The position numbers and the translations under genes are program-made. This document shows positions 1 to 48,715 of a stretch of DNA of 48,715 nt, in pieces (positions within the stretch are counted from its first letter, which is position 1; each line of letters opens with the position of its first letter). The stretch is from assembly GCA_023382535.1 (NCBI GenBank), contig JAHDWA010000067.1, positions 1 through 48,715 on the forward strand, read 5' to 3'. The stretch comes from Anaerolineae bacterium. GTDB lineage: Bacteria > Chloroflexota > Anaerolineae > 4572-78 > J111. Under the pieces are notes generated by a model. It worked only from the letters and a program-made list of their open reading frames with translations, was not told the DNA's origin and ran no database searches.

Positions 1-312
1 TTCCAGGTCAAAGGTACAGGTTTGGGCCATTCTCAAGGCGGCGTTTTCGGTCTGCTGCAGTTCGTAGGTTAACTTTTTGGGCGGATCCCATTCGGTAATC
101 TTTTGGGTCGCAACCTGCCCGTCCGCCGATACCCCAATCCAGAGCGTCCCCGGCCCTTCATGCTGCTCGCTGCCGTAGCGCCCCTCAACCGGATAGGGAA
201 AGCGTCCTTCGGTGAAGGCCCAGTCCGGGAGGCGGGTGACATTGGATAACACGGTCCAGACCTGTTCCGGGGTGGCTTTGATTTCCTCGGAATAACTGAC
301 TCTGTTCGCCAA
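1..312 (-). CDS. SRPBCC (START/polyketide cyclase-like) protein, 3' end cut by window edge
   Basis: This gene runs off the left edge, so only the first 104 codons are visible. The start is a TTG at 312, chosen because AGGAG lies at 319-323 with a 6-nt spacer and no ATG fits. The visible protein begins with a beta strand (VSYSEEI), then a helix carrying TPEQVWTVLSNVTRLPDW, then strands with GPGTLWIGV and a region ending in KKLTYELQQ. This is the usual opening of the SRPBCC helix-grip fold, whose members bind hydrophobic ligands; the ligand here cannot be told. It is a small cytosolic protein with no signal peptide. It stands apart from the MFS gene by about 480 bp of noncoding DNA. Family assignment is fairly sure; function is unknown. 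Confidence 0.75.
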   Translation of the reverse strand, partial: MANRVSYSEEIKATPEQVWTVLSNVTRLPDWAFTEGRFPYPVEGRYGSEQHEGPGTLWIGVSADGQVATQKITEWDPPKKLTYELQQTENAALRMAQTCTFDLE

Positions 313-413
313 TTAATGCTCCTATTTCTATTTGCCCATCGTTGTGAACAATGACACGCTCGCAGATGGATTGTATGATATTTTTGCGCTCGTGTAAAAT
401 CTTAACCTGACTC

Positions 414-485
414 TCAACCGGTCGTAACCAGCGCTACGGCGACTGGGTAAAAGGTGGTGTTAGGTTCGATGGTAAGTTTGGACAT
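414..485 (-). pseudogene. 5' remnant of a small coding gene, possibly flavin reductase family
   Basis: A 23-codon minus-strand frame begins with ATG at 485, with AAGGA about 9 nt upstream, and stops at 414-416. The peptide starts MSKLTIEPNTTFYP and ends VALVTTG, which resembles the opening strand of flavin reductase-like FMN-binding proteins (typically ending in PVxLVTCG). Nothing recognisable follows the stop, and another stop comes three codons later. I infer the leftover 5' end of a gene whose body was lost when the SRPBCC gene was joined here. The family guess is weak. Confidence 0.3.
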
Positions 486-599
486 CGAGTAATTCTTTCC
501 TTAGTGTAATCTTCGGTCATTTTCATTCGTTCCTACAAGAGTGAGACGCGACCCTGACTATTTTATCTCTGCCTCATCCACGCGAGCAGTAAATCAATA

Positions 600-619
600 C
601 CCCTCCCCCCTGGGAGGGG
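600..619. repeat. GC-rich perfect hairpin
   Basis: CCCCTCCC and GGGAGGGG form a perfect 8-bp stem with a CCCT loop. No T-run follows on either strand, so it is not a standard intrinsic terminator, although it sits downstream of the MFS gene. Confidence 0.5.
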
Positions 620-791
620 GTGTTGAGAGATTCTACTTGGAATTCAACCTTCGTCAAGAACACGTTAACCCAATGGAGATGATCTCTTGCCAGAAAACTC
701 GAGTGAAGGCCACCATTCGCGGACAGAGCTCGCAGCTCGGTCAGTTTTGGCCGTGAATGTTGCCCTGTTTTTCTCAACCTCTGGCGTAGTT

Positions 792-2105
792 TCAGCCTTG
801 CCGTGCCGCTCCACTCGACAGGGGGCAAGCGCTAATATTTACGCCTAGGCTGGGTAAGCAAAAACATGATGTGATTGTGACGGGGGTCTGTTTAGCTCGG
901 TTAACCGTGGGACGATATTTGGTCAAGATATAGAAGGCCAACAGGGCTGCTGGGATCAAGGCCAGGTAACTCAAGCTCATTGCTTGAGTTAGGCCAACCA
1001 GCTCCTGCAAGTGGCCAACCCCTATATAAAGCACGCCGGCCACCCCGGTGCTGAAACCCATCAGCATGCCCGAAGCCGCAGCCTGCGAGCGAGGCGCCAG
1101 GTCCTGGGCGCTAACGATCATCAGGGGTAGGCTGGCATTTTGCAGGCCGCCGGCCAACATCACCATCAGGAAAAAGAGCAGAGTACCCGGCTCAAAGTAA
1201 AAGATCGCCAGAAGTGGTAGCAGGGCCAGTAAAGTGGAACTCGTAATGAGCAGACGATGACTGAGACGATGGCTAAGTATCCCGGCCATAATTCCACCCA
1301 AAGCCGCCGACAGGGAGAAGGTGGCTAAGGTCCAACCGATGAGCGAATCGTCGTGAGCTAAACCATGGACTTGTACCAGCCATAAGGGTATGGCGCTGGT
1401 AAACGTTACAAAGGCAATGCTGCTCAAAATGCCAGTTAGAGACAGCAGGCCCACGGGTCCGACCAAGAGTTCTTTGTTCAACATGCTGGGTCGAATTCCC
1501 GGAGAGGTGATCTCCTGAGCCGGCACGATGAAAAACATTAACCCACCCACAAGGATGGCAGGTATCATGAGCCACGGGGTAAAGCTTGGTCCCAGGTTCG
1601 AGATGATCAAAAGGACAATGACCGGCCCCAAAGCAACGCCAATCGTTCCTCCGGCACTAAAGAGGCTGACTGCAAGTTCACCTTTCTTCCCACCGGCTGT
1701 CCGGGCAATACTGGCAATGGCCGGGTGCAGGGCGGCAGAACCGAGACCGCCGATCAGCAGCAGGCCAAAGAGGAGATAGACAGTAGGTACGATCCCGATC
1801 AGACTTAACAGTCCTGCGTTCAGGATAACCCCCAATGCGCCCACTTGACGGTGGCCAACGTGGTCGGCCAGCGCGCCAAACAAGGGTTGTGTCATCGCGG
1901 CGCTGAAGGCCAGGGTGGCCACAAGCATCGCCAGGCCGGTTTCGGTTAAGCCAAATTGATACTGGAGAGTCGGCAAGAGAGCTGAGAAGATATTGGTCAC
2001 CGCGTCACTAGCCAAATGAACTACAGCCAGAAAGGCGACCAGACTGCTACCCGTCAGTACGGTTGGTTGGTTTGAAATTTTGATTGCTTTACTCATTAGG
2101 CTCAT
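792..2105 (-). CDS. MFS transporter, fosmidomycin-resistance (Fsr)-like
   Basis: A twelve-helix major facilitator protein of about 437 residues, likely a drug or small-molecule exporter in the inner membrane. Visible marks are the loop 2-3 sequence GALADHVGHRQVGALG, followed by the LHPAIASIAR segment that in the Fsr subfamily reads FHPEGSR, and long hydrophobic helices throughout. ATG at 2105 is chosen over the upstream in-frame start because AGGAGG at 2112-2117 is ideally spaced. It follows the peroxiredoxin gene by about 70 bp on the same strand, so the two are probably cotranscribed from the promoter near 2780. The exported compound cannot be told from sequence. The MFS call is sure; the Fsr subgroup is probable. 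Confidence 0.85.
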   Translation of the reverse strand: MSLMSKAIKISNQPTVLTGSSLVAFLAVVHLASDAVTNIFSALLPTLQYQFGLTETGLAMLVATLAFSAAMTQPLFGALADHVGHRQVGALGVILNAGLLSLIGIVPTVYLLFGLLLIGGLGSAALHPAIASIARTAGGKKGELAVSLFSAGGTIGVALGPVIVLLIISNLGPSFTPWLMIPAILVGGLMFFIVPAQEITSPGIRPSMLNKELLVGPVGLLSLTGILSSIAFVTFTSAIPLWLVQVHGLAHDDSLIGWTLATFSLSAALGGIMAGILSHRLSHRLLITSSTLLALLPLLAIFYFEPGTLLFFLMVMLAGGLQNASLPLMIVSAQDLAPRSQAAASGMLMGFSTGVAGVLYIGVGHLQELVGLTQAMSLSYLALIPAALLAFYILTKYRPTVNRAKQTPVTITSCFCLPSLGVNISACPLSSGAARQG

Positions 2106-2174
2106 GATGATCCTCCTATTGGTATCGGGATGGATCAGCACCTGGCTGACCCACCCCTGCATTTTTCTGTTGTC

Positions 2175-2723
2175 TTACCTGCTGAATCTATTAGCTGGTA
2201 TTATCTGCACATTTTTCAAGTCCTCCATAGTTTCCGGTGCGGCTAGTTTTTCGAGGGCAGTTAAGATGCCCTCAACACCGGGATTGATACCCATTGGCGC
2301 CAGGTAGCTCCAGCGGATGATGCCGGTGGCGTCTATCACAAAAATCGCCCGTTCGCTCGCGCCATGCTGGGGTCGATAAACCCCGTAGGCCTGGGCCATT
2401 GCCCCTTTTGGCTGGGCGTCTGCCAGAAGCGGAAAGGTCAACCTGTAATCGCGGGCAAAGGCCAGATGACACCAGGCGCTATCCACCGAGATGCCCAGCA
2501 GCACCGCGTTGAAACGCTGAAATTCGGGCAGAAATTCCTGGTAGAGCGCCAGTTGGTCCGTACAAACTGGATGCCAGTCGGCCACGTAGAAGGCCAGGAT
2601 GACCGATTGGCCGCGAAAACTACTCAAAGCCACAGTCCGGTCCGGAGTGCGCTGAAGCCGAAAGTCCGGAGCCAAAGTACCGACAGCCAGTGGCAAGGAT
2701 TCTTCGAGTGGGTATCTGCTCAT
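2175..2723 (-). CDS. Peroxiredoxin (AhpC/TSA family)
   Basis: A thioredoxin-fold peroxidase of 182 residues that should reduce hydroperoxides in the cytoplasm. The peroxidatic cysteine lies in DWHPVCTDQ after the strand VILAFYVA; the usual Thr of the PxxxTxxC motif is replaced, so the active-site loop is atypical. The later GISVDSAWCHLAFA and FVIDATGIIRW segments match the family core. A second Cys is present in SAWCH. The start is ATG at 2723 with AAAGGAGG directly upstream at 2728-2735. It heads an operon with the MFS exporter. Its promoter shares an 18-bp element and a -10 at identical spacing with the CopB ATPase promoter, suggesting common stress control. Confidence 0.85.
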   Translation of the reverse strand: MSRYPLEESLPLAVGTLAPDFRLQRTPDRTVALSSFRGQSVILAFYVADWHPVCTDQLALYQEFLPEFQRFNAVLLGISVDSAWCHLAFARDYRLTFPLLADAQPKGAMAQAYGVYRPQHGASERAIFVIDATGIIRWSYLAPMGINPGVEGILTALEKLAAPETMEDLKNVQIIPANRFSR

Positions 2724-2776
2724 AAGACCTCCTTTCAAGAATTTGAAAACGGTGAACCATTTCGTAATTTGAATTG

Positions 2777-2820
2777 AATATAACCCATTTACCAGCTTTT
2801 GCCCCCGTCCAAAGCGACAG
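2777..2820 (-). promoter_or_regulatory. Peroxiredoxin promoter with shared CopB-type element
   Basis: On the minus strand CTGTCGCTTTGGACGGGG (2803-2820) is followed after exactly 20 nt by TATATT (2777-2782). The CopB promoter has the same 18-mer with one change and the same 20-nt gap. There is no normal -35, so an alternative sigma factor or an activator site overlapping the -35 is likely. Confidence 0.6.
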
Positions 2821-2842
2821 TCTTGCTTTGGAGGATAAAAAG

Positions 2843-2874
2843 AATAAGACCTGTCGGAAACGACAGGTCTTATT
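2843..2874. repeat. Palindrome with ACCTGTCG half-sites, GAAA loop
   Basis: A perfect 14-bp inverted repeat around GAAA, with inner half-sites ACCTGTCG/CGACAGGT. The same half-sites around TTTT occur at 5236-5255 upstream of CopB. It could be an operator or a mobile palindromic repeat. Confidence 0.6.
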
Positions 2875-2904
2875 CATGAGAGGACTTGTAGCGACGAACT
2901 TAAA

Positions 2905-2936
2905 ATGGGGCGTAGAGGTTCAGATCTACGCCCCAT
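2905..2936 (-). terminator. Hairpin downstream of the CopB-type ATPase
   Basis: ATGGGGCGTAGA and TCTACGCCCCAT form a perfect 12-bp stem with an 8-nt loop, about 45 bp beyond the ATPase stop. On the minus strand it is followed by an imperfect T-rich stretch. Probable terminator. Confidence 0.55.
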
Positions 2937-2982
2937 TGGTTATCATCGTTAGCCTAATTAAAACGACCAATCCGTAGCCATC

Positions 2983-5127
2983 TTACTTTAGTCGTAAATC
3001 CAACCGCCGTAAGGTTTGAGCATTGATAGCCACGATGATGGTGCTCAGCGACATCAGCACCGCTCCGACCCAGGCCGGGAGCACGAACCCCAGCCCGGCC
3101 AGCACGCCCGCCGCCAGCGGCAGGGCAATAGCATTGTAGCCTACCGCCCAGCCCAGGTTCTCAACCATTTTGCGATAACTGGCCCGGCTCAATTGGATGA
3201 TCCGTCCGATGTCGCGTGGATCGTTGCGCACCAGCACAATCCCTGCCGACGCCCGGGCCACGTCCGTGCCCGCGCCAATGGCAATTCCCACATCGGCCTG
3301 GGCCAGGGCCGGGGCGTCGTTCACCCCATCGCCAACCATAGCCACCTTTTGGCCGCGCTGCTGCAAGGCTTTGACCTTCTCGGCCTTGTGCTCCGGCAGC
3401 ACCTGGGCAAAGGTGGTTTCAATGCCCAGCTCGCCGGCCACCCAGCGGGCCACGGGCTCGGAGTCGCCGGTCAGCATCGCTACTCCAATGCCCTGCTGCT
3501 TGAGCGCGGCTACTGCCTCGCGGCTTTCGGGGCGGATGACATCGGCCAGGGCAAAGGCGGCCAACACCTGGCCTCCCTCCAGCAGATAGACTACCGTTTG
3601 CCCGCGCTCGCCCCACTGCTGGGCTTGGTGCGCCAACGTCTCCGGCAGGCTCACGCCGGCATGTTCCAGCATGCGCGGCCCGCCGACCTGCAAGGTTCGT
3701 CCGTTCATCGTAGCCTGGACGCCGCGCCCCGGCAACGCCTGGAAGCCAGTGGCCGCCGGGACTTGGACGCCTCGCTCTTGAGCCGCTTCAACCAGGGCGC
3801 GGGCAATGATGTGCTCGCTGTCCCTTTCCACGGCGGCGACCAGGGCCAGGGCCTGGGCCTCGTCCATTCCCTCTGCCGTAGCGACCGCCACCAATCCTTG
3901 CTCGCCCTTGGTCAGGGTGCCGGTTTTGTCAAAGACTACCACATCCAGGTGGCGGGCCTGCTCCAGCGCCAGCCGGTCGCGGACCAGGATTCCGTTACGA
4001 GCCGAAAGCGTGGTGGAGATGGCGATGACCAGGGGAATGGCCAGCCCCAAGGCGTGGGGACAGGCGACGACCAGCACCGTCACCACCCGTTCCAAAGTGT
4101 AGGTGTCAAACCCTCGCACCAGTATCCAGCCGATCAGGGTTACCATCGCCACCCCGAGCGCCACAAAGGTCAGCCAGTAAGCGGCCCGATCGGCCAAATC
4201 CTGGGCCCGGCTGCGGCTGCTCTGGGCCTCGGCCACCAGGCGCATAATCCCGGCTAACATGGTTTGCTCGCCGGTGCGGGTGATCCGCACCCGCAACGAG
4301 CCGCTGCTGTTGACCGTCCCGGCGATCACCTCGCTGCCCGGCTGCTTGTGGACCGGGCGCGACTCGCCGGTGATCATGCTCTCGTTGACCTGGCTTTCGC
4401 CCTCTTCCACCTCTCCGTCGGCCGGAACCTGGGACCCTGGCCGGACAAGTACCAGATCGTTCAGGGTGAGGGCGCTGACCGGCACCTGCTCGATACGGTC
4501 CGCCACGATTCGTTCCGCCGTATCAGGCAGGAGCTTGGCCAGTTCATTCAAGGCGCTCTGGGCGCTGCCCACCGCCCGTATTTCCAGCCAGTGGCCCAGG
4601 AGCATAATGACGACCAGGGTAGCCATCTCCCAGTAAAACGACATTCCTGCTACCAGTCCCAGATCAATGGCCAGGCTGTAGCCGTAGGCCGTGCTGATAG
4701 CCATCGCCACCAGAGTCATCATTCCCGGCTGGCGATTACGAAGTTCATCCACCGCCCCTTTCAAAAAGGGCCAGCCGCCCCACCAGAAAATTACACTCGA
4801 CAGAAGCGGTGCGATCCAGGCCGAGCCGGGAAAGGCCGGCGGCTGAAAGCCCAACAAATGCTGGATCATCTCGCTGTAAATGAGGACCGGGATGGTCAGT
4901 ATCAGCGTGAGCCAGAAGCGGTCGCGGAACATTGCCTCACTGTGACCGGCGTGTTTGTCGTGGCCCTCGTGCCCGGCGTGAGCAGAGACCGAAGGGCCCT
5001 TGTGTGCCTGATGGTCGGCGCTGCGGTCGGCCTGGGTGTGGGCTTGAGTCGGGGCGTGGTCTCCATGAGACCCATGATGCCCCATGTGATCTCTGTGATC
5101 GTGTAACTGTCCTTGATGCGTTGTCAT
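2983..5127 (-). CDS. copB: P-type ATPase, P1B-3 CopB-like copper exporter
   Basis: A 714-residue heavy-metal P-type ATPase that should pump copper out of the cytoplasm. The first ~65 residues are a His-rich cytosolic tail in place of HMA domains, as in CopB. The intramembrane metal motif is CPH at residues 356-358, which defines the P1B-3 group. The actuator motif MITGES, phosphorylated Asp at residue 400 in DKTGTLT, TGDS, and GDGVNDAP are all present, so the enzyme looks active. ATG at 5127 follows a GGGGG purine stretch. It is transcribed alone, with a hairpin beyond its end at 2905-2936. Its promoter region shares two elements with that of the peroxiredoxin. A second P1B ATPase (36920-39292) with a different membrane motif lies elsewhere in the window. 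Confidence 0.92.
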   Translation of the reverse strand: MTTHQGQLHDHRDHMGHHGSHGDHAPTQAHTQADRSADHQAHKGPSVSAHAGHEGHDKHAGHSEAMFRDRFWLTLILTIPVLIYSEMIQHLLGFQPPAFPGSAWIAPLLSSVIFWWGGWPFLKGAVDELRNRQPGMMTLVAMAISTAYGYSLAIDLGLVAGMSFYWEMATLVVIMLLGHWLEIRAVGSAQSALNELAKLLPDTAERIVADRIEQVPVSALTLNDLVLVRPGSQVPADGEVEEGESQVNESMITGESRPVHKQPGSEVIAGTVNSSGSLRVRITRTGEQTMLAGIMRLVAEAQSSRSRAQDLADRAAYWLTFVALGVAMVTLIGWILVRGFDTYTLERVVTVLVVACPHALGLAIPLVIAISTTLSARNGILVRDRLALEQARHLDVVVFDKTGTLTKGEQGLVAVATAEGMDEAQALALVAAVERDSEHIIARALVEAAQERGVQVPAATGFQALPGRGVQATMNGRTLQVGGPRMLEHAGVSLPETLAHQAQQWGERGQTVVYLLEGGQVLAAFALADVIRPESREAVAALKQQGIGVAMLTGDSEPVARWVAGELGIETTFAQVLPEHKAEKVKALQQRGQKVAMVGDGVNDAPALAQADVGIAIGAGTDVARASAGIVLVRNDPRDIGRIIQLSRASYRKMVENLGWAVGYNAIALPLAAGVLAGLGFVLPAWVGAVLMSLSTIIVAINAQTLRRLDLRLK

Positions 5128-5171
5128 TGTGTCCCCCTTAACCAGGATAAGAAATTTTATAACTTGGTCTG

Positions 5172-5255
5172 AATATATCGGATTAATGTCACTCTGTCCC
5201 CGTCCAATGCGACAGGGTTACCAGGATTGCTATGTACCTGTCGTTTTCGACAGGT
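5172..5255 (-). promoter_or_regulatory. CopB promoter: palindrome plus 18-bp element plus -10
   Basis: On the minus strand, ACCTGTCG-TTTT-CGACAGGT (5236-5255) precedes CTGTCGCATTGGACGGGG (5198-5215), then 20 nt, then TATATT (5172-5177). The second and third parts have the same geometry as in the peroxiredoxin promoter. CTGTCG is common to all half-sites, so one regulator may bind all of them. Confidence 0.6.
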
Positions 5256-5302
5256 GGTACACATGGAAAACAACCATTACTTCATTGCCACTGCTGTTAC
5301 GA

Positions 5303-6343
5303 TCAAATCACGAACTCGCGGACCAGACCCAACGCCCGGTCAGTCCTGGCGATGGATGCTGCCCCATTTCTTTCAATCCCAGTCAGGGCGCGAATGGCAT
5401 CAATCGTCTCCGGAACGACAATGGCCTGGTTATAGACCTGGTAGTTATAGAAAAGTTCAGTTCCGCTTACAGTTAAGCCGTCGGCCCACAGGCCTACTTC
5501 CCACATGTCGCCGCGCGGCCGGCCCAGATCGGCCATCAACTCCAGCGTACTGTTGAGCGCAACCATGCCATCAGCCAGGCTTAGAAAGGCAATCCGCGGA
5601 ACTTCACGGAAAGCGGCCAATACTTCATCTTTACTGGCAGGCCGGGTCAACTCCACGCTCCAGGCATGCAAGTGACTGGTGGTGTGCGCGGCTACAACGG
5701 CGATGGTAATGACATCTAAATCGGGGATGACTGTCTGAGCATCGGGGCCTTGATGGGAGGGGATGATTTTTTCCGGGACGACAGTGTTCATTACGCCGGC
5801 GTGGTCCGATTCCCAGGGATCGGTGGCCCGGCGTACCAGTACACCTCGGGCTTTTTTAAGCAACCTGGCTTGCTTGAGCGCGCCGAGGGTACGGACGATG
5901 CTGGTCGTGTTGCAAGAGACAACCCGGGTCGTATCGCGCCCCACTGCGGTGTCATAGTTAGCCTGGGCCACGAAGGAGTGGCCGGTCAAGCTGTGCTTTT
6001 CGCCGCCTTGAAAGACAGATTTAACGCCGGCGCCGCGGTACTTCTCCAGGTTAGCCGAAGCGACCTTTTTTGGCGTAGCATCGGCCATCACATCAATCTG
6101 GCCAAGTAGATCAGTGAGACCGCCAGCCAGAGGGATACCGGCGGCTTTCATTGAGTCTGCTGTCTCCGGAGCGGCAGCGAAAACCGGATAACCTTTCTCC
6201 ACAGCCACCTTGATGCGCCAATCACTGACCACATCGGCTACACCGATCAGTTCCATATCATCTTGGGCCGCCACTGCGTCGGCAATGCGCTTGCCAATAA
6301 CCCCGTAGCCGTTGATAGCGACACGAACTTTTTGACCGGACAT
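5303..6343 (-). CDS. gap: Type II (archaeal-type) glyceraldehyde-3-phosphate dehydrogenase
   Basis: A 346-residue enzyme that oxidises glyceraldehyde 3-phosphate with NAD(P) in central carbon metabolism. The Rossmann motif INGYGVIGKRIADAV is at residues 10-24, and the catalytic Cys144 is in VVSCNTTS, as in the archaeal class rather than the bacterial gapA class. The segment RRATDPWESDHAGVMN and the later SHLHAWSVEL also fit. ATG at 6343 is preceded by AAGGAG. The 5' flank up to the next gene is about 210 bp with no clear promoter. An archaeal-type GAPDH in a bacterial metal-resistance neighbourhood suggests transfer at some time; it may also be a replacement insensitive to oxidative damage, which is only a guess. 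Confidence 0.92.
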   Translation of the reverse strand: MSGQKVRVAINGYGVIGKRIADAVAAQDDMELIGVADVVSDWRIKVAVEKGYPVFAAAPETADSMKAAGIPLAGGLTDLLGQIDVMADATPKKVASANLEKYRGAGVKSVFQGGEKHSLTGHSFVAQANYDTAVGRDTTRVVSCNTTSIVRTLGALKQARLLKKARGVLVRRATDPWESDHAGVMNTVVPEKIIPSHQGPDAQTVIPDLDVITIAVVAAHTTSHLHAWSVELTRPASKDEVLAAFREVPRIAFLSLADGMVALNSTLELMADLGRPRGDMWEVGLWADGLTVSGTELFYNYQVYNQAIVVPETIDAIRALTGIERNGAASIARTDRALGLVREFVI

Positions 6344-6554
6344 TTCTTTCTCCTTAATAAAACTTATTTTATGAACCTGGCAATTTATTGGTTGAAAAAT
6401 AACCAGGCCAGAATACCCGCAACACTGAAGATTAAAAGGGTACCTAACAAACAATGTGTCCAGAATATCTGTGTGTGGAGCGACTGCCAAACCAAGCTTG
6501 TCCCGCCCCGGCCCCAGAGATGGAGAAACTGTTCGGGTGGGCCGGCTGGCAGCG

Positions 6555-7310
6555 TTACTGGGGAACTGCTTCCAGGCGAGCGGCGTACCCACGACCACTG
6601 TTGCGCCACATCAAAACTGCTATGATGAACGCCCACACAGCCAAGAGAACAATGGCCACCAGCCGGGGGATCGAGTCGAAGAGGCCCACATAGGGTACCA
6701 TCACACCGTGGACGATCCAGGCGGCTCCCGAACCCGCAGCTAACCACCCGAGCCAGCGGGGATAGCTGCTGCTCAACGCCATCGTCAGTGCATAAAGAAT
6801 CAGGGTGAGTCCCAGGAGGATGTTCGAGTAGCTCTGAAGCGCATACTCGGTCCATCTCACGGATAGGGCAGCCGCAAAGGCGGCGACCTGTTGCTCAACG
6901 GGAGCGCCTGCCCAGGCATCCACTGCCCACTTGAGCCCCACGCCGTCAACGGCTTGGAGCATCGTGAAGGTGGTCGCTGTCAGCACCGTCCCAACAAGGC
7001 CAAAGCGCGCCGCCACGCCTGCACTCGCTTCCGGCTTTGTCGTAAGCGAGTAGTAAAGCGAAACCAAACCACCGCTTAACAGTAAAGCCGCGACCCACTG
7101 GGCGAAGTGGACGACAATCCAACTGTCGCTTTCGGCGTACTCCATAAAGACGGCCGGATTGTCCATCGGGTCTTCCCGGTGAGGATGAAATATGGCCGTT
7201 GCCACCACGAACAGAATGACCCCCAGGGGCAGTGCCACTGCTCCGATGCGGGTTATCAGTGCCTCCATCCTCATACGTGCCTCCATCATAGGCTCATCAA
7301 ATCTTGTCAT
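6555..7310 (-). CDS. Six-helix membrane protein of unknown function (DUF4386-like)
   Basis: A 251-residue integral membrane protein with six clear hydrophobic segments, beginning LPLGVILFVVATAIF near residue 27 and ending LVAIVLLAVWAFIIAVLMW near residue 220. The first extracytoplasmic loop holds FHPHREDPMDNP and a run of acidic residues, a feature seen in DUF4386-like proteins. No catalytic motif is apparent. ATG at 7310 has a GGGGG stretch upstream. It is divergent from the regulator at 7541, so the 230 bp between them may carry control sites for both. Function unknown; a stress-responsive membrane protein is possible. Confidence 0.7.
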   Translation of the reverse strand: MTRFDEPMMEARMRMEALITRIGAVALPLGVILFVVATAIFHPHREDPMDNPAVFMEYAESDSWIVVHFAQWVAALLLSGGLVSLYYSLTTKPEASAGVAARFGLVGTVLTATTFTMLQAVDGVGLKWAVDAWAGAPVEQQVAAFAAALSVRWTEYALQSYSNILLGLTLILYALTMALSSSYPRWLGWLAAGSGAAWIVHGVMVPYVGLFDSIPRLVAIVLLAVWAFIIAVLMWRNSGRGYAARLEAVPQ

Positions 7311-7469
7311 ATTTACCCCCTAAATAAGTGAGCATACAACCAGGGAACTTTTACGCCATCGCCCGCAAATTATCGAAAGAAATGTCATTGCTTTTTGATT
7401 CGATTTACAGTACAATAGCCTCATCCCCTGTTTTCAATTTCGTCTCATGAAACCATAACTTGACCTGAA

Positions 7470-7508
7470 TTTGGTAACGCTAAGTAAGACAGTGGGCGTT
7501 ACAAAAAA
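7470..7508. promoter_or_regulatory. Inverted-repeat operator upstream of the XRE/NB-ARC regulator
   Basis: TTTGGTAACGCT, a 15-nt spacer, then CGTTACAAAAA. GTAACG and CGTTAC form an inverted repeat. A near copy (TTTGGTAACGCT, 14 nt, CGTTACAAAAA) lies at 10631-10667 in front of the RsbW-like gene, so the regulator may control itself and that gene. Confidence 0.6.
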
Positions 7509-7540
7509 CGCTACAAGCAAATCGTAGATAGCAGGTTGAA

Positions 7541-10171
7541 ATGGAGACACCAGTTTCGTTTGGGCTGTGGCTGAAAGAACGCCGCAAAAGACTGGACCTG
7601 ACCCAGGCCGACTTGGCCAATTGTGCCGGCTGCACCGTAGCCACCATCCGCAAAATTGAAGCGGACGAGCGCCGGCCTTCCCGCCAGGTAGCCGACCTCT
7701 TGGCCCAATGCCTGCATCTTCCGGCCGAACAGCACCCTCGCTTCTTGCAAGTCGCCCGCGGCGAGCGCCGCGTTGACCGGCTGGAAGGGGTCCCTCCGGC
7801 CCCAAAAGCTCAATCACCCCTGGAACATTTGCTGCCATCCCCCCGTTCAAAACTACCCCAGTCTGCAGCGCCCCTGGTGGGCCGCGAGCACGAACTGCTG
7901 GCAATTGCCCGGCTACTGGCTGACCCGCAGTGCCGCTTATTGACCCTGGTGGGGCCGGGTGGCATCGGCAAGACTCGCCTGGCCTTGCAGGCGGCCCAGC
8001 AGCAAGCGGGATTGGCGCATGGAGTTGCTTTTGTATCCCTGGCCCCGCTCACGGGCCGAGAACTAATCGTCACGGCTATTGCTGACTCCCTGGGGTTTGT
8101 CCTCTACGCCGCTACCGACCGGGCTGACCAACTGCTCCATTACTTGCGCGAAAAGTCCCTCCTGTTGGTGCTCGACAATTTTGAACACCTGCTGGCCGAT
8201 GAACCCAGCGTAGCCCTGGTCGGCGATCTGCTAAGCGGAGCGCCGGGGCTCAAGCTGCTGGCTACGTCGCGCGAGCCGCTACACTTACAGGCGGAGTGGG
8301 TGTTTGAAGTGCAGGGCTTACCCGTCCCCGAAAACGAGAAGCCAGGCGAATGGGAGGCGAGCAGTGCGGTGAAGCTGTTTTTACAGCGGGCGCAGCAGGC
8401 GCGAGTCGGTTTCAGTTTGACCACTGCGGATCGCCCGGCCGTCCTGCGTATCTGCCAGTTGGTCGAAGGGCTGCCACTGGGGATAGAATTGGCGGCGGCC
8501 TGGGTCCTGACCCTGTCCTGCCAGGAAATTGCAGTCGAACTTGAGCGCAGCCTGGCCGACCCCCGATCGGGATTGGATTTCCTGGCAGCTACCACCCGCG
8601 ACATTCCGGAACGGCACCGCTCCATCCATGCTGTGGTTGACCATTCCTGGAAATTGCTGTCGGCCGAGGAACAGCGGGTGCTGCGACAGTTATCCGTATT
8701 TCAGGGTGGCTTTGGACGTGAAGCGGCAGCCTACGTGGCGAGTGCCTCTCTCCCCATCCTATCAGGCCTGGTTTCAAAATCGCTGCTGCGCCGGACGGAC
8801 ACCGGGGCGGGTCGCTACGATTGGCACGAGCTGGTGCGGCAGTCTATACTGACCCGATTGCAAGCAGACCCGCAAGCGTACACCGAGAGCCGTGACCGCC
8901 ACTGCCAGTATTATGCGGCGCTGCTGGAACGTCGGGGACCGGCTTTGAAAGGCGCAGACCGGGCAGCAGTGGTGGCGGAGTTAATTGCCGACCTTGCTAA
9001 CTTGCGCCTCGCCTGGAACTGGGCGGCGACCAGACAGCAGGCCGGTGCGCTCAACCAGGCCGCCGATACCCTCTTCTGGCTGTACGAGTCGCGGAGCAAC
9101 TGCCGGGAAGGGGTACCGCTTTTTGGGCAGGCGGTACAGGGTTTGCAGGCAGACGAGAATTTATTGACAGAACCGGCCAAACGTCTCGCCCTGGGGCAAA
9201 CGCTAAATTTCCAGGGCTTTTTCTGTTTCCGTCAGGGCCAGCATCCCCAGGGGCGAGAGCTGTTGCAGCATAGTCTGGCGCTGCTTCGGCCCCTGGCCGG
9301 TAACGGCAACCTTCAGGTGCGAGCGGCTCTATCCGATACCGCTGCCTTCCTGGGAACGGTGCTGACGGCAATGGGCGATTATTCCGAGGGTCGCTCCCTC
9401 CTGTACGAGGGGCTGTCGCTCAAGCGTGCTTTTGGCGATCGTTGGGGTACGGCCTTCTGCCTGCGGCAGCTTGGACTGGCCGCTTACTCGCTAGGTGAGT
9501 ACGCCGAGGCGCACCGCCTGCTGGGGGAGAGCCTGCTCCTCAGCCGCGACATGGGGAACAGTTGGGCCACTGCCTCCTCGCTCAACGCCCTGGGTATGGT
9601 GGCTTATGCTCAGGGCGCGTACCAGGAAGCGCAGCAGTTGTTACAGGAAGGGTTGGCTGAAGGCCAATCTCTGGAAGATCGTTACAACATTGCCGTCAGT
9701 CTCAACGGCCTGGGATTGGTGAGCCAGGCGCTGGGCAATGGGTTAGAGGCGCAGCGATTTTTTGAAGAAAGTATAGCCATCTGGCGGGAGATTGGCACTC
9801 AAGGCGACTTGGCTGAAACCCTGAATAATTTGGGCCAGACCTTCCTGGCGTTGGAACAACGGTCCGAAGCCCGGCGCTGCTTCCTGGAAGCCCTGGCGGT
9901 GGCCCAGGAGACCCAAACTACACCTGTGGCGCTCGAGGCGTTGGCGGGCCTCGCCGCCTGGCAAGCCCAGGTAGGAGCGGCTGACAGGGCGTTGGAGTTA
10001 GCCCTCCTGGTGCTCCAACACCCGGCCAGTACGCCAAAGACCAAAACACAAGTTGAACGGCTACTGGCGAAAAGTGATACGAACTTGCCTTCGGAGCAAT
10101 CGGCGGCGCTTCGAGCGCAGACCCAGGGTAAGGACTTGGATGCAGTGGTCAGGGAACTTCTCCAGTCGTAA
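7541..10171 (+). CDS. XRE-NB-ARC-TPR transcriptional regulator (STAND type)
   Basis: A large 876-residue signal-transducing ATPase regulator. Residues ~7-60 form an XRE-type helix-turn-helix (LGLTQ-like DLTQADLANCAGC, VATIRKIEADERRPS). An NTPase domain follows, with Walker A GPGGIGKTRLAL, Walker B LLLVLDNFEHL and sensor LLATSREPL. A winged-helix segment (LLSAEEQRVLRQLSVFQGGF) comes next, then a long C-terminal array of TPR repeats (for example LNALGMVAYAQGAYQEA). Such proteins bind a ligand or partner through the TPRs, oligomerise with ATP and switch DNA binding. ATG at 7541 is the only sensible start. Its 3' end overlaps the convergent RsbW-like gene by 23 bp. Matching operators before both genes suggest autoregulation. 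Ligand unknown. Confidence 0.9.
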   Translation: METPVSFGLWLKERRKRLDLTQADLANCAGCTVATIRKIEADERRPSRQVADLLAQCLHLPAEQHPRFLQVARGERRVDRLEGVPPAPKAQSPLEHLLPSPRSKLPQSAAPLVGREHELLAIARLLADPQCRLLTLVGPGGIGKTRLALQAAQQQAGLAHGVAFVSLAPLTGRELIVTAIADSLGFVLYAATDRADQLLHYLREKSLLLVLDNFEHLLADEPSVALVGDLLSGAPGLKLLATSREPLHLQAEWVFEVQGLPVPENEKPGEWEASSAVKLFLQRAQQARVGFSLTTADRPAVLRICQLVEGLPLGIELAAAWVLTLSCQEIAVELERSLADPRSGLDFLAATTRDIPERHRSIHAVVDHSWKLLSAEEQRVLRQLSVFQGGFGREAAAYVASASLPILSGLVSKSLLRRTDTGAGRYDWHELVRQSILTRLQADPQAYTESRDRHCQYYAALLERRGPALKGADRAAVVAELIADLANLRLAWNWAATRQQAGALNQAADTLFWLYESRSNCREGVPLFGQAVQGLQADENLLTEPAKRLALGQTLNFQGFFCFRQGQHPQGRELLQHSLALLRPLAGNGNLQVRAALSDTAAFLGTVLTAMGDYSEGRSLLYEGLSLKRAFGDRWGTAFCLRQLGLAAYSLGEYAEAHRLLGESLLLSRDMGNSWATASSLNALGMVAYAQGAYQEAQQLLQEGLAEGQSLEDRYNIAVSLNGLGLVSQALGNGLEAQRFFEESIAIWREIGTQGDLAETLNNLGQTFLALEQRSEARRCFLEALAVAQETQTTPVALEALAGLAAWQAQVGAADRALELALLVLQHPASTPKTKTQVERLLAKSDTNLPSEQSAALRAQTQGKDLDAVVRELLQS

Positions 10172-10571
10172 AGTGAGACTGGCTCACCTCATCCTCCCGG
10201 TATAAAAACAGGTCAATAAAGTAAACCCCCTCATTCGGGTGAGTCTGCCCCTGTGCTTCCTTTTTATGGATGAGAAAAAAGCCCCAATTCCGTCCTGAGA
10301 CAGCCTGTTCCAACTTCAAGACCCGTAGACAGATCGGCTGGCTATGCTGGGAGTCGTTGCCCCATTCAACAGCCTTTAACGCGGCCTCGGCCACTACACT
10401 TTTAAGCCGCTCCGTGGTAGCAAGCGATAAACCCAACTCTTTCAATACAGCGGTGATCCGTTCTTCGGCGAGACGGTCACTATCGGACTCTTTAGGCAGG
10501 TTGAGCTCGGCCAGAAGTTTCCAGGCCGGGTCAGGTGTGATGTGAGTTGAACTTGTTGGATCAGGCGTCAT
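10149..10571 (-). CDS. RsbW-like (HATPase_c_2) protein lacking later nucleotide boxes
   Basis: A 140-residue protein whose middle, ITAVLKELGLSLATTERLK then VVAEAALKAVEWGND, matches the N-box of anti-sigma-factor kinases of the RsbW type (usually AVAEAxxNAxEHG). The key N-box Asn is replaced by Lys (ALKAV), and no later G-boxes can be seen, so ATP binding is doubtful. It may be a degenerate or specialised anti-sigma relative. ATG at 10571 is chosen because GGGAG precedes it. It is convergent with and overlaps the big regulator, and its upstream region carries the same GTAACG operator, which suggests the two form one regulatory unit. Confidence 0.6.
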   Translation of the reverse strand: MTPDPTSSTHITPDPAWKLLAELNLPKESDSDRLAEERITAVLKELGLSLATTERLKSVVAEAALKAVEWGNDSQHSQPICLRVLKLEQAVSGRNWGFFLIHKKEAQGQTHPNEGVYFIDLFLYREDEVSQSHFTTGEVP

Positions 10572-10630
10572 ACAGTTATCTCCCGGTTTGATTATTGTGC
10601 TGCCCCTATTAAACCACACCCGTGCCTCAT

Positions 10631-10667
10631 TTTGGTAACGCTGGTAACAGTTTGACCGTTACAAAAA
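10631..10667. promoter_or_regulatory. Second copy of the GTAACG operator
   Basis: TTTGGTAACGCT, 14 nt, CGTTACAAAAA, matching 7470-7508. An extra GGTAAC lies inside the spacer. It sits about 60 bp upstream of the RsbW-like start at 10571. Confidence 0.6.
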
Positions 10668-10758
10668 GTGAGACAATCAACGGCCCATATGTCTTAGCTG
10701 GCAGGATATGCTCTTCATCCAAAACGCCCGTTTCACCGCTGGGAATAAAAGAAATGGG

Positions 10759-10779
10759 CCTTGTTCGGAAATGACAAGG
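10759..10779. repeat. Imperfect palindrome related to the ACCTGTCG repeats
   Basis: CCTTGT and ACAAGG flank TCGGAAATG; overall it resembles the CCTGTCG-GAAA-CGACAGG palindrome at 2849-2868. It lies past the end of the LuxR remnant and could act as a terminator or be a diverged copy of the repeat. Confidence 0.4.
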
Positions 10780-10830
10780 CACGCGAATACCAGGAATAAT
10801 TTTATGGAGGAGTAGAGGGGTTTCAGTAAC

Positions 10831-11253
10831 TTATAGGAATCCGCGCTGGGTGGCTAGAGCGACCGCCTGAGCGCGGTTGTCTGCACCAAGCTTGTTGAAG
10901 ATTGAGGTAACGTGGAAACGAGTGGTGCGCTCGGTGATGAACAGTCTATCGGCAATCTGTTGGTTGGACAGACCTCCGGCCACCAGCCGCAGGACCTCGC
11001 GCTCCTGCTCGCTTAAGGGATTGGAGGGTCCAGATACTTTGTGGTCAGCGGTTGACCCCGTTGGGGAAACTTCTTGCACCAGGAGGGCCAATCCTTCCTC
11101 GGCCATTCGATCCGCCGGCAGATCACGCCCTTCCGCCCAGGCGGCGGCGAACCGGGTTTCACCCAGCCGGCTCTGCAATGTTTCGACCAGTTCTTGATGG
11201 GCAACTCGTTCCTGCGGCGCCCGCAGTAAACTCAGAATCTCGCGGAGGCTGTA
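10831..11253 (-). pseudogene. C-terminal fragment of a LuxR-family regulator
   Basis: The open frame encodes about 140 residues ending in an intact LuxR helix-turn-helix (LSEQEREVLRLVAGGLSNQQIADRLFI is the start; recognition helix near TERTTRFHVTSIFNKL). Before it lies SLREILSLLRAPQERVAHQE and FAAAWAEGRDLP, which in large NB-ARC/MalT-type regulators is the end of the TPR domain. A TGA at 11254-11256 closes the frame upstream with no good start codon or ribosome site, so the several hundred N-terminal residues are missing. I read it as a truncated gene. A shorter HTH-only protein from an internal TTG at 11178 cannot be excluded. Confidence 0.65.
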
Positions 11254-11298
11254 TCACGAATTGAATAGCCAGATGAGGAGGAGTCGAGTAAAATAGCG

Positions 11299-11318
11299 GC
11301 TCCCTCTTAAAAGGGAGC
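11299..11318. terminator. Short hairpin between LuxR remnant and hydrolase
   Basis: GCTCCCT and AGGGAGC form a 7-bp stem with a 6-nt loop. No T-run follows. Weak terminator or leader hairpin. Confidence 0.35.
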
Positions 11319-11343
11319 GAGTAACCGTTAGCCCAAAGTACGA

Positions 11344-12576
11344 ATGGTGTTGATCAATATGCTCAAATTTTACCAAACTATTCTTATCATACTGCTGGTA
11401 ATTATTATTCCGGCCTGCCAGTGGCTACCCTCGCCCCCAACTGAAGTAGCCCAACTGCCTCAAGCCCCAACGATGACCCCTATCCTTGCTACCTTTACCG
11501 CGGAACCAATCCCGTCGCCCACCTTGACCCCCTTACTCACGGCATCTCTCTCAGCTACCCCCCAACCTCTTACTGCAACTCTCACTGCCCTGGTTACTTC
11601 CAAAGCTACTCCTTCAGCTACCCTCCAACCTCTTACCGCGACTCCCACCCCTACGACTACACCCACCCCAACCAGTACCGTGCCCCCAACTCCTCTCCAT
11701 CCCCGCTCTATCGAAGTGATGCGCCAGCAGGAATACGCCGGCAGCGACCTGGTCATTGAAGAGACTCTCTCCCCTGGCGCGACCTACAGCCGCTATCTGG
11801 CCTCCTACCAATCGGAGGGGCTCAAAATATACGCTTTACTCACTATCCCCGCTGAAATCTCTCCGGAGAGCGGCTGGCCAGGCCTGGTCTTCAATCACGG
11901 CTACATCCCTCCGGCCCAGTATCGCACCGGCGAACGCTATGCAGCTTATGTGGATGCTTTTGCCCGGTCCGGTTATGTGGTGCTGATGCCCGATTATCGC
12001 GGCCATGGCGACTCTGAAGGAGCGCCCGCAGCCGGGTATGGGGCCACCGAATATGTGATTGATGTTCTAAATGCCCTGGGTTCCCTCAAACAATACTCGC
12101 TGGTAGACCCGCAGCGGCTGGGGATGTGGGGCCACTCTTTGGGGGGTGGACTGACCTTGCGGGCAATGGTTACCCTACCTGACATTAAAGCCGGAGTGAT
12201 CTGGGCCGGTGTAGTTGGACCATATTCTGACATCATCAATCATTGGACCCCGCCCACCCATCCGGCTGCCCAGGCCTGGCATAATGGCTTGCTCAATGAA
12301 TATGGAGCGGCGGCGGATGATACCGCTTTCTGGGATGCGCTCTCGCCCAATGCGTATCTGGCCACGATCAGCCCGATCCAACTCCACCATGGCACGGCTG
12401 ATACACATGTGCCGCTAGCCTTTTCCGAGACATTGGCCGGCCAACTGACGGCAGCAGGCCGGAACGTGGAGTTTTACATCTATGAAGGCGACGATCATAA
12501 CCTCAGCCAAAATCTCAGTGTGGCCCTGGACCGCTCGGTTGCTTTCTTCGATCAGCATTTGAAGAAAAGTGAATGA
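11344..12576 (+). CDS. Alpha/beta hydrolase lipoprotein with Thr/Pro-rich linker
   Basis: A 410-residue secreted hydrolase. The N-terminus has a hydrophobic signal ending in the lipobox IIPAC (Cys about residue 25), then some 90 residues of low-complexity Thr/Pro/Ser linker with PTPTTTPTPTSTVPPTP, which should hold the enzyme away from the membrane. The catalytic domain contains GLVFNHGY, DYRGHGDSEGAP, the nucleophile elbow WGHSLGGG, the acid loop HGTADTHVPL and the His in EGDDHNLS, so the triad is complete. It resembles S9-type peptidases and acyl esterases; the substrate is unknown. The start is uncertain: ATG at 11344 or the in-frame ATG six codons on, neither with a strong ribosome site. 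It is followed by a promoter for the DUF411 gene. Confidence 0.85.
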   Translation: MVLINMLKFYQTILIILLVIIIPACQWLPSPPTEVAQLPQAPTMTPILATFTAEPIPSPTLTPLLTASLSATPQPLTATLTALVTSKATPSATLQPLTATPTPTTTPTPTSTVPPTPLHPRSIEVMRQQEYAGSDLVIEETLSPGATYSRYLASYQSEGLKIYALLTIPAEISPESGWPGLVFNHGYIPPAQYRTGERYAAYVDAFARSGYVVLMPDYRGHGDSEGAPAAGYGATEYVIDVLNALGSLKQYSLVDPQRLGMWGHSLGGGLTLRAMVTLPDIKAGVIWAGVVGPYSDIINHWTPPTHPAAQAWHNGLLNEYGAAADDTAFWDALSPNAYLATISPIQLHHGTADTHVPLAFSETLAGQLTAAGRNVEFYIYEGDDHNLSQNLSVALDRSVAFFDQHLKKSE

Positions 12577-12587
12577 CCTTAATCTGA

Positions 12588-12615
12588 TTGCAGATGTGCT
12601 CCTCTGGGGTATAAT
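12588..12615 (+). promoter_or_regulatory. Sigma70-like promoter of the DUF411 selenoprotein gene
   Basis: TTGCAG at 12588-12593, a 16-bp spacer, and a perfect TATAAT at 12610-12615, 30 bp ahead of the ATG. AAAGGAG follows at 12628-12634. Confidence 0.65.
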
Positions 12616-12644
12616 TCCCGAAAAGAGAAAGGAGAGTATTATTT

Positions 12645-13130
12645 ATGGGGAGATCACTTTTTTTAACGATAGGGCTGTTGATGGCACTGCTGCTGGTGGC
12701 ATGTAGCTCGACTGCTTCTACCTCAACTGCGGCTCAACCAGAAAGCGTATCGCCGGAGATCACTGTTTACAAGTCCCCGACCTGAGGCTGCTGCGGTGAC
12801 TGGAGTGAGTATATCCAGGAAAACGGCTTTACTGTCAAGGCGGAAGACACCAACGACCTGGCGGTGGTAAAAGCGCGTTATCAGATCCCGGCTGAACTCC
12901 AGTCTTGCCATACGGCCATCGTTGATGGCTATGTCATAGAAGGACACGTGCCCGCGGCTGAAATTCGGCGGCTGATAGCCGAACGGCCTGACATTATTGG
13001 GCTGGCGGTAGCAGGGATGCCTGCCGGCTCGCCGGGAATGGAGGTGGCAGGAGCTGCCCCCGAACCTTTTGAGGTGATTGCCTTCGATAACTCGGGCAAA
13101 ACGGAAGTTTTTGCCAGTTACCCCAAGTAG
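12645..13130 (+). CDS. DUF411 metal-binding lipoprotein, predicted selenoprotein (Sec47)
   Basis: The full reading frame is 161 codons plus stop with one in-frame TGA at 12783-12785 (codon 47). Before it are a signal peptide with lipobox LLVAC (Cys20) and the strand ITVYKSPT; after it GCCGDWSEYIQENGF, then ARYQIPAELQSCHTAIVDG, YVIEGHVPAAEI and LAVAGMPAGSPGME, all hallmarks of DUF411. The family motif is SPTCGCCG, so TGA sits exactly on the first conserved Cys. DUF411 proteins are periplasmic and thought to bind copper. A 5-bp hairpin at 12800-12818 with a G-first loop starts 14 nt after the TGA, fitting a bacterial SECIS. The gene has its own promoter and AAAGGAG. A simple nonsense mutation is the alternative, but the position and two similar cases nearby argue for selenocysteine. 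Confidence 0.85.
12800..12818 (+). promoter_or_regulatory. Predicted bacterial SECIS hairpin of the DUF411 gene
   Basis: CTGGA, loop GTGAGTATA, TCCAG. The loop begins 19 nt after the TGA and its first base is G, as the bacterial SECIS model requires. Confidence 0.65.
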
Positions 13131-13188
13131 CAGCCGGAAACCCGCGACTTGATTTTTGCCTGGACCTTATTTCTCACTTAAAGGCGAT

Positions 13189-13216
13189 TTGCTTTTCACT
13201 ACTAACGTAATATAAT
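13189..13216 (+). promoter_or_regulatory. Promoter of the riboswitch-cbtB transcript
   Basis: TTGCTT at 13189-13194, 16-bp spacer, perfect TATAAT at 13211-13216, about 27 bp before the riboswitch P1 stem. Confidence 0.65.
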
Positions 13217-13242
13217 GCAGCTATAAATCGAAGAGATTCAAT

Positions 13243-13422
13243 AGAGGCGCCCGTTGCCCCGGATGGCACGGGCGGTAACGGCGAAGCCGGTGTAAGTCCG
13301 GCGCTATCCCGTAACTGTAAAAGTTAGATAATTAGAATCAGTAGCCGATAGTCAGAGGATAAACTTTCTGACTACTGACTACCGACTACTCTCCATCTGA
13401 CTAAGCCAGGTCGCCCGCCTCT
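13243..13422 (+). ncRNA. Cobalamin (B12) riboswitch
   Basis: The P1 stem is AGAGGCG (13243-13249) with CGCCTCT (13416-13422). Between lie the family signatures: GCCGGTGTAAGTCCGGCGCT, then ATCCCGTAACTGTAA, and near the 3' end AAGCCAGGTCGCC, the counterpart of the conserved AGxCAGGAxACC strand. B12 binding normally represses downstream expression. The peripheral arm at 13340-13390 is enlarged by a palindromic repeat also found at 35045-35085. A micro-ORF and an intrinsic terminator follow before cbtB, so control probably acts through termination. It is a natural regulator for a cobalt transport gene. Confidence 0.9.
13340..13390. repeat. Palindromic repeat inside the riboswitch arm
   Basis: AGTAGCCGATAGTCAG and CTGACTACCGACTACT pair over 16 positions with two mismatches. 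The element resembles the intergenic palindrome at 35045-35085 (AGTAGCCAGTAG ... CTACTGGCTACT). Confidence 0.55.
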
Positions 13423-13459
13423 GTTGGCTCTATACAACCTCGTGGAAGGGAGTAAGAGT

Positions 13460-13510
13460 ATGCCTCATCATTACCCGTCATCCGTTCATCTAACTATCAC
13501 CCATTTTTAG
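13460..13510 (+). CDS. 16-codon micro-ORF between riboswitch and terminator
   Basis: ATG at 13460 with GGGAG about 5 nt upstream opens a 16-residue peptide, MPHHYPSSVHLTITHF, ending in TAG at 13508-13510. Four of 16 residues are His. It lies just before the terminator stem (13514), so a ribosome stopping there could affect hairpin formation. It may be a leader peptide or chance; translation is not proven. Confidence 0.4.
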   Translation: MPHHYPSSVHLTITHF

Positions 13511-13513
13511 CTG

Positions 13514-13552
13514 ACCCGACCTTATATTATACCAGGTCGGGTTTTGTTTTTT
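13514..13552 (+). terminator. Intrinsic terminator downstream of the riboswitch
   Basis: ACCCGACCT and AGGTCGGGT form a perfect 9-bp stem with an 11-nt loop, followed by TTTGTTTTTT. It stands 25 bp before cbtB and is the expected expression platform. Confidence 0.85.
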
Positions 13553-13576
13553 AAACCATTGGATAGGAATTGAAGC

Positions 13577-13765
13577 ATGTATAAAACCTTAAATGAATAC
13601 AGCACGCAAACTTTTGGCATCACCTTAAATACCTTTGTCCAGATAACTGTCGTACTGGCGGTGGTAGCGGTGGTGGTTTGGGCGATGCTTTTTACCAGCT
13701 ATCCCCCACTACACGACTCGTTTCACGAGCTGCGGCATAGTCTGTATGTAATTCCCTGCCACTGA
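13577..13765 (+). CDS. cbtB: CbtB-type cobalt transporter subunit
   Basis: A 62-residue protein with one transmembrane helix (VQITVVLAVVAVVVWAMLF) and the C-terminal metal-ligand motif HDSFHELRHSLYVIPCH, typical of the CbtB family, whose His/Cys tail is thought to bind cobalt. Control by a B12 riboswitch is normal for this family. The usual partner CbtA is not next to it; instead an exported two-domain protein follows 10 bp later with a shared AGGAGG site, and then a LonB-like ATPase. Either these replace CbtA or CbtA is elsewhere. Start ATG is the first codon after GGATAGGAATTGA. Confidence 0.85.
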   Translation: MYKTLNEYSTQTFGITLNTFVQITVVLAVVAVVVWAMLFTSYPPLHDSFHELRHSLYVIPCH

Positions 13766-13775
13766 GGAGGCTATC

Positions 13776-14888
13776 ATGCTAGTTAAAAGAATAGCCAATC
13801 TTGTTTTGTTGATGGCCTTGTTTTGGGGGCCTTCGGCGCAAGCGCAGAGCGACCTATCGGTCATTTTGGAGGCAGCTCCCGCCGACAGCCAACCTGGACC
13901 CATTGGACCTGATAAAACTTTTGTCCACACTAGCCTGACTATTGTTGATGCCACCGGGCGGGCTGTGCCGAATGCCTTTCTCAAACTGCGCCTTGATGCT
14001 CCCGCCAGCAATCCTCTCCTCTCCACCGATTTCCCAGTGGTAGAAAGTACGACTCTGCTGCGTTACGAAGGCACACTACCCACTGGCCGTTTTGAGTTTG
14101 ACTACATTTATCCTATTCGCGGCCAGTACAATTTCCAGGTGGAGGCTGGGCGAGACGCGGCCACGCCTTCTTTTCACAATACACTCAACCTTGACTTGAG
14201 TGAGAACGTCAACGAGGTTATCAACCTCATTATTCTGGTGACAGGGTTACTGGCCTTGGGCATAGTCGCCGGTGTCGTTGTCGGCAATGGAGCGAGGGCA
14301 CAGCGGATGGCTACTATGGGCCTGGTTTTGATAGCTCTGGGGATTGGCCTCTTGAGTAGCCTGCCTTCAACGGTTCAGGCTCAACATGGTGAGCACGATG
14401 TCATGAGCGCCGAACCCTTCACCGAGAGCGCCACCAACAAGGACTTGACCTTAACCTATATGATGAACCCTGGCAGGGGTGAGGTTGGTAGGCTCAGTCA
14501 TCTCAACTTTGCGGCTACCGACAGCAGCGGTGCGCCGGTTCCTAACACCTCCTTTGCAGTCAAATTTTGGCATATCGAAGATAAAAAACAGGTCTTTGCC
14601 GCCAATCTGTACGCGCCCACCGGCCAGACCCAACTCGACTTCCAATTCTTCGATGGGGCCGAACACGAAGTCCAACTCCAAGCGAGCAGCGCCACCGGGA
14701 CGGTAGACCTGACCAAAGTCATAGCTGTTCAGCCTATTGATCCGCCGCTGCTGGTCAAAATCAAAACGACCCTCTACCTGGTATTAATTGTCTTTGGGGG
14801 CATTCTCGTCGGGCTGCGTTTCTCGTTTAATCGGAGCAAAAGTGGAATGGAACCTTCACCTCTAAACGCTCAACGTTCCACACTATGA
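13776..14888 (+). CDS. Exported two-domain membrane protein in the cobalt operon
   Basis: A 370-residue protein I do not recognise. It has a signal peptide ending AQAQS, a beta-rich extracytoplasmic domain (residues ~25-140), two transmembrane helices ([18 protein letters not shown] and a segment near [14 protein letters not shown]), a second beta-rich domain (~200-335), and a final helix [15 protein letters not shown]. Both soluble domains look like FixH/YtkA or macroglobulin-like sandwich folds ([34 protein letters not shown]). A His/Glu pair (QHGEHD) starts the second domain. It is translationally coupled to the ATPase by a 4-bp ATGA overlap. The operon position suggests an accessory role in cobalt handling. 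Confidence 0.7.
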
Positions 14889-16732
14889 ACCCGTGGCAGC
14901 GTTTCGTCCTACACTTGGTCCAGCGGGCCAATAATCCGCGGGTAGACCTGGCCTTGCTGCCGCTCTTACGGACTCAACTGGTCCAAAACCCGGCTGACCT
15001 GCCCGGTTTGGCTCAACACGAAGCCTGGCAAGCGCGTTGGGTGGCGGCCCAAAAAGCTGCCGAAGTTTTGCCCCTGGAACAAGCCTGGTTTTTGCTTTGC
15101 CAACTGGCCCAGGATGCAGAACGTTATGTTCGGGAAGGGGCGGCCTTTGGCCTGGCTATGCTCTTAGATCGCCAGCCCCAGTTGCTTGAGGACTATGAAG
15201 CTGCCCTCTCCAGTGGAGAGACAGCCGTAAAATTGAAAGAAGCAATCCTACACAGCGCAATCGTTTTATCGCGCACCCGACCTGACCGGTTGCCAATGAT
15301 GTCGCGCCTGCTTACAACTGCGGCCAGCCAGCCGCCCTCTGGCCCGTTTCGAACGATTGGCAGCCATCTCTTGGCCGTAGAGTTGAAAAAAAGCCATCCC
15401 GAAGCGGCTCAAGAGCTGCAAAACGTTTGGGCTACGGCTGAAAATACTTATCTGCAATATCACGCTGTCCGCGCCAATGGCGTTTCAGCTCAAACAGCCC
15501 AGCAGGTCACTAAGCAGGCTGATTTGCCTCAAATCTGGACCACCACCGCCGATATTCCGCTTCCATCCAATTTGCTCTCACAAGTCGTGGGTCAGGAGAA
15601 GGCGGTGGAGATTATTCGTCTGGCGGCCAAACAACGGCGTTTTGTCCTGATGATTGGGGAAGCCGGGACCGGCAAAAGCATGTTAGCCTCGGCCATGGCC
15701 CAGATGTTGCCGGCTGAAGCTTTAGAGGATGTGCTGGCGTTACCCAACCCTCAGCAGCCCATTAGCCCGTTGATTCAACGTCTCCCGGCCGGAGCAGGCC
15801 CTGCTCACCTTGAACAGATTCGTCAAGCCAGGCGTCAGGCCCAAACTACCGTTCGATTTATGTGGTGGCTGCTCTTTATTGGCCTGGGGACTGCCGGTGC
15901 TGCTTTTAGCTACACTCAAGGGGGATTGGTTTATCCGACTATCTTTGCCCTCATTTTGTTGGGATTGTTATGGCTCCGGCCTCGACTGATCCCAGTGGGG
16001 CAGTGGATAACCCCCAAACTACTCATTCATCACTCTCCTGAGCGGGGCGCTCCGTTTATAGATGCGACCGGCTTTCACGCTGGAGCGTTGTTGGGCGATG
16101 TCCGCCACGATCCCTTCCAGAGTGGAGGCAGGGAAGCGCCGCCCCATCAATTGGTTGAGCCTGGGGCAATCCACCTGGCTCATGGAGGTGTCCTCTTTAT
16201 TGACGAAGTCAGTACCTTGAGTATGGAGAGCCAGCAACAGTTGTTGACTGCCATTCAGGAAAAGCAGTTGCCGATTACCGGACGTTCGCCGGGTAGTAGT
16301 GGCAGTATGGTCCGGACAGTGCCGGTTCCGTGTGATTTTGTCCTGGTGCTGGCCGGGAATATGGAGGACGTGCAAAAGATGCATCCGGCCCTGCGCTCCC
16401 GGATACGAGGCTATGGCTACGAAATTGTCACTGCCAGTCTTATGCCCGACACCTCCCAGAATCGAGCCAGTTTGGCCCAATTTGTAGCTCAAGAGGTCCA
16501 CAAAGACGGCAAAATTCCTCCCTTTTCTCGGGCTGCGGTAGATGCGATCATTGCTCAAGCCGCCAACCGGGCCGGTAAACCCGACCATCTCAGCCTGCGT
16601 CTGCGTGAGTTGGGTGGGCTAGTGCGTGCGGCCGGTGACCTGGCGGTTGCTCAGGGGCAGTCACCGGTTCAACCGGAGCAGGTCACTGCTGCCCTGGAGA
16701 TAACCAAATCCCTGGAAGAGCAGTTAGAGTAA
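14885..16732 (+). CDS. LonB-like AAA+ ATPase with membrane insert, no protease domain
   Basis: A 615-residue ATPase. Residues ~1-220 are an all-helical HEAT-like domain. The AAA+ domain begins [19 protein letters not shown], with Walker [10 protein letters not shown]. As in archaeal LonB, two transmembrane helices ([18 protein letters not shown] and [15 protein letters not shown]) are inserted between Walker A and Walker B, and the LonB signature [16 protein letters not shown] and Walker [12 protein letters not shown] follow. It ends at the helical lid ([17 protein letters not shown]), so the Ser-Lys protease domain is absent. It may act as a membrane-bound unfoldase or, like Mg-chelatase ATPases, in metal insertion; the B12-controlled operon makes cobalt handling attractive but unproven. 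Confidence 0.8.
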
Positions 16733-16757
16733 AAGTTCGGGTGGACCTTCCGTTGGT

Positions 16758-17171
16758 TCACTTTAACTCCAAATTAAACTCCTGAACGACATCCAGCGGC
16801 GCTTTCTTCACTTGAACCGTCACTTTCCACTTGCCGCCGTGAGCGAACCCGGCGGTTGTGGCATACCGTCCAGCTCCCTGGGCGGTGGCTTTGCCGTTCA
16901 TAGTCATCCCCTTCATCTCAGTGTGATCGGCAAAAATATACACATCCGCATCAGGAATCGGCTGGCCCTGGACATCGTTGACTTGCACAACCAATTCGAC
17001 GTCGCCGCTTTGGGGAGGATCTGGGTTCGTTGTTAACGAAACCTGGGCCTCGGCGGTAGCCGGGGGTGACGGTGGAGCGCTCGCACCGCCGCAGGCAGCC
17101 AGAACGAGGGTCAAGCTGGCGAGTAGAGTCATCAGCAGTAAAAAGCAATAGGATCTACATTTTGAACGCAT
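16758..17171 (-). CDS. FixH/YtkA-like copper-associated lipoprotein
   Basis: A 137-residue lipoprotein. The signal peptide ends in the lipobox LVLAAC; a Pro/Ala linker follows and then one beta-sandwich domain with GQPIPDADVYIFADHTEMKGMTM and AGFAHGGKWKVTVQV. This is the YtkA/FixH pattern, in which Met and His residues on the surface loop (HTEMKGMTM) could bind copper. It begins 27 bp downstream of the multicopper oxidase stop on the same strand, so both are likely one transcript. An auxiliary role in periplasmic copper handling is inferred. Confidence 0.7.
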   Translation of the reverse strand: MRSKCRSYCFLLLMTLLASLTLVLAACGGASAPPSPPATAEAQVSLTTNPDPPQSGDVELVVQVNDVQGQPIPDADVYIFADHTEMKGMTMNGKATAQGAGRYATTAGFAHGGKWKVTVQVKKAPLDVVQEFNLELK

Positions 17172-17198
17172 CTTTCTTCTCCTCGGTCAAAATTTTGC

Positions 17199-18290
17199 TT
17201 AGGTACTGACGTTGACGACAAACATCAATCCGCCAGGTTCGACATTATCGTTTGTGGTGTGATGTAAGATGTGGCAATGAACCATCCATTGACCGGGTTC
17301 GGTGGCGATAAATTCCACATCGTAGCGTTCACCTGGCGCCACTGCAACCGTATCTTTGGTTAATTGGGCGGCCTCCGGCACAGGATGACCATCAGTCGCC
17401 ACAATTTTGAAGGGAACGCCGTGCAGGTGCATGGGATGCACAAATTGCCCGATATTGATGAAACGTAGTCGTACCCGCTGGCCTTTTTTGACGTTGAGGG
17501 TCTCCGTCGCGGGAAAGGCTTTTCCATTGATGGTAAAGAAGTTCGGTTCCATGCCTCCCATCGGCATGGCCGCAAAGGTCTCGCCATCAACCACCCGCCA
17601 CTCCGACAGCATTAGGGTCACATCCACATCAGGCTTAAGTCCGGCCTCTTCCTTTGGCTCGATAATAAAGGGGGCATACAAACCCACCCCAACCTGCACA
17701 TCCCCCTCAAAGTGGGAATGATACATAAACGTACCAGCCGGTTTGGCGGTGAACTCATAAGTGAAAGTTTCGCCGGGTTGGATGGGGTCCTGGGTCATAT
17801 CAGGCACGCCGTCCATCGCATTGGGCACTTCGATCCCATGCCAATGAATAGTAGTCGGGTCGGGCAGGTCGTTCTTAACCCGAATCCGGACTTTGTCTCC
17901 CTCGGTGACCCGGATCATCGGTCCTGGAACCGTGCCATTATAGGTCCAGGCAGTTACCGTTACATCATCCAGGATTTTCCACCGTACCGGTTTGGTGGTG
18001 ATTTCGAAAACTTTGACCTCGTCTTCAAGCCGAAATTCAAGGGGTTGTCCACCCTGATCCTGGGTGGCTGGTTGAACACCCTCGGCGCTGATTGGCTCCA
18101 TCATGTGAGCCATTCCCGCGTCGCTGGAGTCCATCGAATGTTCCATGCCGCCATTGGCGGGCATCATTCTAGCCGGGGTAGGGGTTGGGGTGGCCTCAAC
18201 GCTGGCCGACCCCGAAGTGGACGGGTCGTTCGCGCAGGCTGAGACTACCAGCATGGTGAATAAGACCAACATCATTAGAGCAGTTTTCAT
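17199..18290 (-). CDS. Two-domain multicopper oxidase lipoprotein
   Basis: A 363-residue periplasmic multicopper oxidase. The signal peptide ends in a lipobox (VVSAC); a Met/His-rich stretch (residues ~42-64, with GGMEHSMDSSDAGMAHMM) may collect copper. Domain 1 holds HWH 149-151 and HSH 191-193; domain 2 holds HPMHLH 285-290 and HCHILHH 338-344, so all four copper-binding motifs and the type 1 Cys are present. The length fits a two-domain laccase-type enzyme that must trimerise. It probably oxidises Cu(I) or another small reductant. It leads an operon with the YtkA-like lipoprotein, and its promoter has three 11-bp direct repeats shared with two other loci. Confidence 0.9.
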   Translation of the reverse strand: MKTALMMLVLFTMLVVSACANDPSTSGSASVEATPTPTPARMMPANGGMEHSMDSSDAGMAHMMEPISAEGVQPATQDQGGQPLEFRLEDEVKVFEITTKPVRWKILDDVTVTAWTYNGTVPGPMIRVTEGDKVRIRVKNDLPDPTTIHWHGIEVPNAMDGVPDMTQDPIQPGETFTYEFTAKPAGTFMYHSHFEGDVQVGVGLYAPFIIEPKEEAGLKPDVDVTLMLSEWRVVDGETFAAMPMGGMEPNFFTINGKAFPATETLNVKKGQRVRLRFINIGQFVHPMHLHGVPFKIVATDGHPVPEAAQLTKDTVAVAPGERYDVEFIATEPGQWMVHCHILHHTTNDNVEPGGLMFVVNVST

Positions 18291-18644
18291 ACAAGATACT
18301 CCTCTTGTTGCAGTTTATAAGATGACCTTTTAACGCGTAGATGAGCCTTAACCTTGGTAACCTTATAGATCCGGGCTGCGGTAATGATCACAGGATTGAA
18401 CTGTTCGCCATAGATCGGTCAGGGGTCACTGTTAGGGTCTGCCAGGGTAGCCCCAGGTGTTGCAGCATCCGGGGGACGGAATATATCAAGACCATAATAG
18501 GCTTATTTAAAGTTTTAATGAAGATTGGGTAAAGACTCGGTAAAGATTTGAGCGAGAGCAAGTCAGTCAATCTCCCGGCAATATCCAAGGTGTCTGGCGA
18601 TGTTTTTGATGATTTTTTGCTCATTTATCGTCATGACCCGCTGT
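18291..18644. other. Leader and promoter region of the multicopper oxidase
   Basis: No gene is visible in these 354 bp. They carry the direct-repeat operator (18506-18550), a -10-like ATAATA on the plus strand (TATTAT for the minus gene) at 18494-18499, and a ~200-nt transcribed leader. The leader has GC-rich segments that could fold, but no known RNA family was recognised. Confidence 0.55.
18494..18550 (-). promoter_or_regulatory. 11-bp direct repeats and -10, multicopper oxidase promoter
   Basis: In plus-strand terms, AATGAA at 18517, GGTAAA at 18528 and GGTAAA at 18539 are spaced exactly 11 bp; a weaker TTTAAA sits at 18506. TATTAT on the minus strand is at 18494-18499. Such repeats are the usual binding sites of OmpR/PhoB-family response regulators. 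Confidence 0.65.
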
Positions 18645-19481
18645 CTACTCCCCTTTTGCCGGGGTGATGGTTGGAAAGGGCTGCTGTTGGGTCACCTGCC
18701 ACTGAAACAACCGGTTCTGCTCCGACCAGAGGCTTTTGAAGTAGGTTATCATCGCCCGAATTTCGGCATCGTTCAACTTGTCGCCGAAAGCGGGCATAGT
18801 CAGCGGACTTTCGGGCGGCTTGAGCAGATCGCGAAAACCATCACGGATTATTTCATAGAGCAGCCCATCGGCATGGTGCCAGGTGTGACCGGTGTCGTCG
18901 TGCGGCGGGGCAGGCATGTTGCCCTGGGCGTCGGGCTGCTTCCACTGAGGCTGACCTTCGGCCTGTTGACCGTGACATGCAGCACACTGTTCCAGGTAAA
19001 TTTGCCGTCCGCGAGCCACCTCATCGGCATCAAGGGTTGGCAGAGGGGGAATTACGGTAGCGGGAGTACCTGCTCCCTGCTCGCCAGGGACATGAGACAG
19101 AACTTGCTGTAAACCCTCGGCGATCTGTTCCGACGATTGAGGTCCAATGAAGCGTTTCACCTCCCGGCCTTGCCGGTCAACGATCAAAATAGTGGGGTGG
19201 CCTTGTACCTGATAGGCGCGCATAATTGCCGGCCCATCGCCTTCGTTAGCATTGATCCGTTGGAAGGCAATTTGACCGGCGTATTGGGTCTCCAGCCCAT
19301 CCACGATGGGCGTCATCCTCGCTCAAGATGGTCAGGTATCGGTATAAATGAAGACCAGTGTGGGCTGGCCCTGTTGCCCCAGCGTAGGGGTGCTGCCATC
19401 ACAACCGGCTAACCCAAGCACAATCAGCCCGAGTAAAATCAAGATAGTTAGCGGGTGTATTTCCTTAAATGTTAGCCGCAT
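18645..19481 (-). CDS. Thioredoxin-cytochrome c lipoprotein, predicted selenoprotein with UxxU
   Basis: The full frame is 278 codons with two in-frame TGAs, codons 50 and 53 (19332-19334 and 19323-19325). Residues 1-27 are a signal peptide with lipobox LAGC; then TLVFIYTDT-U-PS-U-ARMTPIVDGL, the thioredoxin strand and active-site helix with both Cys of CxxC as TGA. The fold continues with FQRINANEG and the cis-Pro in GHPTILIVD (Pro96). Residues ~150-260 form a class I cytochrome c with heme motif CAACH (166-170) and a Met ligand in TMPAFGD. A 7-bp hairpin (19295-19311) lies 11 nt after the second TGA. The start at 19481 is 18 bp past the BNR gene stop. Nothing else in the frame is disrupted. 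A diselenide redox centre wired to heme is inferred. Confidence 0.9.
19295..19311 (-). promoter_or_regulatory. Predicted bacterial SECIS hairpin of the UxxU gene
   Basis: On the minus strand GCCCATC, loop GTG, GATGGGC: a perfect 7-bp stem. The loop starts 18 nt after the second TGA and 27 nt after the first, with G in first position, within the range for bacterial SECIS elements. Confidence 0.75.
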
Positions 19482-19498
19482 TTTTATGTCCCACGCAT

Positions 19499-19881
19499 TT
19501 ATTCAGCCGGTTGCCGGGTAGTCGCGCCATCTTGAGACCGCCAAACCGAATCGTCGGTTAAAACCGTAAACACTGTTTGTGGCGCAGCGGGATTAAGCAC
19601 GACAGCCAGTGGCTCCCCCGTTAGCCCTTCCTCAGCCGCTTGCCAGATCTGCCCGGCGTCGTCCGAGCGAAACAGGCCTGCTGGACCCGCTGCATAAACT
19701 CGTTTGGGGTTGACCGTATCTACGGCCACGGAGCGAATAAAGGGGTTGATGGGCAAACTGCCCATTGGGCGCCAGCCTCAGAATCAATCCTACTCAGGTA
19801 AGCGCCGCTCGGCGTAGCCGCATAGAGCCACCTGGTTTTCATACTGCCCGGCAGCGGCGAGTGGATGAGGATCTCCTTCAC
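19499..19881 (-). pseudogene. BNR/YCF48-type repeat protein with a frameshift
   Basis: Two minus-strand frames together make one protein. The first holds VKEILIHSP and WLYAATPSGAYLSRIDSE (from about 19881), the second PMGSLPINPFIRSVAVD, RVYAAGPAGLFRSDDAGQIW and SVWRSQDGATT, ending at 19499. The join near 19770 needs one extra base, so it is a single-base deletion or an assembly error. The repeats are the beta-propeller blades of sialidase-like BNR proteins (compare 43276). It lies directly upstream of the UxxU selenoprotein, 18 bp before its start, as if in one operon. Confidence 0.6.
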
Positions 19882-19936
19882 CACTATACATCCTACGTAT
19901 TGTAAGAAATGCCATTGATCTGTCAAATCTTAACTT

Positions 19937-19968
19937 AAAGCCGGGTGAGACGACACTCACCCGGCTTT
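19937..19968. terminator. Strong 13-bp hairpin
   Basis: AAAGCCGGGTGAG and CTCACCCGGCTTT pair perfectly around a 6-nt loop. It stands between the minus-strand Csp-like gene (ending 20085) and the BNR gene, and A- and T-ends allow action on either strand. Confidence 0.7.
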
Positions 19969-20084
19969 GAAAGTTAGAAGACCACGATTTGCAATGGTGG
20001 CTAAGCGTCAAGAATACAATCATGGGCTTAAAGCTGATAAACGGTGGTTTATAGCAATGTATCTGAGGACAGGAAATGGCCTGC

Positions 20085-20516
20085 CTACATAGCAAGCGAC
20101 CGCACTGAACCTTGGGGAATCGCGCTCAGCAACTGATTGCACGCTGCTTCACAGCGGTGGCAAGCCTCAGTGCAAACACGACAGTGCTCGTGATGTTGAG
20201 CATGCCGCTTGCACTCAGCGCCACACACCTGACAGGCCAGGGCGCAGACTTGAAGCTGGCTACGTACCAGGGTCCAGTCAGGTTCGGTTTGGCGCGAGAG
20301 TAAACGCCCGGTGGCGCTGCAAACATCAGCGCAGTCCAGGTTCAGTCGAATACAACGAATAAGCATTTCGATATTCTGCTCACCAAGACAGGCATCAGCG
20401 CAAGCCGTACAGCTTTGAGCGCAGTCAAAACACTCCTGAATACAATTCATTAAGGCTTGCCTATCTACTTGACTCTGGCGAGGATGAGTTTGTAACATTT
20501 GTTGGATATGGTGCAT
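20085..20516 (-). CDS. Four-helix copper storage-like protein (DUF326/Csp)
   Basis: A 143-residue Cys-rich four-helix bundle. Cys residues are spaced along helices as CxxxCxxCxxxCxxC: CIQECFDCAQSCTACADAC, then CIRLNLDCADVC, CALACQVCGAECKRH and CRVCTEACHRCEAAC. This is the pattern of Csp-type copper storage proteins, in which thiolates line the bundle core and hold many Cu(I) ions. No signal peptide is seen, so a cytosolic form is likely. ATG at 20516 has an AGGAGG site upstream. It fits the copper theme of the region, and no Cys has been replaced by TGA. Confidence 0.85.
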   Translation of the reverse strand: MHHIQQMLQTHPRQSQVDRQALMNCIQECFDCAQSCTACADACLGEQNIEMLIRCIRLNLDCADVCSATGRLLSRQTEPDWTLVRSQLQVCALACQVCGAECKRHAQHHEHCRVCTEACHRCEAACNQLLSAIPQGSVRSLAM

Positions 20517-20753
20517 TTTTACCTCCTGAGTTAATTTTCCATCGTTAATTTCAAAAGTTAGAGGAAAGAGGAGATGTCTCTGTCAGCTCTTTCCGTTAGG
20601 GTAAATCATCGCCTAAATAATAATATTCTCTGACGCCCTGTAAGATACGCGGCCCACTCCAGCTTACCATTCTTTTAGCAGGTTATCTATACCTATCTTT
20701 GCGAGTGGGCTGGTTAGGAAAGCCGGAGATAATGGTCATTTAAAGTGATGGAA

Positions 20754-20780
20754 GGGCGGTTGAGCCAAAGCCAACCGCCC
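20754..20780 (-). terminator. Terminator hairpin after the YHS gene
   Basis: GGGCGGTTG and CAACCGCCC form a 9-bp stem with a 9-nt loop, 18 bp beyond the YHS stop; a short T-containing tail follows on the minus strand. Confidence 0.6.
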
Positions 20781-20797
20781 CCCAGCAAGCGAACGCC

Positions 20798-20971
20798 CTA
20801 GTGGTGCTGACTGCTATGGGCCTGTGCCTTGCCAACGTACTTCTGCGGCTCTTTGTCGAACGCTTTCTTGCAGCCGACTGAGCAGAAGTAGTAGGTTTGC
20901 CCCTGGTACTCGGATTTGCCAGCGGCGGTCTTCTCGTCTACTTCCATCCCACAGACAGGGTCTTTGGCCAT
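20798..20971 (-). CDS. Small YHS-domain protein
   Basis: A 57-residue protein too short for ordinary gene finding. It begins MAKDPVCGMEVDEKTAAG and continues EYQGQTYYFCSVGCKKAFDKEPQKYVG, the whole YHS domain with CGM and FCSxxC metal-binding cysteines, then a His tail QAHSSQHH. YHS domains bind metals and are common beside copper exporters. ATG at 20971 has an ideal AAAGGAGGTGA site upstream and the hairpin at 20754 follows. It is monocistronic as far as can be seen. Confidence 0.88.
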   Translation of the reverse strand: MAKDPVCGMEVDEKTAAGKSEYQGQTYYFCSVGCKKAFDKEPQKYVGKAQAHSSQHH

Positions 20972-21093
20972 CGGATGTCACCTCCTTTCATCAAGATAAG
21001 TATACCGGGTTGGACAGAGGTCTACGAATTTTTCCCTCTTGTACCTCGTCTGGCAGATGCTGGTCTTCAGCGGTGCGTAGTCAGCGCATCAAG

Positions 21094-21468
21094 TCAGCTA
21101 GATCGCTGACCCTCGCTCGCAACCTCCGCCCTCAATGCCGCCTCTACGATTGCCGCCATCACCTCTCCAGCCAGATCGGGATCGGGTCTTTCCTGGAGGT
21201 CGGAGACAATCTGTAAGCTGGTTTCCTGATCGTGGCCGTGAGCGATGACCATCACCGGCCGGGCTGCCCTGCCATAAACCAGCAGCACGACGAACTGGCA
21301 ATTACAGGGGCTGGTCCCGTGGCAGGGGCAGACACTCTCAGGATGGGCGACCAGCGCCGAACGGAGATCGAAGCTGCGCAGGACGTGGTAGCCCTGCCGG
21401 GTGAGAATGGCCGTGACGATTTGAGCGGCGGTTTCGCTGTCAGTGTTAAGCAGAATTGTGTGATTCAT
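21094..21468 (-). CDS. DUF302-like small protein with CPCHGTSPCNC cluster
   Basis: A 124-residue protein starting MNHTILLNTDSETA, with a helix AAQIVTAILTRQGYHVLRSFDL reminiscent of DUF302 proteins. The middle carries a dense Cys/His cluster CPCHGTSPCNC, which could bind a metal ion, before the strands FVVLLVYG and PVMVIAHG. ATG at 21468 is chosen over the upstream in-frame starts because AAGGTG precedes it and the upstream part has no protein-like features. It stands alone upstream of the YHS gene. Family link is tentative and function unknown. Confidence 0.6.
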   Translation of the reverse strand: MNHTILLNTDSETAAQIVTAILTRQGYHVLRSFDLRSALVAHPESVCPCHGTSPCNCQFVVLLVYGRAARPVMVIAHGHDQETSLQIVSDLQERPDPDLAGEVMAAIVEAALRAEVASEGQRSS

Positions 21469-21515
21469 AGCGTTCACCTTTAACTGTAGTTTAAGCGGGA
21501 TTGGCAGCAATTTGC

Positions 21516-21556
21516 AGCGTCGAATGGCGTGTCCTGTCCAGGGCGATTTGGCGGGG
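21516..21556. repeat. Dispersed 40-bp repeat, copy A
   Basis: CGAATGGCGTGT, 8 nt, GGGCGATTTGGCGGG aligns without gaps to the copy at 36857-36894. Palindromic GCC/GGC arms at both ends. Confidence 0.5.
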
Positions 21557-21680
21557 GAGAGACAGGCCATGTTTCCTGTATTGCTACAGGCCGATTGGCG
21601 CTGGTAAGCCTTCATCACTCTGGTTATAATGAGCACAAGTTCAAGGCCCTAAAATCCATTGCTTTTGAGAGGTTTATCCA

Positions 21681-21917
21681 GTGAAACACACTCGTCACTT
21701 ATGGCTTATGCTCCTGTGCTGCCTGATCCCGGTGGCTGCGTTGAGCGCCATTTTTATTTTTGGCATCCCGGCTAACAGCGTCGTGCTGGTGGGAGTGGCC
21801 TTGCTCTGCCCGCTGCTTCATTTCGGGATGATGTTCTTCATGGGCGGTCATGAGCATGGTGGGGCAACCTCACCAGAGACAATGTCCCATTTGACCAAGG
21901 AGAAGCCGGGCACATAA
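21681..21917 (+). CDS. DUF2933-like small membrane protein
   Basis: A 78-residue membrane protein with two hydrophobic helices (LWLMLLCCLIPVAALSAIFIFGI and SVVLVGVALLCPLLHFGMMFF) and a short tail with GGHEHGG. The CPLLHFGMM-HEH arrangement is typical of DUF2933 proteins, which often sit beside copper resistance genes; the His/Met residues may bind metal. The start used is the GTG at 21681 after GAGAGG. The hairpin at 21957 lies after it. Confidence 0.7.
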   Translation: MKHTRHLWLMLLCCLIPVAALSAIFIFGIPANSVVLVGVALLCPLLHFGMMFFMGGHEHGGATSPETMSHLTKEKPGT

Positions 21918-21956
21918 GTGGGTCTTAGGGCCGAATGGAGCGTGGTGAAAAAATAG

Positions 21957-21984
21957 GGGCCAGCCGCAATCGTACGGCTGGCCC
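21957..21984. terminator. Bidirectional terminator between convergent genes
   Basis: GGGCCAGCCG and CGGCTGGCCC form a perfect 10-bp stem with an 8-nt loop between the plus-strand DUF2933-like gene and the minus-strand gene at 22015. Confidence 0.7.
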
Positions 21985-22014
21985 TGGCCTATTTTCAGAG
22001 AAAAATTCTAGCAA

Positions 22015-22272
22015 TTATTTGAACGGTACATTGTTGTCAATGTGGAGATGTTTATCGCCAAGATCTTTGACACAGAGCCATCCGTCCCCGTTACGATCGG
22101 TGGAGCCAATATGCCGATGCTCGTGATCTCCATTGTGATGATGGATATCGTGCAAGTCAAAAGATTTTGGGCATCCCCTGATAGGCGGCTCACCGTGGTC
22201 AGCCCAAGCAGTTGCAGCTGTACTGAGCGACATCATCAATACTAACATCAATACCATAAACAATTGTTTCAT
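22015..22272 (-). CDS. Small secreted protein with DRNGDGWLCVK motif
   Basis: An 85-residue exported protein. The signal peptide ends STAATAWADHG, and the mature part is GCPKSFDLHDIHHHNGDHEH, DRNGDGWLCVKDLGDKHLHID and NNVP. The DxNGDG segment looks like a calcium-binding loop, and GCP...LCVK gives one disulphide pair. The motif occurs in small secreted proteins of unknown function. His-rich stretches could bind metal. ATG at 22272; convergent with the DUF2933-like gene. Confidence 0.65.
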   Translation of the reverse strand: MKQLFMVLMLVLMMSLSTAATAWADHGEPPIRGCPKSFDLHDIHHHNGDHEHRHIGSTDRNGDGWLCVKDLGDKHLHIDNNVPFK

Positions 22273-22393
22273 TGAGTTACCCCCTTATGCTAGTAAAATT
22301 TAGATGTGTTGTATCTGACAGCCTGTAAGATTGTACTGAAAACCAGCCTAGATGCAATTCTGGGACTGCTGAACTAAAGATGAGAGGGACATC

Positions 22394-23233
22394 ATGAAGC
22401 GCATCAGAACCTATCTCAGCCAGGTGAATACCTGGACAGCCATTGCTATTCTAGCTCTCACCGGCTGGCTACTGGACTCGCTGTTGTGGTTCCTGGAGAC
22501 ACACGCCTTGACTCTCACCGGCTTCATCACCTTTATAGCCCATTCCTGGTATGCCTTGCTTCTCTTGTTAGCGATCTTTGTTATTCTACGTCTACGCCGC
22601 CCCTCCGAACTGTTATCGCTAACGATTTATGATGAGCGAGGGCTGCCCCTGCATCAGCAGGGCAACTTCCGGCTGGAAGAGGCGGTGTTGGACCCCATGC
22701 TCGCTTCATTCCAGGGCGCCACCCAGACCGGTGGACTGCACCAGCTTAAGCTGCCCGCTGGTCCGGTCATCTACTTTTTCAAGCAGGGAGCCTTGACCCT
22801 GGTCGCATGCTTTTCCGGGCCCCCGCCCCAGAGGCAATTGGATGAAGGGTTACGCCTCATAGCTCAGCAAGAAGTACCCGGCGAAGATTTACTGGGGGAC
22901 TTGCCGCTCGACGTGGCGGCGTTGGCCATTAAGTTGCTCAAGGCGGCGGTGGAGCGGGAACTGCTGGTGCAGTTGTGGACGAAACGCCGGACAGCGATGA
23001 CTGCCGCCGACTGGGCCAGCCAGGTGGGGTATGATGAGCTTGAAGTCACCGGGGCCCTGGAAAACCTGGAAGGATTGGCGCTAGTTCAGCGCCAATGCGC
23101 GGGCGATCTGACCTTTTACCGCTTAACAAATGATGAGGTTCTGTTAAGACGATTGGAAGAGTTCATCGCCTGGCGGGGTGACTGGCTCTTCCGGGCCCAC
23201 CGGGTGGAGGAACTGGTTGGCTCAGGAAGTTAA
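22394..23233 (+). CDS. Membrane-anchored protein with a C-terminal winged helix
   Basis: A 279-residue protein I do not recognise. Two transmembrane helices (WTAIAILALTGWLLDSLLWFL and FIAHSWYALLLLLAIFVIL) are followed by a mixed domain (residues ~75-165) with IYDERGLPLHQQGNF and PVIYFFKQGALTLVACFSG, which is roadblock/profilin-like in style. The C-terminal part (MTAADWASQVGYDELEVTGALENLEGLALV) resembles a winged helix-turn-helix. It may be a membrane sensor. GAGAGGG precedes the ATG at 22394. Confidence is only in the reading frame and topology. Confidence 0.65.
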   Translation: MKRIRTYLSQVNTWTAIAILALTGWLLDSLLWFLETHALTLTGFITFIAHSWYALLLLLAIFVILRLRRPSELLSLTIYDERGLPLHQQGNFRLEEAVLDPMLASFQGATQTGGLHQLKLPAGPVIYFFKQGALTLVACFSGPPPQRQLDEGLRLIAQQEVPGEDLLGDLPLDVAALAIKLLKAAVERELLVQLWTKRRTAMTAADWASQVGYDELEVTGALENLEGLALVQRQCAGDLTFYRLTNDEVLLRRLEEFIAWRGDWLFRAHRVEELVGSGS

Positions 23234-23322
23234 CTGTCCCCTTTGGATTAATCCAATTCCAGAGAGCCAAACGGGTTAGTGCCAGCAAGCTCAGAATAGC
23301 CAGATAAATCACTCGAGCGAGT

Positions 23323-24060
23323 CTATCCGCGGGGTGAAAATTCTCGATCCATTAGCGGCCACAAAAAGCCGACAATCCCCAGGCCAAAGAGTAAGCCGCT
23401 GGCAACCCGCAAGATAGAATTCAGCGAACCGAATAGGTCTCCGGTGTAGAAATTCGCCGGAAAAATACCCCCCGTGAGCATTACCGCCCACTGATTGGCA
23501 TCTCGAAAGTCCAACCACAGGACATCATTAATGAGGTGCGTTGTGCCGTCAACCGCCAGGGGCAAAATAAAGAGGAGCGCTAGCCAGGCCGAAATCCTTT
23601 GCAGGTGGATGCCTCGCTGCCGCAACAGGGCGTAGAGCAGCCCAAACAGAAAAATGCTGGTAAATAACGCCACCATCCGATCCGACCAAGCAATCTTCCA
23701 GCCCAATTCAGGCGTGCCGGCAAATTGGCGGCGGATTAACTCGTGACTAATTTCAGGCAAGGTCAGACCCCAGGCCTGGGCAATTTGGGCCGGGGTGTAG
23801 CTGAAGGCCGGGCCAAATAAAAACCAGGATCGCTCCGGCAACTGGTGGCAAAAGAAGCTGTAGACAAAGTAGATCGCTCGGCCGGGCCAAGTCCATCCAA
23901 GGGCCATAAAAAAAGGAGCCAACCAGGGCAGGGTCACAAAAATGCCCCAGGCAGTGTTAAACGTTAGCAGCCAGTGTTGTGCAAAGCCGTTATTAATTCG
24001 GGCGGGCTGCGCCGTAGGAGAAGCCGGCGCTGTTTTGGTGTTGAGATTAGAAAGACTCAT
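23323..24060 (-). CDS. DUF2085 membrane protein (first of a pair)
   Basis: A 245-residue polytopic protein with about six helices. The DUF2085 signature FFCHQLPERSWFLFG lies after the second helix, and the later LPLAVDGTTHLI matches the family. Function is unknown; the family is widespread in Chloroflexota and often lies beside metal or redox genes. It is downstream of a second DUF2085 gene, about 155 bp apart, with a repeat hairpin at 24146-24181 between. This copy lacks the family's second CxxR/H element seen in its neighbour. Confidence 0.75.
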   Translation of the reverse strand: MSLSNLNTKTAPASPTAQPARINNGFAQHWLLTFNTAWGIFVTLPWLAPFFMALGWTWPGRAIYFVYSFFCHQLPERSWFLFGPAFSYTPAQIAQAWGLTLPEISHELIRRQFAGTPELGWKIAWSDRMVALFTSIFLFGLLYALLRQRGIHLQRISAWLALLFILPLAVDGTTHLINDVLWLDFRDANQWAVMLTGGIFPANFYTGDLFGSLNSILRVASGLLFGLGIVGFLWPLMDREFSPRG

Positions 24061-24145
24061 ATGGATAAACCTCGCGTTTGCCCTGGGGGACTAAGGGCAT
24101 AGATAACTCTCCAGCTAGGCGTGATGACTTCGCTTTAGCCGGTTA

Positions 24146-24181
24146 AGCGACTGCTCTGAGGAGCCGATGGCTCAAGTCGCT
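24146..24181. repeat. Intergenic palindromic repeat
   Basis: AGCGACT and AGTCGCT flank an inner AGCC-GAT-GGCT hairpin, continuing into CTCCTAC. The form is like dispersed repeats ending in GTAGGAGCGACTT seen in many bacterial genomes; only one copy is in the window. Confidence 0.45.
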
Positions 24182-24216
24182 CCTACAAACCGTTGGGTTA
24201 CTTCCACCCCGATAGA

Positions 24217-24951
24217 TCAGGCCAGAGATGCTCTACCCAGTTTCAGAATCACTTTGTATTGGACCTTACCGAAATACGCTTCCAGGTGAGGGTAGCCGTA
24301 CCAAATCATCCCCACGCCAAAGATAATCCCGGTGACTGTGCGCAGGCTCCAGTTGCTCTGGTAAGGGCCAAAATATTGCAGATAGAGCAAAGAGAGCGGC
24401 CCGGCGGCGAAAAAGAGATAACTGTGCCAGGTCAGATAATGACGGCTGTGCAGGATAGCACTGGTGATGCCCATTGCCATCAGACCGATGGCCCACACCA
24501 TGCTCATTGGCATAGAGTGGAGCCATTCACTGGCCAGGCCCAAGCCTCCGTCCACAGCAATCGGCACGAGAAAGAATACGGACCACCGCAAAGCCGGAGG
24601 TTTTAGGCGAGATCGCACAAAACTAAACAGAAGGCCGCCCACCAGCAGCGCACCGTACATGGACACATGGCGGTGACAGAAAGCCACCTGCTCCCCGGCA
24701 ATGAAGTAAGAACGCGAGGGGAGCTGATGGCAATCGAGCCGATAGATGGCGTAAATCACATTAGCGAGATTGGTGTAGCCGTAAGTCAATAACATAGGCG
24801 CTAGAAAGGCCAATCCTACATAAAGGATGAAGAACCCGTTGAACACGGTCAGCCAATGCTCTGCCAACCACAAAATGCGTTGGTCAGCCCACAAGACCAT
24901 GCTGCGGTTAAAACGAACCTTTGCTGGACGGCTCTGGATCAATTCATTCAC
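24217..24951 (-). CDS. DUF2085 membrane protein (second of a pair)
   Basis: A 244-residue polytopic protein with the motif LDCHQLPSRSYFIAG and, just after, QVAFCHRHVSMYGAL, the complete DUF2085 signature of two Cys/His elements. PIAVDGGLGLASEWL also fits. It starts 8 bp after the CcdA stop on the same strand, so it is in the CcdA-cupredoxin operon. The Cys/His residues near the membrane suggest metal or thiol chemistry, in keeping with CcdA next door, but no function has been shown that I can cite. Confidence 0.8.
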   Translation of the reverse strand: MNELIQSRPAKVRFNRSMVLWADQRILWLAEHWLTVFNGFFILYVGLAFLAPMLLTYGYTNLANVIYAIYRLDCHQLPSRSYFIAGEQVAFCHRHVSMYGALLVGGLLFSFVRSRLKPPALRWSVFFLVPIAVDGGLGLASEWLHSMPMSMVWAIGLMAMGITSAILHSRHYLTWHSYLFFAAGPLSLLYLQYFGPYQSNWSLRTVTGIIFGVGMIWYGYPHLEAYFGKVQYKVILKLGRASLA

Positions 24952-24958
24952 GATGCCC

Positions 24959-25789
24959 TCAGACAGTAGCCAGGATCAACAAGCCCATCAGAACTACACC
25001 ACCTCCGAGAACCAGTCGGACCCACTCTTTATGATGCAGGTTCCAGTGAGCCAGGCGGTTGAGCGTGGGCCGGGTCGAGGCCGCGAACAAGATCACTACC
25101 AGGGGCAGGATAAAGATGACATTGTACAGCACCAGATAACTGTAGCCGAGCAAGGCGGTCGGCTGCAACGCCAGCAGGCTCAGCACGGCCAGGTAGACCG
25201 CTCCGCTGCACGGCACGGTGCACAGCCCGATGAGAAAACCACCCACGACTAAAGCCGGTATCGTCGCCCGGCGCGCCGATTGCCGGGCAATGTCGGCCAC
25301 CTTACCCGGAGCCTGCAAGCGCCAACCCCACTCCGGCAGGAAGAAATCTTTTACCATCCATAGGCCAAACAGGATCGCCAACAGCGCTCCCACGCGAGCC
25401 GGGAGGTGCTGGCGGGTGAAAAAGTCCATGGACTGGAGGAGGCCGATTCCCAGGGCCAGGTAGGTCAGAAAGATAGCGGCGATGTAAATGGAGCCCATTC
25501 CCAAAATGCGCAGGCGGATGGTATTCACGCTGGTCGAGGCGGCTGGCCCCGCCTGCAAGGTCGCCAGCATGGCCGTTATGAATAACAGCAGCACGGTGAA
25601 GGCGCAGGGATTGATTCCGTCGACCAACCCGGCGACAATCACCGTGGGCAGGGTGATGGCCGGCAGGTAAACCTGCATGGCGACGTCGGGCGCATTGGGG
25701 TGCCACCAGCCGGTCAGGGCGATGGCGCCCAAGGCCAGCACGGTCAGCACCGAGAAAATAACGGTTCTCTGAACAAACGTGGTCGTCAT
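24959..25789 (-). CDS. ccdA: CcdA/DsbD-type thiol electron transporter
   Basis: A 276-residue membrane protein that moves reducing equivalents from cytosolic thioredoxin to extracytoplasmic thiols. The two redox cysteines are in VDGINPCAFTVLLLF and GLCTVPCSGAVYLAVL, and six to eight helices surround them. It lies 3 bp after the cupredoxin gene and 7 bp before the DUF2085 gene, forming one operon. CcdA would be a suitable electron donor for exported thiol proteins, including the UxxU Trx-cytochrome lipoprotein in this window. All its cysteines are encoded by TGC/TGT, so the thiol pathway itself does not use TGA here. Confidence 0.88.
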   Translation of the reverse strand: MTTTFVQRTVIFSVLTVLALGAIALTGWWHPNAPDVAMQVYLPAITLPTVIVAGLVDGINPCAFTVLLLFITAMLATLQAGPAASTSVNTIRLRILGMGSIYIAAIFLTYLALGIGLLQSMDFFTRQHLPARVGALLAILFGLWMVKDFFLPEWGWRLQAPGKVADIARQSARRATIPALVVGGFLIGLCTVPCSGAVYLAVLSLLALQPTALLGYSYLVLYNVIFILPLVVILFAASTRPTLNRLAHWNLHHKEWVRLVLGGGVVLMGLLILATV

Positions 25790-25792
25790 TGC

Positions 25793-26251
25793 TTAAGCCT
25801 CGACGACGAGTTTGCCCTGCATGGTTGGATTGGCCCGCCCTCCACAGCACATATCACAGTAAAAGGTGTAGACGCCGGGCTTGTCAGGGGTGAAGGTGGC
25901 TGAATTGCTGCCTAACGGAGGCGCAACGATACTTACCCCGAGTTCATCCACCGCCCATTGGTGCTGGCCGCCGCCGTCGGTATGGTGGGAATTGTCCAGA
26001 CTGGTCAGGCGGACGGTCACCGGCTGGCCTGCCTTGAGACGCATCTCCTGTTGACTAAACCCACCCATATCGGCAGTGAGGTCAATGATATTAGCCGTCG
26101 GGGTGGGCAGATTGGGCCAGAGGGCGGTAACGAGCAGATAACCGGCGACCCCTAGCACCAGCAGCACAATCAGGCCAAAGCCAAAGATGCGGATTCTTTG
26201 CGAGTGGGGTGGATTGGGTAGATGTTTTTTGGAGTGCTTGTTCTTTTTCAT
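25793..26251 (-). CDS. Membrane-anchored cupredoxin with YCDMCC site
   Basis: A 152-residue protein with a basic N-terminus, one transmembrane helix (FGFGLIVLLVLGVAGYLLV) and a cupredoxin domain: NIIDLTADMGGFSQQEM, VTVRLTSLDNSHHTDGG, then YTFYCDMCCGGRANPTMQG. The Cys-x2-Cys plus His and Met pattern resembles the CuA-type copper sites of cytochrome oxidase subunit II and nitrous oxide reductase, or a copper chaperone. ATG at 26251 is chosen because GGAG lies 8 nt upstream. It leads the CcdA-DUF2085 operon. Confidence 0.8.
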   Translation of the reverse strand: MKKNKHSKKHLPNPPHSQRIRIFGFGLIVLLVLGVAGYLLVTALWPNLPTPTANIIDLTADMGGFSQQEMRLKAGQPVTVRLTSLDNSHHTDGGGQHQWAVDELGVSIVAPPLGSNSATFTPDKPGVYTFYCDMCCGGRANPTMQGKLVVEA

Positions 26252-26281
26252 GCTCAATCTCCTGTCGTAGCACTTTTGTTT

Positions 26282-26794
26282 CTAGTCGGTTAAGCCGGCA
26301 AATAAGGCGGTACTGAGATAGCGCTCACCGAAAGACGGAATGATGACGACAATTAATTTACCCTCATTTTCTCTTCGGCTGGCTACCTGTAAGGCGGCCC
26401 AGATGGCCGCGCCGGAGGAAATCCCGACCAGCAGGCCTTCCTCTCGAGCGGCCCGGCGAGCTGTCTCCAGGGCGTCTTCATTTTTCACCCGGATAATCTC
26501 GTCGTAGATCTGCGTGTTAAGAATCTCTGGAACAAAACCAGCACCGATACCCTGAATGACATGAGGGCCTTTTGGCCCGCCCGACAGCACAGGTGAGGCA
26601 TCTGGCTCAACGGCTATACAGCGGAAAGAGGGCTTGCGGGCTTTGATGACCTCGCCGACGCCCGTGATCGTTCCCCCGGTGCCGATTCCGGCTACCAGGA
26701 TGTCGGCCTGGCCGTCGGTATCTCGCCAAATTTCTTCCGCAGTGGTTTGGCGATGAATTTCAGGATTTGAATATTTTTCTTCAGAAATACCGTT
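26282..26794 (-). pseudogene. cysK: 5'-truncated cysteine synthase
   Basis: About 170 codons of a PLP-dependent O-acetylserine sulfhydrylase remain. The frame holds [14 protein letters not shown], the phosphate-binding loop [13 protein letters not shown], then GAGFVPEIL and [11 protein letters not shown], the normal C-terminal half. Upstream a TGA (26795-26797) closes the frame, and the N-terminal half with the PLP lysine is missing; the next gene begins there. It has no start codon with a ribosome site. The break suggests a deletion joining cysK to the 26832 gene. The TGA is not at a conserved Cys, so I do not treat it as selenocysteine. Confidence 0.75.
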
Positions 26795-26831
26795 TCAAAT
26801 TACCCGGTGTTGGCTTTCCAGTCCAGTAAAG

Positions 26832-27914
26832 TTACACGCCGCAATTGCTACCGCTGTTAGGCGTTTGCTCCAGCAAACCATTGTCGGCTAACCACTTGTG
26901 AGCCCGTTGATATCCCGTTCCCGAAGAGAGATTAGGCCCAACCAGTTCGCGGGCATCTATCTGGGCAAAATCTTGATTCTTGCTGACTTTGTACACCACT
27001 GCCAACTCTAACATTTGCTGTGGGAACCAAAAGGCATTGACATACTTTGCCGCCGCAAACATCTCGTCCTCACTCGCTCCCTGGGCCGCCATCAGTTCCA
27101 GCAGGCCTAACATGGCCATGCCGTGATTGCAGTCGGGGAAAGCGGTGTGGTTGTCGCAGCAGGGGCGATAGACTCCCTGGGCGACTGCCTCCAGGCGTAC
27201 TTGTTGCTCGGGAGACAACTTGATCAGGGGAGTGCTGGCGTACAACTCTGTGACTGGTTTCGTGCCAATCGTCCAGCCGCCGGTCGAAGCGAAGCCGCTA
27301 ATATCACCCTTACTGTTCTGCTGCAACAGCCCCTCGGTCAACACTGGATTTTGATTGGTCAGGCCGACCGCCCAGAGAAAGTTGAGCAGGAAGTAAGCAT
27401 TTTGCTGGTTAATGACGACGGGTGCATCGCTCCCTGTGGTCAGAAGTTTCAATTGTTCCTCAGTTAAAGGTTGACCTGCGTCAGCATAAAGTTGGACGAA
27501 GCGATCATAGTCAATCGCGCCGGCCGCCACCAGGCGAGAACCGATATTGCCGAAAGAAACCGGCAGGGTGTAGCTTTCAGGCAACGTGACCTGGCTCACC
27601 GGCGCAGGCTGTTCCGTTGCAGCGCTGACCGGGCGGGGCGCCGGAGAGGGGGACGTGAGAGCAGTCCGTCCCCAGATCAGATAGCCGCTGCCCAGCCCCA
27701 GGATAAAGGTGAAGAACAGGTAGAATGGCCAATAGCCATATCCCTGGCTGGTCGCCGTGGTTTCCGCTTCGATTGGTTCATCCGGCGTTACTGATGTGGA
27801 CGGGTCTTCAGATGTTTCGCTATTTGGCTCATCTGGTATTACTGGCGTTGGCAAATCTTCCGGCACTTCACTGTGGGGTAAAGATGAAAGTGAGTCTTGG
27901 TCGAGGATATTCAT
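26832..27914 (-). CDS. Membrane-anchored protein with PCCDNHTAFPDCNHG motif
   Basis: A 360-residue protein of unknown function. Residues 1-60 are acidic and Pro/Thr-rich with two near-repeats (PVIPDEPNSETSEDPS / SVTPDEPIEAE), then one transmembrane helix (YWPFYLFFTFILGLGSGYLIWG). The outer part (residues ~110-360) contains NQQNAYFLLNFLWAVGLTNQNPVL and GVYRPCCDNHTAFPDCNHGMAML, an odd Cys/His cluster that looks like a metal or heme site. LVGPNLSSGTGY and a last pair NCGV follow. It ends 37 bp before the cysK remnant. It may pair with the lipoprotein upstream at 27954. Confidence 0.65.
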   Translation of the reverse strand: MNILDQDSLSSLPHSEVPEDLPTPVIPDEPNSETSEDPSTSVTPDEPIEAETTATSQGYGYWPFYLFFTFILGLGSGYLIWGRTALTSPSPAPRPVSAATEQPAPVSQVTLPESYTLPVSFGNIGSRLVAAGAIDYDRFVQLYADAGQPLTEEQLKLLTTGSDAPVVINQQNAYFLLNFLWAVGLTNQNPVLTEGLLQQNSKGDISGFASTGGWTIGTKPVTELYASTPLIKLSPEQQVRLEAVAQGVYRPCCDNHTAFPDCNHGMAMLGLLELMAAQGASEDEMFAAAKYVNAFWFPQQMLELAVVYKVSKNQDFAQIDARELVGPNLSSGTGYQRAHKWLADNGLLEQTPNSGSNCGV

Positions 27915-27953
27915 TAGCAGGTTTCCTTATTTTAGACGTTAAGTAGGTTCAGA

Positions 27954-28448
27954 CTATTTCTCGGTTAAGTTCCAGCGAAAGACCCGCTCTGGCACACCGG
28001 CAACGCTGCGAATAACCACTTCGACAAAATTAGTGGGATGATCGAAGACTTTAAACCGCAGGGTGCCGGAGCGGTGATGACCGGTTGGGCCGCCGCCGTC
28101 CCAGGCCAGGGCCGGGTACTCTTGCCCCTGGTCATCTCGAAGTACACTGATTGCCGTCGGATCAAAATCCAGTTCGACCGAGTGGGTGTTGAAAGCAACT
28201 TCAAAATCCAGGCTTGATCCTCCCTGGGGTAGATTAAGCGGGGTAACCTCTACGGTAACAGCTTTCTCGTCGTTTGATTGGCGTTCAAAAGTCGGTGCCA
28301 CCGGCAGAGTTTGAGCTGTCTCTGGTTGAACTGCCTGAGCTTGAGTCACTCCGGTTTGAGACTCTTTGGATTGAGTGGCCTCGCTGCTACACGCGGCCAA
28401 GAGGCCGGTTACAGTGATAATGAGAATAAGAAGTATTGCTTGCTTCAT
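27954..28448 (-). CDS. Small lipoprotein beside the Cys/His-cluster protein
   Basis: A 164-residue lipoprotein with lipobox LLAAC, a Gln/Thr linker and one beta-sandwich domain (AVTVEVTPLNLPQGGSSLDFEVAFNTHSVELDFD ... ALAWDGGGPTGHHRSGTLRF). The GGGPTGHHRSG segment is characteristic of secreted proteins beside metal-handling genes in this style of genome. It lies 39 bp upstream of the 26832 gene on the same strand and so is probably cotranscribed. The fold suggests a periplasmic binding role. Function unknown. Confidence 0.6.
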   Translation of the reverse strand: MKQAILLILIITVTGLLAACSSEATQSKESQTGVTQAQAVQPETAQTLPVAPTFERQSNDEKAVTVEVTPLNLPQGGSSLDFEVAFNTHSVELDFDPTAISVLRDDQGQEYPALAWDGGGPTGHHRSGTLRFKVFDHPTNFVEVVIRSVAGVPERVFRWNLTEK

Positions 28449-28537
28449 TAGATACGATCTCCTTTTAGATAGTAAGTAGCAGGGTCGCAGGTCGCAGGGT
28501 AACAGACTTTGCTACTCGGCGGCCCTGTTACTTTAGT

Positions 28538-29302
28538 TTAGTGACATGCAGATGTAGAGGGTGTAGGCTTGCTCTTCAAAGCACACTCGGCCAGGCAGCG
28601 CCGCTGGCGGATAATCAGGAAGCTCATCACGCCAATGCCGATCAGGTTCGTCGCCAGGCCGACCAGCATAAACGGTATTCGATACTCAGCCAGAAAAGTG
28701 GCTGCCGCCGACAGACCCAGCAAGGGCAGGACATCGGTTACGTGGTGGGCACAGCAGGCAACCATCGCCGCCGTCGAAGTGCCGCCTCCGGCTCCGGCCA
28801 GAGCACCTGTGCCGTGAGCCGCAGCGTGGAGCCCCGTTTTGAGGTAAGTGTACAAGCCAACCTGCACTCCAAAGCCGATCATAATCGGCCCGATCAGCCA
28901 GGCATCTTCCAGCAGAAGTTCTACCGCATGGCTCCATCCTTCGGCCAGGCTAACCAGGATCAGGTAAAGGGCCATTAATCCGGCCATTCCCAGTAGACTA
29001 AAAAGGGCAGGGCGTGTCCAGGGATAGCTGGCTTCATTCGATGTGGATGGCTGTTGGAGGGGATGGGGGGAGCCTTGATCTACGGTATAACCAGCTTTCA
29101 CTACAGCCGCAGCCAGTTCGGGCACACCCACCAGGGTGGTATCATAACTCACCTGAGCTTTCTTGGTGGCCAGATCAACTCGCACAGTTTGAACTCCGGG
29201 TAAAACTATGAGTGTTCGCTCGATCGTCGCTGCGCAGCCTATACAGGTCATCCCGCGAATGGCGAGGGTTGTTTGTTGAAGGGAAACTGATTGGGTCGTC
29301 AT
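28538..29302 (-). CDS. HMA-domain membrane protein
   Basis: A 254-residue protein. Residues ~10-78 form a heavy-metal-associated domain with GMTCIGCAATIERTL, the usual CxxC metal site. Four hydrophobic helices follow, with TSTAAMVACCAHHVTDVLPLLG, a Cys-Cys/His-His pair in a helix that could carry the metal through the membrane. The C-terminus has CLAEC and a final CH. It may import or deliver a metal such as mercury or copper, in the manner of Mer-type transporters, but no close family is certain. ATG at 29302 has GGAG 7 nt upstream. It lies some 90 bp upstream of the lipoprotein at 28448. Confidence 0.75.
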   Translation of the reverse strand: MTTQSVSLQQTTLAIRGMTCIGCAATIERTLIVLPGVQTVRVDLATKKAQVSYDTTLVGVPELAAAVVKAGYTVDQGSPHPLQQPSTSNEASYPWTRPALFSLLGMAGLMALYLILVSLAEGWSHAVELLLEDAWLIGPIMIGFGVQVGLYTYLKTGLHAAAHGTGALAGAGGGTSTAAMVACCAHHVTDVLPLLGLSAAATFLAEYRIPFMLVGLATNLIGIGVMSFLIIRQRRCLAECALKSKPTPSTSACH

Positions 29303-29392
29303 TGTCAAGCTCCTGGTTTGAACGTAATCCAAACCCCAGTGTTCTGTGAAAAATATTACTCCCAGTTTAACTCAAAAAAAGAGCTGGCGTTA

Positions 29393-29428
29393 GCGCCGAA
29401 TGACGCGGTATCACCCCCGCCGAATGGC
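29393..29428. repeat. Dispersed 40-bp repeat, copy B
   Basis: GCGCCGAATGACG, then CGGTATCACCCC, then CGCCGAATGGC aligns without gaps to the copy at 32027-32063. It overlaps a second hairpin, GAATGGC-TTGGT ... ACCA-GGCCATTC, at 29422-29450. Confidence 0.5.
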
Positions 29429-29471
29429 TTGGTCTTAAACCAGGCCATTCGACCTGTTATGAGGCGTAGGT

Positions 29472-29518
29472 AAAAAAAGACCGGGGGGAAATGATGCTCA
29501 ACCTATTTCCCACCGGTC
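29472..29518 (-). terminator. Intrinsic terminator of the polyferredoxin operon
   Basis: GACCGG plus GGGAAAT pair with ATTTCCC plus CCGGTC. On the minus strand TTTTTTT follows directly, and the element lies 64 bp beyond the stop of the 29582 gene. Confidence 0.85.
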
Positions 29519-29581
29519 AGGCATAAAAGCTTCTCTTTTTAACGAGGGTTGTCGCTGTTACCAACGGGTCATCTTCAAGAA

Positions 29582-31042
29582 TTACATTCTCATCGCCATC
29601 GGCAGAATAAAGAGCCAGATATTAACCACCCCAAGCAGCAACACTAGCACCGCGTAGGGAGCAAATGCGCCCCAGGTTCGCCCTTGACCATAGTTGCTGT
29701 AGGCAATACGATAGGCCGTGTACAACGAGCCGATAACGCCCAGGGCAATCAGGCTATACTGGAGCATCTGGATGGTTGGGCCGCTCAGGAGCGCCGGTGA
29801 TGCTTCCGAAACCTCCTGGCCAAACATCGTCAGCGCGGTGAAGAAGACGGCTTTGCCTTCAGCCAGCAGATGAAACAGGTTATGGCCGACGTGTCCGGCC
29901 ACATCCAGGGGAATGATGGCATAGCCAAACTTGGCGAAGTTTTGGGTCAGCGAATCATTGTTAAATTTCTTGGCCACCAGGGCCGTCAGGGCCAGGAGCG
30001 TGATGGGGATCAGCATAGCGATGATAAAGGTGATGGTAAAGGTGACATAGTAACTGGTGGTGCCGGTAACGCCTTCCAACCAGCGTAAGATAGACTGCCA
30101 AACCTCTAACATCGTTACGTTCTGGACAAAGACAATGCCCATAATCACCACCGCCAGGAAGGCTTCCTCAAACTTGGGCTTGCGAATGAACCATAATTCC
30201 TGCGTGGGCAAGCGTAGGGTCAGCCGGATCGAGTTATTGGGGCAGGACTTGACACAGTAGCTGCACAGGTTGCACAGAGCCGTCGTGGCCATCGTCCGGG
30301 GAAACTCAAACATGGGGCAGCCGGGGGCTTTGGCGCTGCCTTTGTAGCAGGCGCTTACTTTGCACTTGGCACATATTTCCGGGGTCGCCCGCAGGGCCAC
30401 CATGCCTGTGCGGGCATAGTTGCCGGATAGCCCGCCCAGGAAGCATAAGTAGCGGCACCAGGTCCGGCGCTCCCAGAAGGCGCCCGAAACCACCACCCCG
30501 GTAATCAGCATCATCAGCAGGATACCCGACCCCCACGGCGATTCCACCACACCCCAGACATGGTCACCCCAGGTAATCAGGATAAACGCGGCGTCAATAA
30601 TCCAGATGCCGTACTTCTTTAAAAATTTGGGCACCGGGCGATTGTTGCCAACAAATTTTTGCACGACATCGTTGAGGGTGGCAAAGGGACACACTGCGCA
30701 CCAGAAACGGCCAACCGCCAGGAAGATAATGGGGATCAGCGGCCACCACAACACCCAGGTCATGGCCGTACCAAAGTTGTCGTGGGCCTTAATCGGACCC
30801 AACAACAGTTGATAAATAATCAAAGCGAAGACGCCCAGAGTTAGCCACTGAAACATCCCTGGAAACAAACGACTTCTAAATATCCCGCCGATAAGCTTAT
30901 TTTGCAGCAAATTCCCTTCGACTGGCAGTACCGCCACATCCACATTCGGCCGCGTCGCTTCCTCTAATTTGATTACTAGCGGCGATGTTGTTTTTTCTCT
31001 CGTGGGGACGGTTGATTCTTCTACGTTCCGCATGATCCTCAT
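29582..31042 (-). CDS. Polytopic 4Fe-4S ferredoxin (NosR/NapH/RdxA-like)
   Basis: A 486-residue membrane protein with several helices and two iron-sulfur regions. The motif WCAVCPFATLND and TWCRYLCFLGG are the CxxxCP type seen in NapH/NosR; a further set CAKCKVSACYKG and CNLCSYCVKSCPNNS binds a 4Fe-4S cluster. Such proteins pass electrons from the quinone pool to periplasmic metal enzymes. The start at 31042 overlaps the stop of the upstream gene by ATGA, so translation is coupled. It ends the operon that begins with the His-rich protein at 31812 (perhaps with the DUF1573 selenoprotein further up). Confidence 0.82.
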   Translation of the reverse strand: MRIMRNVEESTVPTREKTTSPLVIKLEEATRPNVDVAVLPVEGNLLQNKLIGGIFRSRLFPGMFQWLTLGVFALIIYQLLLGPIKAHDNFGTAMTWVLWWPLIPIIFLAVGRFWCAVCPFATLNDVVQKFVGNNRPVPKFLKKYGIWIIDAAFILITWGDHVWGVVESPWGSGILLMMLITGVVVSGAFWERRTWCRYLCFLGGLSGNYARTGMVALRATPEICAKCKVSACYKGSAKAPGCPMFEFPRTMATTALCNLCSYCVKSCPNNSIRLTLRLPTQELWFIRKPKFEEAFLAVVIMGIVFVQNVTMLEVWQSILRWLEGVTGTTSYYVTFTITFIIAMLIPITLLALTALVAKKFNNDSLTQNFAKFGYAIIPLDVAGHVGHNLFHLLAEGKAVFFTALTMFGQEVSEASPALLSGPTIQMLQYSLIALGVIGSLYTAYRIAYSNYGQGRTWGAFAPYAVLVLLLGVVNIWLFILPMAMRM

Positions 31043-31812
31043 CCTTTCCCTTTTCTGGTTTCAACCGGGTTTCTCTTCAGCACCGCCGCCACGACAATGA
31101 CCAGAGCATTCAGACCCAAAAAACCACTAATGATCCACCAGGTGGAGGCACTTCGGGCCGCTTCCACGATAAAGTTAGCCTCTTTGGCCTCGCCGTCTGC
31201 CACAAAATTGACTTTGACCAGCCAGGCGCCGGTGTCGGTAAAATCTATGTGACCCTGATAGTGTCCGGCGGCCGGGGCGGCTATCAGTTGGGCCACCATA
31301 TTCTCAGCCTCACCGTGATGTCCCTCACCTTCAGCTTCGTGAGAGATGTCAGCGCTGGCGGCGATATGATCATCAAGGCTGGCTTCTAAGGGCACGGTCT
31401 CTTGGCGGGCCGGCTCCTCAATCTCGTCGGAATGAACCACGTCAGCCATCATGGCGTGATCGCCGGCGTTGACTTCTTCCGAGTGGCCGGCTGCATTGGC
31501 TTCAGCCGCGTGATCCATTGGGTCGGGGTCGTGTGCCTCAACCGGAGGTTCAGCCTGAAGGGTTGGGTCAGGTCGGACGATACTGACTTTAACCACCGCA
31601 TCGTTGAGCGGTTGACCGTGAGCATTATGTAATTTTATAGCGAGCTCGTTACTGCCGAGGTGGGCCTGTCCGGCGGCAAAAACCAGTTCGACCTGGTAGC
31701 CATCAATCTCTTGCTTGAACCCTTCGCTGCCGACATCGGCCAGGGCAAAGCTGGGGAAGGTTAAGAGGAGAAATAGGACGAAGATGATCTTGATCAAGTC
31801 CCGGTGGGGCAT
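31039..31812 (-). CDS. His-rich FixH/YtkA-like membrane protein
   Basis: A 257-residue protein with a signal peptide (LFLLLTFPSFALA), a beta-sandwich (FKQEIDGYQVELVFAAGQ, NAHGQPLNDAVVKVSIV) interrupted by an acidic His-rich insert (about residues 90-180, with AGHSEEVNAGDHAMMADVVH), then TGAWLVKVNF and a C-terminal helix. The insert may bind copper. It resembles FixH/YtkA accessory proteins. It is coupled to the polyferredoxin by overlapping ATGA and lies 280 bp downstream of the DUF1573 selenoprotein. Confidence 0.72.
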   Translation of the reverse strand: MPHRDLIKIIFVLFLLLTFPSFALADVGSEGFKQEIDGYQVELVFAAGQAHLGSNELAIKLHNAHGQPLNDAVVKVSIVRPDPTLQAEPPVEAHDPDPMDHAAEANAAGHSEEVNAGDHAMMADVVHSDEIEEPARQETVPLEASLDDHIAASADISHEAEGEGHHGEAENMVAQLIAAPAAGHYQGHIDFTDTGAWLVKVNFVADGEAKEANFIVEAARSASTWWIISGFLGLNALVIVVAAVLKRNPVETRKGKG

Positions 31813-32026
31813 GGGGTTGAAATTCCTTTCTGATCCAGTAATCTGGTTAGCTTAAATAGTAGAGTCATTATGAGTAGGAAAGTTCTCATCAGACTAAATG
31901 GGGCTAAGTTTTAGGTTAAAACGAGATTAGGGTATTATTCACCAAGCTCCTTCGATGAAAATCTCTTGGGATCGTTTGCCGGCACAAAACATAAAGTCGT
32001 TTAGTCAAGAAACGGTAATATGGATA

Positions 32027-32063
32027 GCGCCATTTTGCCTGGTACTATCCCCGCCAAATGGCG
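32027..32063. repeat. Dispersed 40-bp repeat, copy C
   Basis: GCGCCATTTTGCC, TGGTACTATCC, CCGCCAAATGGCG. It matches copies B and (inverted) E without gaps and ends in the hairpin CCCCGCCA-AA-TGGCGGGG (32049-32066). Confidence 0.55.
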
Positions 32064-32095
32064 GGGGTACAAATTGGCCCTTATTCCTTAGTTGC

Positions 32096-32578
32096 TTACG
32101 GTCCCCAATCGGATTTGGCAACCAGAACCATCTGGGAATTCTTGGGATCGTTGGTTCGCACGGTCACCTCAAAAAGGTGCGGACCATCCATCCCCTCGTG
32201 CATCATGTACTCCATAGAGAGTTCGGCTTCCTGCCCTGGCTTTATTGTCGTCGAACTGACGACAGCTTGGGGGGGTCAGCAACCCTCTACGACTTTTACC
32301 TGTGGCTGATCGAGGACGCGGAGTGTCGCGTTACCCTCGTTACGCAGCTTAAACGCGGTGCGCACCGTGGCCCCCAACTTTTGATAGCCTTCATCAACCT
32401 CTGTGCGGTCAACGACAAGTTTGGGCGTGCCCGTTTCAGGGGTGTTGGTGCCAATGATCAGGACGTAGCTTAATCCGGCGATAATTAAGAAAACGCCGGC
32501 AGCCACGGCCCAGAGCCACCACAAAGGCTTGGTAACGGGTTGAACCGTACTTCTTTTGTTTTTTCCTCTTTTGGACAA
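32096..32578 (-). CDS. DUF1573-like membrane protein, predicted selenoprotein (Sec101)
   Basis: The full frame is 160 codons with one in-frame TGA at 32276-32278 (codon 101). Residues ~19-43 are a transmembrane helix (WLWAVAAGVFLIIAGLSYV). The outer domain runs PKLVVDRTEVDEGYQKLG, FKLRNEGNATLRVL, VKVVEGC-U-PPQAVVSSTTI, then LSMEYMMHEGMDGPHLFEV and VRTNDP. Homologous DUF1573-type proteins normally have VEGCCPP, so the TGA falls on the second Cys of the pair. A perfect 7-bp hairpin (32246-32264) follows at 11 nt. The open frame without the TGA would stop at 100 residues and lose the second half of the domain. It is preceded by three 11-bp direct repeats (32691-32725), like the multicopper oxidase. 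Confidence 0.87.
32246..32264 (-). promoter_or_regulatory. Predicted bacterial SECIS hairpin of the DUF1573 gene
   Basis: On the minus strand TGTCGTC, loop AGTTC, GACGACA: a perfect 7-bp stem. The loop begins 18 nt after the TGA with G in second position; the same 11-nt gap and 7-bp stem occur in the UxxU gene. Confidence 0.75.
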
Positions 32579-32678
32579 GCTTGTTCCTCCTGTAATAACA
32601 TCACCTCTAATAAAGGTTTAGCAAGTTATACACAGATTGTTAAATCTTATTGTTATTTCATTCTCAAAGTATCAGGCT

Positions 32679-32725
32679 ATCTTAAAGCTGGCTTGAAGTC
32701 TTTATGAAGATTTGGTAAAGATTTG
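32679..32725 (-). promoter_or_regulatory. 11-bp direct repeats and -10, DUF1573 selenoprotein promoter
   Basis: Plus-strand hexamers CTTGAA (32692), TATGAA (32703) and GGTAAA (32714) are 11 bp apart. On the minus strand TAAGAT (32679-32684) lies 7 nt beyond. Layout as at 18506 and 36101. Confidence 0.65.
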
Positions 32726-32760
32726 GGCTATCCGAGGAGTGTCTGCCTCCTAAAGAAGAA

Positions 32761-32809
32761 TTGACATAAGTTAATAGTAGTGGTAATATCTTACAAGTTA
32801 TAAGATTTA
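32761..32809 (+). promoter_or_regulatory. NicO-type transporter promoter with overlapping operator
   Basis: TTGACA (32761-32766), 17 bp, TAATAT (32784-32789). The palindrome TATCTTAC-N5-ATAAGAT (32787-32807) overlaps the -10, as expected for repression. The same palindrome, more perfect, lies at 39367-39387. Confidence 0.65.
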
Positions 32810-32841
32810 GATAGGTCAAGCTGGCTTTTTACTGAGGCGTT

Positions 32842-34221
32842 ATGAAGATTCTTACCTGGTACAAGATTTCTATCTTGGTTTCCTTGATGAGTTTGCTGGT
32901 CATCCTACCACCCACTACAGTCGCTCATCCGTTGGATGAATTTTATCAGGTTACCTACATCACCATGGCGCCTAACCGGATTACCTTGCAGGTTGAACTT
33001 TACCCTGGGGCGCTAGTTGCACCTCGGATTTTGGTGCTGATTGATACTGACCAGGATGATCACATCTCCCCAGCCGAAAGCCAGACCTATATTGATCTTT
33101 TTCTAAAAGACGTTACTTTTGAAGTTGATGACCGGCCCACCTCACTGATTTCAACCAACCTTAAGTTTTCGACTCCCCTGGACTTGAGAGCCGGGGTGGG
33201 CGTCATTCGCTTTAATTTGCACACCGCCTTACCGGCTGGTCACCGGGGCAGCCATCACTTCTTCTACAAAAACAATCATCAGCCCGATATTGGGATTTAC
33301 CTGGTGAATGTCCTGGCAGATGCCGCGCGTTGGGTTAACCTAACCCAACAAGAGCCCGATATTTTCCAGGCCAGTATTCGCGTGGATTACACTATCAGGC
33401 CTGAGGCCCCTCTGGATTTTGGCGAGGCTGACACGCTGGCTAAAATGGACGTGCCCGGCGGTGTCTCCGCCGGGCAGAAGCAATTAACCCATTATTTGTA
33501 CGACCCTGACTTATCATTGCTCTTTTTATTCATTGCCCTGGGGTTGTCTGCACTTCTGGGGGGATTGCACGCCCTGACGCCCGGCCATGGTAAAACCCTG
33601 TTGGCAGCTTACTTGATCGGCAGTCGTGGCACGATTGGCCACGCGATGGTGCTGGGGGGCATTGTGACCTTTACCCACACTGTCTCGGTCATTGTGATCG
33701 GTTTACTGGCATTGCTGGCCAGCCAATTCATTGTCCCTAACATTCTGACGCCCTCACTGGAAATTTTGTCGGGCTTATTGGTAATCTACATGGGCGGTCG
33801 GTTGGTGTGGACGCGGTGGTGCTCTCTCGGAAAAGAGGGCCATCATCACGGTCACCCTCATGACCATAATCATCACCATCATTTCCCGGAGCACGTAAAA
33901 TTGACTGACTTATTAGCTTTGGGGATTTCCGGCGGCCTGGTTCCCTGCCCAGAAGCGCTGGGTATTATGCTCATTGCCATAGGTCTCAACCGGATTTTAC
34001 TGGGCCTGGGTTTAATTGTGGCCTTTAGTTTTGGCCTGGCGGCAGTCCTGATGATCATTGGTATCCTGTTGGTCCGCTCGAAATCGCTGTTGGATAGATT
34101 GAGCCATAGGGGCAGTCTGGCTCGGTGGCCGGGCCTGCTGCCCCTTGCCAGTGCGACGATTGTGACCCTGCTGGGTCTGGGAATTGTGATTAAGGGGCTG
34201 CTGCCCTACTTGGCCCGTTAA
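32842..34221 (+). CDS. NicO/RcnA-type metal exporter with N-terminal domain
   Basis: A 459-residue transporter. After a signal peptide and an extracytoplasmic domain (residues ~30-225, with HPLDEFYQVTYITM and an EF-hand-like DTDQDDHISPAE), the membrane part has GGLHALTPGHGKTLLAAYLIGSRGT, the NicO signature, and a His loop (HHHGHPHDHNHHHHF) between helices, then SGGLVPCPEALGIMLIAI. It should export nickel, cobalt or a similar ion. The promoter has a strong TTGACA/TAATAT and an operator-like palindrome. Its 3' 210 bp overlap, on the other strand, the tail of the damaged histidine kinase. ATG at 32842 is preceded by GAGG. Confidence 0.85.
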   Translation: MKILTWYKISILVSLMSLLVILPPTTVAHPLDEFYQVTYITMAPNRITLQVELYPGALVAPRILVLIDTDQDDHISPAESQTYIDLFLKDVTFEVDDRPTSLISTNLKFSTPLDLRAGVGVIRFNLHTALPAGHRGSHHFFYKNNHQPDIGIYLVNVLADAARWVNLTQQEPDIFQASIRVDYTIRPEAPLDFGEADTLAKMDVPGGVSAGQKQLTHYLYDPDLSLLFLFIALGLSALLGGLHALTPGHGKTLLAAYLIGSRGTIGHAMVLGGIVTFTHTVSVIVIGLLALLASQFIVPNILTPSLEILSGLLVIYMGGRLVWTRWCSLGKEGHHHGHPHDHNHHHHFPEHVKLTDLLALGISGGLVPCPEALGIMLIAIGLNRILLGLGLIVAFSFGLAAVLMIIGILLVRSKSLLDRLSHRGSLARWPGLLPLASATIVTLLGLGIVIKGLLPYLAR

Positions 34222-35031
34222 TTCTGCCGGCAAAAGCTGTCCCTGGATGGGTGACTCTAGTAGACGAACGGGTGAGGGCTGCCGATCAGGTTCACAGCCA
34301 GCAGGCAGGCCAAAGCCAAAAGTGCTGCCCCTCCCTACCCCCTGGCTCTCGACCCAAACGTGTCCCCCGTGCGCCTCAACTAGGTGTTTGACAATGGTCA
34401 GCCCAATACCGCTGCCACCTCCAACCCGGCTACGAGATTTATCCACTCGGTAAAAGCGGGTGAAGAGGTGCGGGAGATGCTCTGGAGGGATGCCAACACC
34501 GGTGTCGCTGATGTTGACCAGCAGTTCTCGATTTTGGGTTTTAGCAGTGATGGTAACCGCGCCACCGTCGGGCGTGTATTGAAGTGCATTACCCATCAGG
34601 TTGAGTAAGACCTGGCTGAGACGATCCTCATCGGCCAGTACCGGCGGTACACTTGGCCTGGCTGGAAGGTTTAGGTGGAGAGCGATGCTCTTTTCCTCAA
34701 ATTGGGGATGTAGCCGGTCAGCAATCTGGGTAATCAAGTTGTTCATCTGCAAAGGCTGGCGGTTCAGGTAAAACGCGCCGGCTTCGACCCGGCTTAACTC
34801 CTGCAGATCACTCACCAGCCGGTGCAAGCGGTCGGCTTCGCGATAAATCTGCTGGAAAGTACTCGGCTCAACCGGCAACAGCATGTGCCGGTGGAAGGCT
34901 GTCGGTACGACCGACTCGGCGGCCAAAGCCAGGGTGACGACACCGACGACAATGACGATGACAAAAGAGGCCATGAGCTTCCAGGAGAAGCGCGTTTGAA
35001 AGTTGCGGTGGAAAGAAGTGAGCCAGCGCAT
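34012..35031 (-). pseudogene. Sensor histidine kinase with internal deletion and run-on 3' end
   Basis: The frame encodes 340 residues. Residues 1-46 are an N-terminal helix and SVVPTAFHRHM; at residue 50 it jumps to LLPVEPSTFQQIYREADRLHRLVSDLQELS, the second helix of the DHp domain. The periplasmic part, second helix, HAMP domain and the phosphoacceptor H-box are all missing, a lesion of perhaps 150-200 residues. The ATPase domain is complete (NLMGNALQYTPDGG, DTGVGIPPEHL, GGGSGIGLTIVKHLVEAHGG) and its normal end LPAG is at residue ~245. About 95 further residues read into the antisense of the NicO transporter. It cannot phosphorylate itself, so it is presumably inactive. No response regulator gene is present nearby. 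Confidence 0.75.
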
Positions 35032-35044
35032 AAAATAATAGGAT

Positions 35045-35085
35045 AGTAGCCAGTAGCCAGAAGAAGCCTCTGACTACTGGCTACT
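35045..35085. repeat. Intergenic palindromic repeat, relative of the riboswitch insert
   Basis: AGTAGCCAGTAG and CTACTGGCTACT form a perfect 12-bp stem around 17 nt. The arms closely resemble those at 13340-13390 within the riboswitch. Confidence 0.55.
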
Positions 35086-35091
35086 TATGAC

Positions 35092-36033
35092 TTACTCGTG
35101 GCTCATCTCGATTAACTTGCCGTGCCAGGTGTGGGGGAAGACCTGCCCGGTGTAACCGTTCACGCTGAGCATTCCGGCAGTTTGACCATCCTGATTGACG
35201 TGGAGAGTGTAGTAACCGTAGAAGGGACTGGCTTCGGGATCCGCAGTCAACTGGGCCTCAGCGAAGTAGGTATCCAGGTAGGTTTGGGCCGCCTCGACCG
35301 CTTTCTCGGGAGTGACTGACATCTCGGCAGAGGGATCAGCCGGGGTGCCCTGACCCATCATATTCCCCATGCCGCCCATCATCATGCCCATCATGCCATA
35401 GCCGCCAAAGCCGGACATCATGCCATATTTGAGGTTCCACATCATTGTCGGCCCCATTTCGGGGAAAACGGCTTTGCTGGTGGGGTCAACTAGGACTTCC
35501 ATCACGCCAATGCCGCTGTCTTTCTCCACAATCTGAGCGTAGGCATGGTTGTCGAAGATCATCACCTCCCCCAGTTCCAGGTTGGCGTCGTTCAGGCTCG
35601 TCAGGTAGGTGTTGAGGGTATCGGTCGCTTCGGCCAGGGTCAGCGGTTGGGCGGTGAAGAAGGGGCTATTGCTGTTCACCATCATACCCCCCATCATGCC
35701 ACCATTCATCATGCTGTTCATCATGCCGCTCATCATATTGCCCATCATGCCGCCGGGGCCATAGGGTGTCGTCCCCGTCAAGCCCTGAGTATTGCCCATC
35801 ATCCAACCAGGGCCGCCCATCATGCCACCCATCATGCCGCCGGGGCCGAAGGAGTTCGTTCCGGTCAAGCCCTGGGTGTTGCCCATCATGCCGCCAGGGC
35901 CACTCATCATGCCGCCACCCATCATCCCGCCACCCTGAGCCAAGGCCGGAACGGTAGCCAGAACGCCGACTAGAAGTAGTAAGGCCAGGCCGCTAACAAG
36001 GGCTATTGACAACCAGCGTTTTAAGTTATTCAT
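35092..36033 (-). CDS. Met-rich exported protein with PepSY-like domains
   Basis: A 313-residue exported protein. After a signal peptide (ALLLLVGVLATVPALA) comes an extraordinary Met/Gly region (residues ~33-120) with a tandem near-repeat: GGMMGNTQGLTGTNSFGPGG and WMMGNTQGLTGTTPYGPGG. Methionine clusters of this sort bind Cu(I). Two PepSY-like domains follow, one with AEATDTLNTYLTSLNDANLELGEV and AYAQIVEKDSGIGVMEV, the other with PEKAVEAAQTYLDTY and YTLHVNQDGQTAGMLSV. A second Met patch (GMMGMMMGGMGNMM) separates them. The promoter has four 11-bp direct repeats, tying it to the multicopper oxidase and DUF1573 selenoprotein. A periplasmic copper buffer is the best guess. Confidence 0.75.
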   Translation of the reverse strand: MNNLKRWLSIALVSGLALLLLVGVLATVPALAQGGGMMGGGMMSGPGGMMGNTQGLTGTNSFGPGGMMGGMMGGPGWMMGNTQGLTGTTPYGPGGMMGNMMSGMMNSMMNGGMMGGMMVNSNSPFFTAQPLTLAEATDTLNTYLTSLNDANLELGEVMIFDNHAYAQIVEKDSGIGVMEVLVDPTSKAVFPEMGPTMMWNLKYGMMSGFGGYGMMGMMMGGMGNMMGQGTPADPSAEMSVTPEKAVEAAQTYLDTYFAEAQLTADPEASPFYGYYTLHVNQDGQTAGMLSVNGYTGQVFPHTWHGKLIEMSHE

Positions 36034-36086
36034 TGTTTATCTCCTTGTAAACAAAAATTGTGGAATTTATTGTTGAGTACGACTTT

Positions 36087-36141
36087 ATCTTATCGTTTGG
36101 CTATGAATTTTTTATGAGCGTTATATGAAGTTTTGGTAAAG
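36087..36141 (-). promoter_or_regulatory. Four 11-bp direct repeats and -10, Met-rich protein promoter
   Basis: Plus-strand hexamers TATGAA (36102), TATGAG (36113), TATGAA (36124), GGTAAA (36135) are exactly 11 bp apart. On the minus strand TAAGAT (36087-36092) follows after 9 nt. The clearest of the three sites. Confidence 0.7.
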
Positions 36142-36183
36142 AATGAATCGTCCCTTATAGATAAATCAGATAAACATCGTACC

Positions 36184-36345
36184 CTATTTTAGCAGGCCGG
36201 GATCCCACGCCCGGCCAAGCACCATTCCCCACCCGATGATCCGCAGCCGATGCCTCACGCCTCGCCTCCAGGTCCAGTTGCCTTCCAGCAACTGTCCAAT
36301 CCACCAGCCGGTGAGCAGAATGAAAGGCACCACTTGACTGCTAGT
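36184..36345 (-). pseudogene. C-terminal remnant of a membrane protein
   Basis: About 53 codons of minus-strand frame end at 36184 and read VVPFILLTGWWIGQLLEGNW, then TWRRGVRHRLRIIGWGMVLG and RAWDPGLLK. The hydrophobic and Arg/Trp-rich composition looks like a genuine protein end, but there is no start and the frame is closed upstream. The parent family is not recognised. Confidence 0.35.
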
Positions 36346-36458
36346 ATCAGGTAAGGGAAGTAGATGGATGATGTAGAATCAATTCAGATACATGTGGGAA
36401 AACGGATGAAACTTTACCTTACTGCTCGGAGTGTAGAACACTTGCAGGCTTAGCTCAA

Positions 36459-36492
36459 GCGCCGCATGGCGTGGTGAGTACAGGCAAATGGC
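36459..36492. repeat. Dispersed 40-bp repeat, copy D
   Basis: GCGCCGCATGGCGTGGTGAG then TACAGGCAAATGGCC. It matches the other copies in both arms but is one or two bases shorter in the middle. Confidence 0.4.
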
Positions 36493-36524
36493 CTATAGGC
36501 TAGTCAAAGGCACAAAGATAAAAG

Positions 36525-36545
36525 CCGCAGGTTTAAGGCCTGCGG
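36525..36545. terminator. Hairpin CCGCAGG / CCTGCGG
   Basis: A 7-bp stem with a 7-nt loop, preceded by AAAA and followed by TTTCC. Could end transcription on the plus strand, though no gene is seen before it. Confidence 0.4.
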
Positions 36546-36856
36546 TTTCCATGGGAAGTCGCTATGCTATTATTGAGGGGAAGGTCGCCTTTGCGCTATC
36601 ATGGCGGGTTCACCCCGCCGGGTGTGAGTGGTTGGCCGGATCAGCCACAAGCTTCACTCCAATGGCGTGCAGCGCCACAGGCGGCCGGTTGGACTGGTGG
36701 AATTTGCTCTTCCTCGATAGGCTATCCTTTCCGCTAACCAAAAGGCCGGAGTCAGGTCGTCGGCCGGTTTGCTCCTACTGACCGGGCGCGGCTGGGATAA
36801 CGGCTGAAACTCTATCTTACAACTTCGATTATAGACCATTTGGATGGCAACTGTAA

Positions 36857-36894
36857 GCGCCAAATGGCGTGTATCGCTCCGGGCAAAATGGCGG
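36857..36894. repeat. Dispersed 40-bp repeat, copy E
   Basis: GCGCCAAATGGCGTGTATCG then CTCCGGGCAAAATGGCGGG. Matches copy A directly and copy C as its reverse complement, without gaps. Confidence 0.55.
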
Positions 36895-36919
36895 GTGTGC
36901 CGCAGCCTCGTAATGACTC

Positions 36920-39292
36920 CTACGCTTTTGCTTTGATCCCTTCCAGTTTAGTCCGCTTTAGCAGCAGGGCATTGATGGCTACGAGCAGCGACGAGCCAGA
37001 CATCGAAATGGCGGCGATCTCCGGGCGCAGGACCAGCCCAAAGGCTGGATAGAACAGCCCGGCAGCGATGGGAAAAGCAATGGCGTTATAGCCTGCGGCC
37101 CACCACAAGTTCTGGTGCATCTTGCGCAGGGTGGCCCGGCTGAGGGTGATTGCGCCAATGACGTCGAACGGGTCGGATTTCATCAGCACCACGTCGGCCG
37201 TTTCCATCGCTACGTCGGTACCCGCGCCGATGGCAATGCCGATGTCGGCCTGGGCCAGGGCCGGGGCATCGTTGATGCCGTCGCCGACCATGGCCACGAG
37301 TTTCCCTTGCCCTTGAAGTTCTTTCACCTTGTCGGCCTTTTGCCCAGGCAGCACTTCGGCAAAGACGGTCTGGATGCCCAATTCAGCAGCAATGCGCTCG
37401 GCAGTAGCGCGATTGTCGCCGGTGAGCATGGCGACCTGCACGCCCATCGCGGCCAACTTCTCCACGGTGAGTTTAGCATTGGGGCGCACAGCGTCGGCGA
37501 TAGCGATCAGCCCGGCAAATTTTCCATCGGCCGCGGCATAGACTACCGTGCGGCCTGCCCCTTCGAGCGAAGCAGCACGGTCGCCGTAGCCGTCGAAGGC
37601 GATATTGTTATCGCGCATCAGCTTACGATTGCCTACTAACAGAGTCTTGCCGGCCACAGCCGCTTTCATGCCATGACCGGGGATAGCTTCAAAGCCACTC
37701 GTCTCGGTCAGCGGCAAATTCTGTGACCTGGCCTTGTCCACAATAGCCTGGGCCAGGGGATGTTCGGACGACTGCTCGGCCGAGGCAACCAGACGTAACA
37801 GTTCATCCTGCGAGAGCGGGTTGCCCGCTGCTACGATCTCCACGACTTGCGGTTTGCCCTCAGTAAGGGTACCGGTCTTGTCAAAGATGATCGCCTGCAA
37901 TTTTGCGGCTTGTTCAAGCGCGGTGGCGTTTTTGTACAGGATGCCATTCTGCGCGCCCAGGCCGGTGCCAACCATCACTGCTGTCGGTGTAGCCAAGCCG
38001 AGCGCATCGGGGCAGGCGATGACCACGACGGTGATCGCCAACGTTAGCGCCCAGACGAATTTGTCCATCTCCGCCGGAATAGCCGAGCCACCGAAGAAAT
38101 ACCAACCGAAGAACGTCGCCAGGCCAAAAATGACGGCGGCGGCTACCAGCCACTGCGCCGCCCGGTCGGCCAGGCGCTGCGAAGGCGCTTTGGAGTTCTG
38201 GGCCATCTGCACGAGTTTGACAATTTGGGCTAGGGCGGTATCGGCGCCTACCTTGGTCGCCCGAAATTTGAACGTGCCGGTCTTGTTGATGGTCGCGCCT
38301 ACCACGTTTGAACCGACCGACTTCTTGACCGGCAGGCTTTCACCGGTAATCATGGACTCATCCACGCTCGACTCCCCCTCGATGACCTCCCCATCTACCG
38401 GGATTTTGTCGCCGGGGCGGATGAGGACAATATCATCGGCCACGACCTCTGAGGTTGGGATCTCGACCGTCTGCCCATTGCGGATGACGGTAGCCTGCGG
38501 CGGCGCGAGATTCATCAGGGCTTGAATGGCCTGTGATGCGCCTGAGCGGGCGCGCATTTCCATCCAGTGGCCAAATAGGACAAACGCCAGCAGCAGCGCT
38601 GCTGCCTCGTAGAATACTTCCCCCTCGAAGAAAAAGGTGGCCGCTACGCTGAAGATGTATCCGGCCAGCACCGATAGGGAGACCAGCACGGCCATATTCA
38701 AGATGCCGTTTTTCAAGCCGCGCCACGCGCCGACATAGAAGACCCAACCGCCGTAGAGAACGGCAGGCGTGGTGAGCAGGAACGACAGCACCTCGTTAGA
38801 CAGTCCAAAAGGCAGGGGCAGTTGAATGCCAAAGTAGTCCGTGAATAGGGGCGAGTACAGGAAAACCGGGATGGCCAGGATGAACGACACCAGGAAGCGG
38901 TTCCGCATATCGCGCACCATGTCTTCCATACTCATCCCGCCGCCGTGACCCATTTCGTGGGCCATCGCTGCCATTTCGCCGGCCTCGGCGTCTGCGGGCA
39001 TGGCGTGCCCGACGTGTTCGGCGTGGGCCGCATGGGCCATTGCCGCCGGTGGGTCTCCCGGCTTACTGACGTGTTTCGGCTGGCACTCGCCCGAACAACC
39101 GTAGCCACACTCGGCGACATGATGCTTAATTTCAGCCAGCGTGACCGCTTCGTCGTGATAGACAGTGGCCGTGCCGGTCATGAAGTTTGTCTCGACTTTG
39201 TGAATACCGGGATGTTGGCACAACTGCTTCTCGACCCCGGCCGGCGAGAGCACCGACTCGATCCCTTCCAAATTAATGGCCGTCGTTTTCAT
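36920..39292 (-). CDS. P1B-type ATPase with CPD membrane motif
   Basis: A 790-residue heavy-metal P-type ATPase. Residues 1-70 resemble an HMA domain ([19 protein letters not shown]) but the metal-binding CxxC is missing; a Cys-rich stretch ([15 protein letters not shown]) follows and then a His/Met/Ala-rich linker. The transport domain has MITGES, the phosphorylated Asp471 in DKTGTLT, TGDN and GDGINDAP. The intramembrane motif is CPD at 427-429 ([11 protein letters not shown]), not CPC, CPH or SPC, so the metal is uncertain; copper is possible. The promoter has TTGTAC-17-TAAGAT with a palindromic operator overlapping (39367-39387). This is the second exporter ATPase in the window. Confidence 0.9.
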
Positions 39293-39364
39293 CGATCATT
39301 GCTCCTTCCCGAAAAATGTTTCTCAAAGATCCACTCCCTACTTGAATTGCCAGGAGAACTGTTA

Positions 39365-39389
39365 TTTATCTTACACTCGGTAAGATAAA
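39365..39389. promoter_or_regulatory. Palindromic operator in the CPD-ATPase promoter
   Basis: TTTATCTTAC-ACTCG-GTAAGATAAA, 10-bp half-sites. On the minus strand TTGTAC lies 17 bp from TAAGAT, and the palindrome covers spacer and -10. A related site (32787-32807) overlaps the -10 of the NicO-type transporter. Confidence 0.65.
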
Positions 39390-39452
39390 GGTACAAATTA
39401 TCTTTTCATCTCGATTGTCCCCCGCAAAAGGTACGAAATACAGTTCAAATGA

Positions 39453-39785
39453 CTATGCGCCTGTTTGTTCACTTGTCGGTGCGGGCGGCTGCAGGTGGGG
39501 GAAGAAAGCCGAGGTATTGGCGGCGTAGCTCGCGTAAGCGTTGCCAAACTCAACCAGGGCCTCGCGCTCCTCGCGCCGAGCCAGCCGAATGTACATCATG
39601 ACCAGGATGGGAAACATAATCAACGTGAGCAGGGTCGGCCATTGGAGCAGGAAGCCCAGCATGATCAGGATAAAGCCCACGTACTGTGGGTGGCGTAAGT
39701 GGACGTACAAGCCGATCGTCGCCAATTGGTGCTCGCGCTGCGCTTTGTAGAGCACACTCCAAGCCGCGTTCAGGATGATAAACAA
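39453..39785 (-). pseudogene. C-terminal part of an ICMT/NnrU-type membrane methyltransferase
   Basis: A 110-residue frame starting from TTG holds LYKAQREHQLATIGLYVHLR, HPQYVGFILIMLGFLLQWPT and EEREALVEFGNAYASY, the conserved end of isoprenylcysteine carboxyl methyltransferase-like proteins, including the RHPQY and E-GxxY motifs. Family members are usually about 200 residues, so the first half with its helices is missing. The upstream edge runs directly into the PadR-type operator and the TauE promoter. Probably truncated, though the fragment may still be expressed. Confidence 0.65.
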
Positions 39786-39813
39786 TTTGACTTGAAGCGA
39801 CTTGCCTAATATA

Positions 39814-39835
39814 CTATTATCGAAAACCGATAACG
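39814..39835. promoter_or_regulatory. PadR-type operator before the TauE-like gene
   Basis: CTATTATC-GAAA-ACCGATAACG contains TTATCG and CGATAA in inverted order. A matching site (CTATTATC-TCAT-ACCGATAACG) stands at 41044-41065 before the PadR gene. It is about 40 bp upstream of the start at 39876. Confidence 0.6.
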
Positions 39836-39875
39836 ATATTTGATAATATTTCTACTGTAGAAAGGTAATATCTCT

Positions 39876-40661
39876 ATGGAATATCTACTCATCAGTTTCC
39901 TGGCCCTGGTGGTATCGGCGCTGACACTCTTCTCCGGATTTGGCTTGGGAACCGTGCTGATGCCCGTGTTTGCCCTCTTTTTTCCGGTGCCCGTAGCCGT
40001 GGCCGCTACCGCCGTCGTTCACCTGGCCAATAACCTGTTCAAAGTCGCCCTCCTGGGCCGGTGGGCCAATTGGTCCATCGTCACTCGGTTTGCCCTGCCC
40101 GCTGCTGTAATGGCTATGGTTGGAGCGGCTCTGCTCACTCTGTTTGACCGCCTGCCTCCTCTGGTCAGCTATCAGATAGGGGATCACTCCTATCAGGTAA
40201 CCGCGGTCAAGCTGGTAATAGCGCTGGTTATCATCGTTTTTGCCCTGTTTGACCTCTTACCCCACTTTCAGAACATGACTTTCGGTCCCCGATACCTATC
40301 TCTGGGCGGAATGCTCTCGGGTTTCTTTGGCGGGCTATCCGGAAATCAGGGCGCGCTGCGGTCGGCTTTCTTAATCAAAGCCGGTCTGGATAAGGAAGCT
40401 TTTGTAGGCACAGGGGTGGTGGCAACCGTGCTGGTGGACGTGGCCCGCTTGTTGGTCTACGGGCTGGCTTTCTATACAACCAGTTTTGCTCAACTGGGGA
40501 GTGGGGTGCTGGGCCTGATTTTGGCGGCGACGCTGGCTGCTTTTGTGGGTGCTGTTTTAGGTCGGCTCTGGCTGAAAAAGGTCACCTTACACACCGTTCA
40601 ACTCATTGTTGGAGTCGGCCTCATTCTCCTGGGCCTCGGCCTGGGAACCGGCTTGTTATAA
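39876..40661 (+). CDS. TauE/SafE-family permease
   Basis: A 261-residue membrane protein with about eight helices, opening LLISFLALVVSALTLFSGFG and carrying the family's second repeat GGMLSGFFGGLSGNQGALRSAFLI. Members export or import small anions such as sulfite, sulfoacetate or formate derivatives; the ion here is unknown. ATG at 39876 follows AGAAAGG. It is the first gene of a probable operon with the 129-residue Cys-motif protein and the PadR regulator, and its promoter carries a PadR-type operator, so it may respond to the same signal as chrA. Confidence 0.8.
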   Translation: MEYLLISFLALVVSALTLFSGFGLGTVLMPVFALFFPVPVAVAATAVVHLANNLFKVALLGRWANWSIVTRFALPAAVMAMVGAALLTLFDRLPPLVSYQIGDHSYQVTAVKLVIALVIIVFALFDLLPHFQNMTFGPRYLSLGGMLSGFFGGLSGNQGALRSAFLIKAGLDKEAFVGTGVVATVLVDVARLLVYGLAFYTTSFAQLGSGVLGLILAATLAAFVGAVLGRLWLKKVTLHTVQLIVGVGLILLGLGLGTGLL

Positions 40662-40673
40662 GGAAATACGATA

Positions 40674-41063
40674 ATGACCCTATTGAAGAAACAGGCTGTT
40701 TGCTACACCTGCACGCTCAGGCTGATCAACCTGGCTTATCGACGTGCGCCGCTCTTCCGGCTGGTCCGTGAGCCGCTCAGGTGGGGGATGCGCGGTCTGG
40801 CCTGGATTTACCGGATCGATCCGGCGGAATACGAAGTTCGTACACCAGCCTGTTATGGCTGCATCCGCTTTTATAAAACGGCGTTGAAGGACCAATCAGC
40901 CTTGTTCCGCCTGCTAAACCGTGTGATTAACCCGCTCTTTGATACGCTCCTCGAACAATTAGTGACCGGAGATGAGATCCAGCAGGCTAAAACTTACGCC
41001 CAGGCCGCCACAAGTGGAAATTTGACGGATCCAGATGACAAAGCTATTATCTCATACCGATAA
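40674..41063 (+). CDS. Small protein with two CxxC motifs
   Basis: A 129-residue protein of unknown family. The N-terminus has CYTCTLRLINLAYRRAP and the middle CYGCIRFYKTALKDQSALFR, two CxxC elements that could form a zinc ribbon. The rest is helical and rich in Arg and Leu, without signal peptide. It lies 12 bp after the TauE-like gene (ATAAGGAAATACG ahead of the ATG) and its 3' end overlaps the operator of the PadR gene. It may be a metal or redox sensor acting with PadR. Function unknown. Confidence 0.6.
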   Translation: MTLLKKQAVCYTCTLRLINLAYRRAPLFRLVREPLRWGMRGLAWIYRIDPAEYEVRTPACYGCIRFYKTALKDQSALFRLLNRVINPLFDTLLEQLVTGDEIQQAKTYAQAATSGNLTDPDDKAIISYR

Positions 41064-41065
41064 CG
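41044..41065. promoter_or_regulatory. PadR-type operator before the PadR gene
   Basis: CTATTATC-TCAT-ACCGATAACG, 13 bp ahead of the PadR start and overlapping the end of the 40674 gene. It matches 39814-39835 and suggests autoregulation. Confidence 0.6.
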
Positions 41066-41077
41066 GGTTTCGTCAAT

Positions 41078-41434
41078 ATGATACGTGATTTTTTTCTTGG
41101 TTTCATCAAAATCCACATTCTTCATCACGCGGAGCAGGAACCGGTGTTCGGCCTGGCGCTGATCCAGGAGTTGGCCCGACACGGCTACACCCTCAGCCCC
41201 GGAACCCTGTATCCTGTCCTACACAGCCTCGAGAAGGACGGCTATCTGGTGTCTGAAGAGCGCGTGGTGCAGGGCAAAGTGCGGAAATACTACTCTATTA
41301 CTGAGGCGGGACGTCAGGCCCTGGTTGAAGCTCGCCAAAAAATCAAAGAGTTGGTGGATGAAGTGTTGGAAGGACAGGGACCAGCCACGCTGGCTAACTT
41401 ATCGGATCCGGCCGAGGAAGATGCTGGCGGATGA
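41078..41434 (+). CDS. PadR-family transcriptional regulator
   Basis: A 118-residue regulator with a PadR winged helix: IHILHHAEQEPVFGLALIQEL, the turn TLSPGTLYPVLHSLEKDGYL and the wing VVQGKVRKYYSITEAGRQAL, followed by a short C-terminal dimerisation helix. PadR regulators repress genes for phenolic-acid or drug responses and are relieved by ligands. Two matching operators (39814 and 41044) point to control of the TauE operon and itself. The start is ATG at 41078. It is followed by a structured leader and chrA. Confidence 0.88.
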   Translation: MIRDFFLGFIKIHILHHAEQEPVFGLALIQELARHGYTLSPGTLYPVLHSLEKDGYLVSEERVVQGKVRKYYSITEAGRQALVEARQKIKELVDEVLEGQGPATLANLSDPAEEDAGG

Positions 41435-41477
41435 ATAAGAACCGGATATGAACGAGACGTAGAGTTGCACCGGGATT

Positions 41478-41533
41478 CGGCTCAGGGACTGGAAGGGGAA
41501 GTTCCTGCCTAAAAAAGCAGGGAACCAGGGCCG
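41478..41533 (+). ncRNA. Possible structured leader of chrA
   Basis: CGGCTC (41478-41483) can pair with GGGCCG (41528-41533), and inside it GTTCC-TGC pairs with GCA-GGGAAC around CTAAAAAA. The two stems enclose a conserved-looking GGGACTGGAAGGGG stretch. It stands 75 bp before chrA. No named riboswitch class was recognised. Confidence 0.35.
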
Positions 41534-41609
41534 ATGGGTCGCTGAATTGAAACACCTTTAACGATGCTGCATTTCCATTATTAAGATCTACTTTCGGTTA
41601 AGATATGTA

Positions 41610-42752
41610 ATGGATACAAAAACCCAATCCTCTCTGGGAGAGGTTATTCGCCTTTTTCTCCGTTTAGGCTTTACCGCCTTTGGTGGCCCAGCCGCCCACA
41701 TTGCCATGATGCACGACGAGGTTGTAGTACGCCGGCGTTGGCTGGAGGAACAACACTTTTTGGACCTGGTCGGGGCGACGAACTTGATCCCCGGCCCCAA
41801 CTCGACCGAGATGGCTATTCACATTGGCTATGACCGGGCTGGCTGGCGAGGGCTGGTGGCTGCCGGGGTCTGCTTCATTCTGCCGGCTACCCTCATTGTG
41901 GGTATCCTGGCCTGGGCTTATGTGACCTATGGCCGGACGCCCCAGGGCGAAGCGCTACTGTATGGAATCAAGCCGGTCATCATTGCTATTGTGTTGCAAG
42001 CCCTGTTCCGCCTGGGACGCACGGCAGTTAAAGGGCCTCTTTTGGCCGTGATCGGGGGGGCGGCGCTGCTGCTGTATCTCTTTGGCGTCAACGAACTCCT
42101 CCTGCTCTTTAGCGGAGGACTGGCGCTCGTTGCTATCCAGGTCATCCGGCAAGCGCCAAAGTGGAGCGGGGTCTTCCTGCCCTTGCTTGGGGTCAGCGAG
42201 CTGGTCAGACTGGTTGAGCCAGCACCGGTTCGGCTGGACCAACTCTTTTTCATTTTCCTGAAGGTTGGGGCAGTTCTGTACGGCAGCGGCTATGTGTTGC
42301 TGGCCTTCTTGCGCAATGACTTTGTACTGCGCTTGGGCTGGCTGACCGACCAACAGTTACTGGACGCCGTAGCGATTGGTCAATTTACGCCTGGACCGGT
42401 CTTCACCACGGCCACCTTTATCGGTTACATCCTGGCCGGTGTTCCCGGTGCTATTCTGGCCACCGTCGGAATATTTCTACCCTCTTTTTGTTTTGTGGCG
42501 CTGCTCAATCGAATTGTGCCGTATCTGCGCCGCTCAGTCTGGACGGCTGTCCTGCTGGATGGAATTAACGTCGCCGCCCTGGGCTTGATGGCCGGAGTGA
42601 CCTGGCAGCTTGGGCAAGAAGCGATTGTGGATGGAGTGACATTGCTATTGGCGGTCGGGGCAATCATCGTGCTGTTCCGGTTCAAACTCAACTCGGCCTG
42701 GCTGGTGCTGGTGGGGGGGATCGTCGGATTAATTCGACTTTATGCGGGGTAG
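41610..42752 (+). CDS. chrA: Chromate transporter ChrA
   Basis: A 380-residue long-form CHR protein made of two homologous six-helix halves. The N-terminal half has LGFTAFGGPAAHIAMMHDEVV and NLIPGPNSTEMAIHIG, the CHR signature; the second half repeats it as GSGYVLLAFLRNDFV and AIGQFTPGPVFTTATFIGY. It exports chromate, protecting the cell from Cr(VI), in the inner membrane. It is downstream of the PadR gene and a possible RNA leader. ATG at 41610 lacks a strong ribosome site, which may be masked by the leader. Confidence 0.92.
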   Translation: MDTKTQSSLGEVIRLFLRLGFTAFGGPAAHIAMMHDEVVVRRRWLEEQHFLDLVGATNLIPGPNSTEMAIHIGYDRAGWRGLVAAGVCFILPATLIVGILAWAYVTYGRTPQGEALLYGIKPVIIAIVLQALFRLGRTAVKGPLLAVIGGAALLLYLFGVNELLLLFSGGLALVAIQVIRQAPKWSGVFLPLLGVSELVRLVEPAPVRLDQLFFIFLKVGAVLYGSGYVLLAFLRNDFVLRLGWLTDQQLLDAVAIGQFTPGPVFTTATFIGYILAGVPGAILATVGIFLPSFCFVALLNRIVPYLRRSVWTAVLLDGINVAALGLMAGVTWQLGQEAIVDGVTLLLAVGAIIVLFRFKLNSAWLVLVGGIVGLIRLYAG

Positions 42753-42854
42753 TTCAGCTTCCACGCTTGAGAGACAAAGCGGCAGCAAGCTAAACGGATG
42801 TCGGTCAAGCGTAACGCCCATCCTATTCCGTGTTATGAAAAGGAGGAATCAATA

Positions 42855-43247
42855 ATGTCTACCGTAAGTGTGCGTTATATCGTTCATGATGTCGAGGCGG
42901 CCCTTGCCTTTTATACGCAGCATCTGGGTTTCAGCGTCGAACTTCATCCCGCCCCTGGCTTCGCCACCCTGGCGCGAGGCAACCTGCAGCTGTTGCTGAA
43001 CAGCCCAACTGGCCCTGGAGGAGCGGCTCAACCCATGCCCGATGGACGCAAGCCCGAGCCGGGCGGCTGGAACCGCATCCAACTCCAGGTCTCAGATCTC
43101 GCCCAGGAAGTCGAGACCCTGCGCCAGGCAGGGGTTCACTTCCGCAACGACATTGTCACCGGCCGGGGCGGCAAGCAGATCCTGCTCGACGATCCGTCAG
43201 GCAATCCCATCGAACTGTTCGAGCCGCCCGCCGCGGCGCAGTCTTAG
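42855..43247 (+). CDS. VOC-family (glyoxalase/bleomycin-resistance) protein
   Basis: A 130-residue protein with the two beta-alpha-beta-beta-beta modules of the vicinal oxygen chelate fold: SVRYIVHDVEAALAFYTQHLG and NRIQLQVSDLAQEVETLRQAG, ending in LLDDPSGNPIELFEP. Metal-binding positions (a His in each module's start and the Glu in IELFEP) are partly present, so it may be an enzyme or a binding protein. ATG at 42855 is chosen because AGGAGG lies 8 nt upstream; earlier in-frame starts lack one. Substrate unknown. Confidence 0.85.
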   Translation: MSTVSVRYIVHDVEAALAFYTQHLGFSVELHPAPGFATLARGNLQLLLNSPTGPGGAAQPMPDGRKPEPGGWNRIQLQVSDLAQEVETLRQAGVHFRNDIVTGRGGKQILLDDPSGNPIELFEPPAAAQS

Positions 43248-43275
43248 CTGCTTCTCATTTAAAGTCATCTGTTAA

Positions 43276-45199
43276 ATGTCAGCAGAACCTGGCCGAATCT
43301 TCGGGCCAATGCTCGCAATCTTATATTTAGCCGCTTGCCAGGCGATACCCGTGTCTCAATGGCGCTGGGAGCGGGTCGAAGCAGGTTTACCCCATCAGGC
43401 CATCGTGAGCTCAGTTGCGGCTAATCCGTTAGACCCTGACCATCTGTGGGCCGGTTACTATGCAGCGGGCGGTTTGGCGACCAGCCGGGATGGCGGGCAA
43501 ACCTGGACGTCCACCATCGAGAGTCTGGGGGAAAACCCGGTGTTTAGGGTGCTAACCGTACCACGCGGCGACAAGGTAGAGGTCTGGGCTGCCACCCGCC
43601 AGGGCTTACACCATAGCCTCGATAGTGGGGCCAGTTGGCAGTTGGATACAAAGGGCCTCCCTCGTCAAACGGTCTTCGCCCTGGCGGCCGATGCTACGGA
43701 GCGCCTTTATGCCGGTCTGGATGACGGCGGGATTTATACGCGGTCTCCCGCTGAACAGGAGTGGCAGTTCCTGCCGACCGAGGAACCACTGGCGTCAGCC
43801 GCCGTGCTCTCGTTGGCCGTCTCGCCGGATGGGCAACACCTCTACGCCGGAACCTCGGGGCATGGCGTGTTTGCCAGCCGCGATGGTGGAAAGACATGGT
43901 CGGCGGAATTTTCTGGGGCTTATGCGCCCAACCTGGCGTTAAACCCCGCCAATCCGAAGCAGGCTGTGGCGAGTTTAGGCAGGGAGTTGGCGCGGACCCG
44001 GGATGGCGGCCAATCCTGGCAGATTCTGCCGGTGGCCTGGGCCCAGGATGAGGTAGACTCGCTATTGTGGCTGCCGGATGGGACGTTGGGCGCAGGCGCC
44101 GGACAGGGCGGCTTCTATCATAGCTTGGATGGCGGCGATACCTGGGTCGAGGGGCGGACCAGTTTGGTCGGTCGAGGTGGGGTCCTGGACCTGGCAAGGG
44201 TGGGGGACGGGCACCTGTTGGCCGGGACATGGGGCGGCGTTTACGGCAGCCGCGATGGGGGTGAGACCTGGCAAGACCTGGCTCCGGCTTTGGGTCCTCC
44301 GCTGGCGCGGACACTGCTCAACCAGGCCGGCGAACTATTGTTGGGTACGCAGGCGGGCTTGTTCAGCTGGCAGCCAGCGACACAGGCCTGGCTGGACATG
44401 CTGGCTGATTTTCCGTCGGTGGGCGTCCAGGCGCTGGCCCTCGACCCGGCCAACCCGCAGGTTCTCTATGCCGGCACATTGGCGGATGGCCTCTACCGCA
44501 GCGCTGATGCCGGTCAGAGCTGGCAGCATCTGCCGGCCGTGGGGGTGGGGATTCCGGCCCTGGCCATTGATCCGGCCGACAGCCGGCATTTGTACCTCCT
44601 GGCCGCCTGGGAACGGGTTTATGAAAGTCGCGATGGCGGCCAAACCTGGCAAGCCAATTGGAACGGCCTCGGCGAGACACTGGAAACGGCCAGTATTGCC
44701 GTTGATGCAACGACGAGCGGCGGCTCAACCGGTCTATGTGGGCTCAGAGACCAGCCTCTATCGCAGCCAGCGGGGCCGGGATTGGGAACGGATGGCGCCC
44801 CTCCTGGCCGACCAGTCGGTGCTGGCGCTGCTGGTTCAGCAGCAGCCGTCTTCGACCGGGGGCAATTCGATGCTCTACATCGGGGCGACGCGGGGACTCT
44901 ATCGCAGCAGCGATGGCGGCGCCAGCCTCCAATCTTGCATACGTGAGGCGCAGGGCTGGGGATGCGGCCTGGAGCAGACCTCGGTTACTGCCTTGTTAGC
45001 CACCCCCGATCAACCTCAGCGCCTCTATGCCGGCACCGCCTACCATGGAGTGTACCAATCGCTCGATGGAGGTTATACCTGGCAACCTATTGGCCCGGCA
45101 GGATTGAGTGGCGAGCTCATCGCGTCGCTGGCCTGAGGGCCGGAGGGTGAATTATTTGTCGCGGCGGAGAGTGGGGTCTGGCGAGGCGTAGCGGAATGA
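43276..45199 (+). pseudogene. BNR/YCF48-repeat lipoprotein with frameshift and nonsense codon
   Basis: A beta-propeller protein of about 640 residues in two frames. It starts with a lipobox (LYLAAC) and has at least ten blades with SRDGGQTW-type turns (for example LATSRDGGQTWTS, FASRDGGKTWS, LYRSADAGQSWQ). Near 44715 the frame changes by one base, at VDATT; the second frame goes on with AAQPVYVGSETSLYRS and GVYQSLDGGYTWQP. A TGA (45134-45136) then interrupts it, but 21 codons further the frame reaches TGA at 45197, overlapping the ATG of the glycoside hydrolase as ATGA. The intact gene was therefore translationally coupled to it. Either two mutations or assembly errors are involved; the TGA is not at a Cys. 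Confidence 0.75.
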
Positions 45200-46761
45200 G
45201 CGAAGGGGCACGGGTGCAGAGGTGCGGGGGTGCAGGGGGGACAGGAGGCGCACTGCAAGCCCTCGATAGATCACATCTCGCGTTTCACCTGTCAATCCTC
45301 ATTACCCTTTTAGCCCTGATGGCCTGCCAGCCTAACAGTCCTGCTTCCCCCCGGCTGGCCGCTCACACCATTCGCCCTGACGATCCATCCCTGGCTGTGG
45401 CTCAAGCCGCCGGATTCGATACGTGGGTCCAACTCTTTCCCTGGCGTGAAGTCGAGCCGACGCGGGATCAATTTCATTGGGCAGTGACCGATCAGTTCAT
45501 TGCCGGGGCTGAGTATTACGGCCTGGATGTGGTCGTCCGGCTCGACCAGCATGCGGCCTGGGCCAGCCAGGTTGACCTGGCGCTCAACGCGCCGCCGGAC
45601 GACCTACAGGATTACTACAACTTTGTCTATCGGGTGGCCGAGCGGTATCGGGGGCGGGTCAAGGCTTATATCATCTGGAATGAGCCGAACCTGGCCGTTG
45701 AGTGGGGCGGACAGCAACCCAACCCAACAGCTTTTACGGAGTTGCTGAAGGAGGGGTATCAGGCCGTCAAAGCGGCTGATCCCGAGGCCCTGGTCGTTTT
45801 GGGAGGTCTGGCCCCGACCAACAGCAACGACGCGACGGCGATGGATGACCGGCTCTTTTTGGCCGTACTGTATCAGGCCGGGGCCGGAGCGTATTTTGAT
45901 GTACTGGGAGTCCATGCTTACAGTTTCGGTCAGGCGCCACATGCCCCCGCAAGCGACAGCGAACATCCCGCGTTTCGTCGCCTGGTCGAATTGCGTGAGA
46001 TCATGGTCGTGCATGGCGATGCCGACAAGCCGTTCTGGATCACCGAGCTGGGCTGGACCGTCGAGCCGCCGGCCAATCAGGCGGATATTGGGGTGAGCTT
46101 GGCGCAGCAGGCCGACTACCTGGTGGCAGTCCTGGACATAATTCGGCGTGAGTGGCCCTGGGTGAAATTGGTCACAGTCTGGAATCTGTCCCGGCCCCAA
46201 CCCGGCGATCCTTTTGGCGGCTACAACCTGCTCGACGCCTCCGGCGATCCGCGCCCCGCTTACGACGCCTGGCAGCAAGCTGGCGGCAGCCGTGTCAAGC
46301 GAGGTCTGCCCACTCCGGTTCAGATCACTCCACCCCATCGGGTGTCGATTCTGGCCCCCGATGCGCCCATTCACCTGGGCGACTCGGTTCTGCCGCCGCC
46401 CTGGTGGCCGCTTTATGGCGGGCGTAATCCCAGCCTGACCTGGACCGGCGGCTTCTACCTCAGCGACCCTGGTTCGACCGATTGGACCCTCTCATTCGAA
46501 CTGAGGCATCAAAACGAAGTGGGCAACACTATTCTAATCAACGACGTCCCTCTCCCCGCCAGCCTCCCTCAACAAGATTTCACCCGGCGCTGGCTGACGG
46601 TGCAATTCTCCGTACCAGCCTCACGCCTGCGGCCCGGTTATAACGACATAACCTTTACCAGTGCTCGTCTGTTGCCCGACGCGCAGCATGATGGCTTTGT
46701 CCGGGATGATTTTGAAGTGCGGAACATCCGCCTGGTGCGGGCAGAAGCTCAATCAGACTAA
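45196..46761 (+). CDS. Clan GH-A glycoside hydrolase lipoprotein (GH39/GH5-like)
   Basis: A 521-residue secreted glycosidase. A signal with lipobox LLALMAC (Cys about residue 44) is followed by a TIM-barrel with GFDTWVQLFPWREVEPTRD, GLDVVVRLDQHAAW, the acid/base Glu in YIIWNEPNL, and the nucleophile Glu in FWITELGWTVE; both catalytic Glu are in place. Residues ~400-520 form a beta-sandwich (LYGGRNPSLTWTGGFYLSD and FELRHQNEVGNTILIND) that may bind carbohydrate. The start ATG overlaps the stop of the BNR gene. The low-complexity run after it (RCGGAGGTGGAL) is unusual, so the true start could be later. Substrate unknown. Confidence 0.8.
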   Translation: MSEGARVQRCGGAGGTGGALQALDRSHLAFHLSILITLLALMACQPNSPASPRLAAHTIRPDDPSLAVAQAAGFDTWVQLFPWREVEPTRDQFHWAVTDQFIAGAEYYGLDVVVRLDQHAAWASQVDLALNAPPDDLQDYYNFVYRVAERYRGRVKAYIIWNEPNLAVEWGGQQPNPTAFTELLKEGYQAVKAADPEALVVLGGLAPTNSNDATAMDDRLFLAVLYQAGAGAYFDVLGVHAYSFGQAPHAPASDSEHPAFRRLVELREIMVVHGDADKPFWITELGWTVEPPANQADIGVSLAQQADYLVAVLDIIRREWPWVKLVTVWNLSRPQPGDPFGGYNLLDASGDPRPAYDAWQQAGGSRVKRGLPTPVQITPPHRVSILAPDAPIHLGDSVLPPPWWPLYGGRNPSLTWTGGFYLSDPGSTDWTLSFELRHQNEVGNTILINDVPLPASLPQQDFTRRWLTVQFSVPASRLRPGYNDITFTSARLLPDAQHDGFVRDDFEVRNIRLVRAEAQSD

Positions 46762-47170
46762 AAGTTTGCGCAACTAATTGAAGTCATCCGTCCAGCTTCT
46801 TAAGAACAGCGGCTCAAGTAAGTATTGAAACGTGGCAGCAGTGGCTGTGGCGTTTAGTCTTATTAAAATGGAGCCACAATATAATAGGTCTAGACTTTAA
46901 CTCAGTTATATGATATGGTGCGATTGTCTTATAGTTCAGCTTGCCCTGAGCAGGAAGGTCTTTGCGAGTGATGGTGCTGCCTCAGGGGAAGGGCCGAATT
47001 GCGTTGCATCTGTGCTTATTTGGCTCGGGTATCGGACAAGTCAATTTCCTGGAGAAAGGAGCCGTTTATAGAGTAGAGTAAGAGGCAAATCATGTTTTAT
47101 CCTTTACTGGCCACATGTTATTAAATTGGATAAAACCTTTACTAATCCTTTTACGGAGAGAGGACCCATC
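46762..47170. other. Noncoding leader region of the octaheme cytochrome
   Basis: About 410 bp with no gene. It holds a TATAAT (46880-46885) without a clear -35, and a possible hairpin CCCTGAG ... CTCAGGG (46944-46987) extended by CAG/CTG with one bulge. The cytochrome may thus have a long leader, but no RNA family was recognised. Confidence 0.45.
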
Positions 47171-48352
47171 ATGAAAAAAATCACCCTTATCCTCAGTCTG
47201 CTGGCAGCAGGTTTAGTGCTGGCAACCCTGCTGGTAGTGCAAGCTGGTCCGGCGCTTGCGCCTATTGAGGCAGCGGCGCAAACCAATGTGGGGGCTGAGT
47301 ATGTCGGCAGCGCCACATGCGGGGAATGCCACACCGAAGTCTACTCCACCTTTCTCAGGTCAGGCCACCCGTGGAAGCTGAATCCAGTGGTAGATGGCCA
47401 ACCCCCCGACTATCCTTTCACTGAGATACCCAATCCACCCGAAGGTTATACCTGGGATGACATTTCTTATGTCATCGGCGGCTACAACTGGAAGGCCCGC
47501 TTTATGGACCAGCAGGGTTACATCATCACCGATAAACCCGGGGCAACCATCAGCGACACCGAATATCTGAACCAGTACAACTTCGCCAATGAAGTTGTAG
47601 GCAAAGACGCAGGTTGGGTTAAGTACAAATCCGGGACTCCACAGTTAAAGTATGACTGCGGCACCTGCCATACCACCGGTTATCAGCCCCAAGGGAATCA
47701 GGATGACCGGCCCGGAATTGTCGGTATCTGGGCTGAGCCAGGCATTCAATGTGAAGCTTGCCATGGCCCCGGCAGTCTGCACGCTGAAAATCCGAGGGGT
47801 GTTGCCGTCAAAGTTAACCGTGATGCCGAGGAGTGCGGCCAATGCCACCGCCGCGACGCCGTCGAGCAGGTCAACGCCAAAGATGGTTTTATCGAACACC
47901 ACGAGCAGTATGAGGAGTTGTTCCAGGGTAAGCATGCCGTCATTGACTGTGTGCAATGCCACAACCCCCACAGCGGGGTGGTACAACTGCGCCAGGCCGA
48001 CTTACAGACGACCCGGACTCAATGTGAAAACTGCCACTTTAAGCAGGCCAAGACCCAGAATGTGGACAGCCACGTAGAGTTTGAGGTCGCCTGTGTTGAT
48101 TGTCACATGCCGCGGATTGTCAAGACGGCCTGGGGTGACGCCGAAAAGCACACCGGCGACATTCGGACGCATTTGATGGCAATTGACCCCGACCAAATCG
48201 GTCAGTTCACCGAGGATGGCAAGAATGCTCTATCTCAAATTGGGCTGGACTTTGCCTGCCGCAGTTGCCACAACGCGGACGGCATTGCCCCTGAACTATC
48301 GGACGGAATGTTGAGCGGTGTTGCCGAAGGGTATCATACTCCAGAAGAATAG
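47171..48352 (+). CDS. Exported octaheme cytochrome c
   Basis: A 393-residue periplasmic multiheme cytochrome. After a signal peptide (LILSLLAAGLVLATLLVVQAG) there are eight CxxCH motifs: CGECH, CGTCH, CEACH, CGQCH, CVQCH, CENCH, CVDCH and CRSCH. The layout, with a long haem-poor section (residues ~45-165) before most of the haems, resembles cytochrome c554-type and NapC-associated octahaem proteins. It should carry electrons in the periplasm, for nitrogen or metal respiration. ATG at 47171 is chosen after GGAGAGAGG; the upstream in-frame ATG would precede the signal peptide by 15 residues. A strong terminator follows. Confidence 0.88.
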   Translation: MKKITLILSLLAAGLVLATLLVVQAGPALAPIEAAAQTNVGAEYVGSATCGECHTEVYSTFLRSGHPWKLNPVVDGQPPDYPFTEIPNPPEGYTWDDISYVIGGYNWKARFMDQQGYIITDKPGATISDTEYLNQYNFANEVVGKDAGWVKYKSGTPQLKYDCGTCHTTGYQPQGNQDDRPGIVGIWAEPGIQCEACHGPGSLHAENPRGVAVKVNRDAEECGQCHRRDAVEQVNAKDGFIEHHEQYEELFQGKHAVIDCVQCHNPHSGVVQLRQADLQTTRTQCENCHFKQAKTQNVDSHVEFEVACVDCHMPRIVKTAWGDAEKHTGDIRTHLMAIDPDQIGQFTEDGKNALSQIGLDFACRSCHNADGIAPELSDGMLSGVAEGYHTPEE

Positions 48353-48715
48353 CTTCCACCAAACCAGGGCGAAGTGATGTAAGGGTGGTATGGGCCAGGA
48401 GAGTTTCCCGGCCCATACTTTTTTATTTTGAGAGCATAGGGTATTTCAAGATAGAGATGCTCGATCAATTGGTAATCGATTTTCCTTGGCATACCAAGCA
48501 GTATGTCTCAATTTCTCCTATCACACTATTTTTGCTCACTTTTCAAGGACTTATTTAACTCATCGGGCGATAAAAATCAAACGACAAAGATACTCCTTCT
48601 TGGGATTAAAAATCGCCCAGGCCAGTGTAGGGATTCTATTTAAGGAATTGTACACTTAAAACCTTGTTTTTGCGCAAACAGAGCAGGTTTCTATTTTTTA
48701 GTGCAAACAGAGCCA
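48353..48715. other. Right-hand noncoding end of the window
   Basis: Contains the terminator (48388-48425) and AT-rich DNA without a reading frame. The last 42 bases hold GCAAACAGAGC twice, 29 bp apart (48674 and 48703), at the cut edge. Confidence 0.55.
48388..48425 (+). terminator. Intrinsic terminator of the octaheme cytochrome gene
   Basis: GTATGGGCC and GGCCCATAC form a perfect 9-bp stem followed by TTTTTTATTTT, 36 bp after the stop. Confidence 0.9.

Follow-up and report, generated by a model that had tools for sequence, protein, structure and literature searches.

Does a bacterial thioredoxin gene that carries TGA at both positions of its active-site CxxC motif encode a protein with two selenocysteines (Sec), and what would such a protein do? 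The gene in question lies in the window (the whole 48,715-nucleotide stretch of DNA that was analyzed) and would encode a thioredoxin (Trx) fused to a cytochrome c. We consider it likely that both active-site TGAs of 18645-19481 on the minus strand are read as Sec by means of one conserved hairpin, which would yield an exported redox protein with a probable role in copper handling.

A Thioredoxin-Cytochrome c Gene with Two In-Frame TGA Codons

The features of the gene are as follows.

18645..19481, minus strand: Trx(UxxU)-cytochrome c gene, 278 residues, two in-frame TGA codons, TAG stop
19401..19481, minus strand: predicted lipoprotein signal peptide, lipobox LAGC at residues 24-27, judged by eye
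19107..19373, minus strand: thioredoxin domain (Pfam), residues 37-125, cis-Pro in GHPT at residues 94-97
18726..19022, minus strand: cytochrome c domain (Pfam), residues 154-252
18972..18986, minus strand: CAACH haem c attachment site, residues 166-170, read from the sequence
19332..19334, minus strand: TGA 1, predicted Sec50, at the first Cys position of CxxC; TGA in 18 of 18 Sec-type loci
19323..19325, minus strand: TGA 2, predicted Sec53, at the second Cys position; TGA in 15 of 18 Sec-type loci and TGC in three
19295..19311, minus strand: predicted SECIS hairpin GCCCATC-GTG-GATGGGC, 11 nt after TGA 2

The TGAs at residues 50 and 53 are the only internal stops in the frame, which translates as MRLTFKE...LAGC...VFIYTDT-U-PS-U-ARMTPIVDGLE...GHPTILIV...CAACHG...GHTWHH...TMPAFG. 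A pairwise match with the thioredoxin 3hyp_A places both TGAs on the two Cys residues of its CGPC motif. The in-frame TGAs are thus aligned with conserved redox Cys residues, and relatives with UxxC and CxxC exist. An earlier, sequence-only reading of this DNA had put the TGAs exactly on the thioredoxin CxxC and called the remainder of the thioredoxin and haem domains intact; the match to 3hyp_A bears out the first statement and the retained GHP cis-Pro, CAACH site, and Met229 the second.

Both domains pass their Pfam cut-offs (Thioredoxin PF00085, 42.7 bits against 23.5; Cytochrom_C PF00034, 47.4 bits against 21.3). The domain score, CxxCH motif, and candidate Met ligand are those of a class I cytochrome c, with Met229 likely being the distal haem ligand, while the other half is a variant of PF00085 because UxxU replaces CxxC. 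Residues G94-P96, C166, C169, H170, and M229 are invariant across a 39-row alignment (A1), and nine other close loci have an N-terminus of the same type when compared by eye. Neither the read-through protein (P0001, with 12 matches below cut-off) nor the stand-alone form of L142 has an NCBIfam model over cut-off, and in Pfam P0001 scores below the cut-off for Redoxin and has no match to AhpC-TSA. The best Foldseek match is thioredoxin m (1fb0, TM-score 0.83 by target); nearly all of the best 50 of 1474 rows are thioredoxins or entries with a thioredoxin chain and are uninformative on the haem domain. An AlphaFold2 model built with C in place of U has high confidence in most parts of the two domains (mean pLDDT 85.1), and its pTM of 0.62 leaves the placement of the modeled domains relative to each other insecure. 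Lipoprotein export, Sec insertion at both TGAs, and covalent haem are predictions from sequence.

The TGA Pair Recurs in Related Loci

A search with the read-through protein matched 1046 proteins, and the top 120 of them entered the comparison; the thioredoxin part alone returned 22 and a stand-alone relative 54. Together these give 171 distinct listed proteins, and 91 fit a simple pattern for the thioredoxin segment. At the DNA level, UxxU occupies both positions in 15 distinct loci, namely, the window and 14 relatives in 13 genomes.

Window
L001 (genome G001) and L002 (G002)
L131 (G554), L132 (G553), L133 (G556), and L134 (G557)
L135 (G558), L136 and L140 (both G559)
L149 (G488), L150 (G538), L151 (G391), L153 (G455), and L171 (G536)

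That two chance nonsense mutations should fall on these codons had been called unlikely, and the recurrence of the pair in 15 distinct DNA loci agrees: the paired TGAs are not due to chance.

In a phylum-wide search, 89 of 400 genomes matched at E ≤ 1e-8, and 30 loci were taken, among them a repeat of the L002 copy. The 29 distinct loci comprise five with UxxU, three with UxxC (L154, L160, and L169), and 21 with CxxC. Since all three forms are found at this position, as a search for homologs proposed in the sequence-only reading could have revealed, a series from Cys to one Sec to two Sec exists. The closest Cys form among these 29 loci is L152, a lipoprotein-like thioredoxin with CPFC; the other Cys forms resemble ordinary thioredoxins. 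Two of the UxxC loci, L160 (G287) and L169 (G232), have an apparent N-terminal membrane helix and no lipobox, with the hairpin at the same place. Among the 149 genomes of the phylum of G001, no match beyond G001 itself was found at E ≤ 1e-30, and a search of viral_contigs gave one match, which is cytochrome-only. The L001 copy carries an in-frame TAA at 1590-1592 (plus strand) in the linker ahead of the haem motif, which may be an assembly error or a sign of a decaying copy.

A Conserved Hairpin Downstream of Both TGA Codons

The 7-bp hairpin with G first in the loop that had been noted 11 nt past TGA 2 is present at 19295-19311. Its 3-nt apical loop lies 18 nt past TGA 2 and 27 nt past TGA 1. 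The bacterial SECIS model, as given in the excerpted text of a review, has a loop of 3-9 nt with G in the first two loop positions, a stem of 4-16 bp, and a distance of 16-37 nt from the TGA (PMC13188914). On that account the GUG loop, 7-bp stem, and spacings of 18 and 27 nt fit the loop, stem, and spacing limits for both TGAs, in line with the SECIS that the sequence-only reading had suggested (PMC13188914, same excerpt).

We rejected the hairpin by itself as proof, since five hairpins with a 7-bp stem and a 3-nt loop that opens with G occur on the two strands of the window and the local fold around this one has z = -1.5. The hairpin evidence becomes convincing because the structure is conserved among relatives. 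The hairpin, which in the window lies 11 nt past TGA 2, forms in all 18 Sec-type loci. All synonymous sites of the codons CCC ATC GTG (G/A)AT GGG are fixed in 10 of 10 close loci; the other conserved codons listed, TGAs aside, vary across these ten loci in 32 of 32 cases. No covariation is seen among the ten closest loci; it appears only once eight diverged loci are added. Over the resulting 18 Sec-type loci, 93.5% of the cells of the six-pair stem are paired in register, against at most 62% when the stem partner is slid. Two-sided changes occur at two stem pairs in four cells, A-U to G-C in L149, L154, and L169 and C-G to U-A in L171. In 500 shuffles, which leave the relatedness of the loci uncorrected, the pairing and covariation scores of the real alignment were never equaled. 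As many covarying pairs were seen in 39 shuffles and as many pair types in 260, so that the control is weak for those two measures. The innermost stem pair is lost in five of the 18 loci, and two other pairs are broken in one locus each.

The mean hairpin energy of the 18 Sec-type loci is -9.7 kcal/mol (range -5.4 to -12.9). For 13 Cys forms it is -3.8 kcal/mol, with four of the 13 still at -7 or lower; this set is drawn from 21 Cys loci by omission of the apparent near-duplicates L156, L157, L165, L161, L162, L164, L166, and L170. In the three UxxC relatives, TGA 1 alone is present and the hairpin keeps its place, so the hairpin can presumably serve TGA 1. The simplest reading of these sequences is that a single SECIS probably serves both TGAs.

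Selenocysteine Machinery in the Genomes of Relatives

Genome G001 contains selA (513.6 bits), selB (322.3 bits) and selD (203.9 bits), both cut by a contig end, and tRNA-Sec (68.7 bits), with selD, selA, and selB on one contig. At 7.4 Mb the G001 bin is large and may mix contigs from more than one organism. G002 has selA, selB, tRNA-Sec (72.2 bits), and a selD with an in-frame TGA. Across the order of G002, selA is over cut-off in 22 of 25 genomes and tRNA-Sec over its gathering score in 23 of 25, a count in which matches of ∼47-50 bits may be tRNA-Ser look-alikes. Because nearly the whole order has selA, co-occurrence with the Sec machinery adds little there.

Among the other genomes with UxxU in that order, G556, G557, and G559 have both selA and tRNA-Sec. 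G553 has selA with tRNA-Sec matches below cut-off only, G554 has tRNA-Sec and no selA was found in it, and in G558 the selA match is a fragment and the tRNA-Sec match, at 47.3 bits, is borderline; these gaps perhaps stem from incomplete assemblies. We tried the cytochrome-only genome G003 as a Sec-negative control and rejected it, as its selB and selD matches are over cut-off. ARAGORN found no tRNA in the window.

Copper-Related Neighbors and Further Predicted Selenoproteins

The genes around the Trx-cytochrome c gene include the following.

17199..18290, minus strand: multicopper oxidase (Pfam), the next main ORF downstream
16758..17171, minus strand: YtkA/FixH-like protein (Pfam) with a lipoprotein-type N-terminus, next after the oxidase
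20085..20516, minus strand: Cys-rich Csp1-like (copper storage) protein, upstream; TIGR04401 40.9 bits, below the cut-off of 100
24959..25789, minus strand: DsbD_TM/CcdA-like membrane protein; PF02683 24.5 bits, just below the cut-off of 27.1

The best NCBIfam match of the oxidase is copper_res_A (190 bits, below the cut-off of 479). The Cys-rich ORF has no Pfam match and the DsbD_TM/CcdA-like protein no NCBIfam match; the latter could supply reducing power to the thioredoxin. Two P-type ATPases are encoded in the window, at 2983-5127 and 36920-39292. Just upstream of the fused gene, an 88-residue ORF (19499-19765, minus strand) is similar to part of an F510_1955-type glycosylhydrolase (35.4 bits, below the cut-off of 175) and is perhaps a remnant.

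The link to copper comes chiefly from the relatives. In the order of G002, all five stand-alone Trx loci (L141-L145) have the same arrangement on one strand, a repressor, an HMA protein, the Trx-UxxU lipoprotein, and a P1B ATPase. The repressors are of the metal-sensing PF02583 type (Pfam run on L142-L145); among named models, those of L142 and L143 score best with the copper sensor RicR, at values below cut-off. The HMA proteins have 68-83 residues (Pfam run on L142 and L144). The ATPases have HMA domains of their own (Pfam run on L141, L143, and L145), and the L142 ATPase passes the copper-translocating model TIGR01511 (589 against 397 bits); the remaining operon members were read by eye. 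Because these five stand-alone relatives sit in such repressor/HMA/Trx-UxxU/P-type-ATPase operons, copper handling is a likely function. An HMA gene also lies directly upstream in L002 and L132. In G488, a stretch of 5.1 kb holds a metal-type P-type ATPase, a Trx-UxxU, and, as a gene of its own, a GHTWHH cytochrome c, interspersed with other genes; this arrangement connects the Trx and cytochrome halves of the fused window protein.

The copper context is rejected as a family-wide rule. No repressor/HMA/ATPase operon was seen around four diverged UxxU loci, L150, L153, L171, and L151 (the last via the 10-kb L182), in the short stretches read by eye, and none was seen beside L131, where the contig ends in the gene. 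The fused forms (window, L001, and L002) lie outside this operon, as judged from a scan that took in part of the small ORFs. The sequence-only reading, whose selenoprotein interpretation is supported here, had missed both the copper context and the remainder of the family.

Other predicted selenoproteins are found in the window and beside a relative.

12645-13130, plus strand: second predicted selenoprotein, DUF411, TGA at 12783-12785, lipoprotein-type N-terminus; PF04214 95.6 bits, cut-off 27
13228-13436, plus strand: cobalamin riboswitch (Rfam, 53.2 bits), between the DUF411 gene and the gene at 13776-14888
32096-32578, minus strand: third predicted selenoprotein, DUF1573-like, TGA at 32276-32278; PF07610 31.7 bits, cut-off 26.1
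L002 8766-9899, plus strand: DsbA-like protein with UPYC, adjoining the Trx-cytochrome c gene of G002

The window DUF411 protein has UGCC where the solved DUF411 protein 6wis, which we take to be the copper protein CopG, has CGCC. A UGCC DUF411 also occurs at L001 542-1051, directly upstream of the L001 Trx-cytochrome c gene, and in L178 (G002) and L179 (G566), from the only two of 25 order genomes that match at E ≤ 1e-15. In the DUF1573-like ORF, GCU-PP is followed after the TGA by the perfect hairpin TGTCGTC-AGTTC-GACGACA, and its match to the NCBIfam OS_HP2 (seleno)protein is weak (31.3 bits against 100). The L002 UPYC protein scores 160.9 bits, close to the cut-off of 190, for the Rcas_1661 (seleno)lipoprotein family, and a DUF3105 domain follows. 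The Rfam scan of the window found nothing besides the riboswitch.

Proposed Function and Alternatives

In the mechanism that we favor, the Trx-cytochrome c would be anchored outside the membrane as a lipoprotein, and the hairpin 11 nt downstream is predicted to help the recoding of TGA 1 and TGA 2 as Sec. The spacing of UxxU suggests that the two Sec residues would form a diselenol/diselenide pair, which may react with copper-stressed thiols or with Cu(I) on the outer face of the membrane. In the fused form, haem c would take the electrons singly and pass them to the respiratory chain, which supposes a working diselenide in electrical contact with the haem. By general chemistry a class I haem c should be less reducing than a diselenide, which would favor electron flow from selenium to haem. 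A wider proposal is possible, if doubtful: that one SECIS decodes two UGAs nine bases apart, that the diselenide-haem c is a selenium-to-haem outlet of copper detoxification, and that it forms part of a Chloroflexota copper-defense set in which exported proteins have changed Cys to Sec (Trx UxxU, DUF411 UGCC, DUF1573-like CU, and DsbA-like UPYC).

Two other functions for a selenoprotein have to be weighed, and we regard each as unlikely. The protein may work in general thiol chemistry outside the membrane, or in maturing cytochromes or oxidases in the manner of TlpA and ResA, with copper neighbors that are incidental. The CcdA/DsbD-like gene and a cupredoxin gene with weak NosZ/CoxB similarity at 24959-26257 would suit such a role, as would the four diverged UxxU loci that lack the copper operon in the stretches read; the five of five Trx-only loci of one order that lie within a metal-repressor/HMA/P1B-ATPase operon speak against it, and so does the failure of any of the 12 NCBIfam matches of P0001 to reach cut-off. 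Alternatively, the Sec pair may be chiefly a Cu(I) site that takes Cu(I) exported by the ATPase, with the haem accepting an electron as Cu(I) becomes Cu(II). The operon with its copper-type ATPase and HMA protein, the multicopper oxidase adjoining the window gene, and the DUF411 with UGCC as a second predicted Sec protein in the window (DUF411 being presumably of a copper-linked kind) point in this direction. Stand-alone Trx-UxxU relatives, however, have no haem, and the thioredoxin cis-Pro, which marks thiol/disulfide exchange, is kept.

It is very improbable that the TGAs are not read through at all, in which case the product would be a 223-residue ORF from the ATG past TGA 2 and the upstream part a decayed remnant. 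Database annotation would seem to favor such a product: 82 of the 91 listed proteins start at the Met two residues before PIVxGxE, the first start after TGA 2, and ATG stands at that codon in 11 of the 15 UxxU loci. Of the other nine, P0123 and P0141 begin at this point too and have a variant motif; P0140, P0146, and P0155 start four residues further on; P0033, P0034, and P0035 have later or out-of-frame starts; and P0065 is apparently a chance match to the pattern. None of the 91 listed proteins has a CxxC just before the segment. We read this shared start as gene callers repeatedly cutting the family at the same place. The codon itself is GTG in L001 and neither ATG nor GTG in L151 and L153, and in L171 the ATG comes one codon later. 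Upstream of it, a signal-type N-terminus and the first thioredoxin strand are kept in all ten close loci. A protein made from the internal start would have a c-type haem site without an export signal, and the synonymous sites of the hairpin codons are fixed. The chance that TGA codes for a different amino acid in this organism, or that the stops are sequencing errors, is negligible: we found no points in its favor, the same TGA pair occurs in 13 other genome assemblies, and TGA terminates 10 of the 34 main ORFs counted in the window (hand-chosen), so that it is a normal stop there.

If the preferred reading is true, this is a thioredoxin family with two natural selenocysteines, in which dozens of database clusters are now labeled as truncated cytochromes or thioredoxin fragments. 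It would be a natural system in which to ask if a single bacterial SECIS recodes two UGAs, might hold Se-Se and haem c in one covalently linked unit, and would justify a search for selenium in bacterial copper defense.

Comparison with Known Selenoproteins

A 2026 review lists, in its excerpted text, 119 selenoprotein families or subfamilies, and treats a different Sec motif as a new subfamily (PMC13188914). Its Table 1 gives thioredoxin (PF00085) as UxxC only and limits UxxU to Prx-like, NF041115, and FmdB proteins; the table as a whole has no entry for thioredoxin-cytochrome c or DUF411. A UxxU thioredoxin, alone or fused to cytochrome c, is thus outside the inventory of that table (PMC13188914). 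Within the open-licence PMC literature, we found nothing on selenoprotein, Chloroflexi, thioredoxin, and cytochrome c together, and nothing linking DUF411 with CopG/copper or with selenoprotein; subscription papers and preprints are outside this scope. None of the six terms sought occurs in the deep-Sep paper (PMC12013277).

The Scs and TlpA thioredoxins are similar in being exofacial thioredoxin-like proteins tied to copper. Scs (suppressor-of-copper-sensitivity) and TlpA thioredoxins are copper-linked, have CxxC, and are not known to carry a haem domain. The window protein differs from them, and P0001 passes no NCBIfam cut-off. The NF041115 metal-binding (seleno)protein shares two Sec residues in UxxU and a metal context. 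It is probably of HMA type, as its model matches the HMA part of the L142-operon ATPase, whereas the window protein is unmatched; indeed, P0001 has no over-cut-off match to either of the named UxxU families NF041115 and PF00578.

The UxxU redox motif is common to the window protein and to SelL, Prx-like 2, and Prx-like oxidoreductases (PF00578 or distant relatives). SelL is reportedly the selenoprotein family with a diselenide bond described by Shchedrina in 2007. These families are peroxiredoxin-like, whereas the window protein is a thioredoxin. For Prx-like 2, UxxU is reported in the excerpted text of PMC2398784. There is also a likeness to the Sec thioredoxin (PF00085, UxxC), which, as excerpted, has the thioredoxin fold with Sec at the first Cys position (PMC13188914). 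That protein has one Sec (PMC13188914, same excerpt), whereas the window protein has UxxU, a lipoprotein-type signal, and a cytochrome c domain, and the copper-operon context found in part of the Trx-UxxU family further sets the family apart from the UxxC Sec thioredoxin.
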